In this document: piece by piece, positions 1-34,970 of the stretch
Numbering within the stretch: the first letter of the stretch is position 1
Layout of the letters: every line of letters begins with the position of its first letter
DNA from: an uncultured Chitinophagales bacterium
GTDB taxonomy: Bacteria; Bacteroidota; Bacteroidia; Chitinophagales; UBA2359
Assembly (NCBI GenBank): GCA_937927195.1
Contig: CALBCY010000084.1
Span: 1 to 34,970, forward strand
Direction of reading: 5' to 3'
DNA length: 34,970 bases
Translations under genes and position numbers: made by a program
The notes under the pieces: model-generated
The model's database searches: none
Seen by the model: the letters and a program-made list of their open reading frames with translations, nothing else
Told to the model about the DNA's origin: nothing

Positions 1-215
1 TTCTTCAATTTCCAATTTTTGACTATTGAAGCCATCCCTTTCACATTTTGTCCACAGAAAAATGCTTGAGTTCCATGGCCCCAAAGTGTTAAGGTGCGTA
101 AGCCTTTCTTAAACCTAGACTTTGCGGTTACAAGGTCTATTTGGGCATTTGGTGTGTTTTTAAGAAGGCATTCCGCTCTTTCTTTGTGGTCGTGTTCGTA
201 TAGTATTTGGATCAT
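1..215 (-). CDS. hypothetical protein, C-terminus cut by window edge
   Basis: Seen: an open frame starts with ATG at 215 and runs off the left edge, giving 71 residues without a stop. It begins MIQILYEHDHKERAE and contains LTLWGHGTQAFFCG at about residues 45-58. It starts 20 nt after the stop of the next gene upstream, so the two are probably co-transcribed. Inference: a hydrophobic strand followed by GHG resembles the catalytic-His strand of caspase-like or C80-type cysteine peptidases, but the Cys half of any dyad would lie outside the window. The fold is therefore not established. No signal peptide or membrane segment is visible. No family was recognised with confidence. Confidence 0.6.
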   Translation of the reverse strand, partial: MIQILYEHDHKERAECLLKNTPNAQIDLVTAKSRFKKGLRTLTLWGHGTQAFFCGQNVKGMASIVKNWKLK

Positions 216-235
216 TCAATTTGATTTTTAGAATA

Positions 236-958
236 TTAAAGGACTTCGCCATCGCCAGGTTTGAGTACATTTGATCTATCCTTTTTGATGTGAGGTATTT
301 TTCTGAATCCGGTAGTTTTTATACTTTTTGGCCATCCTGGAGTAAATTCGCTAATCCAAGTATTCTTAGGCTCGCTAGAAAACATCTTCAAGTATTGTTG
401 ACCCTGAAATTTCATTGGATTTCCTACAATGCCACAATTAAAATTGAGTAAGCGTTCTTCATTTTTAATTCTACTTTTCGAAATGCCAAAACTCGGAATG
501 TCATGTATTTGAACCTCTAGTATGCCACCATTTTTTTGAAGATATTTTCTTACTGCTTCAGTTTTTTTTACTGGATTTGAAAGACCAGCTTTTATTTGTC
601 CTCCTTTTAACTGAAAGCCGTTTTTAGTATATAGTTTTACATACCCTTTGCTCAAATAGAAGGGTGCTTTTGTTGCAAATCCATAGGCGATAGGCCAGCG
701 TAAACACCATGCCTTAAGGGTGTTACTAGTTGGATTGATTTTATATAAATTTCCATGCCAGACCCAATATTCTTTGTTTACATGGTCTAAAGTAATAATT
801 GTTTCATACCAATCCAATAGGGGAGGTTCTACAAATTTTCCAAGTAACTTTGGTTTGTACAATAATCGTAATGTAACTTTTAGGTTTGTTCCCCATCGAT
901 TGTCTCCATCTAAGAGATTGTAAGATGATTTTATATCAAGTAAATTCCATTTTCCCAT
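236..958 (-). CDS. hypothetical protein, 240 aa
   Basis: I do not recognise this protein. It is 240 residues long, rich in Lys, Gly and aromatic residues, and has no signal peptide, membrane helix or obvious catalytic motif, so it is probably cytoplasmic or delivered by a partner. Visible landmarks are repeated Trp-containing segments (YWVWHG near residue 65, WCLRWP near 84) and a basic, Pro/Gly-rich tail ending KPGDGEVL. The ATG at 958 is the first in frame. Its stop lies 20 nt before the start of the truncated gene at the window edge, which points to a two-gene transcript. The upstream 490 bp hold no gene, so the promoter should lie there, but I see no clear TAnnTTTG element. Confidence 0.7.
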   Translation of the reverse strand: MGKWNLLDIKSSYNLLDGDNRWGTNLKVTLRLLYKPKLLGKFVEPPLLDWYETIITLDHVNKEYWVWHGNLYKINPTSNTLKAWCLRWPIAYGFATKAPFYLSKGYVKLYTKNGFQLKGGQIKAGLSNPVKKTEAVRKYLQKNGGILEVQIHDIPSFGISKSRIKNEERLLNFNCGIVGNPMKFQGQQYLKMFSSEPKNTWISEFTPGWPKSIKTTGFRKIPHIKKDRSNVLKPGDGEVL

Positions 959-1445
959 AGTGTATTAGTTTTTATTGCATAATTGTTATTTAGTCTTTGC
1001 TATCAGACTTTGATTGCTTAGACGCTGCGTTGCCATATTTTTGAAATGAAATGTTGAAATAAATATCTTGACGAAAAAACTACATGTTAAGAAGACTGTA
1101 CATGTGGTTGATAATTGCAATAAATCTGTACTTTTAATTGTTTAATTGGTCATAAACAAGCTTCTTCATTTTTTATTCTTTTTTTAATGTTTGTTGTGTT
1201 AGAACAGCTGGTACGCCAACCCAATCAAAAATGCACTTTGTAATAATGTTGATTAATATTTATAGAAATATCAGTTAATTATATTGATTTCATCGACTAT
1301 TCTATGAGTGTAAAGAGATCATTTGTTATGGGTGTAAATAAAAAAAGCATTCCTATCAGATGAATGGAATGCTTTTTTATTCTGAATGTTTTCTTGGAAG
1401 TAAAACATGTCATTTTTGAAATGAGGAACAATTTTTTTTTATTTA
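959..1445. other. intergenic region without a gene
   Basis: About 490 bp of AT-rich sequence between two leftward genes. No credible ORF or RNA gene is seen. The only clear structure is the terminator-like hairpin at 1341-1378. The part near 958 must carry the promoter of the 240-aa gene, but no convincing -33/-7 pair was found. Confidence 0.6.
1341..1378 (-). terminator. rho-independent terminator of the propeller/dockerin gene
   Basis: Perfect 13-bp inverted repeat: AAAAAAGCATTCC at 1341-1353 pairs with GGAATGCTTTTTT at 1366-1378, with a 12-nt loop. Read leftward, the stem is followed by a U-tract, as expected about 70 nt after the stop of the 634-aa gene. The A/T flanks are symmetric, so it could act in both directions. 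Confidence 0.75.
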
Positions 1446-3350
1446 TTAAAAACGTATTTCACCCACACCAATCTTCGCTTTATTGATTTGCCAAGCATCG
1501 CTGTCGGTGTTTTGAATGGTTCCATCGAGGTTGCCGTCGGCCGCTCCGTAAACATTAAGTTGAGCTGGATTGAGTTTCCAAACATCATAGTCAGATACTT
1601 GAATGACTCCGTCGTGGTTGTAGTCTCCAGTGAACATCATGGCATTTCCGTCTTGCGATTCGGACTGTTGTTGTGGGCCGAAAGCCATTGTAGATGAAAT
1701 GGTAAAATCGTAGGACATGTTTTGTTGTGCAATTAGACTGCTTGCTGTTAAAACATCCAAATGGTTTCTATGTCTAATGGCGAAATAATAAGAATCTCCT
1801 TCGATCAGATTGTTGAAGCGAAGCGGATTGCCGGCGATATCAGTTATTTCACCATTGTTAAAAAGAAGTCCTGCTTTGGTTTCGACGATTGTGGTGTTTT
1901 GTTGATTGACATTAGGCGTTCCTGTTCTAGCTTCAACTAAAATCCAATCGACCATATTGGAAGGAATGTTTAATAAATTTTCATTGCCATTGTAGTTATA
2001 GGGTGAAATATTGTAAGGTTGCTGAAATGGAATGTAATTGCTTAAAATGGTTCTCATGCTTCCATCATTGTTGTAAGCACCCTCTAAAAATACTTTTAGT
2101 GATAAATTAAAAGTGACTGGACTGAAGGCCGGAAGTTCTACCACATAGCAATCTATAGATTGACCATCTTCAGCGCCACTCCAGTCCGATGCGAACAACA
2201 CTCTGGTTCCACTTGGACTGATGCAGGCATGTGGTTCCCCCCAATAATCTACATCGTCTTCGTCAGAACGGTGGTGGCCAATGCGACAAACTTTTACATT
2301 GCCTTCTTCTGCCTTGGCTATGACCAACTCCTGATCCAACAGAGATTGTCCATCTTTGTCATAACCCATCATAGAGGCAGCAACCCATCCGCCTTCTGTG
2401 TTTTTGTGTGAAAGTGCTGAAATGTGTGTACCAGATTGAGGATAATCATATCCTTGACTTTGGCTGATAATAGGAAAGCAGTTTCCAGTGGTCATGTCGT
2501 GGGCGATGATGTCTCCAATGCAACCGCCATCCGGTCCTTGGGCAAAGGCTATTGCGAAGTGTGCATCATTGCCATTGGCTAATTTTCCCAAACAGGAATG
2601 CTCCGTACTGGATTCATTTAATTCTAAAACAAAATTTCCCGCTGCATCATAAACATTTGTTCTGTGGTAAAACAGGTTGCCGCTTGGTCCTGGCATGGGT
2701 GCTGTATAAGCAACATCAGAGATGTTGAATTCGGTTAATTGAGCAGTTGAAATTTTATAGTGATAAACAGCATCGTTGTTGCATCGAAATGCAAAAATGT
2801 CTGAATCCCAAGACATCATTTGTACATCATTTCCCATATTGAATCCGCCATTGCAATTGGTGGTAACAGTTTCAAGATTGACCAATACCTCTTTTGTTTG
2901 ATTGCTAACTGTGTATTTTACAAAATCATTATTGATTCCATCCAAATAATACAATACATCAGGATCATTGAAGTCCCAAAAAATCTGTTCGAGGTCATTG
3001 GGATAAAAGTCATCCAGATAACGGAGGAATTCATAAGTCATTCCGTTTAGCAATTGATGCTCGCTGTTGCTTTGATCGTAAACGATCATGAGGGATTCGT
3101 CGGCATTCCAAGCTTGGACGGTGCTGTACATTGGTACGATGACATTGCCCGTTCCTGCATTGGTAATTCTTCGGATTGTGGTGCCAAAAGAAGGGTCGAT
3201 TATGGTATTGAGATAAGCTGGCTTAGCAATGTCTTGCATAGGGTGGAGGGCAAGGTCGTTAATTTGTAAGCCTTGAGTAAGATCTTGAGCCTTAACAGTA
3301 AATGAAAATGAAATCACTAAAAGAAGAAAAAGATAAACTGTGTTTTTCAT
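1446..3350 (-). CDS. secreted beta-propeller-like protein with C-terminal dockerin-like repeats
   Basis: 634 residues. Seen: Sec signal peptide MKNTVYLFLLLVISFSFTVKAQ. Residues about 30-400 are built of repeating strand blocks, including SPSGTRVLFASDWSG, which matches the TolB/PD40-type propeller blade pattern. Residues about 410-545 (SLKVFLEGAYNNDGSM ... VDWILVEAR) match a beta module that is common in exported Bacteroidota proteins. The C-terminus holds two calcium-loop-like motifs, DYNHDGVIQVSD and DGNLDGTIQNTD, typical of dockerin type I repeats. Inference: an extracellular or periplasmic structural or binding protein; no catalytic residues are evident. Odd: it ends in the dockerin-like module and lacks a recognisable type IX sorting domain, although export with a dockerin usually implies one in this phylum. 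The start is the ATG preceding the signal peptide. Confidence 0.8.
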   Translation of the reverse strand: MKNTVYLFLLLVISFSFTVKAQDLTQGLQINDLALHPMQDIAKPAYLNTIIDPSFGTTIRRITNAGTGNVIVPMYSTVQAWNADESLMIVYDQSNSEHQLLNGMTYEFLRYLDDFYPNDLEQIFWDFNDPDVLYYLDGINNDFVKYTVSNQTKEVLVNLETVTTNCNGGFNMGNDVQMMSWDSDIFAFRCNNDAVYHYKISTAQLTEFNISDVAYTAPMPGPSGNLFYHRTNVYDAAGNFVLELNESSTEHSCLGKLANGNDAHFAIAFAQGPDGGCIGDIIAHDMTTGNCFPIISQSQGYDYPQSGTHISALSHKNTEGGWVAASMMGYDKDGQSLLDQELVIAKAEEGNVKVCRIGHHRSDEDDVDYWGEPHACISPSGTRVLFASDWSGAEDGQSIDCYVVELPAFSPVTFNLSLKVFLEGAYNNDGSMRTILSNYIPFQQPYNISPYNYNGNENLLNIPSNMVDWILVEARTGTPNVNQQNTTIVETKAGLLFNNGEITDIAGNPLRFNNLIEGDSYYFAIRHRNHLDVLTASSLIAQQNMSYDFTISSTMAFGPQQQSESQDGNAMMFTGDYNHDGVIQVSDYDVWKLNPAQLNVYGAADGNLDGTIQNTDSDAWQINKAKIGVGEIRF

Positions 3351-3470
3351 ACAGGAATTTTAATGGGGAAAAAGAGCATGTGCACTTCTCCCTTTGATTG
3401 TAATGAATACAAATCCTGATTGTTTAAAGATAGGGAAAATTATCGGTTTTGATATGGATTTTATTATGCG

Positions 3471-4415
3471 CTAAAATGGATAGTCGTGTTCTACGGGACG
3501 AACTTCTTCGCAGAATCTACAAATGCTAGAAGCCAATCCAGTGTTTCTTCTTGTGCGTCCCGCAACTTGCTTAAAAATAGGACCACTGATTTCTTCATCG
3601 CATTGGAGGCATGCGCCAAGTGTTCCATCTTCATTGTGATATGGATCGTTATTGAAACATTCTACCAAGCAATTTTCTCTTGTGTTTTTGGTATTGTAAG
3701 CCCAAATTTGAGCACAGGGTCTGGTAAAACCCAAAGCCTCAATACAAGCCACTAAAGTATCAAAAGGTGTGTTAAAGTTTGCGAGGGCACAAGCTTTAAC
3801 TGCTGTTCCAATATCACGATCTCTCGCATATACTTCAAAGTCCGATAGGGTAGAACACAAACCGCAAGCATCATGATGGGTTAGGATTGCACCAGCAGCG
3901 TTGGCTGCAGCTTCGTCTGAATAGGTTGACAAACTATATAGTTTGTTTGCCTGATCCTCAATTTTAATGGCACAAATTACTGAGTCGCTTTCCAGCGGAG
4001 CTTCATTGTAGGGATTGCTGGTCAATTCTTCAAAAGGTAAAATTGGCGTCCATGATTTTATTGTTGTTAATTCAGATTCTGTAAATGTTCGAGATTCAAA
4101 ACTGAGACATTCACAAATAGGCTTGCAGAAAGATTCGTCAAGTCCTGTGTTTGCATTGGGCAGACCAAACATACCTTCACAAGGGATCTCTGGTTCAGGA
4201 TCTGGTTCAGGATCTGGTTCAGGGTCTGGTTCAGGGTCTGGTTCAGGATCTGGCTGTGGGTTTTCCATTTCCATTTCCATTTCCATTTCGAGTGTGTCGG
4301 GAATTTCATCCTCATTGCAAGCCACAATAAAAATTAGAGAAGTTAGCACTAGACAGCTTAGGGGAATCAACCAGTAGAATCTGGATTGTTTTTGTTGTTT
4401 TGAAATTTTTAACAT
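3471..4415 (-). CDS. Cys-rich surface lipoprotein with EM and PDPE tandem repeats
   Basis: 314 residues. Seen: an N-terminal hydrophobic segment ends in a lipobox with Cys33 (FIVAC), followed by NEDE. Acidic residues just after the Cys resemble the Bacteroidota lipoprotein export signal, so surface display is likely (inference). Next come four EM dipeptides, then five PDPE units forming a rigid acidic stalk, then a globular part with 16 further cysteines, an even number suggesting disulfides. The segment HHDACGLCSTLSDFEVYARD (about residues 180-200) resembles an uncharacterised Cys-rich motif I recall from other marine organisms; this is memory, not a search. Function unknown. The DNA repeats are 6 and 12 bp long, so copy-number changes would alter stalk length without breaking the frame. 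Confidence 0.75.
   Translation of the reverse strand: MLKISKQQKQSRFYWLIPLSCLVLTSLIFIVACNEDEIPDTLEMEMEMEMENPQPDPEPDPEPDPEPDPEPDPEPEIPCEGMFGLPNANTGLDESFCKPICECLSFESRTFTESELTTIKSWTPILPFEELTSNPYNEAPLESDSVICAIKIEDQANKLYSLSTYSDEAAANAAGAILTHHDACGLCSTLSDFEVYARDRDIGTAVKACALANFNTPFDTLVACIEALGFTRPCAQIWAYNTKNTRENCLVECFNNDPYHNEDGTLGACLQCDEEISGPIFKQVAGRTRRNTGLASSICRFCEEVRPVEHDYPF
4189..4286. repeat. coding microsatellites: five 12-bp units and four 6-bp units
   Basis: On the plus strand TCTGGTTCAGGA/G occurs five times in tandem at 4189-4248, followed by a degenerate sixth unit, and TTCCAT occurs four times at 4263-4286. They encode the PDPE and EM repeats of the lipoprotein. Both units are multiples of three, so slippage changes length and not reading frame. 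Confidence 0.9.
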
Positions 4416-4542
4416 TTGCAGATTTTTAATGGCAGTTGAAGAGGATATTAAGGTAAGAAAAAAGAAGGGAATTTTATATTTTACTAAATAGGTGTTATGA
4501 TTGATTTAGGTTGAAATGAAGTTTGTAAATTTTCCAAAGCAT

Positions 4543-4729
4543 AAGTGGCCCTTTCACTTCGCGAGGCATTGGATAGTCAGAGGTCTCGGGTGATTTGAGC
4601 AAGGTATGGAGGGCTTGCCACGGACTGGTTTTTGTAAATTCTATTCATCACTTGACACAAGTGGCCTGGTGACTCGGAAGGCCAAAGGCCTTGGGTAATT
4701 GCGTATGTCAAGCAGGAGCTTGCCACGAA
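4543..4729. repeat. two degenerate copies of a roughly 70-80-bp intergenic repeat
   Basis: Copy 1 (4543-4624) and copy 2 (4659-4729) both begin AAGTGGCC, contain a TCGG(A)AGG/TTGGGTAATT-like middle, and end GCTTGCCACG(G/A)A. They are aligned by eye with several indels. No ORF is supported. Possibly remnants of a small dispersed element. Confidence 0.45.
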
Positions 4730-4746
4730 TTGTGGTAATTGATAGA

Positions 4747-4789
4747 ATAAACCTCCCCAAACTGGCAAAGCCAGTTTGGGGAGGTTTAT
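4747..4789 (-). terminator. 20-bp perfect hairpin, probable terminator of the permease/peptidase gene
   Basis: Positions 4747-4766 (ATAAACCTCCCCAAACTGGC) are perfectly complementary to 4770-4789, with an AAA loop. It lies about 30 nt past the stop of the leftward gene ending at 4820. No strong U-tract follows on the left, so a role in transcript-end stabilisation is equally possible. Confidence 0.65.
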
Positions 4790-4819
4790 CAATTGTAAGA
4801 ATTTTATTGAAATGAATAT

Positions 4820-7800
4820 CTAGTCTTTCAATGTCAATTTTTTCAAATTATCTTCAGGGAAACGATCGACCAATAGATAGTTTGGATCAATTCCACCTTC
4901 GTATGGCAATTCATCTAAGACGAATTTGAATGTGTTGTCTTTTGAGCTAATGAGTTTTCTCTCAACTAGTATTGGCTTTCCATATTTTTCACCTGTTGCT
5001 TTTTCTTTGCTGTAAAATCCAATGTCGATGTAATCATTGTGAGCAACTAAGGTTTCAATTCCCAAGGAGTCCGCTCGATATTTTTCTACTGAAAAGTCAA
5101 TGGTGATTTCATATTGGCCATTTTCAAGTTCTATGTATTCAATGTTCTCGGTTTTGTTGTTGTACAAGGTAATGTTTCGGAACATGTCATCCAATAAATA
5201 CTGCAGGCTGTCAGGTGTTACCGCTTCGAAGTATTCCAACACTTCAAGACTGGTTGTATAAGGTGCTTCTTGATAAGCAACTGCCGTCGCATATTCTTTT
5301 AATGCTTGATTGACCTTTTCCTCACCGATATAATCTTGCAGTGCATACATAACCACACTACCTTTACCATAATGAATGTAATTTTGATTTTCGGTGAACA
5401 TCAATGGCAATTCCTTATTTTCCTCTCTGCCTCTTCCACGAAGATAATTGTCCATTTCATATTTCATAAACTGCTTCATTTTATCCGCTCCATATTCTTT
5501 TTTCATAATCATTAAAGCTGAGTACTGCGAGAAGGTTTCAGAAAGCATGGTAGAGCCTTGGACATTCGCCCCAATAACCTGATGTGCCCACCATTGATGA
5601 GCCATTTCATGCGCAACCACATAATAAACCATGTCAATGGCATCTTTTTCGTTTAAGTTGGCAATGAAGCCAATTCCTTCTGAATAGGGCATCGTTCCCG
5701 GGAATGCTTGTGCAAAGCTAGCATACCTTGGAAACTCGATGATTCTCGCCTCTTCGTGTGGGTACGGACCAAAGTTGTTTGAATAATATTCCAAAGAATT
5801 CTTAAGCGACTTAATCATTTTATCAACATTGTAATGATGGGCTTTGTGGTAGTAAACTTCAACTGAAATCTCTTTGCCATTCGGATTGATCCAAACATCT
5901 TTTTCAATTTCATACTTACCTGAAATGAAACTGTAGAAGTTTAGCACTGGTTTTTTTAGTTTATAGTGATAATAGTTTCTGTCATTTTCTTTCCATTCTT
6001 TCATCAATGTTCCAGGTGCAATGGCAATTTGATCAGCGTTTGTGCTAATTGTACTCTCGACATTTACCCAATCGGAATCCTCACTGATATAAGTGTTCTG
6101 GCAAGCTTCAGAACAATTGGAGTGCAATTTTTTCATAAGGTCTTTGTAGGGTAAATTGTGTTCCGCTCTTGTGTTTTTATTGCTGAGTTCCTTGTCTGAG
6201 CTGTAACCAATAGTAGGCATTAGTTTGAAATTGCTTAAGAATGTGCCATTTGAAGCAATGTCAGTATTGCTAATGTCATTTTCAACACCTTGGCTTATAT
6301 ATTCACAAGTGACTTTGTAATTTAACAATTGACCTGGCAACAAAGGTTGATCCAATTTGAAAATAGTATAAGATAATTCCTTGTTTTCCATTTCGATCTC
6401 GGCATTAGGAATTTCAATGGTCATATTGAGATTCTCTATAGTGGTAAAATGAATTTTGTCAATGGCCTTTTGAGTTTTGTTTTTCGCAACAACATTGGCT
6501 TCAACCTTAAAATTTCTTTCATTTGGATAGATGGTTATATCGAATTCGATGTCGGTATTTCTAGGTTGAGGGATGTGTGCATATTTTTTGAAATTGTTTT
6601 CGTATTCTACTTGGATCATTTCTTTGGCACTGTCACTTTTAGCCGGATTGACAAATTCAGTTTGATAAAAAAGAAATCCAGCTGTTGTCAACCAAGTGAT
6701 GCCAAAAAATGCAGTTGTTAAAGCTATTTTGCCATTAAACCTTTGCTTGGCAATGTTGAATCTTTGCGAGAAAGTTAATGATTTACCTCTCACCCAAAAT
6801 AATATGCCGGTAATGACCAATAGACCTGCGAAAAGCATCCAATAGGCATTGAACCAAGCAAGGCTTTTGGTAAATGCTCCCCATGCGTTCATATCTGAAT
6901 AGATGTAACTAGGAGTGCTTCCATAAGTGAATAAATGGCTCTTGATTTCAAGCATGGAAGGAATGTACAATAGGGCAATTGCTGAAACAATAAATGCGAA
7001 ATAGCCCAAGTATTTATTATTGACCAGCGTTTGAATCAACATGGCCAATACAATAATAACAGTGAAGCCCATTAAATCCAAAACTAAAAATTCTTTTAGA
7101 TAGACCCCTATTTCAAAATTGGTGTATCCATTGACCGCCTGAGAAGCTATTCCGCACAAGATGGCGATGCTTAAAATGAAAGCCGTCATTCCGATCAAAG
7201 CGAAGAATTTTGAAATATATGGAACCCAAGTTTGTACAGGAGATGCATCAATGAATTCGTTCATTTTGTTGTCGCGTTCTCTCCAGATAATTTCACCAGA
7301 ATAAAACATAACAATGGCCATTAAAAATAGGTACAAAGAATTTCTGATTGCTGCGACAACCAAGTAGGTAACAGGGTAATTACCTGTACCATACAATTCA
7401 CTCACATTCAAAATGGACGTGGACATATTGATGATTCCAAAAGCAAGAATAATCATAAATGGACCGCTCTTGAGAATTCCGAATAGCTCCATTTTTGCTT
7501 GATGGAAAAATTGCGCGCTGGTTGTTTTTGAATTATGTACAATGTTTACCAAAGGCAATGCTTTTAGCTTTGACATGACCGGTGTAAAAGCAATGCTCTT
7601 ACTGGTTTTCTTGTTTTTTCTATTGAAAATTCCATTCTTTTTTGAAAATGAAAATCCGAAATAGCTGATGGCGATAAGAATAAAACTGACTGCCAACCAC
7701 AACAAACGATTCATCAGCAATGGGCCAGTGAAAGCAACAATTTGGGTGTTTTTATCAGCAATGGTCCAGTATTTCGTTGCATTTTGATAGGAGCTAATTG

Positions 7801-8434
7801 CCAATGGATCCAAAAGACTGGCCATGCTTTGGTCGTCCATGCTGCTCATGAAAGACAACATCATCACGTAAAGAACTAGGATGATTATTGCTCCCATAAA
7901 TGAGACGATTGCTGATCTAAAAGTGGAGGCCAGCATAAATACGACAGCTGAAACTAGGAGGGTATTTGGGACAACTGCAAATAGGAAGGTTGACCAATAG
8001 GCTGAAAAGTTAAAAGGTCCAACTTCTGTGGCTTCGACCCAAGGACTGATGCTGCCGACAAAAATTCCGGCTAAGGCTCCGAAGAATGGAATCAATGCAA
8101 TCAAGAATGAAGCAAGGAATCGTCCGCCTAAATAAGCTGGTTTTTTAAGTGGGGTTGAAAAAAGAATTCCATCGAATTTATTGCTGAAATCTCTAAGTAT
8201 TGAAGTGTTGATTATTGCTGTGGTCATGAAAATGCCAATGATGGTTGTAATCAAAATCGTGGCCATTATGACGTGCGGAGAATTGATTTGGATGGCATCA
8301 TTGCTTCCACCAATTACAATGTTTTCACTAATTGTGGCTGCAAACAATAATAGAAAGTTTATAAATGTAAAGATATAAACCATTGGTCGCTTTAAGCGAT
8401 AGTTGATTTCGAATAAAAAGAATTCCTTGAACAT
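4820..8434 (-). CDS. ABC transporter permease fused to M1-family metallopeptidase
   Basis: 1204 residues. Residues 1-270 and about 310-570 are two blocks of hydrophobic helices (roughly 12-13 in total) of the ABC-2-type permease kind, with a soluble loop between them. Residues about 600-1200 form an M1 aminopeptidase-like domain. The zinc motif HEMAHQWW is at about 941-948, and the third ligand is probably the Glu in LSETFSQYSAL about 20 residues later. The usual GAMEN exopeptidase motif is not visible; FPGTMPYSEGIGF occupies that region. This fusion is a known Bacteroidota architecture of unproven substrate. The ATPase partner starts upstream on the same strand and ends 57 nt away, so they form an operon. 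Inference: an exporter with an extracytoplasmic peptidase domain, possibly controlled by the divergent LytS/LytTR pair. Confidence 0.88.
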   Translation of the reverse strand: MFKEFFLFEINYRLKRPMVYIFTFINFLLLFAATISENIVIGGSNDAIQINSPHVIMATILITTIIGIFMTTAIINTSILRDFSNKFDGILFSTPLKKPAYLGGRFLASFLIALIPFFGALAGIFVGSISPWVEATEVGPFNFSAYWSTFLFAVVPNTLLVSAVVFMLASTFRSAIVSFMGAIIILVLYVMMLSFMSSMDDQSMASLLDPLAISSYQNATKYWTIADKNTQIVAFTGPLLMNRLLWLAVSFILIAISYFGFSFSKKNGIFNRKNKKTSKSIAFTPVMSKLKALPLVNIVHNSKTTSAQFFHQAKMELFGILKSGPFMIILAFGIINMSTSILNVSELYGTGNYPVTYLVVAAIRNSLYLFLMAIVMFYSGEIIWRERDNKMNEFIDASPVQTWVPYISKFFALIGMTAFILSIAILCGIASQAVNGYTNFEIGVYLKEFLVLDLMGFTVIIVLAMLIQTLVNNKYLGYFAFIVSAIALLYIPSMLEIKSHLFTYGSTPSYIYSDMNAWGAFTKSLAWFNAYWMLFAGLLVITGILFWVRGKSLTFSQRFNIAKQRFNGKIALTTAFFGITWLTTAGFLFYQTEFVNPAKSDSAKEMIQVEYENNFKKYAHIPQPRNTDIEFDITIYPNERNFKVEANVVAKNKTQKAIDKIHFTTIENLNMTIEIPNAEIEMENKELSYTIFKLDQPLLPGQLLNYKVTCEYISQGVENDISNTDIASNGTFLSNFKLMPTIGYSSDKELSNKNTRAEHNLPYKDLMKKLHSNCSEACQNTYISEDSDWVNVESTISTNADQIAIAPGTLMKEWKENDRNYYHYKLKKPVLNFYSFISGKYEIEKDVWINPNGKEISVEVYYHKAHHYNVDKMIKSLKNSLEYYSNNFGPYPHEEARIIEFPRYASFAQAFPGTMPYSEGIGFIANLNEKDAIDMVYYVVAHEMAHQWWAHQVIGANVQGSTMLSETFSQYSALMIMKKEYGADKMKQFMKYEMDNYLRGRGREENKELPLMFTENQNYIHYGKGSVVMYALQDYIGEEKVNQALKEYATAVAYQEAPYTTSLEVLEYFEAVTPDSLQYLLDDMFRNITLYNNKTENIEYIELENGQYEITIDFSVEKYRADSLGIETLVAHNDYIDIGFYSKEKATGEKYGKPILVERKLISSKDNTFKFVLDELPYEGGIDPNYLLVDRFPEDNLKKLTLKD

Positions 8435-8491
8435 AATAAATAGATTTTAGAGGTTATCGAAGCGTCGACCGTGCTTTAATTGTTGGATTTT

Positions 8492-9379
8492 TTAGGCGGC
8501 TTTTTGATTTTCAATGCCGAGAATGTTTGTGAAAAACACATCTTCCAAATTGGCTTCGATTAGTTTGAAGTTGTTGCCTGGATCAGTTTCATTGTGGATG
8601 TGAATCAAAGGCTTTCCACTGACCAATTTGGTGGAAATAATGTTGTAATGAGCATTGTAATTTTCCATTTCATTTTTATCAATGGCTTTCTCCCAAATTT
8701 TACCATTGATGGCATCAGTCGCATCGTTTGGGCTGCCATTGAACAACAGCTTGCCTTGGTTGATGATGGCCATATTAGAGCAAAGTTCTCTGACATCTTC
8801 AACGATGTGAGTAGAAAGAATGACGATTACATTTTCACCAATTTCAGAAAGTAAATTATAGAAACGATTTCTTTCGCCTGGATCCAAACCTGCAGTAGGT
8901 TCATCAACGATTATCAGTTTGGGATTTCCTAGTAAAGCTTGAGCAATACCGAAACGCTGTTTCATCCCTCCAGAAAATCCGCTAACCGATTTCTTTCTGT
9001 GATCGTAAAGATTGACTCTTTCCAATAGTGCCGAAACGAGTTCTTTTCTTTCTTTGCGATTGATGATGCCTTTCAATATTGCCAGATGGTTCAAAAGGTT
9101 GGCTGCGCTTTCTCTTGGGTAAACTCCAAACTCCTGTGGGAGATAACCCAACACCTTTCTCAGTTCTTGTTTTTGATTGTGAACATCAATTTCACCAAGA
9201 TGAATACTGCCACTGTCCGCTTCTTGAAGTGTTGCAATGGTTCTCATTAAAGTAGATTTCCCTGCTCCATTTGGTCCCAGAAGGCCATACATGCCTTTGG
9301 GAATCCTTAGACTGATATTCTCAAGGGCTTTTACACCATTCGGGTAAGTTTTAGATAAACTTTTGATTCTAAGTTCCAT
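8492..9379 (-). CDS. ABC transporter ATP-binding protein
   Basis: 295 residues from the ATG at 9379 (MELRIKSLSKTYPNG). The frame stays open 42 codons further upstream, but that extension (His- and aromatic-rich) does not look like an ABC N-terminus, so the 9379 start is preferred. Motifs in order: Walker A GPNGAGKST (about 34-42), the Q-loop YLPQEFG, the signature VSGFSGGMKQRFGIAQ, Walker B LIIVDEPTAGLDPG, and the H-loop ILSTHIVED. It matches the ABC-2 / drug-and-peptide exporter ATPase class. It is cytoplasmic and should power the permease/M1 fusion immediately downstream. It is divergent from the histidine kinase at 9547; the shared intergenic region of about 165 bp probably holds both promoters. 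Confidence 0.93.
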   Translation of the reverse strand: MELRIKSLSKTYPNGVKALENISLRIPKGMYGLLGPNGAGKSTLMRTIATLQEADSGSIHLGEIDVHNQKQELRKVLGYLPQEFGVYPRESAANLLNHLAILKGIINRKERKELVSALLERVNLYDHRKKSVSGFSGGMKQRFGIAQALLGNPKLIIVDEPTAGLDPGERNRFYNLLSEIGENVIVILSTHIVEDVRELCSNMAIINQGKLLFNGSPNDATDAINGKIWEKAIDKNEMENYNAHYNIISTKLVSGKPLIHIHNETDPGNNFKLIEANLEDVFFTNILGIENQKAA

Positions 9380-9546
9380 TTTCTTTATTTTGATTAACAA
9401 TGATTCAAATCTAAATGGAAACCAGGCTGAAAAAAACTTAAGATGATGTGCTATATATAAAGAATGGTGAACGATGTAAAACCAATGATGAAACGTGTTC
9501 ATCATTAATAGTTGTAAATTGAGGGAGACTTATCGACATTTGTAAT

Positions 9547-10566
9547 ATGGAATCGAAACTGACATTTCGGAATTTTTATAAGCATCCTCGTTTTTGGAGG
9601 CACCTAATTTTTTGGATAATCTATGCGATTTTCGTAATCGTGAATGTGCTTGTTTTTGATATGAGCAATACTTCTAAAGATGAAGAGGAGGGTTGGCTGA
9701 CCTTTATGCTGTTTAATGTTCAATTGGTTTTTATGATTTATGGTAGTTTTTATGCCTATAACAATCTGATTCCCAAAAGGAAGTATTTATATTTTGTCCT
9801 TTCTGTTTTGGTCATTATTGTTGTTGCTTCCTTGTTCGATGATTTGATGGATGTTTCTGCTGTTCAAATTGGTATCCTAAAAGGTTTTTGGGCAAACCTG
9901 ATCATCTATCCGATAATTATAGGGGTTGGATTGGGTATCAAATTGGCCTACAATGGCGCAAAGCAAATTTTGCTGATAGACAAGTTACGAGCCAAGCAAA
10001 CTGAATCCGAATTGAAACTTTTGAAGTCGCAGGTCAATCCGCACTTTTTGTTCAACACTTTGAATAATATTTATTCGACTAATTTGGATGATCATGAAAG
10101 AGCCAATGACATCATTTTGGAATTGGCGGATTTGTTGCGTTATCAATTGGAAAGTAATCGCAACAATGAAACTTCCTTGCGTGACGAGATCAACAGTTTG
10201 GAGAATTATGTTTCATTGGAAAAAATAAGGGTGAAAGATTGTGATGTGCAGATTGAAAAGTCAGGCAATTTCAGCTCCGCTGAAATTGTTCCTTTATTGC
10301 TTTTGCCTTTTGTTGAAAATGCCTTTAAGTATGGAACAGGTATTGAGAGGGGTGAAATTTCGATAAAATTTGATCTAGATGAAAAGAAAATATTTCATTT
10401 TAATTGCAAGAATAAAATTGTACAGAAAAAGGGGCGAATTCACTCAGGAGGGATAGGATTGGAAAATGTAAAGAAACGATTAGAAATGATGTACTATGGA
10501 AATTATGAACTAGATATAAAAGAACTTGATGGCTTTTTTGTAGTAGACTTGAAGCTGAAATTGTAG
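9547..10566 (+). CDS. LytS/YehU-type sensor histidine kinase
   Basis: 339 residues. Four hydrophobic helices (about residues 19-41, 52-75, 80-96 and 112-133) are followed by a His_kinase-type domain. The phospho-accepting His lies in SQVNPHFLFNTLNNIYS (about residue 166). The ATP-binding region shows the N box LPFVENAFKYGTG and the G box GGIGLENVKKRLEMMYYG. There is no separate extracellular sensor domain, so the membrane helices probably sense the signal (inference). The next gene is its likely LytTR partner, about 140 nt downstream. Divergence from the ABC exporter genes suggests control of, or sensing through, that transporter. The ATG at 9547 is the first in frame and leaves almost no room for a Shine-Dalgarno site. 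Confidence 0.92.
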   Translation: MESKLTFRNFYKHPRFWRHLIFWIIYAIFVIVNVLVFDMSNTSKDEEEGWLTFMLFNVQLVFMIYGSFYAYNNLIPKRKYLYFVLSVLVIIVVASLFDDLMDVSAVQIGILKGFWANLIIYPIIIGVGLGIKLAYNGAKQILLIDKLRAKQTESELKLLKSQVNPHFLFNTLNNIYSTNLDDHERANDIILELADLLRYQLESNRNNETSLRDEINSLENYVSLEKIRVKDCDVQIEKSGNFSSAEIVPLLLLPFVENAFKYGTGIERGEISIKFDLDEKKIFHFNCKNKIVQKKGRIHSGGIGLENVKKRLEMMYYGNYELDIKELDGFFVVDLKLKL

Positions 10567-10708
10567 TGATGGTGATGGCTGTTGCCTTTAGCCTTTTTTC
10601 CATGCGAAAAAAACAAACCATGCGAACCCAACCGGTCCTGCAAGGGCCATCCCAAAAGCACAAAAGTGAGCGAAGCGAATGCTGCGCCCAAAACCTAATA
10701 CCAAAAGA
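10567..10708. repeat. repeat-like spacer between kinase and regulator genes
   Basis: A 142-bp, comparatively GC-rich spacer inside an otherwise tight two-component operon. It contains the direct repeat CCATGCGAA twice, the motif GAGCGAAGCG, and a 14-mer GTGATGGCTGTTGC that recurs at 20686-20699. Minus-strand open frames across it are not credible genes. Probably an inserted dispersed intergenic element. Confidence 0.45.
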
Positions 10709-11422
10709 ATGATTTTAAAATGTTTAATAATCGACGATGAGCCACCAGCGCATAAGGTGTTGGAAAATTACATAGCTAAGCTGAATAGTTTGACCTTGGC
10801 AGGAAATTGCTACAATGCGATAGAGGCGGTAGATTTTTTGCACAATCAACAAGTAGACATTGTTTTTTTGGACATTAATATGCCTGAAATGAGTGGTTTA
10901 GAATTTTTAAAAACCTTGCACAATCCGCCCAATATCATTTTGACAACTGCTTATTCAGAATTTGCCTTGGAGAGTTATGAATTTGGTGTTATCGATTATT
11001 TACTCAAGCCCATTCGTTTTGATCGTTTTTTGAAAGCGGTGAATCGCATTCTTCAAATGCAAAGCAGCCAAGAATCGTCTGGAGTGCTTGAGAAAAAAGA
11101 AGAGGAGCCGAAAGAAACTTTTTTCTTTGTGAAGGCAGATGGAATTCAACACAAAGTGGTATTTAGTGAAATACAATACATCGAATCACAAGGGAATTTT
11201 GTGCAATTACATCTTGACAGCAAAAAGATCTTAACCGCTGAAACGCTTAGTAAAATGGAAAAAAAGTTGAGTGAGTTTGGCTTTATGCGGGTACACAAAT
11301 CCTATGTTGTGAACAAGAAAAGAGTAGAAGGGATAAGGGGAAATCAGTTGATTTTTAAGCAGGCAAAGGTACCTATTGGTAATTCATATAAAATGATAGT
11401 ATTGGGAGAGTTGGGATTGTGA
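10709..11422 (+). CDS. LytTR-family response regulator
   Basis: 237 residues from the ATG at 10709 (MILKCLIIDDEPPA). An upstream alternative start would add ten residues not seen in the family. The receiver domain shows the acidic pair Asp9/Asp10, phospho-acceptor Asp55 in DIVFLDINMPEMSG, and the conserved Lys100 in DYLLKPIRF. A LytTR DNA-binding domain fills about residues 135-237, with FFFVKADG, IQYIESQGNFVQLHL and FMRVHKSYVVNKKRV as recognisable strands. It is the expected output partner of the LytS-type kinase upstream. Targets are unknown; the divergent ABC/M1 exporter operon is the natural candidate. Downstream is a possible AT-only terminator at 11435-11490. Confidence 0.93.
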   Translation: MILKCLIIDDEPPAHKVLENYIAKLNSLTLAGNCYNAIEAVDFLHNQQVDIVFLDINMPEMSGLEFLKTLHNPPNIILTTAYSEFALESYEFGVIDYLLKPIRFDRFLKAVNRILQMQSSQESSGVLEKKEEEPKETFFFVKADGIQHKVVFSEIQYIESQGNFVQLHLDSKKILTAETLSKMEKKLSEFGFMRVHKSYVVNKKRVEGIRGNQLIFKQAKVPIGNSYKMIVLGELGL

Positions 11423-11882
11423 AGAGTCTAGAATTTTGAATATCCCAATTCTTATTGCATAAATAATTAAAAATTATTTTGATATTCAAAGCTCTTGATT
11501 TGAAAAAATGAATGCCATTGATTTGCCATTTATTTGACCTTAAGTGTTTGATTTACATTGTTTTGTATTGACATTGTCCAAATGTGTTTCTCTTTCGTTT
11601 TTAACCAGTTCTATTTGGTTTTAACACTTGACCTCCCATCGTATTTATTTCCCTAAACATTAAAACTTGAATCATTATTTTTGTAAAATTGAAGGACCAC
11701 CTAACACAGGTTCTAGTTCCTTTAAATAGTCATGCTTTTTTCTTTTTTTTCAAATATTTGTTCATCAAAAAAAACCATTTTCTGTTAAAAGTTATTTGTA
11801 TGCTAGCTCGTTATATTGTGTAAAAATTTAATTGTCGAATGTTGTGATTTGTGTTGGCTTCCTAATTTACTTGTAGTTTTAA
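11423..11882. other. intergenic region without a gene
   Basis: About 460 bp, very AT-rich, with no credible ORF. Near its left end are nested inverted repeats (11435-11490). The rest must hold the promoter for the gene at 11883, but no clean TAnnTTTG/TTG pair was identified. Confidence 0.6.
11435..11490 (+). terminator. nested AT-rich inverted repeats downstream of the response regulator
   Basis: TTTGAATATC (11435-11444) is complementary to GATATTCAAA (11481-11490). Inside, AAATAATT (11461-11468) pairs with AATTATTT (11472-11479) around an AAA loop. Weak base pairs and no canonical U-tract make the terminator call tentative. Confidence 0.35.
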
Positions 11883-13361
11883 ATGAAATTAACAGAACAA
11901 CTTTATCTTATGATACATTCTTTGAACAAAGCTGAGAAGCGGAGTTTTAAGATTTATTCTCAGAAGTATGGCAAGTCAAAAACCAAGTTGATATTGCTTT
12001 TTGATTTAATAAATGCTGTCGAAGAGTATGATGAAAAGTATTTGAATAAACAATTTAAGAAGAAGTTAAAGTCTGGGTCCTTGAGCTATGAGAAATACAA
12101 ATTGAAAGAATTGTTATCCAATTCTCTTTGCGATTTGCATTTCAATTCTGTGGATTCCCAAAGTATCGGAAATGTTATTTGTAAAATAGAATTAGCCTTG
12201 AAATTGAAATCTCCAGCCTTGATGGAAGAATGGCTGGAACGTGGATATAAAATGTGTGAGCAAGAATTAGAGAATGTGTTTGTTCCAATTTTGAAACGCT
12301 TTGAGTTAAAGTTAATGATGTTGAAAAAGGCTGATCTAGCAGAAGCTGTTGAATGTTCAGAATCAGCCATTCGCGCCAGTAAAGCGCTGATTAAAGATTT
12401 GCAGTTTCAAAAAATGAGGAATCAGTTTGGTAGTTTCATGTTGAAAAATTTCTATAGTGAAGATAAGGCCAAAGTGGAAATTGAACGCTTAAAATTAGTC
12501 AATAGTAAGAATTTTAATGCGGATGAAAACGAATTGAATTTCACGCAAAAAACCGACTTGCTATATTGTAGACAAATCAATTTTTCTTATTTGAGAGATA
12601 GTGAAAACTTGAATTTAGTAAACAGAACCATCATAGAACATCTTGAAAGCGAGCCGAACTACATCAAAAGAAAATTTGATACTTATACGACTTTTTATGG
12701 CAGCATGATTGTAGGCTTGATAAAAGCAAAAAAAATTGATTTAGCAGAAAAATATCTTGAGCGATTCTCCCAATTGTGTTTGCAAAATGACGTAACAGAT
12801 TTCAACTTAGTAAACGCTGTTAAAGAAAGCCATTTGTTTTTAAGCTGTGTGGTCAGTACCTACAAATATGAATATTTGGCTGTTTGCAAAAAGAAAGCAG
12901 AGATAAAAAAATTGCTTACTAAAAATGCTCAATTAGAAGAAACCTTTGATCAACCTGATGTTTTATTGTTTCTCCTTATTGAATCTGAATTTGCCTTAAA
13001 GAAATATGAAGACTGCCTTGATTCAATAAGCTTTTACTATTCTGTTTTCGATAAAAAAAGTCATTTATTGGTTTCGCACATTGAGAATAATTTCAGGTTA
13101 AAAGCTTTTGAATTTGCCTGCCAATTTGATTTGGGGAACCTCAATACCGCGAACAGCCTTTTGAAATCTATTGGTTATTTTCTTTCGATTAAGGAGGTGC
13201 AAAGCGATCAGTTGACTTTGATAAAAAACTTGTTGATATCTATAAACAAAGGTAAAATAGAAAAGACTAGTTTAGCAGAAATGAAAGCTGACTATGTCAA
13301 AAAAATGCCCGAACCTTTATTGGTGCTGCTCCGATGGATTGAGGAGAAGATGGAGGGTTGA
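11883..13361 (+). CDS. hypothetical helical (TPR-like) protein, paralogue of the 26938 gene
   Basis: 492 residues, no signal peptide or membrane segment. It appears almost entirely alpha-helical, with a repetitive Leu/Ala/Glu/Lys pattern suggestive of a TPR-like solenoid. The N-terminus (MIHSLNKAEKRSFKIYSQKY ... LLFDLINAVEEYDEKY) matches the N-terminus of the 477-aa protein at 26938 in spacing and residues: a 'sLnkaEK..F..f' helix, then a 'k.l.Lfd.i' helix, then a short segment leading to 'Y.k.klkeLLsnsL'. I infer they are paralogues. No catalytic residues are visible and the function is unknown. It stands alone on the plus strand and is followed by the non-coding repeat array. Confidence 0.8.
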   Translation: MKLTEQLYLMIHSLNKAEKRSFKIYSQKYGKSKTKLILLFDLINAVEEYDEKYLNKQFKKKLKSGSLSYEKYKLKELLSNSLCDLHFNSVDSQSIGNVICKIELALKLKSPALMEEWLERGYKMCEQELENVFVPILKRFELKLMMLKKADLAEAVECSESAIRASKALIKDLQFQKMRNQFGSFMLKNFYSEDKAKVEIERLKLVNSKNFNADENELNFTQKTDLLYCRQINFSYLRDSENLNLVNRTIIEHLESEPNYIKRKFDTYTTFYGSMIVGLIKAKKIDLAEKYLERFSQLCLQNDVTDFNLVNAVKESHLFLSCVVSTYKYEYLAVCKKKAEIKKLLTKNAQLEETFDQPDVLLFLLIESEFALKKYEDCLDSISFYYSVFDKKSHLLVSHIENNFRLKAFEFACQFDLGNLNTANSLLKSIGYFLSIKEVQSDQLTLIKNLLISINKGKIEKTSLAEMKADYVKKMPEPLLVLLRWIEEKMEG

Positions 13362-13414
13362 TTGTTGAAAAATACGAAACATATACACAAATATACACAC
13401 ACAATTCACCACAT

Positions 13415-14433
13415 CCGTCATTCCGGAATTTTATGAAGCGAAGCGGAAGAAGTTTACGAGCACTAAGCACACACCACACCCGTCATTCCGGAATTTTATG
13501 AAGCGAAGCGAAAGAAAATATCCGGAATCCCACGAACTGGCTGTTCCCTACAAACCACAACGGCTATATTTTGGTGTTATCACCAAAATCACGTGGACTG
13601 TCAAAACTGAAGCCTAATTCCCAATCGTTTCATCCCAACTATGCTTAGAAATCTGCCCTCAGGATCCGTCTTTTCTTCGTGCATGTTGTGTAGTTAAAAA
13701 CTACCTGTCAAGTTTTCACGCAGCGATCACAAGTCAATGAAATATGAAAGAGAAGTTTAATAACTTCTCTTAGGGGTTTATGTTCACACGCCACATGCCA
13801 CACGCCACACCACACCCGTCATTCCGGAATTTTATGAAGCGAAGCGGAAGAAAATATCCGGAATCCCACGAACTGGCTGTTTCCTACAAACCACAGTTGC
13901 TATATTTTGGTGTTATCACCAAAATCACGTGGACTGTCAAAACAATTTCTAATCGTTACTCCCGACTACGATTCCATATCTGCGTTGTGGAATCCATCTT
14001 TTACTCAGTGCATGCTAGGTAGTTAAAAACTACCTGTCAAATTTTCACGCAGCGATCACAAGTCAATGAAATATGAAAGAGAAGTTCTGAAACTTCACTT
14101 AGATGGTTTATGTTCATACGCCACACGCCACACGCCATCCGTCATTCCGGAATTTTATGAAGCGAAGCGGAAAAAAATATCCGGAATCCCACGAACTGGC
14201 TGTTTCCTACAAACAACAATGGCTATATTTTGGTGTTATCACCAAAATCACGTGGACTGTCAAAACTGAAACCTGATTCCCAATCGTTACTCCTGCCTAC
14301 GATTCCCTATCTGGGTTGTGTAATCCGTCTTTTTCTAATGCATGTTGGGTAGTTAAAAACTACCTGTCAAATTTTCACGCAGCGATCAAAAATCAACGAT
14401 ATATGAAAGAGATTTCGGAAACTTCACTTAGGC
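13415..14433. repeat. tandem array of three ~295-340-bp structured repeats plus a 65-bp fragment
   Basis: The unit begins CCGTCATTCCGGAATTTTAT. Copies start at 13480, 13816 and 14139, and a truncated head copy is at 13415. Two blocks are nearly identical in all full copies. Block 1 is about 140 bp and ends GTGGACTGTCAAAA. Block 2 is about 80 bp and runs from TAGTTAAAAACTACCTGTCAA to GCAGCGATCA and a following ATATGAAAGAGA. The 60-70 bp between the blocks diverge. Hairpin 1 is a 9-bp stem with a TTAT loop at 13568-13589, 13904-13925 and 14227-14248. Hairpin 2 (GTAGTT/AACTAC, AAA loop, up to 8 bp) is at 13690-13704, 14017-14035 and 14348-14364. Open frames differ between copies, so it is not coding. 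CACACGCCACAC-type low-complexity sequence separates the copies. Confidence 0.85.
13749..13770. other. 9-bp hairpin at the 3' side of the first full repeat copy
   Basis: AGAGAAGTT pairs with AACTTCTCT around TAAT. The equivalent positions in the second copy keep a 6-bp GAAGTT/AACTTC stem with a different loop. In the third copy it is largely lost. Confidence 0.6.
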
Positions 14434-14482
14434 GGAGGTTGAAGAAGACTACGACCAGTTTGGGGGGGGAAATAATGACCAA

Positions 14483-14776
14483 TTACAACTCTTCTAATTG
14501 ATATTCAAACTCCTTATTTATATATAACTCTATACTTTTTAAAATGTCTTTTTCGAAAGTTGTATTTGAATTGAAATATAGATAAACTCTGTTTTTATCT
14601 TCGATGATAAAACTAAACTTATCACCCCATTTTGGATCGTCTAAACTTATCCATATTGATTTTTCATCACACTCAAAGTTTTCTGGATGCGTTTTTCCAA
14701 GAAATTCTCTTAATTGAATGATATCTAAACAAGTGAAATCTTTTTCTGTTGTTTTTAAATTGTACTCTACTCCCAT
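14483..14776 (-). CDS. probable immunity protein for the Rhs toxin
   Basis: 97 residues, acidic, no signal peptide, so cytoplasmic. It starts 14 nt after the stop of the Rhs toxin gene on the same strand, the usual place for the cognate immunity gene in polymorphic toxin loci. The sequence (MGVEYNLKTTEKDFTCLDII ... KSIELYINKEFEYQLEEL) suggests an alpha/beta fold with a beta-rich centre (WISLDDP, FSFIIEDKNRVYLYF). I could not assign it to a named immunity family. The call rests on position, size and charge. A run of eight G residues (14462-14469) lies just beyond the stop. The reading frame is intact. Confidence 0.7.
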   Translation of the reverse strand: MGVEYNLKTTEKDFTCLDIIQLREFLGKTHPENFECDEKSIWISLDDPKWGDKFSFIIEDKNRVYLYFNSNTTFEKDILKSIELYINKEFEYQLEEL

Positions 14777-14790
14777 TTATTAAATTTGTT

Positions 14791-17700
14791 TTAGGCTCCG
14801 TAGCCATGAGGTCTGTTTCTCACAGCGGGTAAATCCTGAGGATTTCGTATGCCAATGTGAGTTTCATCTGGATTAGAGCTAACTTCTCCTTTATCGTTTA
14901 ATTGATCACCTGCAGGATTTTGTTTGTGCACATGTGCATTAAGGCCTGATTTTGGTGTCAAATTTCCATTTCGCATAGTAGTCCGTTCATTTCCATAAGG
15001 ATGAATCCTTACTTGTGAACCATCTGCATGATCCCATGTTTCGTTTCTTGCAGAACTATTGCTGACTTTTGTTTGAGTATAACCACTTTGCTGTAGTGTT
15101 TTTCTTACTTGTGTTTCGGACATTCCTCTTAAGGGAGGAAGATGACCTGAAGCACTGTTGCAAGCAGCTAAGCCCAAAACATCTACACTGGTATTAATAT
15201 CAGAACTATAAGCATACAAACTGGGATTTCCACCCAACAAACCTATCGGATCTTCACTGATATACCCACCACTTTCCGGATCGTAATACCTAAACCGATT
15301 GTAATACAATCCAGTTTCAACATCCTCGTATTGTCCTGGATATCGGAATGGACAATCGCCCAATTCGCCTTCCAAGTTAATTGCTTCTCCGTAAATATTC
15401 AAATTACAGGACCAAACCTTTTTGCCGGAAGCGTCGAACATGGCGGTTGGTGCTCCAATATGATCACTGATGATACTGAAAGCCTCTTCTCCTACAATTT
15501 TTGCAGATGGACTGAAATTCCCTGGCTCAAAAACCCAAGTGATTAAGTCGCTATTTTGTACCAGCTCTTTTGGCGGAGCATTGGCAGCTTGAATCTGAAT
15601 TTTTTGATCCCGTTTCTTGATTTTGAATATTCCATTTTCACTGCCTTTGTTCGAAATTTTCATCCCACCACTTTGTAGCCTAACTTTACCTTTACTGGAC
15701 TCAACCCATTCATGAAGTGGAACATTCCCATCCCAAATCCATTTGGTTGTTTTGTCTTTGTAAGTCTTTGAAATCCTTCGACCCAAAGCGTCATATTCGA
15801 ATCTGACGATGCGACCATCGGGTTTAGAAACACTTGTCAACATTCCACTGGCATTCCATTCATAGCTTGTGCTTCCTGCTCCCTGTTTGCTTGTTTTCTG
15901 AATCAGATTGCCCAAAACATCATAGGTATAATTGAATTTTGTGCATTCCAATAATTGGCCTGCAGGACTGTATCGTCGATCTTTTCTGCTTTGGCTGGTA
16001 AATAAATTTCCTACTGCATCTGGTATTTTATACAAAACCTGATCTGGATATTCGGCCCAGGAAAGATTGCCAAAAATATCATGACCAAAAGTAACTTTGC
16101 CTGTTTTTAGGTCATTGATTTCTTTAAGCAGGTTGTTGAAATCCCATTTGTAGGTTCTTGAAATAAATTCTTGAGTTCCTGAAAAAACATTGTGCTCCAA
16201 GGGGCGACCCAACTTGTCTCGTTTCCAGCGACTCTGAATGCCTCCTGGCAGATCACGCTGAATTTCAAGACCCATTAAATCTCTTTGAATGCTGCTTGTC
16301 CATTTTGCTTCGCCGCTTTCTGATTGAGCATTTATACCTGTTAGTTCACCAGACTGGTTTCTTTCAAATGAAATGTTAGCACCCTTAGAAGAACGAAGAG
16401 CGATGGATAAACCTGAAATGTCAAATTCCTTTTCTACAAAATGTTCCCCCTGATTTTCCTTAATAATGTTACCAATAGCATCCCTCTCAAAACGGACTAT
16501 TGTAGAAGCATTTTTCGCCTCTTCCAATCGACCCGCCAAATCAAACTTAAACTGTTCCTTGCTTGCATCCCAATGTTCAATTCCTACAATGCGATCCATT
16601 GAATCATAAACAAAAGAACTGTTCTTGCCCATCGGCCTTTGTATGCTTTTGATCCGCCCGTTAAGGTCACGAATGTATCGGATGTTCTTTTCGTCGAAAC
16701 CTGTTTCTAAAACAGGCTCTCCTCTTTGATCAAGTGCGAATCGGAATGCATATCCTTTCTCGTTTTTGATTCCTATCAATTGATCTTCTTTGTCATAATC
16801 AAATTCAACGCGAGTCCCAGATTCTATTCTGGCGGTCATTCGGTTAAAGCCTCCATATTCAAATTTGACCTCTTTTTGTTTATCCATCAATCGGATTAGG
16901 TTTCCCTCTGCGTCATAATTTAATTGTCTGATATTGCCATCGCTTTCATATATTCTTTTGCTTCGACCGATTAAATCTATTGTTCTTTTTAAAGTTCCTT
17001 TATTGGGATTGGTAACTGAAATGTTTCTACCCAAGCGGTCATATTCCAATTTTGTGGAGCCCTCATTTGGATTGATTATTTCGGTGATATTGTGAAATTT
17101 GTCGTAATTGATTATCGTCTGGTTTCCCATTCCGTCCATCAGCTCAATCAATCGCCCATCCTCATGATTGAAGATCATTGGATTGTCCAATGGATCACTT
17201 TTTGCAACCAGTATTCCATTTTCATTATAGGCCCACTTCCACTCGCCACCTAATTGGTCTTTTAGCCAAATGAGCTGGCTTCGTTCGTCGTATTCCATTT
17301 CAATAACGCTGCCATCAGGAAAGGTGGTTGCATTGCGATTGCCCCTTTCATCATAACTGTGATAAGTATTTCTTCCCAGCTCATCAATTTCTTCAATGAG
17401 TTGCTGATCATCATCAAATATCTTAATACTTTCGGCTCCGTTTGCGTCGATGGTTTTTGTAACCAATCCGCTTTTATTGTAGTGGTGTTCTGCTTTGTGT
17501 CCTAGTGCATTTGTGACAGTAGTGATTCTGTCTTTTTTATTGTAAATCAATTGGTTGTCGTAAATGCCGCCGTCTCCCCATGTTCGAGTACAATAAGCGT
17601 GTTCATCATCTCTGTCCCATTTGAAATAGAAGCTTAAACCGTTTCTGTTCGTTTCTTGCTCTAACAAATGCCCTCTGTATTTGAAGTGAAATGCCTTGCC

Positions 17701-18945
17701 GAGCGGATCTGTAACCCTTGCTAAATTTCCTTTTAAATCATAATGAAATGAGACGATGGTGAACTGTTCATTTTCTTTTTCAGGGTGAGGCGCTTCAATT
17801 TTTTGTATTCTGCCTTTTAAGTCGGTAACTATTTTGAAATTTCTACCTGTACTGTCGATTATTTTTTGAAGATGAAGTTTGTTATTGTACTCAAAATTAA
17901 TTTCAAAATTATTTGCATTCTTAATCTTTTCTAAAGGACGGAATTGATTTTTTTGTAGGCCTTTAAAATAGTAGGCATATTGATTTTGGTCTTTAATAAA
18001 ATACCCATCTTCAGTTTTGTAAAGCCTTATTTTGTCAAGACTGCTAACTGCTTCTTCACCGACTTCTAAGAAGGGAAATCGTATGGTTCTGCCATCATTC
18101 AATCTCACGACGACTGATTCGTCATTGGTGTCAACATTCAATCCCCAATCGTAAGAATGATGCCATCCGTGGCCAACAGGGCCATCGTAAACCGAAGTTG
18201 AATACCAGATTCTTTCAAATTTTAAAGGAATTGGTCCGTTGATTTCAAAGTCGGTAAAATCGGTGTAAACTTTTCCTGTTGCAACATCGACAGGATGACC
18301 TGCGGTAGTGCAAGCAGAAGTTGGTGCTTCATTTCTGGAAGAGCCTTCCTCATTTTTTACTTTTTTTATTTTTGCTTTTTTGTTTCTAAAAAGCCGGCCC
18401 ATTTTTTTCTTTCCCTTGGCTTTCCCGCCTCCGCCTCCCTTAGGAACTGGTGGTGCCATCATGGTAATTGTTGGTGGTCCACCGACCAAAACTGGTGGTC
18501 CTGCGGGAATGGACATAACACTTGATGTTGGTGAATACAAACCCATAAGTGGCATTGGTTTGCTTTTTCTAGGAGGAGGAGGGATGCCAACTGTTTGACA
18601 GGTTAGAACCTGTCCACCCATAGAGCCCAATACGTCGCCATCCGCAAGTACGGTGGCGCTTCCCATGAATAATTCGCCGTCGTTGGTTGGAGGAGGGGGA
18701 ACAAAACCAGCGCCCATTGGAATGTGTGGTGGTACAGCTTTGGCATTGAATCCAGCAATACCAGCTGGCATATTGTTGATTCTTACTTTAGCTCCTGTTG
18801 GGGACATCTTGCCCGGATCCATTAACATGCCCACAAATGGATGTGGGAGTGGGGTAGGAATAGGTGGTGCCGGTGGCGCAGGTATAAAAACCATATGCAC
18901 ATCAACACCCATCACCGGATCCATCATTTTGACTGCGGGGATCAT
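14791..18945 (-). CDS. PAAR-like / Rhs polymorphic toxin
   Basis: 1384 residues. Residues 1-168 are a Pro/Gly-rich PAAR-like tip domain (VHMVFIPAPPAPPIPTPLPH, later GSATVLADGDVLGSMGG and VLTCQTVG). A Gly/Lys-rich basic linker covers about 169-198. From about 211 (ACTTAGHPVDVATGKV) begins a DUF6531-type entry, then many YD/Rhs repeats (for example FEYDALGRRISK). The Rhs core ends with YYNRFRYYDPESGGYISEDP, GLLGGNPSLYAYSSD and DVLGL near residue 1259. The last 125 residues are the variable toxin tip. Conserved-looking His motifs there are WDHADGSQVRIHPYG, NAHVHK and ETHIGIRNP, reminiscent of the Ntox24-type putative nuclease group (memory, low confidence). Inference: the tip is carried by a contractile injection or type VI-like apparatus, and the tail is released inside the Rhs cage. 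The start overlaps the upstream gene by ATGA, and a likely immunity gene follows. Confidence 0.9.
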   Translation of the reverse strand: MIPAVKMMDPVMGVDVHMVFIPAPPAPPIPTPLPHPFVGMLMDPGKMSPTGAKVRINNMPAGIAGFNAKAVPPHIPMGAGFVPPPPTNDGELFMGSATVLADGDVLGSMGGQVLTCQTVGIPPPPRKSKPMPLMGLYSPTSSVMSIPAGPPVLVGGPPTITMMAPPVPKGGGGGKAKGKKKMGRLFRNKKAKIKKVKNEEGSSRNEAPTSACTTAGHPVDVATGKVYTDFTDFEINGPIPLKFERIWYSTSVYDGPVGHGWHHSYDWGLNVDTNDESVVVRLNDGRTIRFPFLEVGEEAVSSLDKIRLYKTEDGYFIKDQNQYAYYFKGLQKNQFRPLEKIKNANNFEINFEYNNKLHLQKIIDSTGRNFKIVTDLKGRIQKIEAPHPEKENEQFTIVSFHYDLKGNLARVTDPLGKAFHFKYRGHLLEQETNRNGLSFYFKWDRDDEHAYCTRTWGDGGIYDNQLIYNKKDRITTVTNALGHKAEHHYNKSGLVTKTIDANGAESIKIFDDDQQLIEEIDELGRNTYHSYDERGNRNATTFPDGSVIEMEYDERSQLIWLKDQLGGEWKWAYNENGILVAKSDPLDNPMIFNHEDGRLIELMDGMGNQTIINYDKFHNITEIINPNEGSTKLEYDRLGRNISVTNPNKGTLKRTIDLIGRSKRIYESDGNIRQLNYDAEGNLIRLMDKQKEVKFEYGGFNRMTARIESGTRVEFDYDKEDQLIGIKNEKGYAFRFALDQRGEPVLETGFDEKNIRYIRDLNGRIKSIQRPMGKNSSFVYDSMDRIVGIEHWDASKEQFKFDLAGRLEEAKNASTIVRFERDAIGNIIKENQGEHFVEKEFDISGLSIALRSSKGANISFERNQSGELTGINAQSESGEAKWTSSIQRDLMGLEIQRDLPGGIQSRWKRDKLGRPLEHNVFSGTQEFISRTYKWDFNNLLKEINDLKTGKVTFGHDIFGNLSWAEYPDQVLYKIPDAVGNLFTSQSRKDRRYSPAGQLLECTKFNYTYDVLGNLIQKTSKQGAGSTSYEWNASGMLTSVSKPDGRIVRFEYDALGRRISKTYKDKTTKWIWDGNVPLHEWVESSKGKVRLQSGGMKISNKGSENGIFKIKKRDQKIQIQAANAPPKELVQNSDLITWVFEPGNFSPSAKIVGEEAFSIISDHIGAPTAMFDASGKKVWSCNLNIYGEAINLEGELGDCPFRYPGQYEDVETGLYYNRFRYYDPESGGYISEDPIGLLGGNPSLYAYSSDINTSVDVLGLAACNSASGHLPPLRGMSETQVRKTLQQSGYTQTKVSNSSARNETWDHADGSQVRIHPYGNERTTMRNGNLTPKSGLNAHVHKQNPAGDQLNDKGEVSSNPDETHIGIRNPQDLPAVRNRPHGYGA

Positions 18946-20306
18946 TTCAAAATGGATTTAAATTCAACACGTTCTTCCCAATCTATGCCAACCAATTCAA
19001 TCATTTTTTGTCGGGTGACCAATTTCGATTTTGGAAGATTCATCGATTCAGCCAATCGGAGTAATGCATCACCGATGTATGGTAACATACTGTTTCTAAG
19101 CATTCCTTTTCTGATTTCAATATCGTCAGGATTAGAATCTTCTTTTTTTATTTCATCGAGAATAGAGTCTCTCATTTTTTCTCCCACTTTAACTGCATTT
19201 TGATTACATAGCCAAGCCTTGGTCAAGTCTTGTTCTGCTTCGTAAGACATTGCTGCCATTCGCCAGGCCTCCATTTCACCAAAAAGATCATCGGCTAATT
19301 GACTTGGACCAACAGCCTCTTCGTAAAGAGCTGCGGACTCTTTGAAGTTCTTATTGATGATGTGAACGGCAGCTTGTGAAAATATCGTAGTTGGTAGTAA
19401 TTTTTTCAAAACAGGTGCTGTTCCATTTTGAGCAACACTTCTTGCTTTGCCAAAGTTTTTCAAAGCCATGTCCATCTTTTTTGCATTCATTTGAATTGTT
19501 GCCACCAGGGAATGTGTAAAGACTTCAAGGTGAGGCCATTTATTCTTTTTCGTTAAATCGAGTGCTTGCTTTGACAACTTATCTACCAGACCTAAATTTT
19601 GTTTTTTGCCAGCCTGCGTTATTGCAATAAATTTTTTTCTGTATTGTACTCCTGGGTTTTTGGGATCACCCATTGCGGCCAATTGGCTCATCATTGAATC
19701 AATATCTAGCTCTGGGCATAGAACTGTTAAGTCTACAGGAAATACTTCAATCAAATCATTGTAGAGCGGATTTGATTCTGTTTGTAGAAGGCAAATTCTT
19801 ACTCTTTTAGGGATTCCCGATTCTATAGCTTTCCCAATCCAATGAAGAAATTTATTTAAATCAGAAATTTTGGGCGGACGAAGATAGGCTACAATTAAAC
19901 CATCAGATATTGATGGAATACTTTGAATGAAATATTGAAGATTGTTAGTGAAATTTTCTGGGTTTTGGAAAATTGCTTTTGTTTTTTGAGGAGTCCAAGA
20001 GACCTCTATTTTTTCTTTATCCAATTCTTCCCGAACATCATCCAATTGAGATTCGAGTTCTGTGATTAGATCATTTGTATATTGGGTCGAGTTTTTGAAC
20101 TCGCTTTCAAACTCTAAAAAAAAGTCATTTAAATTTCCTACTTCAGAAGTTTCTGTTTGGAAAAATGAATTCATTAATTGTGACTCATCATCATCAATGT
20201 GCCAAAGGCAAATTTTGGCTTTTTCTTTCTTGGCAAATTGCTGCCAAAGCTGCCCTATTTTCTTCAGTCTTTGATCGACTGCATTTTGACTTTTAAAGTT
20301 TTGCAT
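18942..20306 (-). CDS. TPR-containing protein, candidate adaptor/chaperone of the Rhs toxin
   Basis: 454 residues from the ATG at 20306; a TTG one codon earlier is less likely. The stop overlaps the start codon of the PAAR/Rhs gene in ATGA, indicating translational coupling. The N-terminal half begins with a charged helical region (about residues 55-90, coiled-coil-like, ITELESQLDDVREELDKEK). It continues into an alpha/beta portion with hydrophobic strands (DGLIVAYLRPP, RVRICLLQTE, PVDLTVLCPEL). The C-terminal half (about 240-400) has helical pairs fitting TPRs (MDMALKNFGKARSVA; FKESAALYEEAVG; LTKAWLCNQNAVKVG). It shows no clear likeness to the EagR or DUF4123 adaptors used by other PAAR/Rhs effectors. 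Inference from coupling: it loads or stabilises the toxin. Confidence 0.75.
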   Translation of the reverse strand: MQNFKSQNAVDQRLKKIGQLWQQFAKKEKAKICLWHIDDDESQLMNSFFQTETSEVGNLNDFFLEFESEFKNSTQYTNDLITELESQLDDVREELDKEKIEVSWTPQKTKAIFQNPENFTNNLQYFIQSIPSISDGLIVAYLRPPKISDLNKFLHWIGKAIESGIPKRVRICLLQTESNPLYNDLIEVFPVDLTVLCPELDIDSMMSQLAAMGDPKNPGVQYRKKFIAITQAGKKQNLGLVDKLSKQALDLTKKNKWPHLEVFTHSLVATIQMNAKKMDMALKNFGKARSVAQNGTAPVLKKLLPTTIFSQAAVHIINKNFKESAALYEEAVGPSQLADDLFGEMEAWRMAAMSYEAEQDLTKAWLCNQNAVKVGEKMRDSILDEIKKEDSNPDDIEIRKGMLRNSMLPYIGDALLRLAESMNLPKSKLVTRQKMIELVGIDWEERVEFKSILK

Positions 20307-20323
20307 CAAATTTGAAAATATGA

Positions 20324-20539
20324 TTATTGCTTGGTTGAGTCTAATTTTGTGGACTGATACTTTTTAAGTGAAGAGTTGAGGGACATCAATTTTATGGCCT
20401 CTGATCTTAAAACAACATTCTTTCTTACTGCTTCAAACAATTGTCTTGGAATTTCTTCCCTCCTATCACTTTCCATCATCTTGATGTAGTGTGTAGGGTC
20501 AATAAATTCTGTCCTCTTTATCATATCAATAACCTTCAT
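20324..20539 (-). CDS. small hypothetical protein at the head of the Rhs operon
   Basis: 71 residues, MKVIDMIKRTEFIDPTHYIK to the stop, basic and probably helical, with no signal or membrane segment. It ends 17 nt before the ATG of the TPR gene on the same strand, so it is likely the first gene of the toxin operon. Composition and codon use look coding, and the start is the only ATG giving good spacing. Not recognised. It could be a small chaperone or regulator of the toxin; this is inference from position only. Confidence 0.6.
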   Translation of the reverse strand: MKVIDMIKRTEFIDPTHYIKMMESDRREEIPRQLFEAVRKNVVLRSEAIKLMSLNSSLKKYQSTKLDSTKQ

Positions 20540-20611
20540 TCACCTAATTGGACGTGAAGTGATTGAGCTTTTTGAAATTTATTTATTATTTCATGAGGTT
20601 TCAAACATTAA

Positions 20612-20654
20612 GGCCTCCTAATCGATTGCTTTTTAGCGAGTCGATTAGGAGGCC
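20612..20654. terminator. terminator-like hairpin between the sigma-like gene and the Rhs operon
   Basis: GGCCTCCTAATCGA (20612-20625) is perfectly complementary to TCGATTAGGAGGCC (20641-20654). The loop itself can extend the stem (TTGCT/AGCGA). T-rich runs follow on the right. It probably separates the transcript of the 20699-21709 gene from the toxin operon. Confidence 0.7.
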
Positions 20655-20698
20655 CTAATGAATTTTTTAGATTTTTTTTCTGGGTGTGATGGCTGTTG

Positions 20699-21709
20699 CT
20701 AGGCAAATTGTTTATGGATGATGTATTCAAAGTATTCATCCAAAGCTCTGTCCAATTTTCCAGTAGAAAGTTCTGGAATATAAATTGGATAGGACTTGAG
20801 AAGGTATCTAAGTAAATTGTTTCGATGTTTCTTCATCCAGTCTTTTGTAGTTCTTATAGTTTGCTGTTTGTAGCTCAGTTCACAGATGAAGCCATTCAAT
20901 ACTGCCCAAAGGTCGCCTTTTGACATTAATGAATAATTAGAACCAAAGGTGTCTAAAACAGCAATGTATAGTTTGTTTGGTCGATTCGGGAATAAACTTC
21001 TAAGTTCAGATAGTGTTATTTGTGTCCTGTAAAAGATTTTTATGCAAAAAATGAACTTGTTTTGCTCTTCTTTACTTTGAAATTCAGTTGAAATCAAATG
21101 TAGGAAATTGGTGTAATCGGGTAAAGAGCCCGTTGAGGGAATGTCATCGATTGCAGAATTATTGTAGGCACCTGGTTCAATAATTTTCTCTTTAGGCAAT
21201 TTTCTTATCTCATCAATAAGCGCATTTTTAATGATTCGGTAGAAGTAAACACTAAACAATGCTTCCCCTTTAAAATTTAATTTACCCAAGATGATCTTTT
21301 CAACAAGTTTGGCATTTACATTTTCTAAAAGCCAACCGAACATTTCCTGATTTGCACTTTGTTTGTTTTCTGGAAAGTATTTTAGCAAGGTATTGTAAAC
21401 CAAATGTTTTACATAAGCTTGGTATTTTTCGACCAGCTTCTCCGATTTTTGTTCCAGTAATAGTTTGTCTTCTACATCACCACAAATTTTATTGATGAGT
21501 TTTAAACAAAGCATTTTATCACTTGCATCCTGAGGGTCTAGTTTTTGCCGAAAGCGATCTTTAACTTCCTGAAAAACAGAATCTACATCTGGAGTCTTAT
21601 AAAACCAATCCTTAACAAGTTTAACAATAATAAATTTTAACTCATCATCAAGGAAGGGTGACTGACGAAACTCAGGGTCTTGATTGTTTCTTTTTGAGGT
21701 TGTTTCCAT
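20699..21709 (-). CDS. divergent sigma-70-family-like factor
   Basis: 336 residues, cytoplasmic. Residues 96-170 fit sigma region 2: YVKHLVYNTLLKYF, then a stretch ending FSVYFYRIIKNALIDEIRK (152-170), which parallels the region 2.3/2.4 pattern of ECF factors (F..WLyrIarN..iDelRr). Further on, TQITLSELRSLFPNRPNKLY (about 235-255) could be part of a region-4-like helix-turn-helix, but the match is loose. The protein is longer than typical ECF factors (about 180-200 aa), with an extra N-terminal 90 residues and an extended tail. It lies directly upstream of the Rhs operon on the same strand, separated by a hairpin terminator. Inference: an alternative sigma factor, possibly for nearby genes. 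It could instead be a degenerate sigma-like protein. Confidence 0.6.
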   Translation of the reverse strand: METTSKRNNQDPEFRQSPFLDDELKFIIVKLVKDWFYKTPDVDSVFQEVKDRFRQKLDPQDASDKMLCLKLINKICGDVEDKLLLEQKSEKLVEKYQAYVKHLVYNTLLKYFPENKQSANQEMFGWLLENVNAKLVEKIILGKLNFKGEALFSVYFYRIIKNALIDEIRKLPKEKIIEPGAYNNSAIDDIPSTGSLPDYTNFLHLISTEFQSKEEQNKFIFCIKIFYRTQITLSELRSLFPNRPNKLYIAVLDTFGSNYSLMSKGDLWAVLNGFICELSYKQQTIRTTKDWMKKHRNNLLRYLLKSYPIYIPELSTGKLDRALDEYFEYIIHKQFA

Positions 21710-21842
21710 GAGGTGATTTTTATAATTTAGAATTATAATTACTAAGATATGATAACTTGTTCATTCTTACATACGATAAAAAGTCTAATGTGTATTTGGG
21801 CACTTTTATGGATATTTTGGTTTGTTCCAACATATATTTAGT

Positions 21843-22577
21843 TTAAAAAATGTTTATGAATTTTGCCAGGTCTGATTTCTTAGAACGCGATACATTGATT
21901 TTTTTTCCGTTCGTCATGATAACAAATGCATTGTTGCTTTTGCAGTATTTAAATATGTAGTTTATATTGATTAAATAAGATTGGTGTACCCTAAAAAAGT
22001 GTTCTTGCATAAGGCCTCGTTCAATAACTTTTAGTTGTTTCGTTACTATCTGGGTGCCTCCTTCTTCTAAGTGTATTAAGGTGTAATTGCCATCAGCTTC
22101 GAAATAACAAATGGAGTTTATTGAGTAAAATACCGAACCTTCTTTGCAGGGAAATGCAATTCTTTCTATCTGGTTTATCTTTAATGAGGATTCTAAATTG
22201 TCTAGTCTATTTATAATCTTATTATTGAGGCTTATCAGTTTTTTTGTAGCAAGAATTTTAAGTGAAAAAGAATAGTCATCAATACTATTGTCAATGGTTT
22301 CAAATGGAAAGATTGTATTGTTGGTTTTTTCAGTATTGATTCCAATTATTTCAATACAACTATCTTGAAACGCTTGGATTTCAACGGGATAAGAAGAAGG
22401 AGTAGAAAGTGGATCTATTTCAAAAAGTACAAGTTCTGGATTTGATTTTTGACTGGATAATTGGTGGAAACCCAGGTGGGTTTCTATACTAAACTGATTA
22501 GGGAAAATTGTTTCAAATTTTGAAATCAAACTTTCCTTCAGTTGTAAATCACTACCAATTATTACTGTTTCAATCAT
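21843..22577 (-). CDS. LytTR DNA-binding regulator with degenerate receiver domain
   Basis: 244 residues. The C-terminal 105 residues are a clear LytTR domain: ERIAFPCKEGSVFY, SICYFEADGNYTLIHL, FFRVHQSYLININYIFKY and KKINVSRSKKSDLAKF. The N-terminal 120 residues have the length and strand pattern of a receiver (VIIGSDLQLKESL; PELVLFEIDPLS). However, the Asp pair at the end of strand 1 is missing, and Glu53 sits where the phospho-acceptor Asp would align. No kinase gene is adjacent. Inference: a phosphorylation-independent or otherwise controlled regulator. It lies about 345 bp from the stop of the large C25-like gene and about 130 bp from the sigma-like gene, all on the minus strand. Confidence 0.88.
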   Translation of the reverse strand: MIETVIIGSDLQLKESLISKFETIFPNQFSIETHLGFHQLSSQKSNPELVLFEIDPLSTPSSYPVEIQAFQDSCIEIIGINTEKTNNTIFPFETIDNSIDDYSFSLKILATKKLISLNNKIINRLDNLESSLKINQIERIAFPCKEGSVFYSINSICYFEADGNYTLIHLEEGGTQIVTKQLKVIERGLMQEHFFRVHQSYLININYIFKYCKSNNAFVIMTNGKKINVSRSKKSDLAKFINIF

Positions 22578-22923
22578 GGATGCAAATAACAGTTTTATAA
22601 AATTAGAGACTAAATTCCACTAATCGTCCTGGTCTTAAATCAAAAAGATCAAGACATGGCCAAGTAAAATTTCCCAATTCCAATTTTATAAAAATGCTTT
22701 CCGATCCCAATGGAAAGCTGCAAACGGATAATTGTTTGCAAATCTGTAACAGATTTCTAACGGAGTTTTAGATTTAATGTAACTTTCATCAAACTAACAA
22801 AATGTTCTAAATATAAAGTCCCAAAAACAAGAACATAAATGATTGTTACCAAATCTATGTTGCAAATATATAGTAAAAAAACATATAAAACCTTGTTTTT
22901 AATATTTTTTTTCTGCCCTTTTA
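22578..22923. other. intergenic region without a gene
   Basis: About 345 AT-rich bp between two leftward genes. It contains small inverted repeats, notably AATCTG-TAA-CAGATT at 22741-22755, which could be an operator for the LytTR gene. No terminator with a strong stem was seen after the C25-like gene, and there is no credible ORF. Confidence 0.5.
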
Positions 22924-25900
22924 TTAATTGATAATTATTTTTCTGAAATAAATCTGGTTGTTTTTTTCAATCCCAACTAGATATAAACCTGACTTAAGTT
23001 CATGCAGATTTAACCTGTAATTGATTGATGAGGCGTTTCTGTTAAGAACCTCTTTCCCCTGTAAATCATAAATAGAAATATTATCGATCATTTCATTTGA
23101 TTCAAAAACTAAATAATCAGATGCAGGGTTGGGATAAATTTTAAGGAATGATTCAAGGTTTGTTTCTCCAGAAATTTCGTCGAGCGCAGTTTGAACGTAA
23201 TTGATGTTGACTGACTTTTCGATTATATAATTTAACTCCTGAGCACCATCCATCACCACACCTGCGGTAACTTTGAATTCCAATCCTTCTAAATCTGTTT
23301 TACCATCAAGATTGTCGATGATTACGACCAAGGATCCAAAAGAACCACTGCCGATTACACTTAATTGATCTGTTTTGGAATAACCAATGTCTACTTTTCC
23401 TAAATGCTGTTTTACCAATGAAATGTTTGAAATTGTATCTCCCAAAAATGAATCTGTAAAACGAATATTAACCGATTCCTCATCAATAAATATAGGGTTG
23501 TATTCAACAGAAAAAGCAATGCCGTAAACATCAACAAGATTGTTCTCATTTCCTAGGACAAAGTCAAAACTAAGGGTATCTCCAAGCTGAATAGTGGTTT
23601 GATTGGGAACAATATCCAAATCAATGTCCGTTTCAACATCCTCGGAATTCTTATCAGCAGTATTGCCATAGTTCAACTTAATCACATCAATGTCGCTCTT
23701 GTTTATTTCACTATCACCATTGCAATCAGCATGTTTGTAATTGTTGCCATCATTAAAATCATTTCCCCAATTGTTCGCTGTCTGTGGGACCCATAGAATG
23801 TTTCCGTTTTTTCTAACGAAGCCCGATTGATCAAATCCCCAACCGATGTTTAATAAATCCCAATTGTCTGCGATGCCATCTTTGTTGGTATCTCCGGGCC
23901 AAACACAATCGGTCTGACAAGTTTGGAAACTAATTTTTACACTGCTTTCATTGTTTTCCTCACAAATTTCACTCAACTCATTTTCAGGATCAATGATGCA
24001 GATGAATTCATTTTCTCCGTCTTCCCAGAAGTCCAATTTGAATTTGAGCTGCATAGTGTCTTTATGACCTTTTGGGAAAATTTCGATTTCTTTAAAAAGA
24101 TATTCAGCCGTTTGATTTATCCTTCTGTTGATTTGAACGTTTACAGCTGAGTCCAATGGAGCACCGTTGTTAACAATAACCAAATCAAGATAAATGCTAT
24201 CCGCAAGATTGTTGAGTGTGTCGGCATTAGAAATCACTTCAATAAGGTCAATGTCTTTTTGTTTGAAATAATGAATTTTGATTGCCGGATCTCCAGCAAA
24301 AGTCATTTCATTGGAAATTGCTTTTAGTAAATCATCGTCTTCTTGATAAATACTGGCAAAAGTATTTTGAATGTTTTTCCCAACGGATTGTCCATAAAAT
24401 TCACCAGCTAAGTTTTTGAAAAAAGCCTCCGAAATAATTTGAACATAACCAGCATAACTATAATCTGTCGGAGCCATAAAGCCAATCGCACCTTTGCCAG
24501 GTGTCATCAAAAAATCTTCTGCCATGCAAGTGATTTGAGGCTCTCCATTGATGTTTCCAGTAAAGCTGGTGTTCGCATAAATGAATGGATATTTTCCAGC
24601 ATTGTCATAACTTTCTGCTTCCTGAATGTCAAATTGCCAAACGCAGGATGGAAGAGAATAACCCGTATAATTAATAATGGCCAAGCCCTCGTTAATATTC
24701 GTTTCAAATTCAGGATTGTCTTCATAAGGCGTCAAATCGCCAGAACTCGCTGGCCCATAAGAATCAAGAAAAGTATTGACAATGTTGTAACCTGCGGAGT
24801 CGCTGATATGGTTCTCCAATTGGTCTAAGTAGCTTAAGAATGTCGATGTCTCATTCTGTCCCCATCCTTTTGCAATTTGAACAGTGTTTTTCATCCACGA
24901 AATATTTTCTAAGTCTTCGCAATTATAATTTTGTTGAAGACTTTCATGTTCAACAACTTTGTCTAGGTAAGCCTTCAATTGCAGAGGGTTTTGAGCAGGA
25001 ATTCTTCCTACAGCAAGCTGGGGACGATAATCTCCAAAGTCCCTTCCAGCCAATAAATTGTCAGAAGCAACAAATCCATAGGACGGGACAAGACAACTAT
25101 TGTAAGCGATGGAATCGTATCTTGTTAGATCATATCTTATTCCTTTTCCCATTAAGTTTAAATACTCCGGAACAGTTGCCCAGTTATCAATGGCAAAATT
25201 GACGAAGTTTTGAATGGCCAATGGGTGCTTTTCAATTCCATACGAAAATGAATCGTATAAATCATCGATGAATACTACTTGAGAACTGAATTCACCGCCT
25301 TGAATACTCTGGCGATAATCAGCATATCTTGCTACTTGATCTTCCGGTCCAACTGTTAGGTTTGGATGTGAAATGATTAGGTAATTTCCTTGCAGATCTA
25401 TTGAAGAGAAATCTATAAAGTTTTTTTCTGCAATGTCAGTGATTTCAATAGTCGTCTCTGGATTGCTTATGTAAAATGACCTTGAACTTATGAGGTCGAT
25501 TTGTTCTGCTTTAAATTGGTAAATACCATTTTCTTCTGTAGGAACAATTCTTTTTAATGCGCTTAAGTCATAAATAACCGCTTCGGTTCCTCCATCAAAG
25601 TTTTCTATTTCGAAATATTTATCACCATCTACTTCATAATTGAATTGAAATTGATTGCTTCCGCCAAAATCAAAGGCTCTTGGATATTCAATTTCTGAAT
25701 TACCAATTGAAAATGCCGATTCATACGGGAATCCATTGGTGGTGCCATTTAAAGCCAAAAAATTCAAAATGGTATGTGGAATATCATTGATATTGGAATC
25801 AGTTTCTATTGAACTTAAAGGAAGAATTATTTCGTAGTTCTCTGTCGAGAAGTTGGCAAAACTGCCTTCAAGTAGCATTTGTCCATCCAAGTTGATTTCA

Positions 25901-26643
25901 AAATTCTGATTGTTGTATACCCCTAGAGACTGATCTCTCCCGATAAGCTTGCACTTAAATCTGGCCATTTCAGTAGCTTCTTCAAATAAACCTGGCGTTG
26001 GTATATTTACGTCGAAACCTGAATTGAAGCCAATGGGAGGAATGTCCGAATAATCTTTTATTATCTGACTTGTCCAACCCTCTCCTTCGTCAAAATCTGA
26101 ATAATAGTTGTAAACACCGGAGGCTGAATATGGCTTGCCAAAATGATAAGCATCGTTAAAATGTTGTTTAGATTTGTGAATGAAATATGCTTCAGCTTCT
26201 TCTGATCCATCAACTTCAAATGCAAGGTCTTTAAATCTAAGTGGAGTTCCTGAATCATCAGAATAGATGAAATAAGTCCGCATATCACTGAAAAGGCTTA
26301 ACGCTGGATGAGTTTGCATTTCAGGGCTTTCATACAAAGAAGCATCAAAACTTCCATCATTTTTACTTCCGTAAAATTCAATATAGTCTCCAGCTCCAAA
26401 ATTTTCCTGATCATTGATGTAAATAGGAATTTCAAGACCGTTGGAAACAATTCGAAGACCATTGCCATCAAGGTCAATTCCTGTTGAAACAAGTGTTTCA
26501 TAAGTAATCCTTACAAGGCCATCGTGATCAGACTGAAACTTGTAATAAGTTTGATTGTAGTCAATCCATTCGTTGCCGTAGGGCTGAGCAAACAAAGCAG
26601 CACTTGTTAAAAGGAAAATAAACGTATATAAAAAATTTCTCAT
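22924..26643 (-). CDS. C25-family (gingipain/PorU-like) secreted protein, likely catalytically inactive
   Basis: 1239 residues. Signal peptide MRNFLYTFIFLLTSAALFAQ. A beta-rich N-terminal half is followed by a peptidase C25 domain (about 420-770): FGDYRPQLAVGRIPAQNP, GLAIINYTGYSLPSCVW, YPFIYANTSFTGNI, and GKGAIGFMAPTDYSYAG. Compared with the family pattern, GHG is replaced by GYS (Tyr662) and the catalytic Cys by Ser693, so peptidase activity is probably lost. Then come a CARDB-like beta module (about 805-905) and a dockerin-like segment with loops DTNKDGIADNWD and DCNGDSEINKSD. A cohesin-like beta module (about 1015-1150) follows, then a type IX secretion C-terminal domain (FLKIYPNPASDYLVFESN to the C-terminus). 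Inference: an exported, surface-anchored or released protein. The ATG at 26643 gives the proper signal peptide. Confidence 0.85.
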   Translation of the reverse strand: MRNFLYTFIFLLTSAALFAQPYGNEWIDYNQTYYKFQSDHDGLVRITYETLVSTGIDLDGNGLRIVSNGLEIPIYINDQENFGAGDYIEFYGSKNDGSFDASLYESPEMQTHPALSLFSDMRTYFIYSDDSGTPLRFKDLAFEVDGSEEAEAYFIHKSKQHFNDAYHFGKPYSASGVYNYYSDFDEGEGWTSQIIKDYSDIPPIGFNSGFDVNIPTPGLFEEATEMARFKCKLIGRDQSLGVYNNQNFEINLDGQMLLEGSFANFSTENYEIILPLSSIETDSNINDIPHTILNFLALNGTTNGFPYESAFSIGNSEIEYPRAFDFGGSNQFQFNYEVDGDKYFEIENFDGGTEAVIYDLSALKRIVPTEENGIYQFKAEQIDLISSRSFYISNPETTIEITDIAEKNFIDFSSIDLQGNYLIISHPNLTVGPEDQVARYADYRQSIQGGEFSSQVVFIDDLYDSFSYGIEKHPLAIQNFVNFAIDNWATVPEYLNLMGKGIRYDLTRYDSIAYNSCLVPSYGFVASDNLLAGRDFGDYRPQLAVGRIPAQNPLQLKAYLDKVVEHESLQQNYNCEDLENISWMKNTVQIAKGWGQNETSTFLSYLDQLENHISDSAGYNIVNTFLDSYGPASSGDLTPYEDNPEFETNINEGLAIINYTGYSLPSCVWQFDIQEAESYDNAGKYPFIYANTSFTGNINGEPQITCMAEDFLMTPGKGAIGFMAPTDYSYAGYVQIISEAFFKNLAGEFYGQSVGKNIQNTFASIYQEDDDLLKAISNEMTFAGDPAIKIHYFKQKDIDLIEVISNADTLNNLADSIYLDLVIVNNGAPLDSAVNVQINRRINQTAEYLFKEIEIFPKGHKDTMQLKFKLDFWEDGENEFICIIDPENELSEICEENNESSVKISFQTCQTDCVWPGDTNKDGIADNWDLLNIGWGFDQSGFVRKNGNILWVPQTANNWGNDFNDGNNYKHADCNGDSEINKSDIDVIKLNYGNTADKNSEDVETDIDLDIVPNQTTIQLGDTLSFDFVLGNENNLVDVYGIAFSVEYNPIFIDEESVNIRFTDSFLGDTISNISLVKQHLGKVDIGYSKTDQLSVIGSGSFGSLVVIIDNLDGKTDLEGLEFKVTAGVVMDGAQELNYIIEKSVNINYVQTALDEISGETNLESFLKIYPNPASDYLVFESNEMIDNISIYDLQGKEVLNRNASSINYRLNLHELKSGLYLVGIEKNNQIYFRKIIIN

Positions 26644-26896
26644 TTTTTTAATATTTCAACCTAAACTAGAATCTTTCTTATCAGTTGCAGGCTTAGGGTT
26701 TCAGGGATTTGAATCTTTGCCCAAAATCAATTTGAACAGGGCTTAAGTATTAAATATAAAAATCGCCTTATTATTGTCCAATAACAAGTATATTTTGGAT
26801 CGTTTGTTTTTGTGTTTTTATACTGTTTTTGAAGGTAAATTGCACGTAAGTACAAGAAAAACAGTAGTTTGTGCGTTAATAATTGCGCAAGAAAAT

Positions 26897-26904
26897 TAGA
26901 TTTG
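26897..26904 (+). promoter_or_regulatory. candidate Bacteroidota -7 promoter element
   Basis: TAGATTTG matches the TAnnTTTG consensus and lies 33 nt before the ATG at 26938. The nearest upstream TTTG (26868-26871) is at a longer spacing (25 bp) than the usual 19-21, so the call is tentative. Confidence 0.3.
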
Positions 26905-26937
26905 TTTAATTCAATAATTAGTGATAACTTAAAATAA

Positions 26938-28371
26938 ATGTTATTTCAAAGTAAGTTGGTGCAGGTTCTAGCGGTATTGTCGGAAAAAGAAAAAGCTTTA
27001 TTCAATAAGTTTATTTCATCTGATTTTGTTACTGAAAATGACAAGCTCCCTTTATTGTATAGATACATCGTCGAAAATCGTCTTTGGGAGGAAAAGGAGG
27101 AAGATGACAAACAGCAGGTGTTTGATTATTTATACCCTTCGAAAGATTACAACGATGCCGCTTTGCGTAAGTTGATGTCCGAATTGCTGCAAAAGCTAGA
27201 AATGTTTATTGCTTATCAGGATCTTCAAGTGGATCCATATAAGGTAAGGAAACAGGTTTTAAACTTTTACCGAGCCAATAATCTACACAAGCACTTTTTT
27301 CATCACTTTAGGGTTTTGGAAAAAGATCTTTTGAATATTGAAGGTTCTAGCGCTGATTACTATTTACTTCAGCACGATTTATTTCACGAGTTTAACGAAA
27401 TGGTGAATAGTGAATTGAATAGAACCCAGACGAGACGACTTCAAGAGCAAGCAGATTCCTTAGATTTGTTTTATATCCTCAAAAAACTGCAATCCTCCAA
27501 TACAATTTTTTCGCATCAACAAATTTCATCAGCAGAATATAAATTAGATTTCCTGGAGGGTATTATTCATGTATTGGAGGAGTCTGATTATTTAAATATT
27601 CCAATCGTCAACATGTATTATACTGTTTTGAAAATAAACATGCGACAAGACGATGAAATGTTTTTCCAAAAATTGGAGCAATTGCTTCAGGAAAACTTTG
27701 ATAAAATCAGCCCCAATTACGGAAACGAATTGTATGCCTATGCCTTTAATTATTGTGTTCAGCAGATAAATACAGGAAAACTGGATTATTTGCAAAATTT
27801 GTTTCAGCTCTATCAGCAAGGACTGGGCAATGGCATCATGGTGGAGGAAGGTTTTATTTCACCATGGAATTATAAGAATGTCGTAACACTCGGTCTTCGC
27901 CTTAAAGAGTATGATTGGGTATATGAATTTATTCATGACTATAAAAAGAAGATTGGAGGATCTGAACCCAAAAATGCTTACACCTTTAACCTAGCAAGAT
28001 ATTATTTCTCCATCCAGAAGTATAAAAAGGTTTTGGAGTTGCTGCAGATGGTGGAGTACAGCGATGTGTTTTACAAACTCGACTCTAAAGCTTTGCTGTT
28101 AAAGTCGTATTATGAAACGGAAGAAATTGATGCGCTGTTTTCTTTGACTGAAAGTTTCAAACAATTGCTTCGTCGCAGAAAATTGATCTCTGACAGGCAT
28201 CGGACCAATTATCTTAACCTGATTAGACTTTTGAAGAGATTGATTAAGATAAATCCAAGAGATAAAAAGAAGTTAAAAGATTTAAGAGAAACGATTGATA
28301 AAACAGATCAGATTGCAGACAAGAACTGGCTGCTTGAGAAAGTAGACGAGTTATATACCCCAAGAAAATGA
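26938..28371 (+). CDS. hypothetical helical protein, paralogue of the 11883 gene
   Basis: 477 residues, all-helical in appearance, without signal or membrane segment. The N-terminus (VLAVLSEKEKALFNKFISSD, then LPLLYRYIVE, then YNDAALRKLMSELLQKLEMF) has the same arrangement as the 492-aa protein at 11883. Later segments suggest TPR-like helical pairs (YTFNLARYYFSIQKYKKVLE; ALLLKSYYETEEIDALFS). The C-terminus is strongly basic (LLRRRKLISDRHRTNY, NPRDKKKLKDLRE). Function unknown. The stop overlaps the start of the next gene by ATGA, so it is translationally coupled to the SRPBCC-like protein. It is divergent from the C25-like gene across about 295 bp. Confidence 0.82.
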   Translation: MLFQSKLVQVLAVLSEKEKALFNKFISSDFVTENDKLPLLYRYIVENRLWEEKEEDDKQQVFDYLYPSKDYNDAALRKLMSELLQKLEMFIAYQDLQVDPYKVRKQVLNFYRANNLHKHFFHHFRVLEKDLLNIEGSSADYYLLQHDLFHEFNEMVNSELNRTQTRRLQEQADSLDLFYILKKLQSSNTIFSHQQISSAEYKLDFLEGIIHVLEESDYLNIPIVNMYYTVLKINMRQDDEMFFQKLEQLLQENFDKISPNYGNELYAYAFNYCVQQINTGKLDYLQNLFQLYQQGLGNGIMVEEGFISPWNYKNVVTLGLRLKEYDWVYEFIHDYKKKIGGSEPKNAYTFNLARYYFSIQKYKKVLELLQMVEYSDVFYKLDSKALLLKSYYETEEIDALFSLTESFKQLLRRRKLISDRHRTNYLNLIRLLKRLIKINPRDKKKLKDLRETIDKTDQIADKNWLLEKVDELYTPRK

Positions 28372-28817
28372 AGATAAAAATACAGACTGTAGTTTCTAAT
28401 GCAATGGAAGAGGTCTTTGATGGATTCACTGAAGAGTTGTTTAAAGATTTGGCTCCACCCTTAATGCCAATGAATTTGTTAAGATTTGATGGTTGTAAAG
28501 TAGATGACCAAGTTCACATAGAACTTTTTTTAGGACAAAAGTGGTACAGCCTCATTACAGAATTCGAGCAAACTGAAAAAGAAATTTATTTTATTGACGA
28601 AGGTGTTAAATTACCTTTCCCTTTAAGCAGTTGGAAACACAAGCATCGGATTATAAACGCTGCTATAGCTGAGGATTCAGGCATTTATTCAGGTACAATT
28701 ATTTCTGATGAAATTGAATATTCGACTGGATTCAAATTTTTGGATGTGCTTGCATTTCCCGCATTTTGGCTGATATTTTACTACAGAAAACATATTTATA
28801 AAAAAAAGTTTTGCTGA
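28368..28817 (+). CDS. SRPBCC/START-like ligand-binding domain protein
   Basis: 149 residues, single domain. The strand-helix opening KIKIQTVVSNAMEEVFDGFT and the later beta strands (DDQVHIELFLGQKWYSLITEF; EIYFIDEGVKLPFPLSSWKHKHRI) fit the SRPBCC helix-grip fold, which binds hydrophobic ligands in a deep cavity. The C-terminal stretch FLDVLAFPAFWLIFYYRKHIYKKKF is hydrophobic then basic, resembling the terminal helix of the fold or a weak membrane association. The ATG overlaps the stop of the upstream gene. Ligand and role unknown; assignment is by fold pattern only. Confidence 0.7.
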   Translation: MKIKIQTVVSNAMEEVFDGFTEELFKDLAPPLMPMNLLRFDGCKVDDQVHIELFLGQKWYSLITEFEQTEKEIYFIDEGVKLPFPLSSWKHKHRIINAAIAEDSGIYSGTIISDEIEYSTGFKFLDVLAFPAFWLIFYYRKHIYKKKFC

Positions 28818-28858
28818 ATGACTAAAAAGGAACGGTTTTTGGATTGTCTTAGTCGTAG

Positions 28859-29395
28859 ATGCGAGCTAAGCTACAACCATTAAAATCAAATGCTTTGATA
28901 GTTGTAGATAAAAATATAAGTATTGTAACAGGGACTGAAAATAATTGGTCTCAGTATATTAACATAAGAGAGAAAATTCTTCTCGAACAGGAACAAGGAC
29001 AAGCCGACATTGGAGCAAAGATTTCCAATCTCAGGATATATGGGCAATGTTCCAATTACCACTTTTTTCTCGTTGTTGGAGACAACAAGGAGATAATTGG
29101 TTATGGTCGTTTGATTTCTGGTCTCTTAAAGGAGAATCGACATTTGGCGAAAGTCAAACTAGGTTTCTTACGGGATTTTAATTTGCCACAAGTAAAAAAG
29201 AAACTACTTGAGGAGATAGAATCTTATGCCCTTAAGCATAATATCAAAAGGTTGGAACAAACCGTTTTTCAAACACATTTCAATGATGTACAATTGAACA
29301 TCGATCTAGGTTACAAGATTGAAGGGAAATTGAGTCGGACCAATATCATTGAAGGAGAGTTTGTTGACAGTTATCTAATGGCCAAAGTTAGCTGA
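28859..29395 (+). CDS. GNAT-family N-acetyltransferase
   Basis: 178 residues. A stop codon sits immediately upstream in frame (28856-28858), so the ATG at 28859 is the outermost start. The GNAT pattern is visible in the central strands (YHFFLVVGDNKEIIGYGRLI), the helix KKKLLEEIESYALKHNIKRL and the final LGYKIEGKLSRTNIIEGEFV followed by SYLMAK. The acetyl-CoA loop (Q/RxxGxG/A) is poorly conserved: the region reads LGFLRDFNLPQVKKK. The cofactor pocket may therefore be unusual or the enzyme degenerate. The acceptor substrate cannot be predicted. It follows the SRPBCC-like gene by about 40 nt and ends 13 nt from the convergent DUF2141-type gene. Confidence 0.78.
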   Translation: MRAKLQPLKSNALIVVDKNISIVTGTENNWSQYINIREKILLEQEQGQADIGAKISNLRIYGQCSNYHFFLVVGDNKEIIGYGRLISGLLKENRHLAKVKLGFLRDFNLPQVKKKLLEEIESYALKHNIKRLEQTVFQTHFNDVQLNIDLGYKIEGKLSRTNIIEGEFVDSYLMAKVS

Positions 29396-29408
29396 GTCAG
29401 AATGGTAA

Positions 29409-29846
29409 TTAATTGAGCCAATACACCATTTCGAAATTCATATTCATATCGTCCTCAATTACAAATGAACAATCATCAAAGGTTGGCGCTTTGAAGGCTT
29501 TAATTCCTGCACCACTGGAAAAACTGAATCCTTCTTTTGGCAGACCGATAAAATTGTATTTCATTTCAAGGTCCTCATCCAAATCATCTAATAATGCGAT
29601 TGCGTATTCTCCAGATTCCAATTCTATTTCACATACAAAAGGATTAAGCGAGGATTTTTCTGACTTTTTGAAGTAAAAGTATTTGCGAGGTTCATAAGGC
29701 CAACTGTCTTCCCTTTTGTACAGCGAAACCAATAAAGTCCCAGTGTAATTCTCATTCATGTCTGTAATTATCAGCTTCAAAGTATGGGTGTCATTGGGAA
29801 ATAACAAGCCTAAATTCATGAAAAGGGCTACAAGAAAATGGAGCAT
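29409..29846 (-). CDS. DUF2141-type exported protein
   Basis: 145 residues. A short hydrophobic N-terminus (MLHFLVALFMNLGLLFP) probably acts as a signal sequence. The rest matches the DUF2141 pattern: LKLIITDMNENYTGTLLVSLYK (a vaLyd-type strand), LESGEYAIALLDDLDEDLEM (like LpaGtYAiavfHDeNgNgklD), and NFIGLPKEGFSFSSGA (like G.PkEgyGFSnna), then a final strand around FDDCSFVIEDD. The family is widespread in Bacteroidota and Proteobacteria and has no established function. It is the last gene of the leftward series and is convergent with the GNAT gene. Upstream is a short spacer with a GATCAATTGGAT direct duplication near 29907-29930. Confidence 0.75.
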   Translation of the reverse strand: MLHFLVALFMNLGLLFPNDTHTLKLIITDMNENYTGTLLVSLYKREDSWPYEPRKYFYFKKSEKSSLNPFVCEIELESGEYAIALLDDLDEDLEMKYNFIGLPKEGFSFSSGAGIKAFKAPTFDDCSFVIEDDMNMNFEMVYWLN

Positions 29847-29942
29847 GGTCTTATTTTTTAATTACTGTTTATTTTGACAATAAAATAAGCCTTCCGTTTA
29901 CTAACGATCAATTGGATGATCAATTGGAATCCTTAAACCCAA

Positions 29943-31085
29943 TTATGCCACAGGCTTTTTTACTTTGTCAATCACTTCTTCATAATACCCTTCGTAGATG
30001 GGTAAAATGTTTTTTATGTCAAATGTGTAAGCTTTCGCTAAAGCATTCTTTCTAAACTCAGTCAGCATTTCAGGATTCTTCAAAAGCTTCAAGGCATTGG
30101 CCGCCATAGACTCAGTGTCTCCAACTTCGCTTAAAAATCCCGTTTTGTTGTGCTCATTGATTTCTGGAATCCCACCAGCATTAGACGAGATTACAGGAAC
30201 TTCACATGCCATCGCTTCTAGCGCCGCAAGACCAAAACTTTCACTTTCAGAAGGCAACAAGAACAAATCCGAAACAGCCAATAATTCTCCAACCGCATCT
30301 TGTTTGCCAAGAAAGCGAACATCGTCGCAAGTTCCCAATTCACGACACATGGTTTCCGCCTTTTTACGCTCTGGTCCATCTCCGATTAACAAAAGCTTAG
30401 ATGGATGTTTTTTTACAATTTTACTAAAAGTGGTGATAACATCTTCTATTCTTTTTACTTTTCTGAAATTGGAAATGTGGACCAATATGGCTTCATTGTT
30501 CGGCGCAATTGCTTTTTTGAAATGACCTTTGTCCAATTTTCTAAAAGCATCCAAGTCAATGAAATTCGGAATGACTTTTATTTCATTGTCAATGTCAAAC
30601 AAATTATGGGTTTCTTCTTTCAAGGACTGTGAAACAGCAGTTACGCCATCCGATTGATTGATCGAGAATTGAACGACAGGAGCATAGGTTACGTCTTTTC
30701 CCACCAGTGTAATATCAGTTCCATGTAAGGTGGTTACCACTGGAATGTCAATGCCCTGAGATTTCAAAATACTCTTGGCCAAAAATGCTGCCGAAGCATG
30801 AGGAATGGCGTAATGAACATGAATCAAATCCAGCTTACTGAACTTCACAGTATCAACCAATTTGCTCGCTAAAGCTGTTTCATAAGGTGGAAATTCAAAT
30901 AGCGGATAGTTGGTGAAACTAACCTCGTGGAAGGTAATGTTCTCCAAAAATTGCACCAATCGGAAAGGTTGTTTATATGAAATGAAATGTACCGAATGGC
31001 CCTTCATTGCCAAGGCTTTCCCCAATTCTGTTGCCACAACTCCACTACCACCATAAGTAGGATAACAAACAATACCTATATTCAT
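29943..31085 (-). CDS. bshA: N-acetyl-alpha-D-glucosaminyl L-malate synthase BshA
   Basis: 380 residues, the usual BshA length. This GT4 glycosyltransferase joins GlcNAc from UDP-GlcNAc to L-malate, the first step of bacillithiol synthesis, in the cytoplasm. Recognisable segments are the N-terminal MNIGIVCYPTYGGSGVVATE, FEFPPYETALASKLVD, DLIHVHYAIPHASAAFLAKS, VTTLHGTDITLVGKD, VPNFID-like IKVIPNFIDLDAF, and the donor-binding SESFGLAALEAMACEVPVIS followed by GGIPE. No bshB or bshC gene is in the window. It lies 62 nt after the metallophosphatase-like gene on the same strand, so it may be co-transcribed with that gene and the symporter. Confidence 0.93.
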   Translation of the reverse strand: MNIGIVCYPTYGGSGVVATELGKALAMKGHSVHFISYKQPFRLVQFLENITFHEVSFTNYPLFEFPPYETALASKLVDTVKFSKLDLIHVHYAIPHASAAFLAKSILKSQGIDIPVVTTLHGTDITLVGKDVTYAPVVQFSINQSDGVTAVSQSLKEETHNLFDIDNEIKVIPNFIDLDAFRKLDKGHFKKAIAPNNEAILVHISNFRKVKRIEDVITTFSKIVKKHPSKLLLIGDGPERKKAETMCRELGTCDDVRFLGKQDAVGELLAVSDLFLLPSESESFGLAALEAMACEVPVISSNAGGIPEINEHNKTGFLSEVGDTESMAANALKLLKNPEMLTEFRKNALAKAYTFDIKNILPIYEGYYEEVIDKVKKPVA

Positions 31086-31147
31086 AGAAATACTTTGTCT
31101 AATTAATGCAATTTAACGTGCTAATGTTCACGCTTGCCTTTTCATTT

Positions 31148-31993
31148 TTACGAGGACAAAACTTTATCCAAGTCAATTGGAACTCCCTGCTGTTCCGTTT
31201 CAACAAGTGGAAGGACATCGCAATTGTCCCAAAGACCTGTACTCAAGGTCAAAGCATATTGCTCAGGTAATAAAGCTTCCCTCATCAAATGAGCGGCTTG
31301 TAAATGATCATATTCATAGGAATGATGACTAAAGGAAAACCCATCTGTATCATCCAATAGCATATACCAAACTCTGCTCGTTCCATCATTTGCAGGCATG
31401 CCGATTACTCCTGGATTTAGCCAGTGTTTTTCACCTAAAACTTGATTAAAAGGCAGACCAGAATGTCCAGCTAATACAACATCTGAAAAGGAGCTCGTAA
31501 GATCCCTTGATTTTACAAAACGGGAAGTTGATTTGAAGATAAATTCTGAAACGTTTGTATAAGAACCATGTAGCACCTTGAAACTTTTGCAATCATAATC
31601 GAATTCCAGAAAGTTTGGCAAATCCTTCATCCAGTTTACTGAGTTTTTACTTAATCTTGACTGAGCATATGGATACCAACTTTTAGAATAAATATTGCAA
31701 GCAGACTCTTCTTCAAAATTGCAACCACAATCCTCTTTGCCTTCTCTGATTTGTATTTCAACATTGCCACAAATAGAATGAATTCCCCATTCCTTCACAG
31801 ATTGAACAACTTCTTCTGGTTGAGCACAATAGCCAACCACATCTCCAGTGCAAATTATATTTGTTGGCGAAATGTTTTTTTCAGTAGCAATGTTTCGCAG
31901 CGCTTCCAAAGCTTGCAAATTACTGTAAGCACCTCCAAATACAAGTACTTTTCCAGATAAACTTCCTATGTATTTTGATCTAAAATTATTCAT
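31148..31993 (-). CDS. calcineurin-like metallophosphatase-family protein with altered metal motif
   Basis: 281 residues from the ATG at 31993, which overlaps the symporter stop in ATGA. The frame stays open 14 codons further upstream, into the symporter, but coupling favours this start. The fold pattern is that of YfcE-type phosphoesterases: GDVVGYCAQPEEV (50-62), CGNVE (75-79), LHGSY (141-145), AGHSGLPF (175-182) and LNPGVIGMP (192-200). The first motif, normally SDxHGN, reads FGGAYSN (19-25), so the Asp and His metal ligands are missing. A Cys-rich stretch DCGCNFEEESAC (88-99) may supply other ligands. I recall a GGPYSNL-type subfamily with the same features, so this looks like a subfamily trait and not decay. 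Substrate unknown. Confidence 0.82.
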   Translation of the reverse strand: MNNFRSKYIGSLSGKVLVFGGAYSNLQALEALRNIATEKNISPTNIICTGDVVGYCAQPEEVVQSVKEWGIHSICGNVEIQIREGKEDCGCNFEEESACNIYSKSWYPYAQSRLSKNSVNWMKDLPNFLEFDYDCKSFKVLHGSYTNVSEFIFKSTSRFVKSRDLTSSFSDVVLAGHSGLPFNQVLGEKHWLNPGVIGMPANDGTSRVWYMLLDDTDGFSFSHHSYEYDHLQAAHLMREALLPEQYALTLSTGLWDNCDVLPLVETEQQGVPIDLDKVLSS

Positions 31994-33345
31994 CTTTTTG
32001 CCAAAAACTTGGGGCTTAGATATAGGGTGAAGCATAAAATAGTTCCGATTATATTTACAGATAGTAAATCTCCATATTTACCACTGCTTAGATTAAGTAT
32101 TTCCGGCCATAGACCGAGGCTTAAAATTACACCAAAAATGATTCCTAAAATAACAGAAAGGTAAAAAGATGGTGTTGGAACATCAATTTTCCATAAAATG
32201 AATACTGGCGCTAAGCCAATTACCATGGTTCCACTAACCGTAGTTGCTGATAAAATTTCAGCACCCATAAAGACAGGTATCGTTCCCAACAGAGCCAGGC
32301 CAGCCATTGCCAAGCGTCCTTTAGATACGGATACGTTTTTAATAAGGGTTTTGTTCTTGCTTAAATCTATTGTCACCAGCTTAGAAAAGCTTGCAAAAGT
32401 TGAATCTAGTGTGGAGGCTGCTGAGGTGATCATTATGAAATTGATCATCAACATCATTCCAACTCCAAAGAGTTTGGCAACTTCTACCGGTGCTTGGCCT
32501 GACAAGCCTTGAAATTGCCCAAAAATTCCGACAAAACTGAACAATAAGATGCAGATAAACCCAATTGGAGTGGCCCAGATAAAACTTTTTAAGGTGGTTT
32601 TGGGATCTGAAAGGAAAGCCCTGTCAGTTAGTACCGGATCGTGAAATGGATAGGAAAAGACCTGTATCAAAGCTACAAAAAACAGATTGAGCCCTGCTGC
32701 CATTTTCCATTCACCACTTTCCACAAATTTTACCACATCCATGTTTTCAGCTGGTAATATTTGGGCTAAAATGAAAAATAGCAAAACACCAAACAAAGCC
32801 ATTTGAATCATATCGGTCATCAGAGAACTTCTCAAGCCACCTTTAAGTGAGTATGCCAATGTTAAAAGAGTAAAGGCGATTATGGCCCAATAGTAAGAAC
32901 TACTTCCCGCATCTCCGAAATAGGATCCAATGACCATTGTATTGGACCAAATTTCATTAAACAACCGAAAGGCTATCAGAACGGAAAAAAGGATAACCGC
33001 TCCACGGCCAAATTTATTTTGAAGGAATTCATGGATGCTTTTTATACCTCCATTGACTCGCATTTTATACAAAACAAAACCAGCCACCAAGAAAGATAAA
33101 TAATAGGTCGCATAGGCAAAACCACCTACAAAACCGAAGGCCATCCCCAAGTTGGCAGCATTGGTTATGGATTTTGCAAATATCCATGAAATCACAAGAC
33201 TGCTGCACAACATCCAAAAACCAGGACGCTTATCTTTTTTCGTGGCCTTGAAAAACTCCTTGCCCGTTTTTGAATATGGGGCAAGCAAGAATAAGATCAG
33301 ACTGAATCCGATTACGAGTATCCATTGCCAGGTTGTTATATCCAT
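31990..33345 (-). CDS. sodium:solute symporter family protein
   Basis: 451 residues with about 12-13 hydrophobic helices spread over the full length, fitting the SSS (Na+/solute) family in the cytoplasmic membrane. Family-like segments include WMLCSSLVISWIFAKSITNA near the N-terminus, YSLKGGLRSSLMTDMIQMAL and FSYPFHDPVLTDRAFLSDP in the middle, and ITSAASTLDSTFASFSKL in the second half, where Ser/Thr residues commonly help coordinate Na+. The solute cannot be predicted. The stop overlaps the start of the metallophosphatase-like gene by 4 nt, so the two are coupled. It is shorter than many SSS members (around 500-550 aa) but shows no truncation signs. Confidence 0.88.
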   Translation of the reverse strand: MDITTWQWILVIGFSLILFLLAPYSKTGKEFFKATKKDKRPGFWMLCSSLVISWIFAKSITNAANLGMAFGFVGGFAYATYYLSFLVAGFVLYKMRVNGGIKSIHEFLQNKFGRGAVILFSVLIAFRLFNEIWSNTMVIGSYFGDAGSSSYYWAIIAFTLLTLAYSLKGGLRSSLMTDMIQMALFGVLLFFILAQILPAENMDVVKFVESGEWKMAAGLNLFFVALIQVFSYPFHDPVLTDRAFLSDPKTTLKSFIWATPIGFICILLFSFVGIFGQFQGLSGQAPVEVAKLFGVGMMLMINFIMITSAASTLDSTFASFSKLVTIDLSKNKTLIKNVSVSKGRLAMAGLALLGTIPVFMGAEILSATTVSGTMVIGLAPVFILWKIDVPTPSFYLSVILGIIFGVILSLGLWPEILNLSSGKYGDLLSVNIIGTILCFTLYLSPKFLAKR

Positions 33346-33428
33346 TCGTTGCCTTTAAGTGTTTTGTCGTAGCTATTCGGTTTTCGCTATTCGGTTCTTT
33401 TTTATGTTCGTTTTTCAAGATTCAATCC

Positions 33429-33531
33429 AACAGCCAAAGTTTACCAAAGGTCACCAAAGGCGTACAAACAGCAAAGCCGAAGGCGAATGTACCAACAGGA
33501 GCCCTCGGCTCCCTACCAACAGCGAAGCGTA
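33429..33531. repeat. short-repeat-rich intergenic sequence
   Basis: About 100 bp between the SusD-like gene and the symporter. ACCAAAGG occurs twice in close succession and TACCAACAG twice (about 33490 and 33514). A GC-rich hairpin, GGAGCC-CTC-GGCTCC, is at 33498-33512. The motif AGCGAAGCG, also seen in other intergenic repeats of this window, ends the block. Confidence 0.55.
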
Positions 33532-34970
33532 CTAAAACGCCTCCCACCAACCTTTGCTATTATAAGTATCTCCACCAATTGCATCCACTGCATCATTGTA
33601 GTTGCCAGAATTGGCAGCTTGTTCGCTTTCAGGATAACGATAACGAACAGGGAAAATGTTGTTGTTGAGATTGTCTTGCGGTATGTTCAATACGGGAAGA
33701 CCTGTTCTTCTGTAATTGAACCAAGCTTCGTATCCTGTCATCATCAATGAAATCCATTTTTGGCTTAAAATTTTATTCAAGTGATCATTGCCATTTAAAG
33801 CGACTGTCTCATTTTGAATGTAATCAAGAGAAGTTTCCAAATCCAAATATTCAAAATTGGCATTGATGCCGTTCTCATAATAAAATGCTGCTCCGTCAAG
33901 AGTTATGATTCCTCGTTCCCTGGCTTCTGCCAAAGCAAACATCAATTCACTGTATTGCATGAAAACCGCAGATAAACCATCTGGACGATCTCTGAATCGC
34001 TCCCCCAATAAAGAAACGTCGCTGAGGTTGAAAGCATTCTGGCTGTCTCTACTCAAACCGTTTGGAATGCCATTGAATAATGGATTACCTTCATTGCTTG
34101 ATGTGACTGAAGCTTTGAATAAGACGCTCATTCTTGGATCGTTAAAAGTGTGGAGGATAGAGTCGCTCGTTGCACTCATTCTTACATCGGCATATCGCCC
34201 TTCTCGTTCTGTAAAAATGAACCATTGATTCGGAGCTGTCGAGAGGTATGGAATTTCTGCATTGTCGCTGTTTCCCATAAACATTTGTCCTGAATTAACT
34301 ATTTCTGTCATCGCTGCTCCAACATCCAATTTATTGCTAATTCTCAACAAATATCTTATGCGCAAGGAGTTGGCAAATTTCACCCACTGCCCTAAATTTC
34401 CATTGTATAAAATGTCTCCTTCAATCGGAGCATTGCTATTTTCTAAGACAAGTGCAGCTTTTTCTAAAAGGTCTAAAATTCCTCCTGCGCTTGTGTAAAT
34501 GCTTTCCTGACTGTCATAGCTGGGAGTGAAATTTTCCTTAGATTTTCCCTGCAGCGCTTCAGAGAAAGGAACATCGTTCCAAAGATCTGTGAGATTTGCA
34601 GCAAGGTAAGCACGTAAAATATCTGCAACTGCATTATAAGATTCATTGCTCGATTCCGATTCTTTGATACTCTCGAGATCGTTGAGCAATTTATAGCTCG
34701 CATTCCACAATTCAGTATTGCTTCCAAGATCGTATCGATCTATTGGAAGAAACTCTAGATTGCTACTATGTTGTGCCAAAAAATTACCAGCCAACCAGCC
34801 ATAAGATGCATTGTTGTTGGCCGCTTCATAAATCACATTCGACAATAAAAATTGTGGCGCGACCAACTCTGGCGCATTGATGTTTTCATTTGTCTCCTCA
34901 AAGTCTTTCGTGCAAGACGAAAATATTGTTAAGAGGCTGAGCAGGATTAGGGAAAATGGTATTGGCCCTT
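33532..34970 (-). CDS. SusD/RagB-type outer-membrane nutrient-binding lipoprotein, start beyond window
   Basis: The frame is open from the stop at 33532 to the right edge (479 codons), so the start codon lies just outside. At the edge it reads a hydrophobic signal ending LLSLLTIFSSC, then TKDFEE: a lipobox with the acidic residues typical of surface-exported Bacteroidota lipoproteins. The mature part opens NINAPELVAPQFLLSNVIYE and has the helical TPR-type layout of the SusD-like 2 group: NFLAQHSSNLEF, LGQWVKFANSLRIRYLLRIS and WISLMMTGYEAWFNYRRTG. It binds a glycan or other nutrient at the cell surface together with a TonB-dependent SusC-like channel, which normally lies upstream and so would be off the right edge. 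The C-terminus looks complete. Confidence 0.9.
   Translation of the reverse strand, partial: GPIPFSLILLSLLTIFSSCTKDFEETNENINAPELVAPQFLLSNVIYEAANNNASYGWLAGNFLAQHSSNLEFLPIDRYDLGSNTELWNASYKLLNDLESIKESESSNESYNAVADILRAYLAANLTDLWNDVPFSEALQGKSKENFTPSYDSQESIYTSAGGILDLLEKAALVLENSNAPIEGDILYNGNLGQWVKFANSLRIRYLLRISNKLDVGAAMTEIVNSGQMFMGNSDNAEIPYLSTAPNQWFIFTEREGRYADVRMSATSDSILHTFNDPRMSVLFKASVTSSNEGNPLFNGIPNGLSRDSQNAFNLSDVSLLGERFRDRPDGLSAVFMQYSELMFALAEARERGIITLDGAAFYYENGINANFEYLDLETSLDYIQNETVALNGNDHLNKILSQKWISLMMTGYEAWFNYRRTGLPVLNIPQDNLNNNIFPVRYRYPESEQAANSGNYNDAVDAIGGDTYNSKGWWEAF

Follow-up and report, generated by a model that had tools for sequence, protein, structure and literature searches.

A tandem array of hairpin repeats beside an rhs gene is probably a duplicated mosaic of dispersed palindromic families

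A tandem array of hairpin-bearing repeats in an uncultured Chitinophagales bacterium is very probably a BIME-like mosaic, made of REP and MITE-type debris and tandemly duplicated in a dispensable spacer between convergent genes. The CGTC-tagged REP, the GCT-tagged hairpin and the half of a palindromic element of about 270 bp that make up its unit each exist separately elsewhere in the genome. A search of the organism's own 6.3-Mb draft genome, which the earlier note on this DNA had proposed, recovered the full unit in the window only (the window being the whole 34,970-nt stretch analysed) and pieces of it at many sites; the unit is unique to the window, yet nearly every part of it is dispersed.

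The array occupies the convergent intergenic spacer at 13415–14433, which holds three direct copies of 336, 323 and 295 bp together with a relic copy. TRF run on the window gave a period of 336, 2.9 copies and 85% matches, an independent repeat search agreed, and the tandem repeat strength was far above chance; divergence between the copies is 11–14%. Three full copies starting at 13480, 13816 and 14139 and a truncated one had already been described in the earlier note; the three starts were confirmed, and the truncated copy lies at 13415–13451. The relic matches unit nt 1–37 at 97–100% over 13415–13451, its CA-rich spacer is 61% like the inter-copy spacer at 13775–13807, and it is best read as a copy whose interior was lost by deletion. 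As also described earlier, no coding frame is common to the units, and the ORFs of the array are short and lie in differing frames. A tRNA/tmRNA search returned none and, on the question of an integron, no recombinase domain was present among the 19 window proteins scanned, the units themselves being without a shared ORF. The features are as follows.

11883–13361, plus strand: left neighbour, a 492-aa gene convergent with the 97-aa ORF on the right; no Pfam domain
13415–13479, plus strand: copy 0 (relic), module A nt 1–37 (13415–13451), then diverged CA-rich spacer
13480–13815, plus strand: copy 1, tandem unit, 336 bp
13816–14138, plus strand: copy 2, tandem unit, 323 bp
14139–14433, plus strand: copy 3, tandem unit, 295 bp, without trailing CA-rich spacer
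13480–13537, plus strand: module A of copy 1, CGTC plus ATTCCGGA / TCCGGAAT plus CCC tail, extended loop
13816–13873 and 14139–14196, plus strand: module A of copies 2 and 3
13560–13597, plus strand: module B of copy 1, GCT-tagged 9-bp hairpin ATTTTGGTG-TTAT-CACCAAAAT (hairpin 1)
13896–13933 and 14219–14256, plus strand: module B of copies 2 and 3
13951–14007, plus strand: module D of copy 2, palindrome ACTACGATTCC...GGAATC (diverged stretch)
14282–14338 and 13624–13674, plus strand: module D of copy 3 and, decayed, of copy 1
13689–13773, plus strand: module C of copy 1, with hairpin 2 (13690–13704) and hairpin 3 (13748–13771)
14018–14102 and 14348–14431, plus strand: module C of copies 2 and 3
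14448–14460, plus strand: ACTACGACCAGTT, right-end motif of the C element, after the last copy only
14483–14776, minus strand: right neighbour, 97-aa ORF positioned after the rhs gene; no family match
14791–18945, minus strand: rhs gene, 1384 aa, with RHS repeats and Rhs-associated core

The first 105 residues of the left neighbour weakly match the BT2802 family model; the protein belongs to a fast-diverging family of roughly 500-aa proteins with several paralogues per genome, its best relative sharing 27% identity. On the other side, the rhs gene probably encodes a C-terminal toxin domain, and the 97-aa ORF is a probable immunity gene of the Rhs toxin. No syntenic relative of the array spacer was found in related genomes, where the 492-aa gene has remote homologues only, so no empty site is available for comparison. 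Elsewhere in the window, an ORF at 3471–4415 holds two short tandem repeats (4189–4289; 12 bp × 5.4 and 6 bp × 4.7), whose in-frame lengths make a variable-length protein stretch possible. For an ABC-transporter gene of the window, the nearest matches come from Bacteroidota, with Saprospiraceae represented among the closest.

Copies of modules A, B and C were counted with covariance models built from aligned dispersed copies and run on the 6.3-Mb draft (372 contigs); the counts are lower bounds, because contig ends hold many of the copies in this draft assembly. Module A (unit nt 1–58; CCGTCATTCCGGAATTTT...AAAATATCCGGAATCCCACG) has 47 copies, dispersed and intergenic. CGTC or a near variant stands unpaired at one end of the palindrome in 12 of 13 aligned copies, the exception being degenerate. 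The 8–9-bp stem ATTCCGGA/TCCGGAAT begins with the pairs A-T and T-A, is paired in 98.8% of its cells and has two pairs with changes on both sides, a count uncorrected for the shared descent of subtypes. CGTC-tagged REPs, whose hosts include Bacteroidetes, have been described as a tag, an 8-bp stem starting with AT, a CC-type tail and a loop of 4–5 nt (Di Nocera, De Gregorio and Rocco 2013, PMC3733652). Module A shares the tag, the AT-starting 8-bp stem, the CC-type tail and the high-copy intergenic dispersal, and canonical short-loop relatives (CGTCATTCTGGG-CTTGA-CCCAGAATCC) are found in the same genome. Its loop, however, is about 30 nt long, holds five further A-T pairs and lies outside the 4–5 nt range; since exceptional loops are noted in a few families (PMC3733652), module A is best called a long-loop variant of the CGTC-tagged REP.

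Module A also differs from that class in arrangement. CGTC repeats are reported mostly as singletons or inverted (HH) dimers, with negligible HT dimers and rare clusters (PMC3733652), whereas 29 of the 47 module A copies stand head-to-tail on the same strand in 11 clusters, at spacings of 65–336 bp. The DNA between clustered copies is repeated too, with a content that differs per cluster; ten genomic sites besides the window have such A-anchored clusters, among which the window array is the largest-unit case. The search of related genomes that the earlier note had advised gave a divided answer: of the three modules only A also occurs in other family genomes searched, two of the same genus (82–83% complete) having 29 and 7 copies and one other having 3, while B and C are absent. 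The exact module A pattern had no match in 84,980 species genomes, a set that leaves out near relatives.

Module B, with at least 149 copies by its covariance model, has the commonest palindrome of the sampled genome. An unsupervised count of perfect 8-bp stems over 603 kb ranked TTTTGGTG and TTTTGGTC, which are hairpin 1 and a variant of it, in the first two places; AAGTAGTT (hairpin 2) and the CGTC-REP stem ATTCTGGG were joint third, with GTGAAGTT (of the hairpin 3 type) close behind. GCT nearly always precedes the B hairpin on one side. Pairing holds in 92.8% of the stem cells of 42 dispersed copies, with double-sided changes at three pairs (C-G/A-T, T-A/C-G and G-C/C-G); these amount to 40 double-change cells, as against 15 in shuffles and reached by 0 of 500 shuffles, with no correction for descent shared within subtypes. 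Searches of 19 other family genomes and of 148 further genomes of the order did not recover the hairpin (present in 1 of 149, the organism's own).

The B hairpin also lies within a longer element of 116–460 bp bounded by the 14-bp TIR TTGAGTACTAGACA / TGTCTAGTACTCAA. Its interior has a pair of oppositely oriented B-type hairpins, usually spaced by about 90 bp, and a 21-bp minisatellite, GTAAGCGTCATAAGACCAAAA. At one mismatch or fewer the TIR TTGAGTACTAGACA occurs at 86 sites, as against 0 in a reversed control. In the 17 elements with both ends (L253–L269) the flanks agree at 6.18 of 9 positions, compared with 3.42 when shuffled (0 of 2000 shuffles); the agreement is at exactly 9 bp, lengths of 7 and 10 showing nothing, and target duplications of 9 bp are perfect in 5 of the 17 (L253, L256, L257, L259 and L265). 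Because it has TIRs and 9-bp target duplications, the full B element is a MITE family. The TIR-paired elements are too short for a transposase, and no TIR pairs 0.8–2.5 kb apart were evident in a draft assembly that may break at such elements. A search by the B hairpin recovered the MITE family from none of the other genomes sampled in the bacterial family and order.

Two elements, L254 and L263, carry the same TIR around unrelated interiors, that of L263 being a 233-bp near-perfect palindrome, with no clear 9-bp duplication; it therefore seems that a single unseen transposase serves several non-autonomous subfamilies. Local arrays in which the B hairpin is repeated head to tail occur at C109:7900–8101 (L270), C317:4389–4594 (L271) and C333:9439–9557, with fixed periods of about 41, 56 and 44 bp. 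Descent of the window's own B copies from the MITE is not proven: no TIRs surround them (the best match in 13300–14500 has 4 mismatches of 14), and the similarity of their flanks is not significant.

Module C is half of a dispersed element of about 270 bp built of two inverted halves; the left end of that element, CTAAGTGAAG, is sharp, and its right end, ACTACGACCAGTT, is conserved. The model gave 19 matches (half-elements) in the own genome, and C was absent from the 19 other family genomes searched. Paired changes keep the stems of dispersed C copies, less so than in B and likewise uncorrected for shared descent of subtypes. The right-end motif also ends the C elements at C273, C87, C142 and C99 and, with a change, those at C85 and C178; that the array has it only behind its last copy is as expected if an A-B-D-C composite with a C part ending there was duplicated, copies 1 and 2 being cut at CTTAG. 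Inspection by eye of the flanks around five C elements showed no TIR or target duplication. Module D has nhmmer matches elsewhere at C274 (L079:7951–7993) and, weakly, at C369 (L081), where D and C jointly match over 159 nt at 75%. At two contig ends, the same flank of about 70 bp lies to the right of one C element and to the left of another (C21, L155, and C273, L054), which suggests a tandem duplication that broke the assembly.

Taken together with the MITE, its TIRs and its 9-bp target duplications, the dispersal of A, B and C as intergenic palindromic families bears out one of the two identities offered in the earlier note, that of a structured mobile DNA element. Relative to genes, B sites lie in divergent spacers in 2 of 38 cases, against an expected value of about 17% (p 0.03), and B is nearer the 3' end of the upstream gene in 23 of 30 same-strand spacers (p 0.003); the three C sites with both neighbours known are all convergent. 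These figures are indicative, as ORFs were called mechanically and the sample was partly chosen for holding these repeats. Such a bias is expected either from a role at 3' ends or from the loss of promoter insertions.

Within the array, most details of the hairpins given in the earlier note could be reproduced. Hairpin 1, ATTTTGGTG-TTAT-CACCAAAAT, is identical at 13568–13589, 13904–13925 and 14227–14248 and is enclosed by the outer CCACG...CGTGG pairing; the GTAGTT/AACTAC core of hairpin 2 is invariant, and its outer pairs vary (8 bp in copy 2, 7 in copy 3, 6 in copy 1). Hairpin 3 has an interruption in copy 2 and its shortest form in copy 3, but the stem of copy 1 is a perfect 10 bp, not 9. 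That perfect stem is a derived state, the norm among dispersed relatives being an A.A mismatch there.

Identity between copies is uneven: 96–98% in module A with its loop, 100% in the B block, 74–83% in the B-to-C (D) stretch and 86–92% in C. The contrast between the conserved blocks and the diverged stretch, which the earlier note had pointed out, is real (Fisher p about 1e-10), but the conservation takes in loops and linkers of A and B as fully as stems, and from copy to copy hairpin 2, hairpin 3 and the D palindrome decay. The idea that structure is kept while flanks diverge accordingly holds for the dispersed families and is not borne out in the array, and the covariance test advised earlier was split along the same line: paired changes were found across dispersed copies of B, C and A, and stems were not favoured within the array. 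The near-invariance of A and B could reflect gene conversion between the copies or constraint on A and B.

That pattern bears on the other identity offered earlier, a family of structured RNAs, here perhaps under selection and regulating the Rhs toxin or immunity gene. The kept pairing of the B stems, and likewise of C and A, the near-invariance of the A and B blocks in three copies and the folding of two copies, which is more stable than that of shuffles (z −2.25 and −2.67), would all suit such an RNA, but palindromes at the DNA level, such as REPs and MITE ends, keep pairing too, and they yield moderate z-scores of this size anyway. There was no Rfam match at gathering score (0 in the window), promoter-like sites were not above expectation (1 against 2.6 in shuffled sequence), loops are conserved no less than stems, and the same modules adjoin unrelated genes. 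The array is unlikely to be a dedicated RNA, and a structured RNA kept by selection, perhaps as a regulator of the toxin locus, is very unlikely. Adjacency to the rhs gene, to which the earlier note had drawn attention, is real but looks incidental, given the same modules beside many unrelated genes. A role at transcript ends is possible, though we find it doubtful: the hairpins would be candidate bidirectional 3'-end elements, terminators or mRNA stabilisers, with copies kept to insulate the toxin operon from its neighbour. The convergent position of the array and of C, the 3'-end preference of B and the report that REPs lie mostly downstream of genes (PMC3733652) are consistent with this, as are two terminator-like sites (13771–13748 on the minus strand and 13970–13994 on the plus strand) where 0.9 are expected; that excess, however, is not significant, the U-tracts are poor, and the positional bias would also arise if promoter insertions were purged.

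Could the composite of A, B, D and C be one mobile element? The joint match of D and C at C369 and the right-end motif common to C elements point that way, but the whole unit is found here only, A and B are found at many loci that lack both C and D, no TIRs or target duplication are apparent at the unit borders, and the copies join through CA-rich spacers, all of which makes a single element highly improbable. We give hardly any credence to a simple recent duplication of junk sequence, the null set by the earlier note. The whole unit is unique and tandem, as that null has it, but its parts are high-copy repeat families, which contradict it, and 11–14% divergence is not that of a very recent event. 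The duplicated mosaic, which we prefer, has evidence against it as well, namely the uneven identity (100% in the B block against 74–83% in the D stretch), which simple neutral decay does not predict unless gene conversion occurred or A and B are under selection.

According to the mosaic reading, copies of mobile or selfish repeats would have landed next to one another in a dispensable spacer. Unequal recombination or replication slippage, acting between copies of module A and CA-rich spacers, would then have multiplied one composite, and the copies would have diverged afterwards and probably recombined with each other. We infer this insertion-then-duplication history from the sequence. Any effect on the cell would be generic, either that of hairpins at 3' ends (stabilisation of transcript ends or mutual termination between the convergent genes) or copy-number instability of the array.

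Known systems resemble the array in part. Like BIMEs, it joins palindromic units by conserved linkers, is amplified in tandem and lies in an intergenic, 3'-side location; unlike BIMEs, which consist of one REP family in alternating orientation, it draws on unrelated repeat families. In Neisseria, CGTC REPs (dRS3, CGTC-1) are likewise interleaved with other repeat families in mosaic intergenic regions (PMC3733652), but the partner families are others, and here the whole mosaic is tandemly repeated. In contrast to the GTAG REPs mobilised by RAYTs, no RAYT gene flanked by A, B or C repeats was found; a RAYT was considered as the mover and rejected, the sole Y1_Tnp gene (C74) of an assembly about 94% complete reading as IS200-like and being accompanied by hairpins of a different kind, with none of modules A, B or C close by. 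The MITE recalls BrickBuilt of Porphyromonas gingivalis (PMC4596501), also from Bacteroidota, in its short TIRs, variable minisatellite of about 20 nt, intergenic location and restriction to a lineage, yet the TIRs are unrelated (about GAGACCTTTGCA there, TTGAGTACTAGACA here), target duplications are 4 bp there and 9 bp here, and BrickBuilt has 19 copies in P. gingivalis where the B element has far more.

There is a slim chance that more is at work: the palindromes may have spread recently as a lineage-specific active repeat system of ready-made bidirectional 3'-end elements, whose A-anchored composites would multiply in tandem at selected convergent sites and tune read-through between adjacent operons. 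In the window, such tuning would concern an Rhs toxin operon and a fast-evolving gene facing it. More generally, ordinary repeat families can yield a striking tandem array that looks like structured RNA. Three palindromic families are named in a Saprospiraceae-like genome; the head-to-tail tandem growth of its CGTC REP departs from the published picture of the class, and the MITE, with more than 80 end copies, perfect TIRs, 9-bp target duplications and a built-in minisatellite, would lend itself well to the study of a recent repeat burst.
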